A stretch of DNA of 59,642 bases, from positions 1 through 59,642 of the forward strand of contig JAJPJP010000377.1 of NCBI GenBank assembly GCA_021324175.1, in the 5' to 3' direction. This stretch comes from Chitinophagia bacterium (lineage in GTDB: Bacteria > Bacteroidota > Bacteroidia > Chitinophagales > Chitinophagaceae). Every line of letters starts with the position of its first letter. Positions within the stretch are counted from its first letter, which is position 1. Under the pieces are notes generated by a model that was given only the letters and a program-made list of their open reading frames with translations, did not search any database and had not been told where the DNA came from. Shown here one piece after another: positions 1-59,642 of this stretch. A program made the translations under genes and the position numbers.

Positions 1-2778
1 AATGATCGAACTTCGAAGATATGGAGTGCGGCAAGCGGCCGGCTATTCGCGGACTTACGTTCGCATGTGCCCATGCCAACGCATGCGGCCATAAGCCCGG
101 ACGGACGGATAATTGTTGCCATCTACCAGGATAGCTTGGCGAGAGTCTGGGATGGCGGAGATGGTCGCCTCCTTCGATGTCTTTCGGGCCCTGTCAATCC
201 ATTGTCTCCGGTAGTTTTCAGCCCGGGCGGAAAATTTTTTTTGGTCGCGTCATGTTCCAACGACTGCCTCATCTACCGGTCAGGGGACTACCCCACCCCC
301 CAGCTGCTCCGCGGTCACACGGACTGGTTGACTTCGGCCGCCTTTAGCCCGGACGAAAAATATGTCGCTACCGGTTCCTGGGACAGTACGGTAAGGATTT
401 GGCAAATAGCCACCGGCAAATGCCTCAGAGCAATGCGCGGACAAAAGAACGTCGTCGCATCGGTTGCTTTTGACCCGGCGGGCCGCAGCGTCACGAGCGC
501 TTCCTGGGATCATACGGCGATGATTTGGAAATTGTCCGGCACACATTCTCCGTCCGTCCTGCGCGGTCACCGGGATGAGGTACGCAACGCCGCCTATAGT
601 CCCAACGGACTTTATGTGGTTACTTCTTCTTGGGACAGTACGGCAAAAATCTGGCTGTCCCGAACCGGCAAGCTGATCCATACGCTCAAAGGACATCGCG
701 ATTTTGTCAACGAGGCGGGGTTTAGTCCCGACGGAGCCAAGGTGTACACCGTCTCCATGGATGGCACAGCCAAAATCTGGGACCTCGTTAGTGGAAGATG
801 CATCCGGACGCTTTCGGGACATTCCCGCGCGGTTATACACGCGATCTTCAGTAAAGATTCCAAAAGAATTTATACTGCCTCCTGGGACAATACCATCAAG
901 ATCTGGGAGGTAAAAACCGGAAAGCTGCAGCAAAGCCTGGATTCCCATGAAGCGCCCCTGGAATCGATGGACATGGACCGCGAAGGCCGCGACCTGATCA
1001 GCGCCTCCGAAGATAACACCATAAAAAAATGGTCGGCTGTTTCCGGCTCCCTGCAATACAGTTTTTTCCCGGTCGACAGGGATGACTATCTCCTGATGGA
1101 CGGCAGGGGCCGCTATGATGGCACAGAAGGCGCCAGGCGCATGTTGTACTTTGCCTGCGGACCGAGACTGGAAGACCTCGAACAATTCAAGAACCTGATG
1201 TGGGAGCCCTCACTGGCCAAGAAATGCAACGGTTTAGATGAGGAACCGATTACCGCTTCGAGGCTATCGGACATCAAAGTCTGTAACTATTCACCCCTGG
1301 TCGAACAGTCTATGCGGGGTGATAGTGTCTTCGAGTTCAAAATCACCCCGGGAGCCGGAGGAGTAGGCAGGCTGGACCTCTGCGTAAACCGAAAACAGGT
1401 CGCAAGCTTTGAACCGCAAAATCTCCAAAAAGAAAACGGCTCCTTTTGGTTATCCGTTGACAGGAGGGCGGTCCAGGATTATTTTTTGCCGGGTGAGGAA
1501 AACACCGTCTATCTGAAAATTTCCACCCTGGACGGTCAAACCCTGACACGCGGAAATCCCATCGCATCAACAGCCGCCCCGCGCCCCGCTACCAGTGCGA
1601 ACGTTTACCTCGTCATCGCCGGAGTCAGCAAGTATAAAGGCAAGGACCTCCGGCTCAATTATGCAGCAAAAGATGCCGCTGATTTTTCGGCCGTCATCAC
1701 CGCTGCAGCAAGGAAACTCTTTGATATCGATGGTACCGAACATGTCCATCCCTATCTTTTTCTGACGGACAGCCTCGCCCGCCAGCCGCTTAAGCGAAAT
1801 ATCGCATCCGTCGTTGACACCATCTCCCGGCTGGCGCGCGCCCAGGATATCCTGCTGGTATTTTTTGCAGGTCATGGGTTGATGGAACCAAATAAAAAAA
1901 CTTATTATGTGCTGACCAGCGACGCGGCCGATTTCAATATTTCGGGGATCGAAGACCAGGTTGCCGTCAGCACGGATGAACTCAATCAGTGGAGTAGCCG
2001 GATTAAGGCAAACAAGCAGGTGCTGATCCTGGACGCTTGCAGCAGCGGCCAGGTGATCAGCAATTTGAGCACGCTGTTTAACCGCGGAGACGTTCCAGCC
2101 GATCAGCAACGGGCTCTTGAAGAGTTAAAAGATAAAACCGGGCTATATATCCTATGCGCATCGGCTTCAGGACAGGCTGCACGGGAATCGGGGCTGTACA
2201 ACCAGGGCCTTCTCACCTATGCCCTGCTTTCTGGTATCAAATTCGGAGAGGCCATGAAAAACGACAAATTTATAGACGTCAGCATGTGGTTCAATTTCGC
2301 CAGCCAGGAAGTCAGGAAACTGGCCAGGGAAGCGGGCTCCGATCAACAACCCCAAATTCTTGGCAGCGCGAGCTTTGACATCGGCATCGCTGATAATGAC
2401 ATCGTAAGCAGGATCAACCTGTTTTCCAAAAAAAAGATTTTCCTGCGGTCGCGATTCGTCGACGACGAGGTGCTTCTTACCGATGGGTTGAATTTTACCG
2501 GCGTGGTAGATCGCGAACTGAACAACCTGTCCGAAAAAGGCAGGGAAAGCCCGCTTGTCTTTGTGCCCGACAATGGCGCCGACAGCGCTTTTTCCCTGCA
2601 CGGCAAATACCAGGTGTTTGGAGACAGCGTCAGGATAAAAGTGTATCTCATCATGGGTCAGAAAAAACTCCTATATTCCTTTGAACAAAGGGGGCTGGTC
2701 AATGACCGCGATGAACTGGCGGCAGCCCTGGTTTCAAGAATCCGGAAATATATTGTCAATTTCACATTCAAAGAGTAA
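1..2778 (+). CDS. WD40-repeat / caspase-like (peptidase C14) protein, 5' end truncated by window edge
   Basis: Frame is open from base 1 (NDRTSKIWSAASGRLF...), so the true start lies upstream. At least 8 WD40-like repeats (SWDSTVRIW, SWDHTAMIW, SWDSTAKIW, MDGTAKIW, SWDNTIKIW). Caspase-type His motif LVFFAGHG (His codon 1873-1875) and Cys motif ILDACSSG (Cys codon 2038-2040). Confidence 0.92.
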   Translation, partial: NDRTSKIWSAASGRLFADLRSHVPMPTHAAISPDGRIIVAIYQDSLARVWDGGDGRLLRCLSGPVNPLSPVVFSPGGKFFLVASCSNDCLIYRSGDYPTPQLLRGHTDWLTSAAFSPDEKYVATGSWDSTVRIWQIATGKCLRAMRGQKNVVASVAFDPAGRSVTSASWDHTAMIWKLSGTHSPSVLRGHRDEVRNAAYSPNGLYVVTSSWDSTAKIWLSRTGKLIHTLKGHRDFVNEAGFSPDGAKVYTVSMDGTAKIWDLVSGRCIRTLSGHSRAVIHAIFSKDSKRIYTASWDNTIKIWEVKTGKLQQSLDSHEAPLESMDMDREGRDLISASEDNTIKKWSAVSGSLQYSFFPVDRDDYLLMDGRGRYDGTEGARRMLYFACGPRLEDLEQFKNLMWEPSLAKKCNGLDEEPITASRLSDIKVCNYSPLVEQSMRGDSVFEFKITPGAGGVGRLDLCVNRKQVASFEPQNLQKENGSFWLSVDRRAVQDYFLPGEENTVYLKISTLDGQTLTRGNPIASTAAPRPATSANVYLVIAGVSKYKGKDLRLNYAAKDAADFSAVITAAARKLFDIDGTEHVHPYLFLTDSLARQPLKRNIASVVDTISRLARAQDILLVFFAGHGLMEPNKKTYYVLTSDAADFNISGIEDQVAVSTDELNQWSSRIKANKQVLILDACSSGQVISNLSTLFNRGDVPADQQRALEELKDKTGLYILCASASGQAARESGLYNQGLLTYALLSGIKFGEAMKNDKFIDVSMWFNFASQEVRKLAREAGSDQQPQILGSASFDIGIADNDIVSRINLFSKKKIFLRSRFVDDEVLLTDGLNFTGVVDRELNNLSEKGRESPLVFVPDNGADSAFSLHGKYQVFGDSVRIKVYLIMGQKKLLYSFEQRGLVNDRDELAAALVSRIRKYIVNFTFKE

Positions 2779-2787
2779 ACGCCATTC

Positions 2788-3762
2788 GTGAAAACACCCC
2801 TCATTTTTTTGAATCCTCTCGGTCTTGCCATGGCCATCTCCCTTGCTTCATGTGCCGGCTCCCCTTTTGGGTCCGCCGTAAATAGCGAGCGGTTACATAT
2901 GAAAATTAAGGAACAAAAAAATGTCATCGTCGCAGATCAGCTTAAATCACAAAAGGTCCTGACGATGGATGAAAGGGCAGAGGCCGATAAGGACGCCCCG
3001 CGCGGGCCGCTGGCGACGATGTCGGTGGATGTGATTTCGCTTGCCACGGATGCGATCAAGAACATCATCGCCAATGATAAAAAACGATATAATGCTTCGT
3101 ATTCCTTCGGTCTTACTGATCTTTATTTTTATGACCAGTTGTCCAACGAGGGGGCTTTTGACCCTGTGGGCATGCAGTTCAGCGGATTTCGGATTTTCCG
3201 GACATTTAAAAACGCCGCGGGCGATGAAGACACGGCCCTTGCGGCAGACTTTGGGCTGGATACCACCAACAGCTATGAAATCATCAACAATTCCAGTTTT
3301 CATCTTAAGCTAAGGGATTTTCATCTCCGGTTTGCCAAGGCAAAAATTCCGAAAGGAGGAGACAACAAATTAAACCTCGATTTTGAAATTACATTTCTCA
3401 CCTCCTATGTCAATAGCCAGGGTCTCATCTTTGACAGTGCCGTGCTTGGAAAATTTTACCTGTTCGTTCGCAACGCGCCTCTCGACAGCAGCAGCCCGGG
3501 CTATGCCGGATATTATGCGAGCATGAAGGACTCTTCGCTCACCGGCAGGTCCTTCATCATTCCAAGATCCTTTGGATACCACCGCGAACCCGACGGGCAA
3601 ACCAAGCCCAGTTATAGCCGTGGTCAATATTCGATTGAAATCAAGGTGAAGGAAAGTTCAAAAAATAGATTTGTCAACAAAGTACTCCTCGAAAATGCCA
3701 ATATCATTATCGACGCCGGGGGAAGCAGCCTGAAAGCGGCGCCGGTGTTAAAAAAACTTTGA
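2788..3762 (+). CDS. putative lipoprotein of unknown function
   Basis: GTG start 9 nt after the caspase stop codon. Signal peptide with lipobox (AISLASCAGS). No family recognised. Confidence 0.8.
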   Translation: MKTPLIFLNPLGLAMAISLASCAGSPFGSAVNSERLHMKIKEQKNVIVADQLKSQKVLTMDERAEADKDAPRGPLATMSVDVISLATDAIKNIIANDKKRYNASYSFGLTDLYFYDQLSNEGAFDPVGMQFSGFRIFRTFKNAAGDEDTALAADFGLDTTNSYEIINNSSFHLKLRDFHLRFAKAKIPKGGDNKLNLDFEITFLTSYVNSQGLIFDSAVLGKFYLFVRNAPLDSSSPGYAGYYASMKDSSLTGRSFIIPRSFGYHREPDGQTKPSYSRGQYSIEIKVKESSKNRFVNKVLLENANIIIDAGGSSLKAAPVLKKL

Positions 3763-3765
3763 CCG

Positions 3766-5274
3766 TCAGGCAGGGTGCGCCGCAGCGGGTTGCTTGATGG
3801 GATCTGTTTTGGTGCTCTTGTCCAAGGTGATTTTCATTTGAATCCGGTCCTGCTGGTATTTTGGCCAGTCAAAGCTCATGAGAAAGTCACAGGCGGCCTG
3901 TGCACCCCTGATAAACATCTTAAGTTTTTCCTGGTCAGATACAAAAAAATTGAGCCAGTTAAACTCGAAGAGGGGAATCTTTCCAATGCCTTTTTTGAAC
4001 ACATTGTTTTTGATGAGAAAATCCTTATCGTAATAATAGCGGATGGTATTGAACAGCTTTCCCAGGTAAATCGTAAAACTCCAGGGAGCAATTTCAGTCT
4101 TGTTATCCTGGCGACTGGGATCTTCATCCTCCAGGTCGATGCCCCAGGAAGGCAGCCTGGGCTCGACCACACGCGGGTTATAAAATATATTGATAGGGAA
4201 ATTCGAAAGCATGCCCCCGTCAATAAACCGGGCTATGGCTGGTATTTCCTGGTCATCGCCAAAATGTTCTTGCCACGCATTGCGGATGGACTCGCTGGAC
4301 GTGTCAATGTTGTCGATAACATGTGATTCGAAAAAAATGGGGATAGACATGGAGGCCCGTACAAAATGGGCGGGGTGCAGGTCATCCACCCTCTCCCTGA
4401 AAAGATTGGCCATTTTGGGAAACTCGACCTTGTTTTCCGAAACCAGCTCCGATGTGATAATGGTGATATCGCCCGCCAGCGTATCGGCGTTCTGCGTGGC
4501 TGGGTTTCTCACGTTCAAATGCGGTATGGCGGACGCTTTTTCATTGAGTGCGGTAACCGTCGAAACCCCGTTTTCATCCATGATCTTTTTCATCCACTCG
4601 AAAAAGAAATTCCCCGGGTTCACCCCATGCCCGCTTTGCCGCAGGCTTCGGAAAAGGTGATTTAAGTACAGGATAAACGCTCCCATGGCGATCAAATGGA
4701 TGATGGTGAGTGCCACGCAAACAGGCAGGAGGATCCGCGCCCACTCCATAGCCCGAAAGGAAATCATGATCATGTCCAGGCACACGAGCGCAATGAGCCA
4801 GATGAGGAGGCCGTCGAAAAACTCCTTAAGGTTGGTCTCAAATTTCTTGTTGGTGATAAAATTCCTGATCAGCCAGCGGATAACCGGCGGTCCGTCCACG
4901 AGGTCAAAAAAATTCAGGTCGCAGAGATGTTTCAGAATCTTTTCCGATTTGGGTTCCTCTTTCTTTCCGATCACGACAATCAGTGAGGTATTGATGGCCC
5001 CGGCGCTGGTTCCCGCCATGCGCAAAAAGCGGATGCCGGCCTGTTCCAGAATATAGGTATAACCAACCAGGGAGACGCCCAACACGCCGCCGCCCTTTTG
5101 AACCAGGTTTACATATTGATGACCGTAATCATCCAGCGTGTCCGAGATAAACAGGTTTTCAAAGTTCTCCCCGAATTTGTTTTTAAGTTGGCTGATGCAT
5201 GCGGTCACATCCGGGTGTCGTAAAAAATCCTCCGTTGTCAGGGCGGGCTGATCAGGTTTGGCAGTTTTAATCAT
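3766..5274 (-). CDS. patatin-like phospholipase with internal transmembrane segment
   Basis: Glycine-rich GGGVLGVSLVG, nucleophile motif GTSAG, catalytic DGG (FIDGGMLSNFPI). Hydrophobic stretch LLIWLIALVCLDMIMISF...ILLPVCVALTIIHLIAMGAFILYL lies between them. Confidence 0.9.
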   Translation of the reverse strand: MIKTAKPDQPALTTEDFLRHPDVTACISQLKNKFGENFENLFISDTLDDYGHQYVNLVQKGGGVLGVSLVGYTYILEQAGIRFLRMAGTSAGAINTSLIVVIGKKEEPKSEKILKHLCDLNFFDLVDGPPVIRWLIRNFITNKKFETNLKEFFDGLLIWLIALVCLDMIMISFRAMEWARILLPVCVALTIIHLIAMGAFILYLNHLFRSLRQSGHGVNPGNFFFEWMKKIMDENGVSTVTALNEKASAIPHLNVRNPATQNADTLAGDITIITSELVSENKVEFPKMANLFRERVDDLHPAHFVRASMSIPIFFESHVIDNIDTSSESIRNAWQEHFGDDQEIPAIARFIDGGMLSNFPINIFYNPRVVEPRLPSWGIDLEDEDPSRQDNKTEIAPWSFTIYLGKLFNTIRYYYDKDFLIKNNVFKKGIGKIPLFEFNWLNFFVSDQEKLKMFIRGAQAACDFLMSFDWPKYQQDRIQMKITLDKSTKTDPIKQPAAAHPA

Positions 5275-5321
5275 GGCAGTTTGGAAACCTGAATTTTTAC
5301 TTTTGTTATACCGGGACCCGA

Positions 5322-5345
5322 TTTATAATTTACTTTTATAATTTA
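5322..5345 (+). repeat. two tandem copies of TTTATAATTTA (13-bp period) abutting the CHASE2 start codon
   Basis: Exact 11-bp matches at 5322-5332 and 5335-5345. Confidence 0.8.
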
Positions 5346-6547
5346 TGGGCGCCAGAAAGATTCTAAAGCCTGTCAGGACAAGCCAAGTCATCCTTTCCTG
5401 CATCAGCGGTCTGGTAGTGCTCGTCATAACCCTGATTTATCAAAACTTTGATTATACTATTTCAGCAGAGGATGCTTTTATTTCCAAATTTTCCTACTGG
5501 AAATTTAAAATCTTTTCGCGAATTCCGAAAAAGAACGCCGATTTTGTTTTTATCAATACCGGCCGGGATCTCGCGCTGGTAGATGATACGGCAAGCGCCG
5601 GCAATATTGTGATCAGCGACCGCGAGAAACTCTGGCGACTTTTGCATTTCATCAATGCGCAGGCGACAAAGCCCGCTTTCACCGTCATCGATTTGCAGTT
5701 TTATTACCCCTATAGCATCTCGCCGCATATTGATACGCTTATACAGCAGGAACTTGACGGCAATGCCAATACGCTCATTGCGATCCTGCCGCGGCCCGGG
5801 AACCTGACAGAATATATGCTCCCACTCTACCGTTGCAAGTACGGGTTTTCCGAATATGGGACATATGGGTCGGGCTTCAACAAGTTTCGCATTTTCAACC
5901 GGGAAAATATTCACTCGATACCCGTCCTCCTCGATGAAATGCTCAGCCATTCAGTCTACAAAGACCACGGTCTTTTTTCGACCTGCGACGGCCATTTGTG
6001 CATGTCGGATATCTGGCCCAGTTATTATCTCAACGATCAGGCGCTTGAAAACAACCAGTACCTGCCTTACGCCCAGTACTATACCCTCGGCGACCTGCTC
6101 ACGGGCATCCGGTACTCCCCCGGCGCATTCGCAAAAAATCTGGCAGGAAAAATTATTATGATCGGGAATTTCGAGCTCGACAACCATAGCACCGCGATCG
6201 GCGTTTTGCCCGGTTCAGTCATTGTGGCTGACATCTATCTTTCGTTGCTTAACCAGCACCATTTTGTTAATTATTGGTTTTTAGTGATTTGCTGGGTAGT
6301 ATTCTCAGGGCTAAGTTGGCTTTCCTGGTTCAGCAAAGTGCCGGAATTAAAGATCCGGCTGAATTTTATTTTTTCGCCTCATCTGGTCAATCTCATAAAA
6401 ACGTATATTTCATATTTCGGTTCGATGTTCTTTTTGTCGCTCATTGCCATGTTCTTTTTCAACATGCAGATCGCGCTTTTCCTGCCAAGTTTTATTTTTT
6501 CCCTTATCGAATATTTCAGGCAAAAAAGATACCTTCCGAAAAAATAA
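5345..6547 (+). CDS. CHASE2-domain membrane protein (stand-alone sensor, no recognisable cytoplasmic output domain)
   Basis: N-terminal TM helix, extracytoplasmic region with CHASE2-like features (SAEDAFISKFSYWKFK, VFINTGRD, KIIMIGNFELDNHSTAIGVLPGSVIVADIYLSLL), then several C-terminal TM helices. Confidence 0.8.
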   Translation: MGARKILKPVRTSQVILSCISGLVVLVITLIYQNFDYTISAEDAFISKFSYWKFKIFSRIPKKNADFVFINTGRDLALVDDTASAGNIVISDREKLWRLLHFINAQATKPAFTVIDLQFYYPYSISPHIDTLIQQELDGNANTLIAILPRPGNLTEYMLPLYRCKYGFSEYGTYGSGFNKFRIFNRENIHSIPVLLDEMLSHSVYKDHGLFSTCDGHLCMSDIWPSYYLNDQALENNQYLPYAQYYTLGDLLTGIRYSPGAFAKNLAGKIIMIGNFELDNHSTAIGVLPGSVIVADIYLSLLNQHHFVNYWFLVICWVVFSGLSWLSWFSKVPELKIRLNFIFSPHLVNLIKTYISYFGSMFFLSLIAMFFFNMQIALFLPSFIFSLIEYFRQKRYLPKK

Positions 6548-6632
6548 ATTCGGATTAGCGTTTGGACCGGACCCTGGATTTATTTTAACTTTAAATGGCG
6601 AGATGCGGCCTGACGACTGACTTATTTGCACT

Positions 6633-9239
6633 ATGAGACGCTCGATATTCCTACTTGCTTTGACCGGCTGGTTTTTTGCGCGGGCGCAGAATCCGGATCT
6701 GGATAAAAAGATCCAGGAATTGTCCGCTGCCATCCAGACCAACAGCGGCAATGTGGGAGCATACATTGCCCGCAGCCAGGCCTATGCCGATAAAGGAGCC
6801 TACCAGGCCTCCGAATTGGATTGCCAGGCAGGACTCATGCTTGATCCCAAAAATCATGTGCTTTGGAGGAATCTTGGATATGCACACTACATGCAGAGTA
6901 AGTTTGACTCCTCGGTTGCTGACTACAAAAAGGCCCTGCGCATCGCACCCCGCGACACGATTGCCTGGAGGGGCCTCGGGTTGGCTTATTACTACAAAAA
7001 AGAGTATGATTCATCCATCAAAATGTTTGATAAGGCAATATCCCTGGACGAAAAATATGTCGAAGCGTATGCAGGCAGGGCAAGTTCTGAACTGGCCTAC
7101 GACAAACCGGACAACAACCAGCTGGCCCTTCAGGACTATGACCGGATGATTCAGCTCGCCCCGAACCGGGAATTAGGGTGGTATTACCGGGCCTGGCTTT
7201 ATAACCGCATGCATCAATACGATCATGCCATTGCCGATGCCCGCCAGGCCCTTGCCCTGAATCCCAGATATAGCTATGCATGGCATGAATTAGCACTCGC
7301 CTATTATAACAAAGCAGATTATGTCACAGCCACACGGTTTTTTAGTGAGTGTCTCAAGTACGATTCCTCCAACTATGATGTATGGAACTTCCAGGGGTAT
7401 TGCTATTTAGATGATAAAAAATATGATTCCGCTCTTTGGAGTTACCGGAAGATGATTTCCATGCAGCCCTCAAATCCCGCGGGATTGTACTGGGCAGCCA
7501 GGGTTTACAGCACGAAGAACAACAATGATTCAGCCATGGTTTTGCTCAATGCGGCGCTGCAAATAAACGCGGACTACGCGGATGCCCTGAATTACCGCGG
7601 GTGGCTTTATTATAAAGCAGGCAAATTTGATTCTGCAATTTCGGACTACGAAAGGATCCTTAGCGGCGATTCCCGTAATGCCCTGGTTTGGAGCAATTTG
7701 GGAATCGTCCATTACACACAGGGTAAGTACGGCCTGGCCATTAGCGACTGCAAGGAAGCGCTAAAAATAGATTCATTGAATGCCGGGTACACGACAAATC
7801 TTATCGTCGACTATATGGCTGACCAGAAGTACGACAAGGCTTACGGATTGTTTCAGTATTACCGCGAGAAAAAGCTTAACGGTTATGCCGACGGAATTTC
7901 CAGCTATTATTTTGTCAAAAAGTATATTGCTTCTGCGGAGTTTCTGCAGAGCGAAGACTATGACCACGCGCTTCCTTCCCTTCAAACTGCCCTGACAGAA
8001 TATAAGAGAGCAGATACCGCCCGGGATAGCAGCCCCTATGTCTACAGCATGTATTCCAATGTGCTGGCCACGCTGGCTTTTGTTTACCAGCAAACCGGGG
8101 ACAAGGAAAAGGCTTTGGAATATTACAAGAAATCAGACATTGTCGGGCTCGCAAAGGACTTGCAGAAATCAAAGATCCAGCGCCTGCAGGATGATTTGAG
8201 CCGCAGCAAAGCCATCGCCGACAAGGGTCCGCAGATACAGCTCCTGTCTCCAGCCATCGTCCAGGGCAATACCGTCAGCGCTGAAGGTGACGGAAAGTTA
8301 TTTGTCAGCGGCACCGTGCAAAGTGAAATGGGAATTGACTGGCTGCGTATCAATGGTAACAACGTGACTGTCCAGACCAATGGATATTTTTCTGCAAATC
8401 TAACCGGTGACCTGAAGAGCTTTGTGATCCAGGCAGAAGATAAAGATGGCCGTATCAGCTCGCAGAATTTCCAAATCCAGCAGGGAGCCACCTCCGTGCA
8501 AGATTCAATTCCCGGCGTGGCATCAGGCCCGCGGCCGGTATTTCATGCGGTGTTGATTGCCTGCAGCAACTATGCCGGAGACAAGTGGTCAAAACTTCCT
8601 TCCACTATCGACGAAGCCAATTCCTATAAGGCGTTGCTGACAGCAAATTATGGATTTGACAAAAAGAATATTTTGGAATTGTATGACAAAGGCGGGCACG
8701 ATATACTGGCTTCGCTCAGCTCAAAACTTGAATCCCTGAATGAAAATGATAACCTGGTCGTCCTTTTTGCAGGGCACGGGACTTATCGCGGCGACGGCAA
8801 CGACCGGATTGGCTATTGGGTACCCCTCAATGCGAACGACCCGCTGGACTATATCTCTAATATCAAACTCACTGAACTGATCATCGGCTGCCGGGCAAAG
8901 CATATCCTGTTGTTATCAGATGCCTGCTACAGTTCCGCGATGAGGGGCGATGAAAATGGTGACGACAATGCCGGGGCTACGCAGAAATATGAATTCAATC
9001 TGAAAAGCAGACAGGTGCTCACCAGTGGAGGCTTGGAGAAAGTGCCTGGCAACAGCATTTTTATTCATATGGTTGAAAAAGTCCTCCGACAGAATGACCA
9101 AAAATACCTTTCCGTTAAAGAGCTATATAGCCTTATTTTCAGCGCCGTCAGAAACCAGACCAATAACGAACCCGAATTGAATATTTTTGGAACCAATGGA
9201 AACGAGGGCGGACAGTTTTATTTTATTCGCACCAATTGA
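6633..9239 (+). CDS. exported TPR / Ig-like / caspase-like (peptidase C14) protein
   Basis: Signal peptide MRRSIFLLALTGWFFARAQ, about 10 TPR-like repeats, beta-sandwich-like linker (PQIQLLSPAIVQGNTV...INGNNVTVQTNGYFSANL), caspase motifs LFAGHG (His codon 8775-8777) and SDACYSS (Cys codon 8925-8927). Confidence 0.92.
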   Translation: MRRSIFLLALTGWFFARAQNPDLDKKIQELSAAIQTNSGNVGAYIARSQAYADKGAYQASELDCQAGLMLDPKNHVLWRNLGYAHYMQSKFDSSVADYKKALRIAPRDTIAWRGLGLAYYYKKEYDSSIKMFDKAISLDEKYVEAYAGRASSELAYDKPDNNQLALQDYDRMIQLAPNRELGWYYRAWLYNRMHQYDHAIADARQALALNPRYSYAWHELALAYYNKADYVTATRFFSECLKYDSSNYDVWNFQGYCYLDDKKYDSALWSYRKMISMQPSNPAGLYWAARVYSTKNNNDSAMVLLNAALQINADYADALNYRGWLYYKAGKFDSAISDYERILSGDSRNALVWSNLGIVHYTQGKYGLAISDCKEALKIDSLNAGYTTNLIVDYMADQKYDKAYGLFQYYREKKLNGYADGISSYYFVKKYIASAEFLQSEDYDHALPSLQTALTEYKRADTARDSSPYVYSMYSNVLATLAFVYQQTGDKEKALEYYKKSDIVGLAKDLQKSKIQRLQDDLSRSKAIADKGPQIQLLSPAIVQGNTVSAEGDGKLFVSGTVQSEMGIDWLRINGNNVTVQTNGYFSANLTGDLKSFVIQAEDKDGRISSQNFQIQQGATSVQDSIPGVASGPRPVFHAVLIACSNYAGDKWSKLPSTIDEANSYKALLTANYGFDKKNILELYDKGGHDILASLSSKLESLNENDNLVVLFAGHGTYRGDGNDRIGYWVPLNANDPLDYISNIKLTELIIGCRAKHILLLSDACYSSAMRGDENGDDNAGATQKYEFNLKSRQVLTSGGLEKVPGNSIFIHMVEKVLRQNDQKYLSVKELYSLIFSAVRNQTNNEPELNIFGTNGNEGGQFYFIRTN

Positions 9240-9244
9240 ACTGC

Positions 9245-10060
9245 ATGGGAAAAAAGTGGCTCTTATTCCTTTTGGTCATCGCCTGCTCCATGGCAGGACA
9301 GGGGCAGTATACCGTGACCAAGGTGATTGGGCATGTGACAAAAAAAAATGGGGAACCAATCGTCACAGGCACAGTAATCAACGACAATGATGAACTGCAA
9401 TACTCCTCGCCGAACGACATGGTGAGAGCCATTGTACCGGGCAAGGGAATTTATGTGTTCAATCCAGGTCCCAATGCGGAAAAAAAGCAGAATCGGATTG
9501 TAGAAGTCCTCCGCTCGACGATGCGCGTGCGGTCAAAAGAGGGTTACCTGAGCGGACGGAACTCGTCCATGGAAACAGTACCCGATGCGTTTGACCTCAG
9601 CATGGGCGATAACAAAAAAATCCTGGTGGCAGACACCAATCGTTACCTTTTCGATCATAGCCGTTATCCGGTGCAGGATGGCAGCCGGTTTGTCCTGCAG
9701 ATAAACCGCGACAACGATAAACCGCTCATCCGGGTGCTGGAAACCCAGGGAGACACCCTTTTTATCTATTCTCAGGATTTCAGCCCGGGCCGCGCACCGG
9801 CAACTACCCAAGCACATTTCATCCTGGGATATTATTCCAAACCAAAACGCTCAACCGAAGCGCTGACAGAGATCAGCCCGTATTTTGATTCCTCAGGCGA
9901 TATGACCACTATTATCAAGGCCATTGTGCGCAGTGAAAAGAAAAATGACGCATCTTCCCTTCAGTCCGAAGCGTATGCGGAAGTCTGGCTGGATTTGGGT
10001 AAACCATCGGACATCGATTTCCAGCGCGTTTTTTCTTCCGAATTCGCGGCAGGACGGTGA
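9245..10060 (+). CDS. small exported protein, possibly FecR-like N-terminal domain
   Basis: Signal peptide MGKKWLLFLLVIACSMAGQGQ, then VTKVIGHVTKKNGEPIVTGTVINDNDELQYSSPNDMVRAIVPGKGIYVF. ORF can start at TTG 9236, overlapping the upstream stop; ATG 9245 preferred. Confidence 0.75.
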   Translation: MGKKWLLFLLVIACSMAGQGQYTVTKVIGHVTKKNGEPIVTGTVINDNDELQYSSPNDMVRAIVPGKGIYVFNPGPNAEKKQNRIVEVLRSTMRVRSKEGYLSGRNSSMETVPDAFDLSMGDNKKILVADTNRYLFDHSRYPVQDGSRFVLQINRDNDKPLIRVLETQGDTLFIYSQDFSPGRAPATTQAHFILGYYSKPKRSTEALTEISPYFDSSGDMTTIIKAIVRSEKKNDASSLQSEAYAEVWLDLGKPSDIDFQRVFSSEFAAGR

Positions 10061-10300
10061 GGGCGGACGGCGGGTTCGCCGTTGCCTAAATCAATGCCCG
10101 GAGACATCGTGGCGGTCCGGTCACAGGTTGTCCGGAAGCAAGTATATTTTCCAAGGTTGAATCTCACCAGGGAGAGCGAAGTAAATTGATCATGGAACTC
10201 CCCTGATTCATCCCAATCTGCTTTTTTTCTAATTTGCATCTGGAGGATGGCCAGCTGCAAATCATGCTAAAAAAAGCCAAAGCGATAATCTAAAAAAATT

Positions 10301-10330
10301 AAGGGCGCAGTCTTTTGGACCGGCGCCCTT
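10301..10330 (-). terminator. rho-independent terminator for the outer-membrane protein gene
   Basis: Perfect 8-bp stem AAGGGCGC/GCGCCCTT; on the minus strand it is followed by AATTTTTTT. Confidence 0.8.
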
Positions 10331-10358
10331 GTTGATATGAAAGATTGCGCTCGCTTAA

Positions 10359-11048
10359 TTAATAATAAGGATATGGACGATAGTAACGGGGTCTCGGACG
10401 ACCGTACATCACTCGACGTTGCGCCGGGGGTAATTCCCTTCCGAGCCCGATAATAACGCCAGCGTTTAAGCTAAATTGAAATAAATTCGACTGGGCCGCG
10501 TAAGGCGCACCGGAGGCGTCATTGCCCGCATAATAGCCGGTTCCATAATCAAAGGGCGACATCACCTGGGCCTTGACACGGAAACCAAATCTTGGGGTCA
10601 CATACATGTCAGCGCCAAATTCGGCACCAAGCGTAAATTTTGTATCACTCGGCCCGTCAACACCAGGAGAAAATACTCCTGCGCCAATGAGGCCACCCAG
10701 GAACGGGCGAACTGGCGCGTTAGGATCTCCCAGATACGGTACAAAACCGAGCATAATATAATCGGCTTTCAAATCACCGTAGCTGATCGGCACTCCTCCA
10801 TAGTAATACAATCCGGTTGTCGTACTCATGTGGCTGTATTGCAATTCCACGCCGAATCTCCGGTTCACGTTGAACATGATCGAACCTCCAAGATTCCCCG
10901 CGCCGTCGACTTTGGAGTAGCTGTTTCCAAAACCTGTTCTATCCGCAAAAGTATAACCTCCGGATGGAATCAGATCCACCGTAGTTTGAGCCAAAATTGC
11001 TGATTTGGTAACAAGGGTAAGCAGGAAAATGACCAATAGTTTTTTCAT
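10359..11048 (-). CDS. outer-membrane beta-barrel family protein
   Basis: Signal peptide MKKLLVIFLLTLVTKSAILAQ; alternating beta-barrel-type sequence (GGSIMFNVNRRFGVELQYSHM, FRVKAQVMSPFDYGTGYY). Start moved from 11075 to the MKK codon. Confidence 0.8.
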   Translation of the reverse strand: MKKLLVIFLLTLVTKSAILAQTTVDLIPSGGYTFADRTGFGNSYSKVDGAGNLGGSIMFNVNRRFGVELQYSHMSTTTGLYYYGGVPISYGDLKADYIMLGFVPYLGDPNAPVRPFLGGLIGAGVFSPGVDGPSDTKFTLGAEFGADMYVTPRFGFRVKAQVMSPFDYGTGYYAGNDASGAPYAAQSNLFQFSLNAGVIIGLGRELPPAQRRVMYGRPRPRYYRPYPYY

Positions 11049-11167
11049 ACTAAGTTGATTTTTATTTGCACACAATTCAAATCTGGGCCAGAAAAACTGT
11101 ACTTCATCATAACCTCATGCCCGGGCATATTTGTACGCTGAATTGGACAGTTTTTGAGAGCGAAGGT

Positions 11168-11944
11168 TTAAATAGAAAGTTGCAATTGATCATAGGCAAG
11201 CGAGACATGTTCAGGCAGATTGGCGTTAACTGCTTCATGCTTACCCAGTTGGTGGCTTATGTGCGTGAAATAGGCAGATGGAATTTGCAATTCGTTAACT
11301 AAATCGAGCGCATCAGGAAGATTAAAATGTGAAATGTGTTTTTCTTTTCGCAAGACATTGAGAACAACAACCTCGCTCCCTTTTATTTTTTGCTTTTCGC
11401 TGTCGTCGATCCTGTTGGCGTCGGTGATATAGGTGAATTTGCCAAAGCGGAATCCCAATACCGGCATCTTGTAGTGCCAAACCAAAATGGGCGTGACCGG
11501 AATGTCGCCGACTATAAAGGGGTCTGTGGAGATGGTGCGAAAATTGACCTCCGGTATGCCTGGATATTTTACTTCCGCGAACGCATAGGGAAACTCCCTC
11601 ACGATGGCCTCCTGTGTCATTTCGTTGGCATACACATCCATCGGCTTGTGCATAAAAAAATTGAAGGCCCGGATGTCGTCAAGACCGGCAATATGGTCCT
11701 TGTGCGGATGTGTAAAAATAACGGCATCGAGTCTCTTGACACCGGCACGCAACATCTGGTAGCGAAAGTCCGGGGTCGTATCGACGGCTAAAATCGTGGA
11801 AGCAGATTCAACCAGAATGCTCGAGCGGAGCCTCTTATCCTTGCTGTCAGTTGATTTGCACACTTCACAGCCGCAGGCTATCATCGGTACGCCGCTGCTT
11901 GTGCCGGTTCCGAGAAAAGTGATTTTTAAAGGGGGATAACTCAC
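11168..11944 (-). CDS. MBL-fold metallohydrolase (PhnP/phosphoribosyl cyclic phosphodiesterase-like)
   Basis: FLGTGTSSGVPMIACGCEVC and FTHPHKDHIAGLDD metal-binding motif. Confidence 0.88.
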   Translation of the reverse strand: MSYPPLKITFLGTGTSSGVPMIACGCEVCKSTDSKDKRLRSSILVESASTILAVDTTPDFRYQMLRAGVKRLDAVIFTHPHKDHIAGLDDIRAFNFFMHKPMDVYANEMTQEAIVREFPYAFAEVKYPGIPEVNFRTISTDPFIVGDIPVTPILVWHYKMPVLGFRFGKFTYITDANRIDDSEKQKIKGSEVVVLNVLRKEKHISHFNLPDALDLVNELQIPSAYFTHISHQLGKHEAVNANLPEHVSLAYDQLQLSI

Positions 11945-11977
11945 CAGGCAAAAATACGAAATGGAGCCTTTAAGCCG

Positions 11978-12250
11978 CTACTGTGGAGCTGCATGCTTTT
12001 CCATGACTTCTTCGTACAGCTTGATGGTATCGGGATGGAGACCTGCCGCATCGACCTTCAGCTGGGGGATGAGGTCAAGAAGTGCATTGATTCGCCCCTC
12101 CGTTTGCAAAAATTTGTTGAGAACTGCTACTTTTTTTTGTTCAAGGATACAGTAGCCGCTTTGAAAGGTCCCGCGCTCGTAACGTAAAACATACCCGCTT
12201 TCGTCGAGTATTTTTTCAAGACGGTCTAACGTGGTCTGGGTATATTTCAT
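11978..12250 (-). CDS. conserved hypothetical protein
   Basis: Complete ORF collinear with neighbouring minus-strand genes; GTFQSGYCILEQKKVAVLNKFLQTEGRI. Confidence 0.75.
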   Translation of the reverse strand: MKYTQTTLDRLEKILDESGYVLRYERGTFQSGYCILEQKKVAVLNKFLQTEGRINALLDLIPQLKVDAAGLHPDTIKLYEEVMEKHAAPQ

Positions 12251-12332
12251 GAAATTCAGAATGGATTTGCGTTGTATACTCTAAAACAAAGATAGTCGCG
12301 CACCGGTTTACGCAGGCGTGGTTTTTTCCACA

Positions 12333-13892
12333 TCAGGGCTTGCTCGTCATTTTAATCACGGGAATGATCATCTCTTCAAGGCTCACGCCGCCGTGCTGGA
12401 AGGTATTCCGGTAATAGTTTACATAATAATTGTAATTGTTGGGATAGCAAAGAAAGCCGTCTTCTTTGGCAAAAATGAAGGAGGAATTCACGGTAGGCAC
12501 GGGCAGTCCGGCTAGCCGCGGATCACGAAACGCCAGCACTTCCTTCGCTTCATAGTTCAGATTCCTGCCGTGTTTATAGCGAAGGTTTGTCGTCGTCTGC
12601 TTGTCGCCGATCACCTTGCATGGCGTTTTCACCCGCACACTGCCGTGGTCGGTAGCCAAAATGATATTGATTTTTTTGTCCGCCATCTTTTTCAAAGCCT
12701 GGTGCAACGGAGAGTGTTCGAACCAGCTCGATGTAATGCTGCGATAACTGATTTCATCGCTTGCCAGCTCTTTCAGGACTTCCATTTCCGTCCTCGCGTG
12801 GCTGAGCATGTCGACAAAATTGTACACGATAATGTTGATATCGTTATCATAGAGGTTGTGGATGTTGTTAACCAGGTCCTGGCCTGCCTGGAAATTCAAC
12901 ACCTTGGTGTAACTGAATCGCAAATTGTCCTTGCCGATCCTTTTCAATTGCGCACGGAAAAAATCCTCTTCATAAAGATTTTTTCCACCTTCCTCGTCAT
13001 CGTTTCTCCATTGCGAAGGAAACTGCCTTTCGATATCCATCGGCATCATTCCCGCAAACATGGCGTTTCGGCTGTACTGGGTGGCCGTGGGCATTATGGC
13101 ATAGAAAGTATCTTCCTCGGTGATCCGGAAGTTTTCCGAAAAAATCGGCTGGATCGCCTTCCATTGATCAAATCTGAGATTGTCAAGCAAAATGAAAAAT
13201 GTCGGGACGCCCTTTTCAAGGTTGGGAAAAACCTTGGATTGAAAAAGCGTATGCGACATGACGGGAACACCGGTCGCCTTAGGCTTTACCCACGACGCAT
13301 AGTTTTTTGAAACGAATTTGAAAAACTCCGTATTCGCCTCCTGCTTCTGTGATTGTAGCACTTCACGCATCTCCGGGCTGTCGCTTTTCTCCATTTCAAG
13401 CTCCCAGTATATCAGTTTTTTGTAAATGTCCATCCAATCGTTGTGGTCCGGGTTGCTATTAAGCGCCATGAACAGGTTACGGAATTGCTGTTGATAGGCG
13501 GTTGTAGTTTTTTCGGCAACAAGCCTTTTATTGTCGATGATTTTTTTCAGGCTGAGAAGAACCTGGTTGGGGTTGACGGGCTTGATCAGGTAATCAGTAA
13601 TCTGGCTGCCGATGGCATCGTTCATCAGGTTTTCCGTCTCATTTTTTGTGATGAGCACGACAGGGACCTGCTGGTTGATTTCCTTGATCTTCGCCAGTGT
13701 TTCCAAGCCTGTTATGCCCGGCATCGATTCGTCTATCAAGACCACGTCGATAAAATTGTCTCTTACATAGTCGATCGCGTCGAAGCCGTTGGTCATGGAA
13801 CTAATTTCATATCCCTTATTTTCAAGAAAAAGGATCTGCGAATGCAAGCTTTCAATTTCATCGTCAACCCAAAGTATTTTTGCTAAAGCCAT
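12333..13892 (-). CDS. porX: PorX: response regulator receiver plus PglZ-type alkaline phosphatase domain, type IX secretion regulator
   Basis: Receiver domain ILWVDDEIESLHSQILFLENKGYE...VVLIDESMPGITGLE; C-terminal phosphatase-type domain (FFILLDNLRFDQW, ILATDHGSVRV). Start moved to MALAKILW. Confidence 0.92.
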   Translation of the reverse strand: MALAKILWVDDEIESLHSQILFLENKGYEISSMTNGFDAIDYVRDNFIDVVLIDESMPGITGLETLAKIKEINQQVPVVLITKNETENLMNDAIGSQITDYLIKPVNPNQVLLSLKKIIDNKRLVAEKTTTAYQQQFRNLFMALNSNPDHNDWMDIYKKLIYWELEMEKSDSPEMREVLQSQKQEANTEFFKFVSKNYASWVKPKATGVPVMSHTLFQSKVFPNLEKGVPTFFILLDNLRFDQWKAIQPIFSENFRITEEDTFYAIMPTATQYSRNAMFAGMMPMDIERQFPSQWRNDDEEGGKNLYEEDFFRAQLKRIGKDNLRFSYTKVLNFQAGQDLVNNIHNLYDNDINIIVYNFVDMLSHARTEMEVLKELASDEISYRSITSSWFEHSPLHQALKKMADKKINIILATDHGSVRVKTPCKVIGDKQTTTNLRYKHGRNLNYEAKEVLAFRDPRLAGLPVPTVNSSFIFAKEDGFLCYPNNYNYYVNYYRNTFQHGGVSLEEMIIPVIKMTSKP

Positions 13893-14003
13893 TTCGTATT
13901 TTTTTTTGTCTGCCAAATGGTCAGAATAGCAGTAAGCTGCCTGGATCCAACCCACCTGTTCTCATGATTAATTTCCTGGACACTCTGACTCACGCGCTTC
14001 AAC

Positions 14004-14011
14004 CAAATTTA
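14004..14011 (-). promoter_or_regulatory. candidate -7 element TAAATTTG for porX
   Basis: CAAATTTA on +, matching Bacteroidota TAnnTTTG on the minus strand upstream of porX. Confidence 0.5.
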
Positions 14012-14031
14012 ATTTATCCATCCTGCAATGC

Positions 14032-14039
14032 TAAATTTG
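14032..14039 (+). promoter_or_regulatory. candidate -7 element TAAATTTG for the HD gene
   Basis: Matches TAnnTTTG, 41 nt upstream of the start codon. Confidence 0.5.
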
Positions 14040-14079
14040 CAAGTTAATTTTTCGATGATTTAACAAATAAATACCAGAA

Positions 14080-15324
14080 GTGACGCAGCGAAAGCATACT
14101 GGCGCAGAAAGAAAGATCATCAACGATCCCGTTTACGGCTTTATTACCGTCGATGACAATTTACTGCTCGAAATCATCGCACACCCTTATTATCAGCGAC
14201 TGCGGCGCATACACCAGATGGCATTTGCCCATCTTGTTTACCCCGGCGCTGTGCATACGCGACTCCATCACTCCCTGGGCAGTTATCACCTGATGTGCAA
14301 CGCCCTGACGGAATTAAAGAACAAAGGCATCAATATAACGCATGAAGAAGAGCTCGGTTCAAAGATCGCTATTCTTCTGCATGACATCGGTCACGGTCCT
14401 TTTTCACATGCGCTGGAAAATATACTCATCCCTGGCGCGGATCATGAAACGCTTTCCCTGCATATCATGCGGGCGCTTCATAAGGAACTCGGGCAGGCAT
14501 TGAATCCTGCCATCGCCATTTTCACCAACAAGTACGACAAACAATTTTTGTATCAGCTTATCTCCGGTCAGCTCGATGTCGACCGGATGGACTATTTGAC
14601 GCGTGACAGTTTCTTTACTGGCGTATCAGAAGGGGTAATTGGTTATGATAGAATAATCAAGATGCTGACTGTCCATCACGGCGAATTGATGGTAGAAGAA
14701 AAAGGAATCTACTCCACCGAAAAATTCCTCGTGGCAAGACGCCTGATGTATTGGCAGGTATACCTGCATAAAACCGTGCTGTGTGCTGAAAAGATGATCG
14801 TCAAGATTATCGAGAGGGCCAAAGAACTTATCACCAATGGAACAAAGGTCAGCGCGGCAACTCCTTCGCTTGATCTGTTTCTTCATCTTCCATCCCACTT
14901 TGCGATTGAAGAATACCTCGACAACTTTGCTCTTCTTGACGACTATGACCTGACGAGCTCGTTCAAAGTATGGATGGCGCATCCTGATCCGATTCTTTCT
15001 TCTCTCTGCCGCTTTATCGTTAACCGCGAGCTTCTCAAGGTCGAATTCAGGAGCGAGCCCTTTACCGAAGAAGAAATCGCTAGAGAAATTGACTATGCGG
15101 CAAAAAAATTTAACATTACCAAAACAGAAGCGAATTATTTTGTATTTACGGGCCAGGCCACCAACACGACCTATGATCCCTATGATGAACGAATTAATAT
15201 TCTATTTAAAGACGGCAGCGTAAGAGATATTTCCCAGGTCGATAATGCGCTGATTCACCAAAGCCTGGCCAGCCCCGTGAAAAAATTTTATATTTGTTAT
15301 CTTAAAAAACAAGACCAAGTGTGA
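14080..15324 (+). CDS. HD-domain phosphohydrolase (dNTPase-like)
   Basis: GTG start; TRLHHSLGSYHL and ILLHDIGHGPFSHALE HD motifs, QLDVDRMDYLTRDS. Confidence 0.9.
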   Translation: MTQRKHTGAERKIINDPVYGFITVDDNLLLEIIAHPYYQRLRRIHQMAFAHLVYPGAVHTRLHHSLGSYHLMCNALTELKNKGINITHEEELGSKIAILLHDIGHGPFSHALENILIPGADHETLSLHIMRALHKELGQALNPAIAIFTNKYDKQFLYQLISGQLDVDRMDYLTRDSFFTGVSEGVIGYDRIIKMLTVHHGELMVEEKGIYSTEKFLVARRLMYWQVYLHKTVLCAEKMIVKIIERAKELITNGTKVSAATPSLDLFLHLPSHFAIEEYLDNFALLDDYDLTSSFKVWMAHPDPILSSLCRFIVNRELLKVEFRSEPFTEEEIAREIDYAAKKFNITKTEANYFVFTGQATNTTYDPYDERINILFKDGSVRDISQVDNALIHQSLASPVKKFYICYLKKQDQV

Positions 15325-15349
15325 TTGGCGTACCAGTGAACAAAAAATT

Positions 15350-16393
15350 ATGAACTATTCGGCTCGTCAAATTGCTTTGCTTGTGAATGGGATACTCGAT
15401 GGTGATCCCGAAGTAGCTGTTAACGCCTTTGGCAAAATTGAAGACGCGAAGGCAGGGGAAATCAGCTTCCTCGCCAATCCCAAATACGAGGAATTTCTCT
15501 ACACGTCCGGGGCTTCGATCATTCTGATCAACGATTCACTGGCACCGAAGCAGAAAATCAGTGCGACGATCATCCGCGTGCCGGATGCCTATTCGGCATT
15601 TGCCATACTGCTTACGAAGTATCATGAAACCGTGACCCAGCAACTTGCGGGAATCCAGCAACCAGCGCATATATCAGCTTCGGCAAAATTGGGCGAGAAA
15701 CATTATGTAGGCGCATTCTGCTATTTAGGCGATAATGTGGTTATCGGGACCAATGCGAAAATATTTCCCAATTGTTTTATCGGTAACAACGTTCGCATTG
15801 GTGACAATTGTATCGTCTATGCGGGCGTAAAAATTTATCATGACTGCCAGATCGGGAATCATGTTACCATTCACGCGGGGACGGTAATCGGCAGTGACGG
15901 ATTCGGATTTGCTCCACAGGCGGACGGTAGTTATAAAAAAATCCCCCAGCTTGGAAATGTCCTGATAGAAGATGACGTCGAGATAGGAGCCAACACCACT
16001 ATCGACAGGGCAACCATGGGATCCACGATTATCCGAAAGGGGGCCAAGCTGGACAACCTCATCCAGATTGCACACAATGTCGAGATCGGTTGCAATACTG
16101 TCATCGCGGCGCAAACGGGGATTAGCGGAAGCACCAAGATCGGCAAAAACGTAATGATTGGCGGGCAGGTAGGCATTATCGGGCACCTGCAAATCGGCGA
16201 TTACAGCAAGATTGGAGCCCAAAGCGGTGTCACCAAATCCACAAAGCCCAATACCGCCCTCACGGGCTCACCTGCACAGGATAATATAAGCGGGCTGCGG
16301 AGCCAGGCAGTGATGCGAAAACTGCCTGAACTTGAAAAAAGACTTCGCGAACTAGAAAGCCTGGTCAGCCAGCTATTGCCGGAGAAAGTTTAA
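15350..16393 (+). CDS. lpxD: UDP-3-O-(3-hydroxyacyl)glucosamine N-acyltransferase
   Basis: Hexapeptide repeats, IGSDGFGFAPQADGSYKKIPQLGNVLIEDDVEIGANTTIDRATMG, IAHNVEIG. Confidence 0.95.
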   Translation: MNYSARQIALLVNGILDGDPEVAVNAFGKIEDAKAGEISFLANPKYEEFLYTSGASIILINDSLAPKQKISATIIRVPDAYSAFAILLTKYHETVTQQLAGIQQPAHISASAKLGEKHYVGAFCYLGDNVVIGTNAKIFPNCFIGNNVRIGDNCIVYAGVKIYHDCQIGNHVTIHAGTVIGSDGFGFAPQADGSYKKIPQLGNVLIEDDVEIGANTTIDRATMGSTIIRKGAKLDNLIQIAHNVEIGCNTVIAAQTGISGSTKIGKNVMIGGQVGIIGHLQIGDYSKIGAQSGVTKSTKPNTALTGSPAQDNISGLRSQAVMRKLPELEKRLRELESLVSQLLPEKV

Positions 16394-16430
16394 CCGTTTT
16401 CTTTGAGATTGCCAAATCACCGGGACGAGG

Positions 16431-17984
16431 ATGACCTCCTTCCTTAAAAAATATCTCGCCATGAATAACAAGGATCAATATCCAAGCCCGAATTCAGCCG
16501 GCTACAGGTTCGAAAATGCTCGGCTCAGGACATTGAACGAAATTCGTCCGGCCTGGATCATCACAAACAAGATCCTACTCTCTTTCATTTTTCTCGGATT
16601 AGCCATCGCAGCAACGGCACAGAACATTCGCCAGCAAAAAACAGATTCGGTGGGAAAGCTCATGCAAAAATATTTTAATGAAAAAAAACCTGATCAGATT
16701 TATGAATTAACCGGAGAAGCTTTCAGGAATGCACTTTCGATGGAAAAGTTCAAAGAGGTCTGCAACAATAACCTGTTCCCGCTGGGTGAATTAAAACAAA
16801 TCCCCCTGGAAAGCTTTGACAATGGCGTGGCAAAGTATAAGGCGGCATTTGATCATACTGTTTTTACGCTCTTGCTGAGCCTTGACGACAAAGACAAAAT
16901 TCAAATTTTTCTTTTCAAGCCATATGCCGATGAAACTGCAACGAAAAATCGCAGCCTACCTTCAACCAATACCCTGTCCAATGCGCTCGACAGGAAGGTG
17001 GATTCTGCTGTCCGGCCTTATACTTCGATGCAGGCAACTGTTGGGCTGAGTATAGGAATATTAAAAGATGGCAAGACATATTTTTATGGTTATGGTGAAA
17101 CTGTAAAAGGAAATAACCAGATTCCGAATGAGCATACGCTCTATGAAATCGGTTCGCTTTCCAAAACATTTACCGCGATACTGCTGGCGGACGCGGCAAA
17201 TGACGGCCTGGTAAAGCTTGACGACCCTATAAGCAAATACCTTCCCGATTCGATTCCCGAGCTTTCCTATGAGGGAATACCGATTACACTGAAAACCTTG
17301 TCCAACCATTCATCGGGGATTCCAAGAATGCCGAACAATTTTCAACCCGCAGACAATTCCAATCCTTACAAGGACTATGATGACAATAAACTTTTCAGCT
17401 TTTATAAAAATTTTAAACCGGCGCGCAAACCTGGCGAGACGTACGAATATTCAAACGTCGCGGCAGGAACGCTCGGTGTCATTATGGAAAAAGTTGAGCG
17501 AGACAGCTATGAGAATTTGTTTCAAAAAAAGATTTGCCAGCCGCTCGGCATGAACGAAACAAAAGAGTTTTTAAGAAAAGATGACTCCGGCAGGTTTGCC
17601 AAAGGATATCAGGAGGACGGTACGCCGAGTTCAGCATGGGACTTTAAAGCGCTTGCACCGGCAGGAGCCATTCGCTCAACTGCTTTTGACCTGCTCAAAT
17701 ATGCAAACGGGAATTTAGGAGCTGCTCCAGGGCCCCTTTTAAAGGCCATGGATCTCACGCACGCCATTACATTTAACGATGGTACCGTGCGGGTTGGGCT
17801 AGGATGGCATTATATCAAACCGGGAACTGATGACGTTATCTTTCACAATGGCCAAACCGGCGGCTATCACAGTTACCTTGCCATGAATCCAAAGAAGCGA
17901 TTTGCCGTGGTCATATTGTCAAATTGCGCCAGGGGAACTGAAGATGCCGGCAGCGCCATAATGAAATGGATGGAAGATAATTAG
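16431..17984 (+). CDS. serine hydrolase (beta-lactamase class C-like) with DUF3887-like N-terminal region
   Basis: YEIGSLSKTFTAILLADA (SxxK), YEYSNVAAGTLGVIME (YxN), FHNGQTGGYHSYLA. Confidence 0.88.
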   Translation: MTSFLKKYLAMNNKDQYPSPNSAGYRFENARLRTLNEIRPAWIITNKILLSFIFLGLAIAATAQNIRQQKTDSVGKLMQKYFNEKKPDQIYELTGEAFRNALSMEKFKEVCNNNLFPLGELKQIPLESFDNGVAKYKAAFDHTVFTLLLSLDDKDKIQIFLFKPYADETATKNRSLPSTNTLSNALDRKVDSAVRPYTSMQATVGLSIGILKDGKTYFYGYGETVKGNNQIPNEHTLYEIGSLSKTFTAILLADAANDGLVKLDDPISKYLPDSIPELSYEGIPITLKTLSNHSSGIPRMPNNFQPADNSNPYKDYDDNKLFSFYKNFKPARKPGETYEYSNVAAGTLGVIMEKVERDSYENLFQKKICQPLGMNETKEFLRKDDSGRFAKGYQEDGTPSSAWDFKALAPAGAIRSTAFDLLKYANGNLGAAPGPLLKAMDLTHAITFNDGTVRVGLGWHYIKPGTDDVIFHNGQTGGYHSYLAMNPKKRFAVVILSNCARGTEDAGSAIMKWMEDN

Positions 17985-17997
17985 TGTAAAATTCAGG

Positions 17998-19752
17998 TCA
18001 GTTGGTCGTCTTCTTTTTTGCCTTCTCGAAGCGATTTTGGCTTTTTGCGTTATTCCGGACACAATTATCGCAGCATCCGCATGGCACCAATTCCGTGTCG
18101 CCGAAATAAGAAGCAATTTGCATACTTCGACATTGGTCAGTATTGATATAATGCAAAAAAGCGGAGACCCTTTTCTCGCAGGCATTTTTTCGCTTCTGCC
18201 AATTTTCTTCATCAATCCGGAATGCTTCTGCGCGCAAGCGATCGCATACCATGAATAGCTGCGGGGTATTTTTTGCGGGAATATAGCGGATGATTTGGAA
18301 GGTCTGCAGTTGACCAAGATCAGCCATGACGGACGCTACATCGATGGAAAGTGAGTTGGCGATTATTCTTTCATTAATCTGGGCAGGTTGATCAAATATC
18401 CCGGGATAGTTTCGAAGAAGGAAATCAGCGAGTCGGCCCAGCCGGGGATATTCCTGGTCAAATTCATAAAGTACTTCTTTGCTCACGATGAATACCGCCT
18501 GTGCCGGCAGGTAAACCTGTTCAAAAAATGCCAACAATTGTTCCTGTTCGAGGGCCTTCAATGACCGGATAACATCGGGAACCTGGAAGTGGAACTTTTT
18601 TGCAAAGTCGGCCGCGTCAAAACTGTAGTAGTTTCCTTCACCCGACCCCGCTGCAACTTGCAGGTAATTCATCGCCGCCTGGTAGATCTGCGATAAATGT
18701 GCCACTGAAGGATAAGCCACGCCCGGTAATTGCTTTAATGTTTCCAGGTCCGGCTCGGCATATAGCAATGTGGCATGAGCCACACTGCCGTCTCTCCCTG
18801 CGCGGCCCGCTTCCTGGTAATAATTCTCGAGAGAATCAGGAAGATCCGCGTGAATAACCTGTCGTAAGTCACCTTTATCAATGCCCATCCCGAATGCGTT
18901 GGTACAAACCATGACACGGGCCTCATTTCGTCGCCATGAATCCTGGATTTCCTCCCGCTCCTCACTGCCTAAGCCTGCATGATAAACACCGGCGCTGATT
19001 CCCTGACCGACCAGGTAAGCCGCGATGCGTCGCGTCGAGACCCTGTTCCTGCAGTAGACAATCGCGCTGCCAGGGACTGAGAACAATAATTCCCTGATTT
19101 TTTCAAATTTAGATTCAGTCCGTATCACCCGGAATGAAAGGCTGCCGCTGGTAAAGGGCTGACGAAAAATATTGGCCTCCGGTATGGCTAGTTTTCTGCA
19201 AATGTCTACCTGCACTTCCGGCGTAGCCGAGGCCGTTAGTGCCAGTATCGGGACTCCCGGTAGTTCTTCGCGGAGGTTACCAATCTTTAAGTATGGTGGT
19301 CGAAAATCATATCCCCACTGCGATATACAATGCGCTTCATCGACGGCAATCAAGCTAACCGGTAATGCCGGCAGCCATTCCTGGAAAAGTTTTGAGCCAA
19401 GACGTTCGGGAGATAAATACAGAAACCGGCAATTGCTTTCCGAAGCGACACGCATCAGGTTCTCGAGCTCCGGCCGGGATAACCCCGAGTGCAATGCAAA
19501 AGCTGTTATGCCTTTGCGGCGAAGATTTTCCACCTGTTCCTTCATGAGCGCGACCAGCGGGCTAATCACCAGGCAAAGCCCTTCATTTTTCAAAACCGGC
19601 AACTGGAAACAGACTGACTTACCCGACCCGGCGGGCAACAGCCCAAGCGCGTCTTTTCCCGAGAGGACAGTTTGGATAATCTCCTCCTGCAGGGGGCGAA
19701 AAGCGTCGAATCCCCAATATTTTTTCAATATTTCGATTGGCGTTTTTATCAT
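17998..19752 (-). CDS. recQ: RecQ-family ATP-dependent DNA helicase
   Basis: LLPAGSGKSVCFQLP, VDEAHCISQWGYDFRPPYLKIG, GRAGRDG, and CRSMQIASYFGDTELVPCGCCDNC zinc region. Confidence 0.93.
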   Translation of the reverse strand: MIKTPIEILKKYWGFDAFRPLQEEIIQTVLSGKDALGLLPAGSGKSVCFQLPVLKNEGLCLVISPLVALMKEQVENLRRKGITAFALHSGLSRPELENLMRVASESNCRFLYLSPERLGSKLFQEWLPALPVSLIAVDEAHCISQWGYDFRPPYLKIGNLREELPGVPILALTASATPEVQVDICRKLAIPEANIFRQPFTSGSLSFRVIRTESKFEKIRELLFSVPGSAIVYCRNRVSTRRIAAYLVGQGISAGVYHAGLGSEEREEIQDSWRRNEARVMVCTNAFGMGIDKGDLRQVIHADLPDSLENYYQEAGRAGRDGSVAHATLLYAEPDLETLKQLPGVAYPSVAHLSQIYQAAMNYLQVAAGSGEGNYYSFDAADFAKKFHFQVPDVIRSLKALEQEQLLAFFEQVYLPAQAVFIVSKEVLYEFDQEYPRLGRLADFLLRNYPGIFDQPAQINERIIANSLSIDVASVMADLGQLQTFQIIRYIPAKNTPQLFMVCDRLRAEAFRIDEENWQKRKNACEKRVSAFLHYINTDQCRSMQIASYFGDTELVPCGCCDNCVRNNAKSQNRFEKAKKKTTN

Positions 19753-19782
19753 TCAATATATCCTGAAGCCGCACAACCGGCA

Positions 19783-21918
19783 TTAATTTATTCTCTTTGC
19801 GAATAACCTGAGGGAATTTGCGACAAGGACAACATCACTGAGACCCATGGCGAGCGCAGCGATGGCAGGAGACAGGTAACCAAAGGCTGCCACCGGTATT
19901 GCCAGCACGTTGTAAAAAAAAGCCCAAAAAAGGTTTTGCCTGATGGTGGCAAATGTTTCCCGCCCAATTCCAAGCGCGAAAGGAAAGCGCCTGATTCCAT
20001 TATCCATCAGGACAATGTCTGCGGTTTGAACGGCAACCTGCGAGGCGTCGCTCATCGATACGCCAATCGTCGCCTTCGCGAGAGCAGGTGCGTCATTAAC
20101 ACCATCGCCAATCATCGCGGTCGGGAATTCTACCGCCATTTCTGAAATCAGTTCCAGCTTCTCGGCAGGGGTTTTCCCCGCGAAAACCTTGTCGATCGAC
20201 AGGTGCTTCGCAACAGCAGCACAATTCTGCTCGGTGTCCCCGCTCAGCAGAATCGTCTTAATGTTTTTATTGCTGAAGTAGTCGACAACGGCCCTTGCTT
20301 CGGGACGCAACTGGTCCTCCACATCGATCCAGCCGAGAAGAACGCCGTTTCGTACGATAAGAACTGAGTGTCCCGCATCTACCGGCAGATGCAGGTCAGC
20401 TGCGAGCGCGCGAGAGCCGGCGAGAAAGATATTTCCATCCCGGTCTTCTCCTTTCATACCAAATCCTTTTATCTCTTCGATTTTTTTCCAGCGAATTTCA
20501 TCCTTCGTTCTCCATGCCGTCGCGATCGAGCGCGCGATCGGGTGATTGGAAAATTTCTCCAGTGAAAAGGCGATCTGTTTAAGCTGGTCCAAAGTAACCA
20601 GGCTGTCATCGCCGGCGAGGCTGACATCGGCTATTGCGAACTCGCCGGTAGTCAGCGTGCCTGTTTTGTCAAATACGACCTGGCGGACGTTTTGGAACAA
20701 CTCGAGGCCTTTGGCGTGCCTGAACAAGACGCCATTCCTCGCAGCTCTCCCGAGACCGACGGCGATTGCGGCGGGTGTTGCAAGACCCATTGCGCAGGGA
20801 CAGGCAATAACCAAAACGGCAATGCTCCTCGCCAACGAAGTCGCAAATTCCCCGAGATAAATCCAGTTAGCTGCCAGGGTCACGAGTGCGACGCCGAGCA
20901 CGACGGGAACAAAAATGGCGCTGATTTTATCGGCAAATTGCTGCACGGGCGGCTTTTCGCCCTGTGCCTGTTTGACCATCCTGACGATATTGGCCAATAC
21001 TGATTCATCGCGGCCGGCAATCACCTGCGCCCGGACTGCTCCCGTCACCAGCACGCTGCCTCCGATCAGTTTGTCTTTGGTACCTTTTTCGACTGGCAGA
21101 CTTTCACCGGTCACGATTCGCTCATCAGCGGCCGCATCGCCCCAAAGAATTTTGCAATCCGCGGGTACCTGCTCGCCAGCCCTGATCAAAATCAAATCGC
21201 CGTTTCGCAGCTGGCTGCTGTCGACCGGAAAAATTTGTTCCTGGTGCTGGTCGTCAAAAGCAATCATATTGGCCATCACCTGTTGAGACCGCGTTAGTTT
21301 TTCAATCACCCGCTGCGTGGAACGCACGGTGATTTCTTCCATATAATTCCCAAAAAAAATAAATGTAATGATCGCCGCTGCCGTTTCATAGTAAATATAG
21401 GAATCGCCATAACCACCAATTGTCCCCGCAAGGCTGTAAACAAAGGCTGCCGTCGCGCCGAGCGCTACCAGCACATTCATATTGGGAATTCCATTGCGAA
21501 TACTTTTCAGCGCACTTTTTCCAAAAAAATCCATTCCCACGATATAAACTGGTAAACAAAGGAGCAACTGAACCCATGGATTCATCAGCCAATGGACATG
21601 TATCCACCGCTCAACCATGTGCAGGCTTAATGGAATTGTAAAAACCACGCAAAATATGAATTTGCTCAAGTGCCCGGTGAGAAATCGACGTGGACGTTTA
21701 GAATGACTGTCGGTCGCGCGGATGCGATAGCCCAATGATTCAATACCCTTAATAATATCCGATGAAAGTTTCTTGTCTGTCGCTTTAAAGCTTACGTCAC
21801 CACCAATGAGACTGACTTTGACATTTTCCAGCCCGGCCTTTTTTAAATAATTCCCGATCGTTAGCGCACAGTTTGCGCAACTCATGCCATCGACTTTCAA
21901 ATTAACTGTTTCGATCAT
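19783..21918 (-). CDS. copA: heavy-metal (copper) translocating P-type ATPase
   Basis: N-terminal GMSCANC, ACPCAMGLATPAAI, DKTGTLTTG, GDGVNDAPALAKA. Confidence 0.93.
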   Translation of the reverse strand: MIETVNLKVDGMSCANCALTIGNYLKKAGLENVKVSLIGGDVSFKATDKKLSSDIIKGIESLGYRIRATDSHSKRPRRFLTGHLSKFIFCVVFTIPLSLHMVERWIHVHWLMNPWVQLLLCLPVYIVGMDFFGKSALKSIRNGIPNMNVLVALGATAAFVYSLAGTIGGYGDSYIYYETAAAIITFIFFGNYMEEITVRSTQRVIEKLTRSQQVMANMIAFDDQHQEQIFPVDSSQLRNGDLILIRAGEQVPADCKILWGDAAADERIVTGESLPVEKGTKDKLIGGSVLVTGAVRAQVIAGRDESVLANIVRMVKQAQGEKPPVQQFADKISAIFVPVVLGVALVTLAANWIYLGEFATSLARSIAVLVIACPCAMGLATPAAIAVGLGRAARNGVLFRHAKGLELFQNVRQVVFDKTGTLTTGEFAIADVSLAGDDSLVTLDQLKQIAFSLEKFSNHPIARSIATAWRTKDEIRWKKIEEIKGFGMKGEDRDGNIFLAGSRALAADLHLPVDAGHSVLIVRNGVLLGWIDVEDQLRPEARAVVDYFSNKNIKTILLSGDTEQNCAAVAKHLSIDKVFAGKTPAEKLELISEMAVEFPTAMIGDGVNDAPALAKATIGVSMSDASQVAVQTADIVLMDNGIRRFPFALGIGRETFATIRQNLFWAFFYNVLAIPVAAFGYLSPAIAALAMGLSDVVLVANSLRLFAKRIN

Positions 21919-22079
21919 TTCACCTGGTTTTGGGGCGGCTGGTCATCCCGGAGCGACATCTTGCCTCCGGAACCGTGAAATTATCTCATCTCGCCGAATC
22001 AGACTCCTTCAATCCGTGTTTATAGAAGAGTAACAAAACTCGTGGGCAACAGTTCAAACTATGCCCGGGGCGGATAGCG

Positions 22080-22107
22080 TTGAGCATTCCCGCCGGGTCT
22101 ATATTTG
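22080..22107 (+). promoter_or_regulatory. candidate promoter of tsaE: TTG (22080-22082), 17 nt, TATATTTG (22100-22107)
   Basis: Matches Bacteroidota -33/-7 architecture; -7 element ends 4 nt before the tsaE ATG. Confidence 0.55.
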
Positions 22108-22111
22108 CAGC

Positions 22112-22531
22112 ATGGAGTTGGAGTTTTCACTGAATGGGATCGGCGAGGCTGCCCAGCAGTTTTGGGCAAATGCCGGGAACAAAAAGGTCTTCGCATTTTA
22201 CGGCGAAATGGGCTCGGGTAAGACAACATTTATTAAAGCACTCTGTGAACAGAAACGTGTTGAGGATCATGTAACAAGCCCGACATTCTCACTGATTAAC
22301 GAGTATGCTTACCCGGGAGGCCGGATGTTTCACATTGACCTCTTCAGGTTAAAGGATGAAGAGGAGGCGATACAGGCCGGCGTTGAGGATTGCCTCTACT
22401 CGGGTGCCATCTGCTTTATCGAATGGGCTGAAAAAGGTGAAATCCTCCTTCCCGACGATGCCATCAGGGTCCGAATACTTTCAACAGGTGACCATTCACG
22501 GAAAATCACGATGGATCGCCCGAATTCCTAA
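22112..22531 (+). CDS. tsaE: tRNA threonylcarbamoyladenosine biosynthesis ATPase TsaE
   Basis: FYGEMGSGKTTFIKALCE Walker A, SPTFSLINEY, FHIDLFRL, FIEWAEK. ORF begins 22061; MELEFS start preferred. Confidence 0.93.
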   Translation: MELEFSLNGIGEAAQQFWANAGNKKVFAFYGEMGSGKTTFIKALCEQKRVEDHVTSPTFSLINEYAYPGGRMFHIDLFRLKDEEEAIQAGVEDCLYSGAICFIEWAEKGEILLPDDAIRVRILSTGDHSRKITMDRPNS

Positions 22532-22747
22532 CAATTTAATGCTGGCGCTGCAGGTATGGCTGACAGTTTGCATGGAGGATTTATGGTTTACGGGGTTGCA
22601 CCAGAGAACAAAGATTTGGCGGCGAATCGCAAATTATAGACGATTGATTTTAAAAAAATTAGGAACAATATTCGTTCCTTGCAAGCTTGAAAATATTCTC
22701 TGATCATTGAATTTAAAATTGTAATTTACTTAGCTTAGATTGCGAAA

Positions 22748-23962
22748 ATGTCCCAACAAAGACCAATTATCAGCACCTCTTTCAGTTACGAGACCCTTGA
22801 AGAAACCCTTGATGTAAAGCCTAAAGGGGCGCAATTGCACATTGGGATCCCCAAAGAGACGGCCTTCCAGGAAAACAGGATTGCGCTGACCCCCGAAGCT
22901 GTCAGCGTATTGGTAAGCAACGGTCATCATGTCACGATCGAACATAAAGCCGGCGATCCGACGCATTACCGCGACAATGAATACAGTGAAGCCGGGGCGA
23001 AAATCGTCTATGACCGGCACGAGGTTTTCAAAGCTCCCCTCCTGGTCAAAAGCGCACCCGTAGTCGAAGAGGATCTCCCGCTGCTTCAACTAAACCAGAT
23101 CATCATTTCCCCGATACATCTGTCGGCAATGAAATCCGAGCTACTGGAAAAAATGATGGAAAAAAAGGTGACGGCCATATCATTTGAGAATTTAAAGGAC
23201 GATAGCGGCACTTACCCCATTGTTCGCAGCATGAGCGAAATCGCCGGTAGCGCGGTGATGTTGATCGCGGGACAGTACCTTGGCTCCTCCAATCACGGCA
23301 AGGGCGTATTGCTCGGCGGCATTTCGGGAATACCACCTACAAAAGTGATCATTCTTGGCGCGGGCATCGTCGGCGAGTTTGCTGCCAGGGCGGCCGTGGC
23401 GCTTGGTGCATCTGTCAAGGTTTTCGACAACAGCGTTTATCGCCTGAAAAGACTCCAGAACAATATTGGTCAGCGGATGTGGACTTCAGTGATGGAACCC
23501 CGAATACTAGCCAAACAATTAAAGACCTGCGAAGTCGCGGTCGGCGCGCTGAGTTCACAAAGCGGAAGGACGCCTGTGGTTGTTACCGAGGAAATGGTAA
23601 GCAATATGCGCGCAGGGAGCGTGATTATTGACGTGAGCATCGACCGCGGCGGCTGTTTTGAAACTTCTGAAATAACTACGCACGAACACCCGGTGTTCCT
23701 CAAATACGGCGTAATCCATTATTGCGTGCCGAATATTCCGTCGGGATTTGCCCGGACGGCATCGCAGGCTGTCAGCAACGTACTGACACCGCTCCTTCTC
23801 GAGGCAGGCGAAGAAGGGGGATTTGAAAATCTCGTCTGGCACAAGGTCCACCTGAGAAGCGGGATCTATCTGTTCAAGGGCGCATTAACCAATTTTCATC
23901 TCAGCCAGCGTTTCGATCTGAAGTATACGGACCTGAATCTCCTCATCGCCAGCCAGCGATGA
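22748..23962 (+). CDS. ald: alanine dehydrogenase
   Basis: IGIPKETAFQENRIALTPEAV, MSEIAGSAVMLIAGQYL, VIILGAGIVGEFAARAA. Confidence 0.92.
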   Translation: MSQQRPIISTSFSYETLEETLDVKPKGAQLHIGIPKETAFQENRIALTPEAVSVLVSNGHHVTIEHKAGDPTHYRDNEYSEAGAKIVYDRHEVFKAPLLVKSAPVVEEDLPLLQLNQIIISPIHLSAMKSELLEKMMEKKVTAISFENLKDDSGTYPIVRSMSEIAGSAVMLIAGQYLGSSNHGKGVLLGGISGIPPTKVIILGAGIVGEFAARAAVALGASVKVFDNSVYRLKRLQNNIGQRMWTSVMEPRILAKQLKTCEVAVGALSSQSGRTPVVVTEEMVSNMRAGSVIIDVSIDRGGCFETSEITTHEHPVFLKYGVIHYCVPNIPSGFARTASQAVSNVLTPLLLEAGEEGGFENLVWHKVHLRSGIYLFKGALTNFHLSQRFDLKYTDLNLLIASQR

Positions 23963-23980
23963 CGGCTCAGGATTTAAACC

Positions 23981-24637
23981 TCAGGTTTTGTAATCAGCCA
24001 TGTGCAATTGCCTCGCGCAAAAGCGGTATTCTTCCACATCATTTGAACTCACGACGACCAAACGGTTCTCGGCGTAATTACCAATCAATTGGTGATAAAG
24101 CGCAATGCCCTCTTCGTCGAGGTTGGTGCATGGCTCATCGAGCAGGAGCACCGGCGTATCCGTAAAAATGGCCTGCGCCAATTTTACGCGCTGTTTCATG
24201 CCCGAAGAAAAATAACGCATTTGTTTGTGAGCCGATTCTTCAAGGTCTAATTCTGCGATAATCTGATCGGAACTCACGATCGAAATAAATGGTTTGAAGA
24301 GGTGGTGAAAATTGAGGAATTCCAGGAGGGTCATTTCCTCCACCAGTTCCAGATAAGGAGCTGCCAGCGAAATCTGCGAATAAACCTGCTCGCTTTCGAG
24401 CACGCCATTTCCCGATTCGCTTTGCGCGGAATTAGCATCGGTGGCCGGGATATAATAATTGACTTTCCCTTCGGATTGCCCGACGGCGCCCGCGATAACC
24501 TGCAATAATGTGGATTTTCCTGAGCCATTCGGCCCCGTTATGGCGTAAGCCCCGGGCGAAGTAAATTCAAAATTAAGGTGGCGAAATATCCATTCACGGT
24601 TGAAGCGTTTCCCCAGGTCAGTTAGCGTAATCTTCAT
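23981..24637 (-). CDS. ABC transporter ATP-binding protein
   Basis: GPNGSGKSTLLQVIAGA, YFSSGMKQRVKLAQAIFTDTPVLLLDEP. Start MKITLTDLG overlaps the lpxA 3' end by 20 nt. Confidence 0.9.
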   Translation of the reverse strand: MKITLTDLGKRFNREWIFRHLNFEFTSPGAYAITGPNGSGKSTLLQVIAGAVGQSEGKVNYYIPATDANSAQSESGNGVLESEQVYSQISLAAPYLELVEEMTLLEFLNFHHLFKPFISIVSSDQIIAELDLEESAHKQMRYFSSGMKQRVKLAQAIFTDTPVLLLDEPCTNLDEEGIALYHQLIGNYAENRLVVVSSNDVEEYRFCARQLHMADYKT

Positions 24638-25424
24638 CCATGCTGTTTTTTGTAAACCGCTTGATGATTCCCCTGCTGCTTTCACGAATAAATGTTACTA
24701 TCTCATCCCGCTCATCGGTAGCAGGAAATTCCTCTTCCAGGAATTCAAGCGCCTGCGAAGTATTCAGGCCTTTGTTGTAAATGACGCGATAAATATCCAG
24801 GATATGATTGATCTTGTCGATCGTAAAACCTCTTCTTTTCAAACCGACGGAATTTACTCCGCCATAGCTCAGCGGCATGCGACCGGCTTTTACATAGGGG
24901 GGAACGTCTTTGCCGACCAGCGAACCGCCGCTCAAAAAAGAATGGTGGCCAATGTGGACGAACTGGTGAATGGCGCACATGCCTCCCAGGATTGCCCAGT
25001 CTTCGATGACTACATGCCCTGCGACCTGTGTATTGTTGCTGAGAATGCAATTGTCACCGACGACGCAGTCATGGGCCAGGTGACAATAAGCCTGAATCAG
25101 GCAGTTCTTGCCGATTTCTGTCTTTTCGCGGTCCTTGGTTCCACGATTCACGGTCACAAACTCGCGTATGGTTGTATTGTCGCCGATCAAAACATTGGAA
25201 TACTCGCCCTGGAATTTAAGGTCCTGCGGGATAGCGCAAATGACTGCGCCGGGAAAGATCCTGCAGTTCCTGCCAATCCTCGCTCCCTCCATGATGGTTA
25301 CATTGGAACCGATCCACGTACCCTCACCAATTTCCACGTCCTGATGAATAACAGTAAAGGGGTCGATCTTCACATTGGTAGCCAGCCTTGCATTCGGGTG
25401 AATATAGGTATGCGGGTGAATCAT
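24618..25424 (-). CDS. lpxA: acyl-ACP--UDP-N-acetylglucosamine O-acyltransferase
   Basis: MIHPHTYIHPNARLATNVKIDPFTVIHQDVEIGEGTWIGSNV; RGTKDREKTEIG; hexapeptide repeats. Longer ORF from 25499 possible. Confidence 0.93.
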   Translation of the reverse strand: MIHPHTYIHPNARLATNVKIDPFTVIHQDVEIGEGTWIGSNVTIMEGARIGRNCRIFPGAVICAIPQDLKFQGEYSNVLIGDNTTIREFVTVNRGTKDREKTEIGKNCLIQAYCHLAHDCVVGDNCILSNNTQVAGHVVIEDWAILGGMCAIHQFVHIGHHSFLSGGSLVGKDVPPYVKAGRMPLSYGGVNSVGLKRRGFTIDKINHILDIYRVIYNKGLNTSQALEFLEEEFPATDERDEIVTFIRESSRGIIKRFTKNSMDEDYAN

Positions 25425-25505
25425 TCTATGATCAGTTGGTTGATTTTGCGGCTTCTCCGTGATATCAGATTCGACCTTGTATAATATGTTCTTCTTCATT
25501 AAAAA

Positions 25506-25525
25506 ATGCTGAGATAACCCAGCAT
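25506..25525 (-). terminator. terminator/attenuator downstream of lpxC/fabZ
   Basis: Stem ATGCTG/CAGCAT with 8-nt loop, followed by TTTTTT on the minus strand. Confidence 0.6.
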
Positions 25526-25563
25526 CTCACAAAAATAGGCTTATTTATATCAATTTCTTGGCA

Positions 25564-26970
25564 TTAACTTCTTTTTACCAATTGTGCGACGAGGTCAGCT
25601 TCGGTAGCTATTTTATTGCCGATAAAGACCGTTCCTCTCATTTCGCATATACCACGCCGTATGGGTGAAAGCAATTCGAGGCGGAGAATCATGGTGTCGC
25701 CGGGGACAACTTTTTGCTTGAATTTGCAATTGTCTATTTTGAGGAAATAGGTATCATAATCCCCGGGAGGCATGGCGTTGATTGCCAAAATTCCCCCGGT
25801 CTGCGCCAGCGATTCGATTTGCAGGACGCCGGGCATGACAGGGTTGCCCGGAAAATGCCCAACGAAAAATGGCTCGTTAAAAGTAATGTTCTTAATTCCG
25901 ACGATATGCTTGTCCGATAGTTCGATGATCTTGTCGACAAGCAGGAAGGGATAGCGATGGGGAAGCGTCTTTTCTATCTGCTGAGCCGAATAAATAGGCG
26001 GCTGGTTCGGATCGTACACGGGGACATTTTTCACATGCTTATTCTTCTTTAAATACTGTTTGATCTTTTTGGCGAAATCGACGTTGGTCGAGTGGCCCGG
26101 CCTGTTGGCAATGATGTGAGCTTTGATCGGGTAGCCTATGAGGGAAAGATCGCCAACGACATCGAGCAGCTTGTGTCGCGCAGGCTCATTAGGGTAGCGC
26201 AATTCAAGGTTGTTTAGGTAGCCTTCCGATTTGATTTCGATTTTATCACGTTTAAACACCTTCGCCAACCTTACCATTTCTTCTTCCGTCACGGGCTTGT
26301 CCACGACAACGATGGCGTTGTTCACGTCACCTCCTTTAATCAGGTTATTGTCCAGCAGGGTTTCCAATTCATGTAGAAAGCAAAAGGTCCGGCAGGGTGC
26401 GATCTCTTTTTTGAAATCCAGCATCGTTTTGAGGCCGGCGTGCTGTGTGCCGAGTACGGGGCTGTTAAAGTCGATCAGCGTCGTCACTTTGTATTCGATG
26501 GAAGGCATTGCCACCATCTCGACCCTTTTTACGTCGTCATAGTGCGAGATATTTGAGTCAATGCTGTACCAGGCTTTGGATGCATCCTGCTCAACCACGC
26601 CTGACTCCTCGATGATTTCCACAAAAGGCTGCGAGCTTCCATCGATAATCGGCATTTCAGGAGCGTTGATTTCTATGAGGCAATTATCGACGCCCATTCC
26701 AACCAGCGCGGCAAGTACGTGCTCTACAGTACTGACTTTCGTTCCATTGTCTTCAAGAGTCGTTCCGCGGGAGGTATCAGTGACCAGGTCGCAATCCGCC
26801 TTGATCACGGGCTGACCGGGAAGATCAACACGCTGAAACTGAAATCCGAATCCCGGATTGGCAGGTTTTAAGGTCATGTCCGCATTGATGCCCGTATGCA
26901 ATCCCGTGCCGGATATGCTGACCGCCGATGCCAATGTGTGCTGTTTATCCGGGTTAAAAATACTATCCAT
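25564..26970 (-). CDS. lpxC/fabZ: bifunctional LpxC deacetylase / FabZ 3-hydroxyacyl-ACP dehydratase
   Basis: LpxC motifs (HTLASAVSISGTGLHTG, TVEHVLAAL, RHKLLDVVGDLSLIG) fused to FabZ (LPHRYPFLLVDKI, FVGHFPGNPVMPGVLQIE). Confidence 0.95.
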   Translation of the reverse strand: MDSIFNPDKQHTLASAVSISGTGLHTGINADMTLKPANPGFGFQFQRVDLPGQPVIKADCDLVTDTSRGTTLEDNGTKVSTVEHVLAALVGMGVDNCLIEINAPEMPIIDGSSQPFVEIIEESGVVEQDASKAWYSIDSNISHYDDVKRVEMVAMPSIEYKVTTLIDFNSPVLGTQHAGLKTMLDFKKEIAPCRTFCFLHELETLLDNNLIKGGDVNNAIVVVDKPVTEEEMVRLAKVFKRDKIEIKSEGYLNNLELRYPNEPARHKLLDVVGDLSLIGYPIKAHIIANRPGHSTNVDFAKKIKQYLKKNKHVKNVPVYDPNQPPIYSAQQIEKTLPHRYPFLLVDKIIELSDKHIVGIKNITFNEPFFVGHFPGNPVMPGVLQIESLAQTGGILAINAMPPGDYDTYFLKIDNCKFKQKVVPGDTMILRLELLSPIRRGICEMRGTVFIGNKIATEADLVAQLVKRS

Positions 26971-26990
26971 TCGATTTGATTAAGAGCCGA

Positions 26991-26998
26991 CAAATATA
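26991..26998 (-). promoter_or_regulatory. candidate -7 element TATATTTG for lpxC/fabZ
   Basis: CAAATATA on +, about 20 nt upstream of the lpxC start. Confidence 0.5.
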
Positions 26999-27030
26999 TG
27001 TCTTTGTTGCGGGTTCCTGTTGCTGGGAAG

Positions 27031-27402
27031 TCAAAGTTCCTCCTCGCGTTCAAGCATGAGGATCGCGCTTTGCGGAACGATAAAATATTTTTCGGATTCG
27101 TATAAGACTTCGGTTGCACCGCTGAGCAAAAAAATCGCGATGTCACCTTCCCTCGCCTGCAGCGGCACATACTTCACTTGTTCATCCTGGTTCTTCCAGG
27201 GTTCGTCGTCGACGGGCATCGGAATGGCGTATCCCGGTCCTGTTTTGATCACGTATCCCTGTTGGACTTTTTCTTTTTCGTGAACGCCCGGCGGAAGATA
27301 AAGCCCGCTGTCGGTTCGTTCATTGGGCTTTGAAAGACGGATCAAAACCCTGTCCCCGATGACGACCAGTTTTTTGAATTTATTGTCAGCTGTGATGTGC
27401 AT
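27031..27402 (-). CDS. GroES-like (Cpn10-family) protein
   Basis: VVIGDRVLIRLSKPNERTDSGLYLPPGVHEKEKVQQGYVIKTGPG, VIL-type C terminus. Confidence 0.85.
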   Translation of the reverse strand: MHITADNKFKKLVVIGDRVLIRLSKPNERTDSGLYLPPGVHEKEKVQQGYVIKTGPGYAIPMPVDDEPWKNQDEQVKYVPLQAREGDIAIFLLSGATEVLYESEKYFIVPQSAILMLEREEEL

Positions 27403-27585
27403 GGCCCGTTTTTCGCTTTGAAATGTGTTTGCAAAGTTACTGCATCGCGCCAGATCTTACAGGAACGATTTGTCAAATCGCGCATATCTTCTTCAATTTC
27501 ATATAGAATAATTAACAAAATATTACACGCGAATGCATGGCTAGCCGCAAATGATTTAATTTTATTTGTACTAAAATAACGCAAC

Positions 27586-28296
27586 ATGGAAGGAAAAAAA
27601 CCCAAGATATTATTGTGTGAAGATGATCAGAACCTGGGGATGGTGCTAAAAAATTATCTCGAGCTCAATGATTTTGACGTGACACTGGAAAGAGACGGCC
27701 GACTCGGCCTGGCTGCGTTTCAACGTGAAAAATTTGAGCTCTGCCTGTTGGATATTATGATGCCGCACATGGACGGATTTACGCTTGCTGAGGAGATTCG
27801 CGACGTCGATCCCGATATCCCGCTTTTCTTTTTGAGCGCAAAGACAATGAAGGAAGACATCATCCAGGGCTACAAGCTGGGAGCTGACGATTACATTACC
27901 AAGCCATTTGACAGTGAAGTGCTGCTGCTGAAAATAAAGGCGATACTCAAGCGCAACGAAGACATCAACAAGGAATCAGAAAACAGGGAGTTCGACATGG
28001 GCTTCTATCATTTCAATCCAAAATTGAGGGAACTATCGCACAAGGGTCAGATGCAGACGCTCTCACCCAAGGAAAATGAACTCCTTAAAATGCTGGCAGA
28101 ACATATCAACGATCTTTTGCCCAGGGAACAGGCTTTGAAAAAAATCTGGGGCAGCGATACTTATTTCAATGGCAGGAGCATGGACGTGTATATTGCCAAA
28201 CTTCGCAAATACCTCAAAGACGATTCAAATATCGAAATTGTCAATATCCATGGAAATGGTTTCAGGCTGGTTGTCCAGGGATTGCCCGGCATTTGA
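27586..28296 (+). CDS. OmpR-family response regulator
   Basis: Receiver (ILLCEDDQNLG, LLDIMMPHMDGF, KPFDSEVLLLKIKAIL) plus winged-helix region (LSPKENELLKMLAEHIND...RSMDVYIAKLRKYL). Confidence 0.93.
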   Translation: MEGKKPKILLCEDDQNLGMVLKNYLELNDFDVTLERDGRLGLAAFQREKFELCLLDIMMPHMDGFTLAEEIRDVDPDIPLFFLSAKTMKEDIIQGYKLGADDYITKPFDSEVLLLKIKAILKRNEDINKESENREFDMGFYHFNPKLRELSHKGQMQTLSPKENELLKMLAEHINDLLPREQALKKIWGSDTYFNGRSMDVYIAKLRKYLKDDSNIEIVNIHGNGFRLVVQGLPGI

Positions 28297-28309
28297 ATCG
28301 CCCGTGATA

Positions 28310-29338
28310 TCAAAACAGGAGATTGTCTATTGATCCGCTCTTGTTTTTCCCGAGATGCTCATAGGCTTTCTCTGTGGCTTCACGGCCCCGCGGCGTGCGC
28401 TTTATAAATCCCTCCTGGATTAAAAACGGCTCATAAACTTCTTCCAGGGTACCTGCTTCTTCCGATACGGCCGTTGCAATCGTCGAGATGCCCACCGGGC
28501 CTCCTTTGAATTTTTCGATTATTGTCATCAGTATCCTGTTGTCCATGTCATCAAGGCCATGCTCGTCGACATTCAGGGCGTGCAGGCCATGGTGGGTGAT
28601 GGCCAGGTCGACTATGCCCGTAGAAAGCACTTGCGCGAAATCACGCACTCGCCGCAAGAGCCCATTGGCGATCCTGGGTGTGCCGCGGCTCCTTCGTGAA
28701 ATTTCCTGCGCCGCCTCGGAAGTAATTTTCGTGTTGAGAATTTTGGCAGACCGTTCGATGATCCGTTGCAATGTGCCAGATGAATAATATTCAAGCCTGG
28801 ACTTAATGGCAAAACGTGAGATGAGCGGGGCCGTTAGCAAACCGCTCCTGGTCGTCGCGCCCACCAGCGTAAAGGGATTTATTTTTATTTGAATACTGCG
28901 GGCGTTCGGTCCGGTATCAATCATGATATCGATCCGGAAATCTTCCATGGCCGCATAAAGATATTCCTCTACGACGGTGCTGAGCCGGTGAATCTCGTCG
29001 ATAAATAAGACATCGTTGGGTTCCAGGTTGGTGAGCAGGCCGGCCAGGTCCCCGGGTTTTTCAATGACGGGTCCGGAGGTTTCCTTAATGTTCACTCCCA
29101 ATTCGTTGGCCACGATGCGGCTGAGGGTGGTTTTCCCAAGTCCCGGCGGTCCGTGGAACAAAATATGATCAAGCGCTTCTCCCCGGAGTTTGGCGGCTTT
29201 GATAAAAATCTTCAGGTTGTCGATGATTTGGTTTTGGCCTTCGAATTCCCCCATCACTGCGGGGCGAATATTATTTTCGAATTCACGGTCGGACGGAGTA
29301 AGCAACGATTGGTTGGTATTCAGGTTGTCGTTTGACAT
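28310..29338 (-). CDS. ruvB: Holliday junction branch migration DNA helicase RuvB
   Basis: [60 protein letters not shown]. Confidence 0.96.
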
Positions 29339-29456
29339 GAATCCAAAGGTAGACTAAAGGCCAGAACGGGAAAAATACGCTGTATCTTCGCAGTAGAACC
29401 CGCCGGGACCGAATCTCAATTGACAACTCACTTTTTAATCATCAAAATCACTTTGC

Positions 29457-30107
29457 ATGAAAGTAGGAATACTCGGATCAGGCGATGTGGGCCAAACCCT
29501 GGCTGCGGCATTCACGCAGGAAGGTTACAGCGTTTTGATGGGAACGCGCAACCCTGAAAAAAAAGAGATCAAAGAATTCAAAAAGGACAATCCGGCGATC
29601 GAAGTGGGCTCTTATGCCGATAGCGCCGCATTTGGAGACCTGCTGGTCCTGGCAATTCCCGGCTCGGCTACGGATGAAGTCATCAAGGCTGCGGGTAAAA
29701 ACAATTTCAAAGGGAAAGTAGTCATCGATGTATCCAATCCCATCAGCAAGGAGCCGCCCAAAGACGGCGTGCTGCGTTTTTTCACGGGACCAGGCGATTC
29801 GCTGATGGAAAGGACACAGAAGGCATTGCCGGAAGCGAGCCTGGTCAAAGCTTTCAACAGCGCAGGGAATACGCTGATGTATAAGCCAAAATTTAAAGAA
29901 GGGAAACCCACCATGTTCATTTGCGGCGACGATGACCGGGCCAAGCGCCTGGTAACCGAAATCCTGACTGCATTCGGATGGGAGACCGAGGATATGGGCA
30001 AATCCGGAGCAGCCGGCGCCATAGAATCCTTATGCATCTTATGGTGCATTCCCGGTTTTCTTCGTAACCAATGGTCGCATGCATTCAAATTGCTTAAGCC
30101 ATCATGA
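29457..30107 (+). CDS. NADPH-dependent F420 reductase-like / NAD(P)-binding protein
   Basis: MKVGILGSGDVGQTLAAAFTQEGYSVLMGTRNP Rossmann motif; LVKAFNSAGN. Confidence 0.85.
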   Translation: MKVGILGSGDVGQTLAAAFTQEGYSVLMGTRNPEKKEIKEFKKDNPAIEVGSYADSAAFGDLLVLAIPGSATDEVIKAAGKNNFKGKVVIDVSNPISKEPPKDGVLRFFTGPGDSLMERTQKALPEASLVKAFNSAGNTLMYKPKFKEGKPTMFICGDDDRAKRLVTEILTAFGWETEDMGKSGAAGAIESLCILWCIPGFLRNQWSHAFKLLKPS

Positions 30108-30199
30108 ACAAGTACAACAGCTGCAGGCTTGTGAAAAAAAAACTTGCGGCCTAACAGCCAAAGTGCGGACCTTTGAATCGCATCAATTAACCAAAGGCT

Positions 30200-30487
30200 G
30201 TGACTACACTCGCGGATTTCAAAGCTTCTCTTTTGTCTGACCATCCCCCTGCCAATCTTTCCAATTACCTAAAAGCGCTTTGGTACGACGCTAAAGACAA
30301 CTGGGAGAAGGCTCATGATATCGCACAGAATATCGACGACAAAAACGGATCGATCATTCATGCCTACCTGCACCGGAAGGAAGGAGATCTTTGGAACGCG
30401 GAATATTGGTACCGCAAAGCCGGGAAATTGATGCCCGATGGCGATCTTCAGCAGGAATGGGATGAGATCGTGGAGGGATTCCTTTAG
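30200..30487 (+). CDS. small conserved hypothetical protein
   Basis: Complete ORF with helical repeat-like sequence (AKDNWEKAHDIAQNIDDKNGSIIHAYLHRKEGDLWNAEYWYRKAGK). Confidence 0.75.
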   Translation: MTTLADFKASLLSDHPPANLSNYLKALWYDAKDNWEKAHDIAQNIDDKNGSIIHAYLHRKEGDLWNAEYWYRKAGKLMPDGDLQQEWDEIVEGFL

Positions 30488-31188
30488 ACGGCTACAAAAC
30501 TCTTCAGCCCGAGAATCTGATCGGGATCGGGGCAGTTATCCAGCCAGTGTTCCTTTTCGGAATACCTGCATACGCCGGGATAATCGCCATTCCAGTTCCC
30601 CAAATCACGGATGATTTGAAAATGAAGATGCGGAGGCCAGTTTCCGTTTTCGAAACGCATGCCGAATTCTGTAAAAACCTCGCCGCCAACAATCCTTTTA
30701 CCCTCGTAAAGATTCTTGAGTGAGTTTAAGCTGAGGTGCCCGTAAAGTGTATAAAAACTGAGGCCGTCGAGAATGTGCGTCAGGATGATTGTGGCGCCAT
30801 AGTCGCTTTCGTTGTTATTGAATGCAAAACTGTGAATGATGCCCTGCAGCGGGGCCATCACCCTTGTCCCGGCTGGCCCCCAGATATCCGTGCCCAGATG
30901 AAGCCGTCTGGGTTCTTCCCCCGAATCAAAGTGACGGCTTCGACCATAAAGCGTGCGATGCTCGCCATATCCGCCAATCCCATAGGCAGCGCCGCTTGTT
31001 GCCAGTTTTGTTTTGATATAAGTTGCAAACTTTTCTGTATCCGCAATATCAGCCGGCGTGAGATCAGGATTATTTTCCGTAAAATCGAGGCGTAGCAGGC
31101 TGTCCCTTGTCTCGTCAAATGGAACAACCCGTGAAAACTCATGGCGATGATCTTTCAGCACCGAATCCAGGCGAAGATTTGACGGCAT
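30484..31188 (-). CDS. M23-family peptidase
   Basis: HLGTDIWGPAGTRVMAPLQGII...YGHLSL...PHLHFQII metal-ligand motifs. Confidence 0.88.
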   Translation of the reverse strand: MPSNLRLDSVLKDHRHEFSRVVPFDETRDSLLRLDFTENNPDLTPADIADTEKFATYIKTKLATSGAAYGIGGYGEHRTLYGRSRHFDSGEEPRRLHLGTDIWGPAGTRVMAPLQGIIHSFAFNNNESDYGATIILTHILDGLSFYTLYGHLSLNSLKNLYEGKRIVGGEVFTEFGMRFENGNWPPHLHFQIIRDLGNWNGDYPGVCRYSEKEHWLDNCPDPDQILGLKSFVAV

Positions 31189-31215
31189 GATCTAAAATTA
31201 GGCAAATCCCTGCCG

Positions 31216-34200
31216 TTATTTTGTTCCATGCAGGATTTCATCGACGGCGCGGTCGAGCTGCGGGTCGCGGTCGTTGATTTTGTCCTCAAAACTATTGACG
31301 ATCAGGATGTCTGGTTTGACGCCATTTTGTTCGATGTCCTTTCCTTCGAGCGTATAGCACCCCCATGATGGCAGCCGTATAAACGATCCATCAACCAGGC
31401 CGGCGCCGCTGGTGAAAATGATCCAGTGATAGGTTTCATTGCCAATAATTTTACCCAACCTGAGCGCCTTGAACCCCGAAGCCGTCATTTCGGCATCGCT
31501 CAGGCTTTGCTCGTTGACGAGCAGGACGATCGGCTTGTCACTCGGCGCGAAATTGGGCTGTGGAGTCAGTTTGCCACCGCGGTATTTCCACTGCAGGTAG
31601 GACCGCTGCGACAAGAACTGCAGTACTTCGTCATGGACATTTCCCCCGGTATTGTACCGAAGATCAAGGATCAGGCCCTGCTTGCCATTTAATTCTTCGG
31701 TCATGTGTACAATGAATTCTTCGAGTTCCCCCCTTCCCATATTCTTCATGCACGCATAGGCAATCCGGCCATTGCTTCGTTCATCCACGCGCCGATGATT
31801 CCTGCCGATCCACTCATCGTAGAGATCATTGAAAAGGCTGGCCTGCGGGTGGAGGCGTATCTCAAACGATTTACCCTGGCGGGAAAAAGTCAGCTTCAGT
31901 TCCTTGTCGATCGACGGCTCCGTGAAATAGTGATTCCTGTCGGCCTTCTTGTCGACCGCCACCCCGTTAACCTGGAGCAGCTCGTCACCCCGGCGTAGAT
32001 CAATTCCCTCTTTGTCGGCAGCCGAGCCGCGCAAAACATGGTCTACTTGATAGGGTTCATCGTTTTCAAACAGGATTCCCGTTTCCATCGTGCGGTTACT
32101 GAGCCTGATGTCCTCATCTGAGCCAAACGTAAAAAAACCCTGGTGAGATGAGTTTAACTCGCCGAGCATATCGTTGAGCAGGACGCGCACGTCAGCGCGA
32201 GTATTCAGGTAAGGAAGAAACCCTTTATAGTATTCCTCAATTTTTTTCCAATTCGCGCCATGGAAATTTTCGTCATAATAATTTTCATCCAGTTCCGCCC
32301 ATGCCTCTTCGAACATTTGCTTGAACTCTTCCAAAAGGTTACGTCGGAAAGTATAAGCAATGGAAACCTGATCCGCCTTGTTTGATTCCAGGTTGATCTT
32401 GTAAATATTTCCGTTGAACAGCGCAAAACATTTATCGGCGGTGCCCTCCACGTCAAAACCTCCTGCTTCAGCGCCATTTATTTTTTCTGTTTTATTTTGC
32501 TCGAATGGTTCGATTACCGTCTTCCACAACGCGGTCTTTCCCTGGTCGTGGTCGCTCCTGTAAATGACGTAAGTCTTTTTATCTTTTTGAAAAATGTTGA
32601 TGAGAATCTGCGTACCGAAATTGGGACTGATTTGTTCAATCCTGTCCATGATATGATCAGCGTCGATGACCACCGGGTGGATCGTGGAGTCTTTTTTCTC
32701 AGGCTTGAAAAGTTCCGCGTATTTTTCACTCCGAAATGGGTCATCCAGCTTCCGCAGTGGCAGCCTGTATATATGCGGCTCCTGCAGGCCTGTTGGGTAT
32801 GCCGGTCTTAACCGCGAAGATTCAAAATAGATATAGTTACCGTCCGGGCTCCACAGCGGGTCGGCTTCCGAAATCCCGGTATTTGTGAGGTCGACGGTCT
32901 TTCCTGAACGCAGGTCATGGACAAATATATCCTGTTCAAAACTCCGGAAGGCCGTGAAGCAAACGAAGTTTTCGTCCGGGGAAAACGACGGACCGGAATT
33001 CTGGAATGCCCAGATTTCGTCTTTCACGATGGCCCGGCTTTCCCAGGTTTTCAAATCGAGGACGCGCACTTCGTTACGACCGCTCAGGTAGACCGCCTTT
33101 GTCCTGGAATGGTTAAAGGCAATTGCCCGGTCATTGTCCTGGTCACTCGTGATTTGTTTGAGCGGTGCTCCGCCGTCTGCGCCCATCGTGTACCAATTGT
33201 AAAATCCGTTCAGCGTTTGATTGAACAAAAGGGTCTTGTTGTCGTCCAGCCATTTGACCTCGCTGACGCGTTCCGCTGAACCGCGATTGAGCTGCTGGAT
33301 GAATTTCCCTTCAGGATCACTGACAAAAATTTCGCCGCGCGAAACATAGGCCAGCTTTTTGCCGTCAGGCGATGGGTCAAAGGAACTGATATGCCCTTTG
33401 ACATCATAGTCGCTTTCCTCGGGAAGAACATCGTTCCGCAAAACGCCAGGGTTTAACTTCTCTGCTTTTTTCGCGGCGACATCGTAGATATAAAGCTGGT
33501 ATTCCTTTTCAAAAATCACCTTGCCGCCATTGGCGTTTACAATCGCATTCTTGATCGACACCGGGTAATCGGTTAGCGCCGTTTTCTTGCCATTGTCAAA
33601 GGTGTAGAGGTTGTACTCGCCGGTGCCTTCATCGGAAATAAAATAAATGTTTCCGTTCCTGTCCAGCGTTGCGCCGAAATCCTTCCCGATGTAGTCAGTG
33701 TACCGTTTATACTTCTTGGTCTTCAGGTTATAGGACTGGATATCGGGGTTGAAGGGTCCCTTATAATGCTTACGTTGCACCTGGCTGCTGCTTTCCCAGG
33801 TATCGTTAAAAAATATTTCACCGCTCGAAGGATGCTCAAACAGATTATGGTCGTAAAGAAAAAAATAATTGCCGAATACTCTTTGCGGTGTCCCCCCTTC
33901 GATGCTGACCTTGTACCCTGAAATCTGGCCCATTCGACCCGAAGTAAAATAAATGTATTTTGAGTCCCAGCTCCAGGAATTCACTTCGTCGCTGCTGCTG
34001 TGAAAGGTTAATTGCCTGATATCACCTCCGTCGACCGGCATCACATAAACGTCGGAATTGCCATACTGACGCCCGCTGAATGCTATCCATTTGCCATCAG
34101 GTGAAACCCTCGGGCTCGTTTCATAACCCTGCATGGCCGTCAGCCTCAAGGCCTGCCCCGTTTTCACGTCGGCTTTCCAGACGTCCCCTTCAAAACAGAA

Positions 34201-34317
34201 AATGGCGGTTTGTCCATCGGGGGTCAGGCAGGGGTTGGACAGGAAATAGGCATCCCTGGATTGGGAGAAGCCCAAAAAAGACAGCAACAAGCTCGCGGAA
34301 ACAAATAAGAATTTCAT
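31216..34317 (-). CDS. tricorn protease homologue (beta-propeller plus S41-type peptidase)
   Basis: TolB/WD-like propeller repeats (SPDGKWIAFSGRQYGNSDVYVM), PDZ region, C-terminal LILDLRYNTGGNVHDEVL and NEQSLSDAEMTASGFKAL. Start moved to MKFLFVS. Confidence 0.92.
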   Translation of the reverse strand: MKFLFVSASLLLSFLGFSQSRDAYFLSNPCLTPDGQTAIFCFEGDVWKADVKTGQALRLTAMQGYETSPRVSPDGKWIAFSGRQYGNSDVYVMPVDGGDIRQLTFHSSSDEVNSWSWDSKYIYFTSGRMGQISGYKVSIEGGTPQRVFGNYFFLYDHNLFEHPSSGEIFFNDTWESSSQVQRKHYKGPFNPDIQSYNLKTKKYKRYTDYIGKDFGATLDRNGNIYFISDEGTGEYNLYTFDNGKKTALTDYPVSIKNAIVNANGGKVIFEKEYQLYIYDVAAKKAEKLNPGVLRNDVLPEESDYDVKGHISSFDPSPDGKKLAYVSRGEIFVSDPEGKFIQQLNRGSAERVSEVKWLDDNKTLLFNQTLNGFYNWYTMGADGGAPLKQITSDQDNDRAIAFNHSRTKAVYLSGRNEVRVLDLKTWESRAIVKDEIWAFQNSGPSFSPDENFVCFTAFRSFEQDIFVHDLRSGKTVDLTNTGISEADPLWSPDGNYIYFESSRLRPAYPTGLQEPHIYRLPLRKLDDPFRSEKYAELFKPEKKDSTIHPVVIDADHIMDRIEQISPNFGTQILINIFQKDKKTYVIYRSDHDQGKTALWKTVIEPFEQNKTEKINGAEAGGFDVEGTADKCFALFNGNIYKINLESNKADQVSIAYTFRRNLLEEFKQMFEEAWAELDENYYDENFHGANWKKIEEYYKGFLPYLNTRADVRVLLNDMLGELNSSHQGFFTFGSDEDIRLSNRTMETGILFENDEPYQVDHVLRGSAADKEGIDLRRGDELLQVNGVAVDKKADRNHYFTEPSIDKELKLTFSRQGKSFEIRLHPQASLFNDLYDEWIGRNHRRVDERSNGRIAYACMKNMGRGELEEFIVHMTEELNGKQGLILDLRYNTGGNVHDEVLQFLSQRSYLQWKYRGGKLTPQPNFAPSDKPIVLLVNEQSLSDAEMTASGFKALRLGKIIGNETYHWIIFTSGAGLVDGSFIRLPSWGCYTLEGKDIEQNGVKPDILIVNSFEDKINDRDPQLDRAVDEILHGTK

Positions 34318-34410
34318 CGTTGTTCGGTTTAAATGGGGAATGTACAAACGAATGCAATATTAGGACGAACCACTCATCCATTCCATGGAGGAACTCGCCG
34401 AAACGCAGGA

Positions 34411-37332
34411 TCAGACGACAACATTGATCATTTTGTTCTTCACATAAATGATCTTTTTGGGAGGACGCCCCTCGAGCCATTTTTTGACTGTTTCGTTTTC
34501 CAGCACAATGGACTCGACCTGGTCCTGGGTGGCATCCAGCGAAATATTCAGTTCTGTCCGAGTCCTTCCATTCAATGCGACCGGATAGTTTTTGGAAGAT
34601 TGGATCAAATATTTATTGTCGGCCCGGGGGAAAACCGCGTCGAGTATGGAAGAATTGTTGCCGAAGTGATGCCAGAGTTCCTCGCAGACATGGGGGATGT
34701 ATGGACTCAGGATGATGATTAGCGGTTCAAGAACTTCGCGCTTATGACAACCCAGCTCGCCCAATTCGTTCACGGCAATCATCGAGGCACTGACCCCCGT
34801 ATTAAAGGAGAACCTCTCGGTATCTTCTTCTATTTTTTTGATCGTGCGATGCAGCACCCGCAACTCGGCTTCTGTGGCCCCGGTTTCGTTCCAAACCCTC
34901 CCCTTGTTTTCATCATAAAAAAGTCGCCACAGTTTTTTCAGGAACCTGTAAACGCCTTCTATGCCTTTGGTATCCCAGGGTTTGCTCTGCTCCACGGGTC
35001 CAAGAAACATTTCATACATACGGTAGGTGTCGGCTCCGTACTTATCGCAAAGGTCGCTGGGGTTGACTGTGTTAAAATACCTCTTACTCATCTTTTCGAC
35101 CTCTACGCCGCAGATATAGCGCCCGTCCTCGGTAATAAAAACCGCATTCGCAAATTCGCCGCTGCGCCAGGTCTTAAACGCCTCGATATCCAGCTCAACC
35201 CCATCAACGATATTCACGTCAACATGAATCGGGCTGATCTGGGCGCCGGCGACGCCTCCTTCGGCAGCGACCAGGCCGAAATCCGGCGACTGTTTTTTGA
35301 CCCATGAAAATATTTCATGCGCAGGCATCGGCATTAGCCGCTTTGCGATACCCGACGAAACGAATATTTCGACATTATTTTTGTATTCCAGTCCGGTAAA
35401 GTCAAGCCGGTACACGAAGCGGCTGCTGCCCTGGATCATACCCTGGTTGACCAGTTTTTTGTATGGCTCCTGGTACCCGATCAGGTCGAGATCATAAAGG
35501 ACCTTTGTCCACAACCGGCTGTAGAGAAGGTGACCAACTGCATGTTCGGTCCCGCCGACATAGAGGTCGACCTGGCCCCAATAATCGCTCGCCTTCCTGC
35601 TGCAAAATGCGCGATCGTTGTCGGGGTCCATGTACCGCAGAAAATACCAGGACGAACCTGCATACCCCGGCATGGTGTTCGTTTCAAGCCCGCGCTTGGT
35701 CCATTCGTCAATCACAGCGAGCGGCCCTTCGCCTTCGGAACCAGGGCCATAATTGGCCACATGGGGCAGTTCAAGCGGCAGTTCTTCAACGGAAAGCGGG
35801 GTGGCTATTCCGCTTTTCCATTGAATCGGAAAGGGCTCGCCCCAGTATCGCTGGCGGCTAAATGCCGCGTCACGCATTTTATAATTCTTTTTTCTTTTTC
35901 CCAAGCCGAGAGACTCAAGCCTGGAGATCACGATTTCGATGGCTGCGCTCATCACCACGCCATTCAGAAAATCGCTGTTTTCCAATTTGGCATCCCTGGT
36001 ATCATTTGCCTGTTGGCCATTAAATTCCCCTCCGATAATATTCGTAATCGGGATATTGAAGTGTGAAGCAAAACGGAAGTCACGCTCATCGCCGCAGGGC
36101 ACAGCCATGATGGCGCCGGTCCCATAGCCCGCCAACACGTATTCGCTGACCCAGATAGGAATTTTGCGCCCATTAAAGGGATTGAGGGCATAGGCGCCTG
36201 TGAAACAACCCGAAATCTTTTTTTCCGCCTGTCTTTCCCTGTCGCTCCGGTTTTTTACATACTCCATGTATTCTTTAACTTCTGCTTCCTGCGCCATGCT
36301 GACGATATCGCCAAGCCAGCCGGTTTCGGGAGCTACCACCATGAAATCGACGCCGAAAATCGTGTCGGGCCGCGTCGTATAAACGCGCATCGTACGCGTG
36401 CCGCCTTTTTCGCTCTCCACAGCAAAATCAATTTCGGCTCCATGGCTCTTGCCGATCCAGTTGGCTTGCATTTCTTTCATCGATTCGCTGAAATCTACGT
36501 CGGCCAGCCCTTCAATCAAACGGTCTGCATACTCGGTGATACGCAGATACCACTGGCGCAACTTCTTTTTGACGACAGGATATCCGCCCCGTTCACTGAC
36601 GCCGTTGATGACTTCGTCGTTCGCCAGCACCGTGCCGAGGGCTTCACACCAGTTTACTTCACCGTATCCGCAATACGCCAGGCGATATTCCATCAGGATG
36701 TCTTCCCTGGCTTTTTCATCAAACGATGCCCAATCCGCAGCCTTAAAGGGCTGATCAGCGAGAGCGGAAAGTGCAGCAGACGGATTTTGCCGGAGACTTG
36801 GAGGCGAGGGAACCGGGTGGTTTTGATTACCCTCCTTCTCAAATATGCCTGCAAGGCCTGCAATGCTTTCAGCGCGGTTACTGGAACGATTGTAATAGCT
36901 GTTAAACAGTTGGAGAAAAATCCATTGTGTCCAGCGATAGTATTTGGGGTAGCTCGTATTCACTTCCCGGCTCCAGTCGAATGAAAATCCCATCCTGTCG
37001 AGCTGGCTGCGAAAATTCTTGATGTTAGTAGCCGTACTGATCGCCGGGTGGACGCCATGCTCAATGGCATATTGTTCGGCTGGCAGTCCGAACGCATCAT
37101 ATCCCATCGGGTGAAGCACGTTAAAACCTTTGAGCCGCTTGTAGCGGGCAAAAATATCGCTGGCGATGTAGCCCAATGGGTGACCGACGTGCAGTCCCGC
37201 GCCACTCGGGTAAGGAAACATGTCAAGGACATAATATTTGGGTTTTGGCGAGTCATTGTTCACACGGTAGACCTGGTCTTTGATCCATTGTTCCTGCCAT
37301 TTCTCTTCAATCCTTCTAAAATTGTACTCCAT
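34411..37332 (-). CDS. leuS: leucyl-tRNA synthetase
   Basis: MFPYPSGAGLHVGHPLGYIASDIFARYKR, PVVKKKLRQWYLRIT, GSSWYFLRYMDP, VEKMSKRYFNTVNP. Confidence 0.97.
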   Translation of the reverse strand: MEYNFRRIEEKWQEQWIKDQVYRVNNDSPKPKYYVLDMFPYPSGAGLHVGHPLGYIASDIFARYKRLKGFNVLHPMGYDAFGLPAEQYAIEHGVHPAISTATNIKNFRSQLDRMGFSFDWSREVNTSYPKYYRWTQWIFLQLFNSYYNRSSNRAESIAGLAGIFEKEGNQNHPVPSPPSLRQNPSAALSALADQPFKAADWASFDEKAREDILMEYRLAYCGYGEVNWCEALGTVLANDEVINGVSERGGYPVVKKKLRQWYLRITEYADRLIEGLADVDFSESMKEMQANWIGKSHGAEIDFAVESEKGGTRTMRVYTTRPDTIFGVDFMVVAPETGWLGDIVSMAQEAEVKEYMEYVKNRSDRERQAEKKISGCFTGAYALNPFNGRKIPIWVSEYVLAGYGTGAIMAVPCGDERDFRFASHFNIPITNIIGGEFNGQQANDTRDAKLENSDFLNGVVMSAAIEIVISRLESLGLGKRKKNYKMRDAAFSRQRYWGEPFPIQWKSGIATPLSVEELPLELPHVANYGPGSEGEGPLAVIDEWTKRGLETNTMPGYAGSSWYFLRYMDPDNDRAFCSRKASDYWGQVDLYVGGTEHAVGHLLYSRLWTKVLYDLDLIGYQEPYKKLVNQGMIQGSSRFVYRLDFTGLEYKNNVEIFVSSGIAKRLMPMPAHEIFSWVKKQSPDFGLVAAEGGVAGAQISPIHVDVNIVDGVELDIEAFKTWRSGEFANAVFITEDGRYICGVEVEKMSKRYFNTVNPSDLCDKYGADTYRMYEMFLGPVEQSKPWDTKGIEGVYRFLKKLWRLFYDENKGRVWNETGATEAELRVLHRTIKKIEEDTERFSFNTGVSASMIAVNELGELGCHKREVLEPLIIILSPYIPHVCEELWHHFGNNSSILDAVFPRADNKYLIQSSKNYPVALNGRTRTELNISLDATQDQVESIVLENETVKKWLEGRPPKKIIYVKNKMINVVV

Positions 37333-37498
37333 ACGATGATTTATGATCCCTGGTGAACCCGATCCTTTCCGGCAGGCGACAACGCGTCAAAACTCAGCCA
37401 AAGGTTGGGGAAAAGTTAAAGCCACAGTTCATTAAAATAAGGACCCAACGTCCCCGTTTATGAAGACAGCAAATTTAAGATTTTACTGCTAAATCTTC

Positions 37499-37506
37499 TA
37501 TTTTTG
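37499..37506 (+). promoter_or_regulatory. candidate -7 element TATTTTTG for ftsX
   Basis: Matches TAnnTTTG 42 nt upstream of the ftsX ATG. Confidence 0.4.
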
Positions 37507-37548
37507 CGCATTGCCATCACTTACTAACCAGAAAACTTTTTTTAAATC

Positions 37549-38421
37549 ATGGCTCAATTTGGAAGAGGTTCGGCAAAACGATCCAAACCATCATATTTTA
37601 TGGTCATCCTGGGCGTTTCGCTCGTGTTGTTTTTCCTGGGAATGCTCGGCTGGATCGTGATTAATGCCAAGAGGCTGGGACAGACTTTCCGCGAAAATAT
37701 CGAGGTCCAGGTCTATCTCAGGGAAAATATTAATCCAAAGGACAGTGCAGATCTTCTCTCCTACATTGCATCGCAACCCTATGTCAAATCCTATGAATAT
37801 GTTACCAAGGACCTGGCAAAAAAAAGGTACCTGCAGGACGGGAATACTGACTGGGCGACCGTACTTGACAAAAATCCTCTTCCGGCCAGCATCAATTTCA
37901 AGATTAAAAGCGATTATGCGACAGTCGACTCCCTGACAGCCATTACCAATACACTTTCGCAAAATATGAGTGTGAGCGACGTACATTATAACAAGTCGCT
38001 CGTGATGAATCTCGACAGCAATATCTCCAAGATCAGCATCGTCCTCCTGATTATTGCCGTACTGACATCTGTCCTCGTCATTTTCCTGATCGACAATACG
38101 ATCCGCCTGGCCATGTTCAGCAATCGTTTCCTGATCAAAACCATGCAGATGGTCGGTGCAACGCGTTGGTTTATCGCTAAACCGATGGACCTGCGCGCAT
38201 TGATCAACGGTCTGGTCAGCGGGTTAATCGCTGTTGCAGGCATTGTCGCTATTATTTTTGTTACCGAACAATGGATACCCGAAGTAAGGGCACTACGCGA
38301 TTATACGCTGCTGGGAGTTCTTTTCGCCGGCATGATCCTGCTTGGGATCCTCATCTCATTCGGCAGTACACACCGAAGCGTGATCAAATACCTTAAAATG
38401 AAACTGGACGATCTCTATTGA
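37549..38421 (+). CDS. ftsX: cell-division protein FtsX (permease)
   Basis: N-terminal TM, extracellular domain (VQVYLRENINPKDSADLLSYIASQPYVKSYEYVTKDLA), three C-terminal TMs, FLIKTMQMVGATRWFIAKP. Confidence 0.92.
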   Translation: MAQFGRGSAKRSKPSYFMVILGVSLVLFFLGMLGWIVINAKRLGQTFRENIEVQVYLRENINPKDSADLLSYIASQPYVKSYEYVTKDLAKKRYLQDGNTDWATVLDKNPLPASINFKIKSDYATVDSLTAITNTLSQNMSVSDVHYNKSLVMNLDSNISKISIVLLIIAVLTSVLVIFLIDNTIRLAMFSNRFLIKTMQMVGATRWFIAKPMDLRALINGLVSGLIAVAGIVAIIFVTEQWIPEVRALRDYTLLGVLFAGMILLGILISFGSTHRSVIKYLKMKLDDLY

Positions 38422-38622
38422 TGGTGACCCTGATCGACCACAAGGTTTTTGATTTAATCCGGCATCGTGACGATTGAATCGGTGACTGATCATTGGATGA
38501 TGGCATGAACAACTCAGAAAATTTGTGCAATACGTACGGATGATTTGGCCCGTTAGGATGTATTTTTCAAACTAATAACAGTTCCGGCGTCCTATGCCAC
38601 CGACCGACTAATAACTATTCCC

Positions 38623-38630
38623 TATATTTG
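38623..38630 (+). promoter_or_regulatory. candidate -7 element TATATTTG for the DUF3098 gene
   Basis: Matches TAnnTTTG 18 nt upstream of the start codon. Confidence 0.45.
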
Positions 38631-38648
38631 CCCCTCAATTTTTGAATA

Positions 38649-38933
38649 ATGGCCGAGACAAAAAAACCCAAAACTCCTGCCAAACCCAACCTGAACCGCG
38701 CTCCTCTTTTCGACAAGGAAAACTACCGTTGGATGGTGATTGGAATTGCCATTGTCGGGCTGGGCCTTATTCTCATGAGCGGTGGGAAAAGCAAGGATCC
38801 AAACGTTTTTGACCCCAACCAGGTCTATAGTTTCAGGCGCATCACTGTTGCACCCCTTCTCATCCTGATCGGCCTCGGAATTGAAATCTATGCGCTTTTC
38901 AAAAAGAAAAAAGAAAATAACGGGACTGCCTAG
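38649..38933 (+). CDS. DUF3098-like small membrane protein
   Basis: Two TM helices; NYRWMVIGIAIVGLGLILMSGGKSKDPNVF; lies between ftsX and uppP. Confidence 0.85.
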   Translation: MAETKKPKTPAKPNLNRAPLFDKENYRWMVIGIAIVGLGLILMSGGKSKDPNVFDPNQVYSFRRITVAPLLILIGLGIEIYALFKKKKENNGTA

Positions 38934-39031
38934 CCGCCAATCGGATCCTGCAGCGCAGCCAAAATATTTCCGGGTTGGCTTTCATTGATCAAAGTTTCGA
39001 CTATTTTTACCGACGGATAAACCCATATCAT

Positions 39032-39829
39032 ATGAGCCCGCTACACACCGTCATATTGGCCATCGTGGAAGGACTAACTGAATTTCTTCCCATCTCGTCC
39101 ACGGGGCACCTGATCATAGCCAGTTCATTTATGGGGATCGAGAAAGACGAATTCACCAAGTTATTCGAAGTCGCCGTTCAGCTGGGCGCCATCCTGGCGG
39201 TCGTCGTTCTCTACTGGAAGAAATTCTTTGATCGTGGCAGAATAAGGTTTTATGTGAAACTGCTGGTTGGCGTCATTCCTGCGGTCGTCCTTGGACTGCT
39301 TTTTTCTAAAAAAATAGACGCTTTGCTGGAAAGTCCCCTGACCGTGGCGATCAGCATGCTGGTCGGAGGCATATTCCTGGTATTTATCGACAAATTGTTT
39401 ACAAGACCAACCATCATAGATGAATCAAAGATCAGCGCACGTCGATCATTTATCATCGGGATTTGGCAATGCCTTGCCATGATTCCGGGTGTGAGCCGCA
39501 GCGCCGCGTCCATCGTTGGGGGGATGCAACAAAAACTAAATCGCAAGGTAGCCGCCGAATTTTCTTTTTTTTTGGCGGTGCCCACCATGATCGCCGCGAC
39601 GGGTTACAAGCTGTTCAAGGCATATGAGCAGTCACCTGATATGCTCCGGAGCCACGCCAATATTTACGCATTGATTGTGGGTAACCTGATCGCATTCGTC
39701 GTGGCGATGATTGCCATCAGGTTCTTTATCGGGTTTCTTCAAAGGCATGGATTCAGGCTCTTCGGGATGTACCGGATTGTTGCAGGGATTCTGCTCCTTG
39801 TGCTCATATGGTCCGGTTATTTCGCCTGA
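39032..39829 (+). CDS. uppP: undecaprenyl-diphosphatase
   Basis: AIVEGLTEFLPISSTGHLIIA and MIPGVSRSAASIVGGM motifs. Start moved to MSPLHT. Confidence 0.95.
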   Translation: MSPLHTVILAIVEGLTEFLPISSTGHLIIASSFMGIEKDEFTKLFEVAVQLGAILAVVVLYWKKFFDRGRIRFYVKLLVGVIPAVVLGLLFSKKIDALLESPLTVAISMLVGGIFLVFIDKLFTRPTIIDESKISARRSFIIGIWQCLAMIPGVSRSAASIVGGMQQKLNRKVAAEFSFFLAVPTMIAATGYKLFKAYEQSPDMLRSHANIYALIVGNLIAFVVAMIAIRFFIGFLQRHGFRLFGMYRIVAGILLLVLIWSGYFA

Positions 39830-39863
39830 GCGGAACCGATGACAAAACGGACAATTTTTTCCA

Positions 39864-41147
39864 ATGACCCTGACTGCATCTAAGAGAGTAATCAACGGAT
39901 GGGCAATGTATGATTGGGCGAACAGTACCTATAGCCTGGTTATCGCCTCTACGATTTTTCCCGCGTATTATACATCCGTCGTACCCCGGCATGTTTCTTT
40001 GTTCGGCCGGATGGTTGACCGCGATGCGCTCGCGTCCTATGCTATCTCCTTTTCCTTTTTGCTGATTGCAATCCTTTCGCCGATACTTTCATCCATAGCG
40101 GACTATAAAGGCAACAAGAAAGCATTCATGCGCTTTTTCTGCTACCTGGGCAGCCTGGCCTGTATACTGATGGTTTTTTTTACCTCCTCCAGTATCGGCC
40201 TCGGGTTGACGCTGTCCATCGTCGCCGCCGTCGGTTATTGCGGCAGCATTGTTTTTTACAACGCCTACCTGCCCGAGATCGCTGCTGAAGAAGACCAGGA
40301 CAGGGTAAGCGCCAAAGGATACGCCCTCGGTTATATCGGAAGTGTCATCCTCATGGTCGGGTGCCTTGTCGCCATCATTCTGAACGATGAGCTGCAATTG
40401 GGCTGGGGTTCATGGCCGGCGCGACTTTCATTTGTTTCTGTAGGATTATGGTGGGCAGGCTTTGCGCAGGTGACATTTAATGTATTGCCCGCGTCGAAGT
40501 CATCCGAACAACACCCCGAACACAGCATATTGGTCAACGGTTTTTATGAACTGAAAAAAGTATGGAACCAGTTGAAGAACTATCCACTGTTAAAACGGTA
40601 CCTGCTGAGTTTCTTTTTTTATAACATGGGCGTTCAGACCGTGATGTACATGGCGACCTATTTTGCGGCGGATGAAATTAAAATGAAGTCGACCCAGCTC
40701 ATAGCCACGATACTGATTATTCAGTTGGTAGCCATCTTCGGTGCCTATTTGTTTTCCGTCCTGTCGAAGGCAACGAACAATATTTTCACCATAGCAGTCG
40801 CTATTTCGGGGTGGATATTTATCTGCATTTTTGCTTATTTCACCACCACGCCGATGCAATTTTACGCCCTTGCTTTTTGCGTCGGGCTGGTCATGGGCGG
40901 CATACAATCGATGTCAAGATCGACATATTCCAAACTGCTGCCGGAGACGACCGATACCGCGTCATACTTCAGCTTTTACGATGTTTGCGACAAAATAGGA
41001 ACGGTTCTTGGGACGCTCTCATTCGGGTTCGCGTCCGAAATCTCCCACGGCATGCGCAATTCCGTCCTGGCGCTGATGGCTTATTTTATCATTGGATTTG
41101 TACTGCTCATGTTTGTTAAAATGAAACACAAATTGGCTTTTGCATGA
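39864..41147 (+). CDS. MFS transporter (UMF1/Atg22-like)
   Basis: NGWAMYDWANSTYSLVIASTIFPAYY; 12-TM pattern; GGIQSMSRSTYSKLLPE. Confidence 0.9.
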   Translation: MTLTASKRVINGWAMYDWANSTYSLVIASTIFPAYYTSVVPRHVSLFGRMVDRDALASYAISFSFLLIAILSPILSSIADYKGNKKAFMRFFCYLGSLACILMVFFTSSSIGLGLTLSIVAAVGYCGSIVFYNAYLPEIAAEEDQDRVSAKGYALGYIGSVILMVGCLVAIILNDELQLGWGSWPARLSFVSVGLWWAGFAQVTFNVLPASKSSEQHPEHSILVNGFYELKKVWNQLKNYPLLKRYLLSFFFYNMGVQTVMYMATYFAADEIKMKSTQLIATILIIQLVAIFGAYLFSVLSKATNNIFTIAVAISGWIFICIFAYFTTTPMQFYALAFCVGLVMGGIQSMSRSTYSKLLPETTDTASYFSFYDVCDKIGTVLGTLSFGFASEISHGMRNSVLALMAYFIIGFVLLMFVKMKHKLAFA

Positions 41148-42046
41148 AGCTTCATACGATCAATACCGGTTTTTTTAAACTCGATGGCGGTGCGATGTTC
41201 GGCGTCGTTCCAAAGGTTATCTGGAACCAGCTGAATCCCGCCGACGAGAATAACCTCTGCAATTGGGCGATGCGCTGCCTCCTGATCGAGGAAGGCGATA
41301 AATTGATCCTGGTCGATAACGGTATCGGCAATAAACAGGACGCCAGGTTTTTCAGCCACTATTATCTCCACGGCGAAGAGTCCCTCGATTCTTCCCTGAA
41401 AAAAAATGGATTTTCGCGCGATGATGTTACCGATGTCGTTCTTACCCATCTGCATTTTGATCATTGCGGCGGTAGCGTTGTTCGTGAAGGTGACAAACTT
41501 GTCCCGGCATTCAAAAATGCCAGGTTCTGGTCTAACCAACGGCACTGGCAATGGGCCGTCCTGCCGAACGACCGTGAAAAAGCTTCGTTTTTGAAGGAGA
41601 ATATTCTCCCGATCAAAGAAGCGGGACAACTGGCATTTATCCGCCTTCCGGAAAAAAGGGATAATCGTTTTGCGGCGCAGGATGAGACTGGAGGGATCGA
41701 CAATATCCCGGTGTCGGATGGACCGTTGCCCTCACAACTTTCTTTCCGGTTTGTCGACGGGCACACGGCCGGCATGATGCTTCCGCAAATCAAGGCGGGC
41801 GAAAAAACAATCGTTTTTGTGGCCGACCTGATTCCTTCAGCAGCTCACGTTCCGCTTCCATACGTGATGGCCTATGACATGTTCCCGCTAACAACGCTTG
41901 AGGAAAAAAAATCATTCCTCAGTGAGGCAGCGTCTGGCGACTATATTCTTTACCTCGAACATGACCCAATTGATGAATGCTGCACGGTTAAAACAGGTGA
42001 AAGAGGTGTCAGGAAAGAAGAAACTTTTCGCTTGAGCGATATCTGA
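41144..42046 (+). CDS. MBL-fold metallohydrolase
   Basis: VVLTHLHFDHCGG; DGHTAGMMLP. ATGA overlap with the upstream MFS gene. Confidence 0.9.
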   Translation: MKLHTINTGFFKLDGGAMFGVVPKVIWNQLNPADENNLCNWAMRCLLIEEGDKLILVDNGIGNKQDARFFSHYYLHGEESLDSSLKKNGFSRDDVTDVVLTHLHFDHCGGSVVREGDKLVPAFKNARFWSNQRHWQWAVLPNDREKASFLKENILPIKEAGQLAFIRLPEKRDNRFAAQDETGGIDNIPVSDGPLPSQLSFRFVDGHTAGMMLPQIKAGEKTIVFVADLIPSAAHVPLPYVMAYDMFPLTTLEEKKSFLSEAASGDYILYLEHDPIDECCTVKTGERGVRKEETFRLSDI

Positions 42047-42099
42047 ATCATCGGCTTTTCGTATTTCAGATATCCTGCCCGTTGCTTCCGGGTAAAGGA

Positions 42100-42894
42100 C
42101 TAGAGATCGACAAGGGAGGTCAGGGGGTGGCGCCGGTTTTGAAAGTTGATCATATCAACGACGATGTCTCCGACAACGATTGGTGATTCTACCCGGACGG
42201 GTATGTGGTTAAGATCATCACTGACCCAGACTGTCATTTTCTCGCCGCCGCTGAATATGGTGCCCTGGATGAGTAGCGGTTTGAATTTTATCGTCCTGAA
42301 TTTTCCGTATTTGGTCCTGATCGTTTCCTTGCCGAGATACCGGATATAGAGATTATAGACCCTGTTATCCAGGAACATCGAAAAAGGAATCTTGTCCCCG
42401 GGCTTAAGATTGTTGAAGTCAACGTTTCGCGTATAGTACATCGTACTCATGACGTCCTGCACGCAGGCCGGAACCTTAAATACGCCCTGGTCGGTAAGGG
42501 CCGTATTGGTCAACTTGTTGAACGTTACGTTCTCATAAGTTTTGTGCCCGCCCTCATCCACATCCCTGACAAATTTATAGGGCTGCAGGGTCGAAGTATC
42601 AATATAGGATTCGTACTTATCGCGCACCCTGAAAAAATTATCATAAAAACTATAGGTCTTGCCATCTCCCTTAACATGATAAACAGGCTTGCCGTTCAGG
42701 TGGTCAAGAGCCGAACTAAACACCGCTTCGCCCGCGCCGACATAAACACCCGCCAGCTTGTAGTAGACTTTATAGGTGATGGATTCGCCAGCCTGGAATG
42801 CGAAATTGTGGGTGCCGCAGGATCCCGCTTCGGGGTCCACCTGCAGCGAAACGCCTGTGGTCAAAAGCGCAAACAGAGTAGTTGCTATTTTCAT
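42100..42894 (-). CDS. DUF3108-like exported protein
   Basis: Signal peptide; FQAGESITYKVYYKLAGVYVGAGEAVF; FRTIKFKPLLIQGTIFSGGEKMTVWVSDDLNHIPVRVES. Confidence 0.83.
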   Translation of the reverse strand: MKIATTLFALLTTGVSLQVDPEAGSCGTHNFAFQAGESITYKVYYKLAGVYVGAGEAVFSSALDHLNGKPVYHVKGDGKTYSFYDNFFRVRDKYESYIDTSTLQPYKFVRDVDEGGHKTYENVTFNKLTNTALTDQGVFKVPACVQDVMSTMYYTRNVDFNNLKPGDKIPFSMFLDNRVYNLYIRYLGKETIRTKYGKFRTIKFKPLLIQGTIFSGGEKMTVWVSDDLNHIPVRVESPIVVGDIVVDMINFQNRRHPLTSLVDL

Positions 42895-42928
42895 GGTCCT
42901 TATTCAGTTATAACGGTAAAACAATCCG

Positions 42929-43942
42929 TTAATTACTGATTTTAAATAATTTAATCCCCAAAATTAACAAACTCCCGGCCAATGCCGGTATAATTAGATT
43001 AACAACCCAAATGCCAAATGATGCGGCAAATATTCCAACAGTCCCCGCGCCGAATAGTTCAAGCACCTGGATCGATGCTTCCCAGCGGACTCCCAGTTCG
43101 CTCAAAAAGGTAAAACTGGGGATAATCGCAATGACCAGGAAAACAACGCCCATTCCCGCCAAAGTCTCTGTCAAAGTCAGGGAAACGCCGCAAACCGAAA
43201 ACATGATTTGGTACTGAACGATAAATACAATATATCTAATTAACGAATATGACAGAATCCGCGCAAGAAAAGTTGCGTTAAAATCTTCCAAATCTTTGAC
43301 CCAAAGCGTGAATTTTGAATTTGGCCAATTCCTGGTCAACAACTTGGTTAAAATGGATATCCGGAAATACAAAACGGATAAAATGAGCAGGCAAACGAAG
43401 CTACCCAGGAAAAAAATGTCAAGCCACCAATTGAAAAGGCTCCAGTTCAGCACCAGGTCATAGTGGCTTCGAAGGCGGAGATATAACAACCCGGCGCAGC
43501 CTGTGGCCAGCGTGACCACCATTTGGGCAAAACTGCCGAGCATGGTCAGCGATACCGACCGGGGTCTATTTTCAGCGCGCAGATAAAGCATGCGTCCAAA
43601 ATATTCCCCTGTGCGGTTTGGCGTAAAGGATGCCAATGTCACACCAGTCAATGTACCCATCAGCGATTGCCAAAGCGACAGTTCCTGCACCGGCCTGATC
43701 AACAGCTGCCATTTCCTGGCCTCCAGGCCCCAATTCAGGACCATCAATAAAATGACCAGCCAAATTTTCCATTGATCGCCGCCTACAATCGCCTGGTGAA
43801 GTATCCGCACTGACCGCTGCCATCCATGTTGTGCCTGCATCTGCCTGTAAACGGTGAAGGCGAGCAGAAGAAATACGACCGGCCCCAGGACATAGTTGAT
43901 TATTAATTTGATATTTTTGTTTAGCAGCACCACGGCTGCCAA
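42929..43942 (-). CDS. lysylphosphatidylglycerol synthase TM-region / flippase-like membrane protein
   Basis: Multi-TM; TPNRTGEYFGRMLYL; GMGVVFLVIAIIPSFTFLSELGVRW. Confidence 0.75.
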   Translation of the reverse strand: MAAVVLLNKNIKLIINYVLGPVVFLLLAFTVYRQMQAQHGWQRSVRILHQAIVGGDQWKIWLVILLMVLNWGLEARKWQLLIRPVQELSLWQSLMGTLTGVTLASFTPNRTGEYFGRMLYLRAENRPRSVSLTMLGSFAQMVVTLATGCAGLLYLRLRSHYDLVLNWSLFNWWLDIFFLGSFVCLLILSVLYFRISILTKLLTRNWPNSKFTLWVKDLEDFNATFLARILSYSLIRYIVFIVQYQIMFSVCGVSLTLTETLAGMGVVFLVIAIIPSFTFLSELGVRWEASIQVLELFGAGTVGIFAASFGIWVVNLIIPALAGSLLILGIKLFKISN

Positions 43943-43956
43943 AAATAAATCTCCTG

Positions 43957-44535
43957 GTGCAAACAGGCTCCAAAATAATTTTAGGGATTGACCCCGGAAC
44001 CCTCATGATGGGCTTTGGCATTGTCAGGATCAAAAACAGCCAATTGTCCATGCTGGAAATGGGCGTGCTAAAGCTCTCTTCCAGAAAAAACCCCCACGAA
44101 CGCCTGCAAATGATTCACCACCGCGTCATGGAACTGATCGATGCATTTCAACCGACGGAGTTTGCCATCGAAGCGCCATTTTTCGGAAAAAATGTCCAAA
44201 GCATGCTCAAACTTGGGAGAGCCCAGGGGGTCGCCATTGCTGCTGCTATCCAGACGGGCCTTCAGGTTACCGAATATTCTCCACGGAAGATAAAACAGTC
44301 CATCACGGGCAACGGGAATGCGGATAAAAACCAGGTTTGGAAAATGCTCCAGCACCTCCTGTCGCTAAAAGAAGAAATTTTTCACTACGACGCTTCTGAC
44401 GCGCTTGCGGTAGCCGTTTGTCATCATTTCCAAAATGGCAAGGGAAAAAATGGTTCAACGAAAACATCATCGAAGACCGTAAGCGGGTGGAACGATTTTA
44501 TCCAAAAAAACCCGCATCGCATCGGAGGGAAATAG
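43957..44535 (+). CDS. ruvC: Holliday junction endodeoxyribonuclease RuvC
   Basis: ILGIDPGTLMMGFGIV, AIEAPFFGKNVQSMLKLGRAQGV, YDASDALAVAVCHH; GTG start. Confidence 0.94.
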   Translation: MQTGSKIILGIDPGTLMMGFGIVRIKNSQLSMLEMGVLKLSSRKNPHERLQMIHHRVMELIDAFQPTEFAIEAPFFGKNVQSMLKLGRAQGVAIAAAIQTGLQVTEYSPRKIKQSITGNGNADKNQVWKMLQHLLSLKEEIFHYDASDALAVAVCHHFQNGKGKNGSTKTSSKTVSGWNDFIQKNPHRIGGK

Positions 44536-44544
44536 AGGCCTTCT

Positions 44545-45288
44545 CTAGCCCGAGATCACCGTTTGCAGAACCGGGAGGGATTTCAAGGTCCCGAAGTCCG
44601 GGACATGCAGTGCATAATAATTTTGAAAGGTGCCGATCAGCACCCGTCTTGTATCCCTGTTCATTTTCAGGCCGCCCAGTTCATCGGCGGAAGTTATTTT
44701 AAGCACTTTGGAAAATAACTCGCTGAAAGGCTCGCCGATAAAATACAGGTGGCCGGGGCGTGATTGCACAAACCTCCCTTCCTGCAGATCAAGGAAACGG
44801 TTGTCTTCAGCGTAATTGTCCTGGATGCGAATGCCCAGGAAAGCAGCTAAATTGGCCGCAAAAAACAACGGGTAATTGGCCATCTCCTGGTCAGAGCTTG
44901 CGTCCAGGCGAATCAGGGCACTCTCGACAAACTGGAACAGTTCTTCATTCTGTTCGGGCTGTTTCAGGCATTTTGCAAGCAGTTCGACGATGAACATGGC
45001 TACGGCATTTTTCGCGACATTAAAAAAAACATGGTCGTACATGTACGACCAGCCGCTTTCCCTGATGCGTTGAAGGTTTTTCAACTCGTTATGGTAAACC
45101 GAAAGCTGGAGGATGGCGCCAGGCTGAAAAAGATTGGATTTGTTCTGAATCTTTGGTGAGCTGGTTCTCACACCGTTGATCAGGTAAGACTGCATGCCAA
45201 AAGCCTCGGTCAATATAGAAACGATCACGCTGGTTTCGCCGAATTTGACCGTGCGCAGCACTATCCCTTTGGTTTTGAAAATACTCAA
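44545..45288 (-). CDS. recO: DNA repair protein RecO
   Basis: FKTKGIVLRTVKFGETSVIVSILTEAFGMQSYLINGVRTS. Start uncertain: the ORF extends to 45435; TTG at 45288 fits the usual N terminus. Confidence 0.88.
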   Translation of the reverse strand: MSIFKTKGIVLRTVKFGETSVIVSILTEAFGMQSYLINGVRTSSPKIQNKSNLFQPGAILQLSVYHNELKNLQRIRESGWSYMYDHVFFNVAKNAVAMFIVELLAKCLKQPEQNEELFQFVESALIRLDASSDQEMANYPLFFAANLAAFLGIRIQDNYAEDNRFLDLQEGRFVQSRPGHLYFIGEPFSELFSKVLKITSADELGGLKMNRDTRRVLIGTFQNYYALHVPDFGTLKSLPVLQTVISG

Positions 45289-45422
45289 TCGGTAAACGCC
45301 CGGGAAAAGTCGAGCGGTCAATTCCAAAGGTAGTGTCAATTCGGTTCGCTTCTGATGGAAAACCGGGCGAAATTGAGTTTCTTTGCAGCGTATCATCCTG
45401 TTCAAATAACTGACGACTAAAT

Positions 45423-47766
45423 ATGTGGGAATCAATAGCCCGTTTCGTTCTGAAGAATAGATGGGTGTTATTAGTGGTCTTGCTTGTCGCCTCTTCGTTT
45501 ATGGCCTACCGTGCGTCGCAGGAAAAAATAGGATATGAATTTGCCCGCGCCATTCCCGTCGATAATCCAAAATATATTGAATACCAAAATTTCAAAAATA
45601 AATTTGGTGACGACGGAAACACGCTGCTCATCGCCATACAGACTGACAGCCTTTTTTTAGAGAGCGTTTACAATGATTATGTTGATTTGAATAACAGGCT
45701 AAAAAAAAGCGAAGGGGTTGAAATGGCGCTCGGTGTTCCTTCGCTGGTGAATTTCGAAAAGGTCGAAAAACCCGATAGTTCGGAAACACTCAAGCCGGTT
45801 AATATTTTTCCTCCGGGTCATTTGACGCAACGACAGATCGACAGCTCCAGGAAAATATTTTTTTCGCTTCCATTCTACCGCGGCCTTGTATATAACCCGG
45901 AAACAAATACCTACCTCATTGCTCTTTTTGTGAACCGGCAGTTGTTTAACTCCTCGCGTCGAACCGAAGCGGTTGCGGCAATTGTCGCGGCAGGTGATGC
46001 GTTCGGGGCAAAAGATCATATTGAAATGCATTACAGCGGTCTGCCGTTCATACGAACAAGCATGAGCGATATGATCAAAAAGGAAATGAAGGTTTTTCTT
46101 ATCGGGTCGCTCATCTTGTCCGCAATCATCCTGATGGTTTTCTTTAGAAGCCTTGGCACCACGGTGATGTCGCTGCTCGTCGTCATCATGGGCGTGCTCT
46201 GGGGGCTTGGCACCATGAACTTGCTCGGATATAATATTTCGCTGCTCAATGCCCTCCTGCCATCACTGGTGGTGGTCATCGGCATACCCAACTGCATCTA
46301 TTTTCTCAATAAATACCATACTACTTACCGCGAAACAAGAAACCGGGAAACGGCGCTATATGAGATGATCCGAAAGATGGGAATTGTCACCCTGTTCTGC
46401 AATATCAGCGCGGCGATCGGTTTTGGCGTGTTTGCCTTGACGAGAAGTCCTGTGCTCAAAGAGTTCGGTGTCGTGGCCGGGATCAACATCATGTTGCTTT
46501 TTTTGATTTCCTTCGTCTTCATCCCCGCAGTGCTAAGCCTCCTGCCCGAGCCAAAGCCCAGGCACATGGTTTACCTGGATAACCGCTGGCTGCTGGCGAT
46601 ACTTGACAGGATCGAGATTTGGTCGTTGAACAACCGCAAGATCGTGTATGGGCTTACCGTCTTGGTTGTCATCGGGGCAGTTATTGGCATATTCCGTCTT
46701 CGCTCCGAGGGATTTATCGTCGATGATCTGCCCAGGACGGATAAGATTTATACGGACCTCAAATTTTTTGAGAAAAACTTTAAGGGCGTCATGCCGCTCG
46801 AAATTGTCATTGACACGAAAAGAAAAAACGGTCTGAGAAGCAATTACCTGCAGACACTTCAGGCGATCGACTCACTGTCGCAATACATTGCGGCAAATCC
46901 CAATATGGCAAAGCCCCTGTCAATTGTCGAAGGACTGAAATTTGCCAGGCAGGCATATTACGAAGGCGACAGTTCAAGCTATGCGCTGCCAAACCAGTTT
47001 GACGCAAGCGTTATCGCACCCCTCCTCAGTTTTAAGAAAGACAGTTCGAAATCGACCAAGAACAATTTGACCCAGCTGTTGAGATCTTTTATTGACAGAA
47101 CAGGAGGAGACCCGCATGAGTGTCAATATCGCCGATATCGGCAGCAGGCGGCTCCCAGGCCTGCTTCGCATTGTGCAGGAAAGATCTGACCAATTGTTTG
47201 ATTCAGCCAAATACCGCGTGCAACTGACCGGCGGGAGTGTAACTTTTATCGAACAGAGCCGGTTTATTATTAACGGACTGCGCTCGAGTATACTTTGGGC
47301 ATTTGTGCTCATTGCTATTTGCATGCTTTACCTTTTCAAATCCTTTAAGATCCTCCTGTGTTCCCTGATACCCAACACGATTCCACTCATCATTACCGCG
47401 GGAGTCATGGGCTGGAAGGGCATTGCATTAAAACCATCGACCGTACTTATTTTCAGTATCGCGTTGGGGATCGCCATTGATATTACCATCAGGTTCCTGG
47501 TAAATTACAAACAGGAACTCGATTACAAAGAAGGGGATGAACAAAAAACGGTGGTGAGTACGATTCACACGACGGGAATCAGCATCATTTACACTTCACT
47601 CGTTCTGATCGCGGGCTTTATCATTTTTTGCTTCAGCAATTTCGGGGGAACGCAATCGCTGGGATGGCTCACTTCGCTGACACTCGTCCTGGCAACGCTG
47701 ACAAACCTCATATTCCTGCCGGCCCTGCTTATTTCGCTGTCGCGCAGGCGAAAGCGCGCTGATTAG
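45423..47766 (+). pseudogene. RND-superfamily exporter (MMPL-like), reading frame interrupted by a frameshift near 47095-47115
   Basis: ORF 45423-47189 and overlapping ORF 47092-47766 (different frame) encode the N- and C-terminal parts of one RND exporter. Frame 1 degenerates after LLRSFIDRTGG; the other frame continues with EETRMSVNIADIGS. Confidence 0.75.
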
Positions 47767-47777
47767 GTTGCTGCGCG

Positions 47778-48965
47778 TCAATGGAGTACTTCCTTCAGTT
47801 TATTTTCGAGCGCTTCACCGCGCAAATCCTGCGCAATGATCTTGCCTTGCGGATCGATGAGGACGTTAAAAGGTATTCCACCAAACTTAAAAACCTCAAC
47901 GGCCTTACTGTTCCAGAATTTCAGATCGCTCACTTGTGTCCAGGCGAGTTTATCGGCAATGATCGCCTGCTGCCAGGGATCTTTTTCCTTGTCCAGTGAA
48001 ATGCCGAGGATTGTAAAGTTCTTGTCCTTGAACTCGTCATAGGCTTTGACGACATTGGGGTTTTCCATCCTGCAGGGGCTGCACCAGCTTGCCCAGATAT
48101 CGACCAGGAGGAATTTCCCTTTGAAGGAAGCCAGGGACACCGGGTTTCCGTTACCGTCGGGCAATGAGAGATCGGGCGCCGGCTTATCTACCCATGAATT
48201 ATTTTGTTGTTGCATCTGCGCCAGCTGCGCCTGTTGCGCGTCATAGTTTTTCTTCATTTCTGCCAAAATTTTATTCCCCGGGTAACGCTTGATCAGGTTG
48301 CCCATTTCCTTCTCAAAATCTTCCTGCGACAAGCTGCGCGAAGACCAGCCGAGGGCAAGTGTGCTCAGCGTAGGGTTGGTTGATGATTCTATAAAATGCT
48401 TGAGATAACTGTTCAGGTCATCGAGCGCATTGTTTTTTTCCGTTGTTGCCCCGAGCAGGACGCTGTCCGGCGAGCCGATTCGCTTGAGGCTGTCCAGTTG
48501 CGAAAGGTATTTATCAACCAGGAAACTCTTTTTGCCTAAAGCGTCGATAAAGCCTTTCAACTGGACGCTCGCCTCGGAACCGCTCACTTTATAAAAATCA
48601 TCTCTTTTAGCAAGATCGACATCCACGTTGATATCCTGTTCATCGGCGATGATCGGTACGGCAAGGATATTGTTGCTCATGTCTCCAAATACCAATTCAA
48701 AAATTTCTTCTTCGCCGCCCTTTGCGATAGCATTCAAACTAAATGATCCGCTATTCCCGGTGATTTTTGCGGAGTCGAGCGCCACGGGCGCCTGGTCCTT
48801 TCCTCCCGAAACTTCCTGAAGGTAGACCCTCCCCCCGGTACTCGGAAAGAGCGTTCCCGCATGGGCATATGTACCGCTGATATGTATCGCCGACTTCGAT
48901 CGGTGCACGCATGCAAGGCCAAAAATCGAGATCGCCGCTGCAAGGAGAATAAGTTTTCTGTTCAT
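47778..48965 (-). CDS. TlpA/thioredoxin-like thiol-disulfide oxidoreductase with DUF4369-like N terminus
   Basis: FLLVDIWASWCSPCRMENPNVVKAYDEFKDKNFTILGISLD; signal/lipoprotein N terminus. Confidence 0.92.
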   Translation of the reverse strand: MNRKLILLAAAISIFGLACVHRSKSAIHISGTYAHAGTLFPSTGGRVYLQEVSGGKDQAPVALDSAKITGNSGSFSLNAIAKGGEEEIFELVFGDMSNNILAVPIIADEQDINVDVDLAKRDDFYKVSGSEASVQLKGFIDALGKKSFLVDKYLSQLDSLKRIGSPDSVLLGATTEKNNALDDLNSYLKHFIESSTNPTLSTLALGWSSRSLSQEDFEKEMGNLIKRYPGNKILAEMKKNYDAQQAQLAQMQQQNNSWVDKPAPDLSLPDGNGNPVSLASFKGKFLLVDIWASWCSPCRMENPNVVKAYDEFKDKNFTILGISLDKEKDPWQQAIIADKLAWTQVSDLKFWNSKAVEVFKFGGIPFNVLIDPQGKIIAQDLRGEALENKLKEVLH

Positions 48966-48990
48966 TTCTGTATTTTAATCGCTGTTGATC

Positions 48991-50463
48991 CTATTTTTTA
49001 TCAAGCTTTTCCTGTAACAATTTGTTGGTCAGTTTCGGGTCCGCCTTTCCCTTCGAGATTTTCTTGACCTCTCCGATGAAGAGGCCCATCAGTCCTTTTT
49101 TGCCCTTTTTATACTCCGATACTTTTTCCGGCATCCTGGCGAGCACCTCATCCACCCAGGCCGCGACGGTATGGTCATCGGAATTCTGCAGGATGTTGAG
49201 TGCAGAAGCAATTTCCCGCGGATCCGCACCCGGCCTGTCCATCAGCCTCGGCAGAATTTGTTTTGAAGCAGTCGAAAAACTGATGGTTTTCTCATCAACC
49301 ATGTCGATCAGCCTCGCGAGGCCCGCGGGAGAAAGGGGAACCTGCGAGAACCCGAGGCTGTGTTCATTTGTATACGATTTTACAGGGCCCAGGAGCCAGT
49401 TTGCCGCGGCTTTATAGTTATTGGTCAGTTTGGTCAACTCCATAAAATAGGCGGCGGTCTCACGGTCATCACAGATCACGCGGGCATCATATTCAGGCAG
49501 GTGAAATTCGCGGGTCAGTTTTTCAACAAGCTGTTCCGGAAGGGGGGGTAAGTCATTACGCACTTTTTCCAAAAGCGACTCAGTCACATAAAACTGAGGC
49601 AGGTCGGGATCGGGAAAATACCGGTAATCATTGGCTTCTTCCTTGTCACGAAGCGGAAAAGTGATTCCGGCGCCGGCGTCAAAACTCCTCGTCTGTTGCA
49701 CAACTGCACCCCCCGCGTCAAGCAATGCGGCCATTCTTTGCGCCTCAAATTCTATTGCCCGCCTGACATTGCGGATCGAGTTTAGATTTTTTACTTCGAC
49801 TTTCGTGCCAAGCGTTTTGTCTCCCAAAGGGCGTATGGAAACATTGGCGTCGCAACGCATGCTGCCTTCCTCCATGTTCCCATCGCAGATTTCCAGGTAT
49901 CGAAGAATCCTCCTGAGTTCAGTAAGGAACTGGACGGCTTCAGCACCGCTTGAAATTTCCGGCTCGGTAACGATTTCGATGAGCGGAACCCCCGCCCTGT
50001 TCAGGTCGATGGAACTGTAATCCGTATCGTTGTCGTGAATGTTCTTGCCTGCGTCTTCTTCCAGGTGAATCCGGTTGAGGCGCACTTTTTTCTGCGTGCT
50101 GCCGGCCTGGATGCGGACGAATCCGCCTTTGCAAATCGGCGTGGTATGCTGGGAGATCTGGTAGCCCTTTGGCAGGTCGGGATAGAAATAGTGCTTCCTG
50201 GCGAAATAATTGACCGGTTCGATCGCGCACTCACAGGCAAGCCCGATCCTGATCGCGTATTCGATCGCTTTCCTGTTGAGAACCGGCAGCGTGCCAGGAA
50301 GCCCGATGGAAATTGGGCTCACTTCCGTATTCGGCTCGGCCCCGAAGGCCGCGCTGTCACCACAAAACAGCTTGGTTTGTGTTGACAGTTGCGCGTGGAC
50401 TTCCAGTCCGACCACGGTTTCGTATATGGTGATATGGTCTTCCCTGCTCATTAAATCTTCCAC
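48991..50463 (-). CDS. gatB: Asp-tRNA(Asn)/Glu-tRNA(Gln) amidotransferase subunit B
   Basis: YETVVGLEVHAQLSTQTKLFCGDS, YFYPDLPKGYQISQ, RCDANVSIRP. Confidence 0.96.
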   Translation of the reverse strand: MEDLMSREDHITIYETVVGLEVHAQLSTQTKLFCGDSAAFGAEPNTEVSPISIGLPGTLPVLNRKAIEYAIRIGLACECAIEPVNYFARKHYFYPDLPKGYQISQHTTPICKGGFVRIQAGSTQKKVRLNRIHLEEDAGKNIHDNDTDYSSIDLNRAGVPLIEIVTEPEISSGAEAVQFLTELRRILRYLEICDGNMEEGSMRCDANVSIRPLGDKTLGTKVEVKNLNSIRNVRRAIEFEAQRMAALLDAGGAVVQQTRSFDAGAGITFPLRDKEEANDYRYFPDPDLPQFYVTESLLEKVRNDLPPLPEQLVEKLTREFHLPEYDARVICDDRETAAYFMELTKLTNNYKAAANWLLGPVKSYTNEHSLGFSQVPLSPAGLARLIDMVDEKTISFSTASKQILPRLMDRPGADPREIASALNILQNSDDHTVAAWVDEVLARMPEKVSEYKKGKKGLMGLFIGEVKKISKGKADPKLTNKLLQEKLDKK

Positions 50464-50586
50464 GGGCTTTGCCCCTGCGATGCTATCTTCGGGCTCTTAG
50501 CCGAAGCCTGCGAAATTACCGCTTTAAACCCGAATTTCCTGTCGCCGCGTGAGCAGCGGAGCTATGGAATGACCTGAACGGAAAAA

Positions 50587-50602
50587 GCCGCTTTTCAGCG
50601 GC
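50587..50602 (-). terminator. rho-independent terminator for the PDZ gene
   Basis: Stem GCCGC/GCGGC with 6-nt loop, followed by TTTTTC on the minus strand. Confidence 0.75.
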
Positions 50603-50628
50603 CTTTTCAGATTGAACACATTCACAAT

Positions 50629-51645
50629 TTATAAATCAGCGGTCTTCAAATTCCTGGGAATCTTTACGTCAATCTCCTGCGTTTTCCCGTCGCGGGTAAA
50701 CTTGACTTTATAAATATACTTTCCCTTTCCTTCGTGCGCCAGCCTGGCAAGATCATCTGCATTCTCAACCGTCTTTCCGTCAAATTCTGTGATGACATCG
50801 CCTTCTTTTATCCCCGCTTTGTCTGCCGGAGAATCGTCGTCAACATCCAGCACTTTGGCCCCCTTGCCTTCCTCAAGATCCTGTGCTTTTATCCCCAGGC
50901 GTGGCCTGCCAATAAACGCCAAAACATCGTTATCCCCGTTAAAGTTGAAGTTTTGATTCATGCGGGGCATTTTCATAGTAAAGTTTCTCACTTTCACCTG
51001 CTTCATTCTGCCCATCGTCACCGTCGTTTTCTGTTCCTTTCCATCTCGCAAATAAGTCACCGTCACCTTGTCTTCGGGTTTGTATTTGTGGACCGCGTCT
51101 GCCAGATCACCGTCTTCGATCTTCGTGTCGCCGATTTTGGTGATGATGTCGCCAAGTTTTAAACCGGCTTTTTCCGCTGCGCTTTCCTTGGTGATTTGTG
51201 TGATCCGGGCGCCCTTCTCTTCAGTATTCCAGGTCACGCCCAGGAAAGCCTGCTTGCCATTTTCGTTATCATAAAACACATTGTCCCCGCCATATGACCA
51301 GCCCGGTGCGCGGAATGGAGACTTGGGAGCGATGAGCGCGTAATTATCGTCCATGATAAAAGGCCTTGTCATCTTTTTTATGCTGACGGCGTCATCTTCA
51401 TAGTCCGTTATTGGTTTCCCGTTGACGAATACCTGGTTGTTCTTTATCTCGACGGTAACCTTAACGTCTTTCTGATCTTTTCTCCGGATGATAATGGCGT
51501 CGCCGTCGTCTATTTTTTCCTGGCGAACCTCGTCCTTTAACTTTTGCTCATTATTATCGTCGCTCTTGTCCTGGGCAAACAGGGGCAAGGACAATACCAC
51601 CGCGATGGCTGCCATAGTGCAAAGTCTTCCTCCATATTTTTTCAT
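50629..51645 (-). CDS. PDZ-domain (two PDZ) exported protein
   Basis: Signal peptide; two PDZ-like segments (AFLGVTWNTEEKGARITQITKESAAEKAGLKLGDIITKIGD; GAKVLDVDDDSPADKAGIKEGDVITEFDGKTV). Confidence 0.88.
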   Translation of the reverse strand: MKKYGGRLCTMAAIAVVLSLPLFAQDKSDDNNEQKLKDEVRQEKIDDGDAIIIRRKDQKDVKVTVEIKNNQVFVNGKPITDYEDDAVSIKKMTRPFIMDDNYALIAPKSPFRAPGWSYGGDNVFYDNENGKQAFLGVTWNTEEKGARITQITKESAAEKAGLKLGDIITKIGDTKIEDGDLADAVHKYKPEDKVTVTYLRDGKEQKTTVTMGRMKQVKVRNFTMKMPRMNQNFNFNGDNDVLAFIGRPRLGIKAQDLEEGKGAKVLDVDDDSPADKAGIKEGDVITEFDGKTVENADDLARLAHEGKGKYIYKVKFTRDGKTQEIDVKIPRNLKTADL

Positions 51646-51690
51646 GGTGCATTTTTTAAAATGATGATTACTACGTTAAGTTTCGTAGAT

Positions 51691-51698
51691 CAAATATA
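51691..51698 (-). promoter_or_regulatory. candidate -7 element TATATTTG for the PDZ gene
   Basis: CAAATATA on +, 45 nt upstream of the start codon. Confidence 0.5.
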
Positions 51699-51704
51699 AA
51701 GGAT

Positions 51705-51731
51705 TTTCCGAAATACGAAAAATTTCGGAAA
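51705..51731. promoter_or_regulatory. perfect inverted repeat TTTCCGAAAT-N7-ATTTCGGAAA
   Basis: 10-bp arms, exact reverse complements, just upstream of the candidate PDZ -7 element. Confidence 0.7.
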
Positions 51732-51786
51732 TGTTAAAACTGCTCCAAAAGGTCGAATCGCCTAAAAAGCGGAGAACCAAAACATT

Positions 51787-54423
51787 TTACCGGATCAGGC
51801 CCTTTACCGCTTCAATGACGGCGTGCAAATCACTAATATTCTGACCACCGGCGGTGGCCAGTGTTTTCTGGCCTCCCCCTCCCCCGTTGATGAGCGGCGC
51901 CACCTGGTCCTTGATCATTCGCGAGGCATCGAGGTTTCTTGCGGCAAGAATTTTTTCGTCGACCATGATCGCAACGGCAGCTTTTCCATTCACGTTTGCC
52001 GCCAGTACAATCAAATAATCGGAGAGCTTGTCCTTCAAATCAAAACAGATTTTTTTTAGCGCGTCCGCAGTCGTGACTTCCACCACTTCGCCAATAAAAT
52101 TCACGCCGTCCAGCACCTCGGTTCGTTCCATCAGTTTTCCGGAAAGCGCCGACTGCTGCCTTGCTTCGTAAGATTCCACTTTGCGTTTTAATTCCGCATT
52201 CTCCTGGAGCAGTTGCTCAACAGCAGCGCCAAGGTCTTTGGGACTCTTCAGCGTTTCGCGAACGGATGCGACAAGCGCGACCTGTTCTTCGATGTATTGT
52301 TCCGAACTGCTCCCGCTTAACGCCTCAATTCTACGCACCCCCGCGGCAATCGCCGTTTCGTGGACAATCTTGAAAAACCCCAGGTCGCCCGTCGAGCCCA
52401 CGTGCGTGCCGCCGCAGAGTTCTACAGAAAAATTCGGATCGATCATGACCACGCGCACCAAGTCTCCGTATTTCTCGCCGAAAAGTGCCATTGCTCCCAT
52501 GCTGAGGGCTTCATCCTTGGGCATTTCGCGAATGATGACGGGAATATTCTGACGAATTTTCTGGTTGACGATTTGCTCGATCATCCTGAGTTCCTTTTCC
52601 GAAACCTTCGCGAAATGCGAAAAGTCGAACCGGAGGTGCTCATCGCTGACCAGGCTGCCTTTTTGCGCAACATGGGTTCCAAGAACCTGTCGCAGGGCTG
52701 CATGCAGCAAATGAGTTGCTGAATGATGGATCGCGGTTGATCTGCGCTTGTCGGCATCGACCTGCGCCATAAAGTCCGCTGTCAGATCAATGGGCAGGCG
52801 TTCGGTAACATGAACGGTCAGGTTATTTTCTTTTTTTGTATCCATGACGCGAACGCGGTCTTCGCCTGCAACGAGCAAACCTGTGTCGCCAACCTGGCCG
52901 CCGCTTTCCGCATAAAATGGCGTAACGTCAAGGACAAGCTGGTATGCTTCCTTCGCACGGGCTTTGATTTTCCTGTACTTGACAATCTTCGATTTGACTT
53001 TCAGCGAATCATAACCGACAAATTCGCAGACCGCGTCCTCCATCAGGATGGTCCAGTCCCCAGCGTCAACCGTTGCCGCAGCACGGGATCGCGTCTTTTG
53101 CTTTGCCAGTTCCTCCCGGAATCCCTTCTCATCGACTGCGAAGCCGGCTTCCGCCGCAATCAGTTTGGTCAGATCGAGAGGGAATCCATGTGTATCGGAC
53201 AAGGTAAAAGCTAGTTCTCCGGTGATCGTGGGTTGTACGCTTCCTCCATGCGGTGCCCTTTTGAAAAATTGCTCGAGGAGACTGATGCCTGACCCAATCG
53301 TCCTTAAAAATGACTCTTCTTCTTCACGGATCACTTTTTCTACAAAATCCAATTGCTGGTAGAGCTCGGGAAAAACCGTTCTGAATTGTAAGGCGACGAC
53401 CGGCATAAGCTGGTGCAAAAGCGGCCTTTCATATTTGAGATACGAATAATAATATCGCACTGCCCTTCGCAGGATCCTTCTGACTACATAGCCTGCGCCG
53501 TTATTAGAGGGCAACTGGCCGTCAGCCACGCAAAATGAAATGGCGCGAATATGATCGGCCATCACACGAAATGCCACATCCTGGCGGCTGTCAGATCTTC
53601 CATATGGAATGCCGGTTATCCTGCTGACTGCATCGATGGTGCCTGAAAATATATCCGTGTCGTAATTGCTCTCCTTGTTTTGGAGAAAACAGGTCAGGCG
53701 TTCCAATCCCATTCCCGTATCGACATGTTTTTCAGGCAGCGGTTCGAGCGAGCCGTCTTTGAGGCGGTTAAACTGGATAAAGACGTTGTTCCAGATTTCG
53801 ACGACCTCCGGGTGACCGGTATTGACGAGAGCATGACCATCGATTTTTTTTCGATCCTCGTCCGATCTCCGGTCAACATGTATTTCTGAGCAGGGGCCAC
53901 AGGGACCAGTATCTCCCATTTCCCAGAAATTGTCTTGTTTGTCACCCATGAGTATACGGCCTTTGTCGATCCATTTTTCCCACTCCGCGTATACCTCGCT
54001 ATCCTTCGGCAATTTTTCGGCTTCATCTCCCTCAAAAACGGTCACGTATAAACGATCAGGTTCGATATGGTAAACTTTCGTCAGCAATTCCCAGCTCCAT
54101 GCGATGGCTTCCTTTTTAAAATAGTCGCCGAAGCTCCAGTTCCCCAGCATCTCAAACATGGTGTGATGATAGGTATCCACACCCACTTCCTCGAGGTCAT
54201 TATGCTTACCGCTGACCCGAAGACATTTTTGGGTGTCGGCCACGCGCCTGAAGGGAGGTTTCCTGTTTCCAAGAAAGTAATCTTTAAACTGATTCATTCC
54301 TGCGTTCGTAAACATCAGCGTGGGATCGTTCTTAATCACAATAGGCGCGGAAGGCACAATTTCATGGCCCTTTGATTTGAAAAAGTCGAGAAAGAGGCGA
54401 CGTATTTCGCTGCTTGTCATCAT
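51787..54423 (-). CDS. alaS: alanyl-tRNA synthetase
   Basis: FTNAGMNQFKDYFLG, THSATHLLHAALR-type motif (AIHHSATHLLHAALRQVLG), VELCGGTHVGSTGDLGFFKI. Confidence 0.97.
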   Translation of the reverse strand: MMTSSEIRRLFLDFFKSKGHEIVPSAPIVIKNDPTLMFTNAGMNQFKDYFLGNRKPPFRRVADTQKCLRVSGKHNDLEEVGVDTYHHTMFEMLGNWSFGDYFKKEAIAWSWELLTKVYHIEPDRLYVTVFEGDEAEKLPKDSEVYAEWEKWIDKGRILMGDKQDNFWEMGDTGPCGPCSEIHVDRRSDEDRKKIDGHALVNTGHPEVVEIWNNVFIQFNRLKDGSLEPLPEKHVDTGMGLERLTCFLQNKESNYDTDIFSGTIDAVSRITGIPYGRSDSRQDVAFRVMADHIRAISFCVADGQLPSNNGAGYVVRRILRRAVRYYYSYLKYERPLLHQLMPVVALQFRTVFPELYQQLDFVEKVIREEEESFLRTIGSGISLLEQFFKRAPHGGSVQPTITGELAFTLSDTHGFPLDLTKLIAAEAGFAVDEKGFREELAKQKTRSRAAATVDAGDWTILMEDAVCEFVGYDSLKVKSKIVKYRKIKARAKEAYQLVLDVTPFYAESGGQVGDTGLLVAGEDRVRVMDTKKENNLTVHVTERLPIDLTADFMAQVDADKRRSTAIHHSATHLLHAALRQVLGTHVAQKGSLVSDEHLRFDFSHFAKVSEKELRMIEQIVNQKIRQNIPVIIREMPKDEALSMGAMALFGEKYGDLVRVVMIDPNFSVELCGGTHVGSTGDLGFFKIVHETAIAAGVRRIEALSGSSSEQYIEEQVALVASVRETLKSPKDLGAAVEQLLQENAELKRKVESYEARQQSALSGKLMERTEVLDGVNFIGEVVEVTTADALKKICFDLKDKLSDYLIVLAANVNGKAAVAIMVDEKILAARNLDASRMIKDQVAPLINGGGGGQKTLATAGGQNISDLHAVIEAVKGLIR

Positions 54424-54466
54424 AATCTGTCCGCTGTTTTAGAAGCAATTTTCGAGGTAAAAACGA

Positions 54467-54474
54467 TATATTTG
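54467..54474 (+). promoter_or_regulatory. candidate -7 element TATATTTG for the M23 gene
   Basis: Matches TAnnTTTG, upstream of the gene at 54549. Confidence 0.4.
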
Positions 54475-54548
54475 TATGCTCTGGATTAATTGCTGCGCAA
54501 ATGTAGCCATTAACCGTAGTAAAGCATGCACATCCGAAGAGCGCTTGC

Positions 54549-55520
54549 GTGAAAAAAATTAAATATTTCTATAACGCCAATACCCTCCGGTATGAAAAAC
54601 TGGAAACACCTCTGCGGGTCAAATTGCTGCGCCTGCTTGGATTTTTATCTGCTGCTTTTGTAACAGCCATCATACTCGTCTCCCTGGCTTACAAATATTT
54701 CCCTTCGGTCAATGAAAAAAGGCTCATGCAAAACAATGAATCGCTTCGTTACAACTATGACGTACTCAGCGACAGGGTAAAAAAATTGCAGGACGAGGTG
54801 GGCGATTTGGAAAAGAGGGACAACCATGTTTATCGTGAGATCTTTGAAGCCAACCCGATTCCCGACAGCGCCCGCGCCAAAGCGTTGTACCAGCAGGATG
54901 AGCGCAAACTGGTTGAAGGCATGGACCAGGACAACCTCGCCACTTCGATCGATAAAACGCTAAAAAACCTTTTCGCCCATGTCGCTGCGCAAACCAAATC
55001 GTACAATGAATTGGAAGGGTTTGTTAAAAATAAGGAACAGTTGCTGGCCTGCACGCCGGCCATCCAGCCAGTGAGTAACAAGGACCTCAGCCGCATCGCT
55101 TCAGGATTTGGTTATCGCATCGATCCCGTCTACAAAACGACAAAATTCCATGCGGGCCTGGATTTTGCAGCTCCGCAGGGAACGCCGATTTATGCGACGG
55201 CCAACGGCACTGTTGTCACAGCCGGAAACACGGGAAACGGCTACGGGAACCATGTCGTCATCAATCATGGATATGGCTATGAAACGCTGTATGGCCACAT
55301 GTTTCGGGTGAAGGTGCGGCCTGGTGAGCGTATCAAGAGAGGCGAGATCATCGGATGGGTGGGCAGCACAGGGAAAAGTACCGGGCCTCATTGCCACTAT
55401 GAAGTCCATCGTAACGGCGATCCCGTCGATCCTGTTTACTATTTCTACAATGATATCACGCCCGAGCAATATGACAGATTGTTAAAGCTCGCATCATCCA
55501 GCAACCAGAGTTTCGATTAA
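54549..55520 (+). CDS. M23-family peptidase, membrane anchored
   Basis: TM near N terminus, coiled coil, FGYRIDPVYKTTKFHAGLDFAAPQGTPIYATANGTV...YGHM...GPHCHYEV. Confidence 0.93.
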   Translation: MKKIKYFYNANTLRYEKLETPLRVKLLRLLGFLSAAFVTAIILVSLAYKYFPSVNEKRLMQNNESLRYNYDVLSDRVKKLQDEVGDLEKRDNHVYREIFEANPIPDSARAKALYQQDERKLVEGMDQDNLATSIDKTLKNLFAHVAAQTKSYNELEGFVKNKEQLLACTPAIQPVSNKDLSRIASGFGYRIDPVYKTTKFHAGLDFAAPQGTPIYATANGTVVTAGNTGNGYGNHVVINHGYGYETLYGHMFRVKVRPGERIKRGEIIGWVGSTGKSTGPHCHYEVHRNGDPVDPVYYFYNDITPEQYDRLLKLASSSNQSFD

Positions 55521-55555
55521 GCCTAAACCTGATTCTTTTTTTTAATAATAAATGC

Positions 55556-55572
55556 ACACTGCAAATCAGTGT
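55556..55572 (+). terminator. rho-independent terminator after the M23 gene
   Basis: Stem ACACTG/CAGTGT with 5-nt loop, followed by CTTTTT. Confidence 0.7.
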
Positions 55573-55672
55573 CTTTTTAGGTCACAAAATCTTTCTTTTT
55601 TGTGTATCTCGCCAGAGTCTTAATTTTAGGCCTGATTATTAATCGGAATAATATTTGTAATACTTGGACATT

Positions 55673-56260
55673 ATGGAACCACTCAATCAAACAAGCCTCT
55701 CATTTAGCGATGAAGCGGCCACCGAGGAACAAACGGCGAAAGCTGTCCAGGAAGAAGAAAAGCCCGTGAACGTCGGCGTGCGTATAAAAGCACTGAAGCA
55801 GCATGCACCGATTGAAGAACCCGTTGCATCAGAAAAAGCGGCGGAGCCTGAGAAGACAAAGAAAGTAAAATCCACGAGGGGACGTAAGTCGATCAAACAG
55901 GTTGAAGCAGAAGCTGACCTGATTGAAGTCCCGGAAGACGAAGTATTGTTTCAAAAACAATATTACTCCATGGGGGAGGTGGCCGAAATGTTTCGCGTCA
56001 ACCATTCATTGCTTCGATTCTGGGAAAATGAATTTGACATCATTCAGCCAAGAAAGAACCGCAAAGGTGATCGCTATTTCAGGCCCATTGATATAAAAAA
56101 TCTGCACCTGATTTACCACCTCCTTCGTCAAAGAAAATATACCATCGAAGGCGCAAAAGACTTTTTGAAAAAAAGCAAAAAGGCGGAGGAGAAGTTCGAG
56201 ACCATAAAAAAACTTGGCCAGGTAAGAGAATTCCTGCTTGAGCTCAAAGCAAGTTTATAA
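55673..56260 (+). CDS. MerR-family transcriptional regulator
   Basis: YYSMGEVAEMFRVNHSLLRFWENEFDIIQPRKNRKGDRYFRPIDIKNLHLIYHLLRQRKYTIEGAK. Confidence 0.9.
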   Translation: MEPLNQTSLSFSDEAATEEQTAKAVQEEEKPVNVGVRIKALKQHAPIEEPVASEKAAEPEKTKKVKSTRGRKSIKQVEAEADLIEVPEDEVLFQKQYYSMGEVAEMFRVNHSLLRFWENEFDIIQPRKNRKGDRYFRPIDIKNLHLIYHLLRQRKYTIEGAKDFLKKSKKAEEKFETIKKLGQVREFLLELKASL

Positions 56261-58486
56261 ATTACCGTCTTCGGAAATCACGGAGCTGAGCCGTTCAATC
56301 TCAGCGGCAGCTTTATAAATAAAATTGAATTGGTCAGCCACGGGCTTGAACAAGGACAGTTCTTTCCTGGTATCACTGTCTATGATGCCGTTCTCCAACT
56401 CGTTTTTTCGCTGGCGTAGAAGGGTCCCGAGCACCCCGTTGAGACCGCGCATGTCCGGTTGATCGCGCTGCGCCGGGGCCGCAGCATGCCCGTCGAAATA
56501 ATCTTCGGCCCTTTTTAATTTGCCAGAAATATTTTCAACGGCCCCGCTAAAAAGTTGTTTGTTCGCCGGTGTGAGCGGTTCGGGGTTGAATAATGAAAGA
56601 GTCGCGATATTGGAAGTTAGCATGTGGTTCGCCACCACGAACTGATGAATTTGCTGTGCACTCTTTTGCCTGTTTTTTGGCTCAGAAAGCATCCTGTTGA
56701 AAGCATCGGAAAGATTGGCAAGCGCCACCAGCGCTTCCTTCCGTGAAAGCCTGTATTGGGCTGATGGACTCGCTTTGCCAAAAAGCGAATTGGCGAGGTC
56801 GAGAAAATATTGCCGGTTTGCACCGATCATTTTGATCAGATAGTCCCTGATCTGCTCATGCTCCCAAACGGGCAGGACCAGGACGTTGGCAAGAAAGGCA
56901 ATCGCCGATCCAATGGCCGTGTCGATCAGCCGGTCTTTTACCACTGCGCTGAAATTGCTCGCATTCAATAAATGAAAGAGCAATAAAATATAAGGCGTCA
57001 TCAATGACACGAACACAAGATAATTGGTGCGCATAAAACTGTAGGCGCCGATCATCAGGATGATCATGATGACAAATACCGCCCCATTGTCTTTCACAGA
57101 CAACAAGATCAAAAATCCAAAGACGGCTCCCACCACCGTCCCCAGAAGCCGGTGGAAATTTCTTTTTTTCGTCAGGCTGTACGCGGGTTTCAGGATGACG
57201 ATGATGGTTAAGAGGATCCAATAGCTGTGGTTGACGGGAAATAGCTTTGACACGAGGAAACCGGCCGTAGTGGCAATACTCAGCCTGATCGCATGCCTGA
57301 AAGTATTTGAACTCAAAGCAAGGTTGTCGATGAAAAGCTTGGGTTCGATGTCCTGGTGAGCGGGAGGCAGTTCCTGCTCTGCCATTTCAGTCAATGGTGA
57401 GTTGTCTTTTTTTGCGGGTTCAGAATAATCTAGGATGGCGTAGATTCTTTCCCCGACGTCAGCGATGTTTTCGAGGATCTGTCGAAGGCTGATAAATCCC
57501 TCAAGATTTCCTGCGTTGCGATTCTTGTCGCGAAAACTTTCGAAATCATTTCTGAGGCCGTCCAACCGGTCACGAAGTCCTTCGCCGATGCGTGAGGGCT
57601 GACCGCTTTTTATTCCAAGGCCGATGTCGTCGAGCCTGTCTGCCATATAGCGAATCACCAATTCGAAGCGGGTGAGGATTCCGTCGTTTTCAAATTGATG
57701 ATGCAGCGTCCTGTAATCCTCGTGGACGGTGATGATTCTCTCAAACAGGTCTACGAGGTCAAGATAAATCATGACCATGCGCCTGCCGGTATCTGTCGAT
57801 TCTTTGGTCAGGTTGCGACTTCTAAAAAGCAGTTCGCGGACGAGATCTTGCTTGGCCTGGACATCCGCCTGTGCGACGAGCAGATCTTCATATACCCGCC
57901 CAATATCTTCTCCGCTACGGTAAAAACCCGCCCGAATGCGCAAATAGCCCGCGGTTGCCTGGATGCATTCGCCCAGGGCCTGCTGCGCTAACTTAAACGG
58001 TCTGACGCTTTGCATCGTGAGGCTAAGCAGGGTGTACCAAATTCCGCCGAGCAGAATATAGACCGCGTTGACGATGATTGCGGCGCCGCGCTCGGAACGA
58101 TCGATACTCAGCACCATCACCAGTAATGCAGACAGGCCGATGGAAGTAGCGCGCGCTCCAAACACGCCGATCATCGAAAAAATAAAGCAGGAAATAAATA
58201 TGGAAATTGCGAGGAGCAATGGGTTAGACGTGACAAGGCCCATGACGAGCGCTACGATAAATATCAACGCGTCGCAGACGAGCATGGCATTTCTTCGGTG
58301 CAATATCGGTCCGGCGTTATCGGGTACGCTCGCGCACATCGCTCCTATCGATACCAGGATACCCGCGGGCAGCTGATGAAGCGAATTGAGCACGATCGCG
58401 GGCAGGGCGATTCCGATGGTAATTCTGACCCCTTCTGTGAGGTAGTAACTATTGACGAAACTGCGGTATTGCCTGAGATAGTCCAT
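56255..58486 (-). CDS. FUSC-family (YccS/YhfK-like) membrane protein
   Basis: Two hydrophobic blocks and cytoplasmic helical region; LSIATTAGFLVSKLFPVNHSYWILLTIIVILKPAYSLTKKRNFHRLLGTVVGAVFGF. Confidence 0.9.
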   Translation of the reverse strand: MDYLRQYRSFVNSYYLTEGVRITIGIALPAIVLNSLHQLPAGILVSIGAMCASVPDNAGPILHRRNAMLVCDALIFIVALVMGLVTSNPLLLAISIFISCFIFSMIGVFGARATSIGLSALLVMVLSIDRSERGAAIIVNAVYILLGGIWYTLLSLTMQSVRPFKLAQQALGECIQATAGYLRIRAGFYRSGEDIGRVYEDLLVAQADVQAKQDLVRELLFRSRNLTKESTDTGRRMVMIYLDLVDLFERIITVHEDYRTLHHQFENDGILTRFELVIRYMADRLDDIGLGIKSGQPSRIGEGLRDRLDGLRNDFESFRDKNRNAGNLEGFISLRQILENIADVGERIYAILDYSEPAKKDNSPLTEMAEQELPPAHQDIEPKLFIDNLALSSNTFRHAIRLSIATTAGFLVSKLFPVNHSYWILLTIIVILKPAYSLTKKRNFHRLLGTVVGAVFGFLILLSVKDNGAVFVIMIILMIGAYSFMRTNYLVFVSLMTPYILLLFHLLNASNFSAVVKDRLIDTAIGSAIAFLANVLVLPVWEHEQIRDYLIKMIGANRQYFLDLANSLFGKASPSAQYRLSRKEALVALANLSDAFNRMLSEPKNRQKSAQQIHQFVVANHMLTSNIATLSLFNPEPLTPANKQLFSGAVENISGKLKRAEDYFDGHAAAPAQRDQPDMRGLNGVLGTLLRQRKNELENGIIDSDTRKELSLFKPVADQFNFIYKAAAEIERLSSVISEDGNL

Positions 58487-58573
58487 GCGATTTTATCGGA
58501 AGCAAAAATAACTCCCGGGACTTGATGAGGGGTCTCGCAGGGCAGAGAATCTGAGCCTGTTGATTATCGCCTG

Positions 58574-59230
58574 TTAAATGGCCGCCTTTTTAGATACAAC
58601 CTGCTGGAAATACCGGCAGGCAGGCCGAAGGCCGCAATCCGCACATTTTGGATTGCGGGCAATACAGACATACCTGCCGTGGAGAATGATCCAATGATGA
58701 GCCTTGTGTATCAAGTCTTTAGGAATGAAACGTGTCAACTGGCGCTCCGCTTCCAAAGGGGTTTTCGCATTCCTGGTGAGGCCGATCCGTGCCGCAACGC
58801 GAAACACATGGGTGTCGACTGCCATATTGGGCTGCCGATCAATCACGGAAGTGATCACGTTTGCCGTCTTGCGGCCCACGCCGGGCAACTCGACCAGCTC
58901 TTCAACAGTCAGCGGAATTTCCCCGCCAAACCTGTCCGTGACCATTTTGGCCATGGCGATCAGGTGCCTGGTCTTGCTATTGGGGTAGGATATGCTTTTT
59001 ACAAGCGGAAAAAGCTCGTCAAACTGGGCAGCTGCAAGGCTTTTAATGTCGGGAAATCTGCTAAAAATGACAGGCGTAGTCATATTCACGCGCTTGTCGG
59101 TGCATTGCGCCGAGAGGATGACGGCTACCAATAATTCAAAGGGATCGTCGTAGAGCAGTTCGGTCTCCGGGTTTGGGTCGTGTTCTTGAAAATAGCTAAG
59201 AACAAATTCATAGCGTTCTTTCCTGGTCAT
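58574..59230 (-). CDS. nth: endonuclease III
   Basis: PFELLVAVILSAQCTDKRVN, ELPGVGRKTANVI, VDTHVFRVAARIGL, Fe-S cysteines CIARNPKCADCGLRPAC. Confidence 0.96.
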   Translation of the reverse strand: MTRKERYEFVLSYFQEHDPNPETELLYDDPFELLVAVILSAQCTDKRVNMTTPVIFSRFPDIKSLAAAQFDELFPLVKSISYPNSKTRHLIAMAKMVTDRFGGEIPLTVEELVELPGVGRKTANVITSVIDRQPNMAVDTHVFRVAARIGLTRNAKTPLEAERQLTRFIPKDLIHKAHHWIILHGRYVCIARNPKCADCGLRPACRYFQQVVSKKAAI

Positions 59231-59267
59231 TGGCTAAAAATGACCACGAATGTACGACCAGAAACCA

Positions 59268-59519
59268 TCAGGGATTGCCAACAGATTCGGGGGCAGTGGT
59301 ACGCGCGTAGTTCAACACGTTGAGAATTACATCAATTCGGGGGGTAAGAGTCAATTTATCAAGCTCATTAACCGAGGTGCTAAGCACTTGCATCTTTTCC
59401 CGAAGCGTCCAGTCTTCGTTCAGTGCAGTCTCGATGGCTTTTGTTAACTCCGGCGAAGACTCTTTGTATAAATACAAAAGAAGATCTTCTGGCGTAAAGA
59501 GCGGCATAGGCAAAACCAT
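59268..59519 (-). CDS. small conserved hypothetical protein
   Basis: Complete ORF MVLPMPLFTPEDLLLYLYKESSPELTKAIETALNEDWTLREKMQVL, collinear with nth. Confidence 0.65.
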   Translation of the reverse strand: MVLPMPLFTPEDLLLYLYKESSPELTKAIETALNEDWTLREKMQVLSTSVNELDKLTLTPRIDVILNVLNYARTTAPESVGNP

Positions 59520-59642
59520 TTAATGTCCAAATTTTTTCGAAGCAGTAACCTGAAACGTCCGCAATAGAAACGGCATATGCTCATTCTTATTGCATTATTT
59601 TCAAAAAAACGTCTGTCTGGCGATATGGGGTAACGATCAACA

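Follow-up and report, generated by a model that had tools for sequence, protein, structure and literature searches.

To what end does a bacterium encode two caspase-like proteases side by side with a CHASE2 membrane sensor, and on which side of the inner membrane would they act? The question is raised by the left end of the window, a stretch of 59,642 nucleotides that makes up contig C176 of a 450-contig MAG in full and begins at contig base 1. Bacterial caspase homologues have been discussed mostly as cytoplasmic proteases linked to death or defence, and a preliminary description of this DNA had seen six consecutive genes as a candidate conflict or death-signalling system, with envelope-stress signalling named as an alternative. 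The six predicted ORFs are present at about the positions given there and all of their domains were found, but the contig start truncates the WD40-caspase gene, the patatin gene has been inserted and ATG 9245 is the likelier start of the last gene (Table 1).

Table 1. Genes at the left end of the window and the features by which they are recognised.
Gene product	Coordinates	Strand	Features
WD40-repeat C14 caspase, exported, 5' truncated	1..2778	+	C14 about aa 536-800, H625/C680
Lipoprotein, uncharacterised family	2788..3762	+	lipobox LASC, Cys22; cassette marker
Patatin-like phospholipase, inserted gene outside conserved cassette	3766..5274	-	two TM segments between S90 and D352
CHASE2 membrane protein	5345..6547	+	N-terminal TM, extracytoplasmic domain, C-terminal TM bundle, no cytoplasmic output domain
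TPR-repeat C14 caspase, exported	6633..9239	+	H715/C765, signal peptide
FecR-like small exported protein, partner of CHASE2	9245..10060	+	ATG start preferred over TTG 9236

Pfam, NCBIfam and profile searches confirmed the proposed domain content, with CHASE2 below the Pfam cut-off. The first protein matched WD40 (1e-61) and C14 (5.4e-11) and, compared to a full-length relative of 1271 amino acids that carries an N-terminal signal peptide (P0007, genome G082), misses about 345 N-terminal residues together with its signal peptide. The C14 domain of the TPR protein had no match in Pfam and was recognised by NCBIfam (2.3e-12) and by a leave-out profile (4e-29). As read from the sequence, the catalytic His and Cys are intact in both window caspases, and such a pair is found in 54 of 54 cassette C14 domains (50 by motif, 4 by reading). 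The window CHASE2 protein scored 2.3e-4 in Pfam compared to 7e-7 to 4e-27 for its relatives, and a weak 0.024 with a leave-out profile (1.7e-7 for the relative in G082), while the FecR-like protein reached 0.0009 (4e-5 in G082); as both are divergent, they owe their names in part to gene order and to intermediates. The FecR-like proteins gave no Pfam hit (PF04773), their cassette profile weakly matches a FecR-annotated protein (E 0.001-0.005), and the predicted structure (pLDDT 44) can be interpreted only as far as a beta-rich stretch in the first 70 residues.

The closest relative of the locus is a syntenic five-gene operon in another genus (Chitinophagaceae MAG-387, G082; JAEUVS010000034, L046/L008), where genes for WD40-C14, lipoprotein, CHASE2, TPR-C14 and FecR-like proteins follow each other on one strand, overlapping slightly or 3-10 nt apart and encoding proteins about 40-53% identical to those of the window, with no patatin among them. 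The window patatin (domain match 6.9e-18, catalytic S90/D352 intact) is encoded convergently with the lipoprotein gene and divergently from the CHASE2 gene, so that it splits an otherwise same-strand run and leaves expression of the downstream half uncertain there. Patatin homologues were present in 18 other genomes among 149 of the family, and near none of the 13 homologous loci that were fetched, with about 8 kb on each side for most, was a CHASE2, FecR-like, lipoprotein, C14 or CHAT gene encountered; Terrimonas ferruginea (G004) possesses both a patatin and the cassette, on different contigs. Membership of the patatin in the cassette was rejected on these grounds, namely the opposite strand, the absence from G082 and the 0 of 13 homologues near any cassette gene, and the role of membrane-lipid effector that had been assigned to it is not supported. 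A six-gene system with patatin as its lipid effector is largely refuted and would now be very surprising, even though the ends of the patatin and lipoprotein genes are 3 nt apart and both known members of the five-gene version have a lipid hydrolase, in G082 a Tle1-like phospholipase (PF09994, 1.4e-87; L008:13610-14728 = L046:16846-17964) at the end of the operon, whose start overlaps the FecR-like gene. Neither a patatin, sought with a single-sequence profile, nor a Tle1-like gene occurred in the other fetched cassettes, which makes lipid hydrolases optional at most. All five genes but the patatin probably constitute an extracytoplasmic caspase cassette into which the patatin gene was inserted. 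Patatin homologues are themselves often adjoined by a gene for a membrane protein of about 200 aa with a recurrent FSI/FSIM-type motif (L140, L141, L143-L147, L151), none being noticed at the window copy.

With the patatin left out, clustering of the genes is far beyond chance. A scan of GTDB with the lipoprotein yielded 31 loci, for the most part from Chitinophagaceae, the family to which the window probably belongs on this account, and also from Solitalea and from Bacteroidales-labelled and Balneolaceae MAGs. Across the cassettes the exported protease is a C14 caspase or a TPR-CHAT protein. A C14/CHAT gene lies within 3 kb of the lipoprotein gene in 23 of these (within 500 bp in 20), CHASE2 is present as well in 9, and 8 are without C14/CHAT; with some 4 C14 genes in each genome, chance alone would account for about 1%, and the corresponding binomial figure of 3e-40 overstates the association because related genomes are not independent. 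The order C14, CHASE2, FecR-like, lipoprotein recurs in L047, L051, L058 and L071, with an extra gene in L049 and L056 and rearranged in Terrimonas (L059). Predicted fusions tie the cassette parts together further: CHASE2 and FecR-like are joined in L111, and in L115 (4758-6704) a single chain beside a CHASE2 gene combines FecR-like (3.3e-19), C14 (2.8e-16) and outer membrane beta-barrel (2.4e-6) parts. The proposal of a compact, membrane-linked caspase/CHASE2 cluster is hereby borne out, its genes being neighbours in other genomes too; of the suggested co-occurrence of C14, patatin and CHASE2, the C14 and CHASE2 genes do recur, together with the lipoprotein and FecR-like genes, but patatin does not. 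Another contig of the same genome as the window (L010, contig C416) holds a second exported-caspase locus, with two genes for C14 proteins, one for a lipoprotein paralogue of 39% identity and one for an exported protease of the papain family.

The lipoprotein family itself matches no model in Pfam or NCBIfam. Its predicted structure is confident in the core (pLDDT 81), and a PDB structure search with this model gave no convincing match (best E 3e-3, TM about 0.12), nor did a PDB sequence search return any. In L036 and L037 (also L052 and L055), a homologue has no caspases nearby and adjoins the gene for a secreted protein that looks like an alpha/beta hydrolase.

A search for CHASE2 across the order and the phylum, with a profile that contained caspase-linked members, resulted in 23 loci with a CHASE2 gene. 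A FecR-like gene stands within 300 bp of it in 18 of the 23 and is fused to it in a 19th (L111), while C14/CHAT genes lie within 5 kb in 8 and are missing from this range in the other 15. CHASE2 and FecR-like look like a common pair, with caspases as a frequent but optional partner, since the loci were not picked by caspase presence. The pair could also be taken to indicate nutrient or TonB-type signalling, with the caspases cleaving a regulator in a FecR-like anti-sigma pathway; in FecR/RseA pathways site-specific proteases cleave the regulator, and in L031 a gene that by eye is sigma-factor-like adjoins the CHASE2/FecR-like pair. However, neither a sigma factor nor a TonB receptor was seen to be conserved in the cassettes, and the FecR-like proteins look soluble and exported, lacking a cytoplasmic anti-sigma part, so we consider this explanation improbable. 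In one locus (L034:9425-10645) an in-frame TAG splits the CHASE2 gene. In a distant family (L104, L106, L110), CHASE2-FecR-like pairs adjoin genes that read by eye as NfeD and SPFH/stomatin-type, with no protease.

In most of the CHASE2 proteins the sensor domain is flanked by one N-terminal and two or three C-terminal predicted TM segments, as expected for a receptor. The window protein and most relatives measure about 386-494 aa, the bulk of the CHASE2 proteins about 390-460 aa, and have nothing beyond the last TM segment, and thus no cytoplasmic output domain such as a kinase, cyclase or caspase. Export was called by a simple signal-peptide rule and by reading by eye. The rule was positive for 80% of the cassette C14 proteins compared to 39% of neighbouring genes. 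Among the C14 proteins that it missed, every full-length one starts with a signal peptide that is obvious by eye (e.g. MKIRLLIPILLLSLVPGVLIAQ), and the only other one is truncated at the locus edge. All full-length cassette caspases look exported, and the outer membrane beta-barrel of the L115 chain independently places its C14 caspase in the periplasm. Taken together, CHASE2 topology and caspase export would have the sensor domain and the proteases share one side of the inner membrane. The sequences themselves document the association of the genes, the export signals, the intact catalytic residues, the predicted topology and the fusions.

Related loci encode additional exported proteases, of the trypsin-PDZ type in L049, L056 and L059 and of the papain family in L010, L102 and L109 (in L103 by similarity), and these proteases together with the NfeD/SPFH neighbours point to envelope maintenance, not defence. 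The best explanation of the cassette, to which we assign a probability of roughly 0.55, is a periplasmic regulated-proteolysis module that senses the state of the envelope, so that the envelope-stress signalling offered as an alternative in the preliminary description fits best. Anchored in the inner membrane, CHASE2 would expose its sensing domain to the periplasm, where the FecR-like protein would join it to form the sensor; the lipoprotein, tethered to a membrane, would be a further partner that probably scaffolds or regulates the proteases, and the two exported His-Cys peptidases with their WD40 and TPR scaffolds would provide the output on the periplasmic side. Upon detection of an envelope change or a ligand, the proteases would become activated and cleave envelope substrates, the outcome of which may be repair, remodelling or lysis. 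A physical complex of the cassette proteins, its trigger, the order of activation, the substrates and the outcome are what we infer here.

Were lysis the purpose, activated periplasmic caspases would degrade the envelope of their own cell in a programmed or developmental cell death, for instance upon colony ageing or damage. Intact His-Cys dyads, several proteases per locus and the combination of sensor and effectors agree with this, and for cyanobacteria a death-receptor role of caspase-CHASE2 fusions has been proposed (PMC7475262). Yet among the conserved genes of the loci no amidase, holin, gasdermin or other lytic enzyme was recognised, and the phospholipases, the window patatin and the Tle1-like protein of G082, are each confined to one locus; this explanation is unlikely, although less so than a conflict function. 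The latter would be an anti-phage or other system triggered at the envelope. It could account for the patchy distribution of the lipoprotein (13 of 197 family genomes), and bacterial conflict proteins typically contain WD40, TPR and caspase parts (PMC8195603). Against it, PADLOC matched only generic caspase and repeat models and no named defence system, as had been anticipated, and the 50 kb right flank consists for the most part of housekeeping genes, that is core genome, according to Pfam and further scans of the window proteins. This flank, the only one available as the contig begins at the cassette, bears no sign of a defence island; neither RNA elements nor tRNAs were found in the window. 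Phage and plasmid searches with the lipoprotein returned no homologue, the effectors are exported, and in several genome pairs the flanks of the cassette are shared, which suggests vertical inheritance. The defence idea has gained no positive support from any of these results and seems remote.

The proposed envelope proteolysis by exported caspases would also set the cassette apart from the known systems it resembles. The caspase-like proteases of type III CRISPR TPR-CHAT and those that activate gasdermins are cytoplasmic and come with CRISPR or gasdermin partners. They share the caspase-fold protease and repeat scaffolds with the cassette, whose proteins, in contrast, have signal peptides and no such partner was seen; cas genes were absent among the window proteins scanned. 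As for CBASS with a patatin effector, the Pfam scan of the window proteins contained no CD-NTase and PADLOC gave no CBASS match. DegS/HtrA are envelope-stress proteases in periplasmic, sensor-regulated proteolysis, the type of process proposed here, and a trypsin-PDZ protein occurs in some related loci; the cassette differs by its C14/CHAT cysteine proteases and CHASE2/FecR-like sensor, with no RseA/sigmaE pair seen. Metacaspase-CHASE2 fusions in Trichodesmium (PMC2853523, PMC3501461) and EACC2-caspase-CHASE2 systems (PMC8195603) have been published. Such metacaspase fusions likewise link a caspase to a CHASE2 sensor, but there the caspase is part of the same chain and read as cytoplasmic, whereas here it is encoded separately, exported to the sensor side and accompanied by the FecR-like protein and the lipoprotein. 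FecR-CHASE2-kinase operons are known from Burkholderiales, e.g. BiofilmReg of Burkholderia (PMC5192318), and a FecR-CHASE2 pair is also present on a Paraburkholderia plasmid. BiofilmReg similarly encodes a FecR-domain protein beside a CHASE2 membrane protein, but its CHASE2 has a PAS and histidine kinase output with a response regulator, where the cassette has exported proteases and no cytoplasmic output. Among open-licence papers, a search for bacterial caspases termed exported or periplasmic returned nothing, nor did one for CHASE2, caspase and patatin in combination; the exported caspase-CHASE2 version appears undescribed.

More tentatively, and at somewhat less than even odds, Bacteroidota and neighbouring lineages may possess a dedicated periplasmic caspase signalling, in which a CHASE2/FecR-like sensor does not signal inward to a kinase or cyclase but governs caspase-superfamily proteases that share its outer side of the membrane, alongside a lipoprotein family whose structure model lacks a convincing match among solved structures. 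If so, this recurrent cassette would place caspases in another compartment and probably give them another task, and CHASE2 sensors would operate without cytoplasmic output. The cultured strains Terrimonas ferruginea DSM 30193, Flaviaesturariibacter aridisoli and Solitalea longa carry the cassette, which makes these predictions testable. Further along the window, a response regulator-PglZ protein is encoded at 12333-13955 (- strand) near the LpxD, LpxA and LpxC/FabZ genes; we take it to be of the PorX-like architecture associated with T9SS regulation in Bacteroidota.
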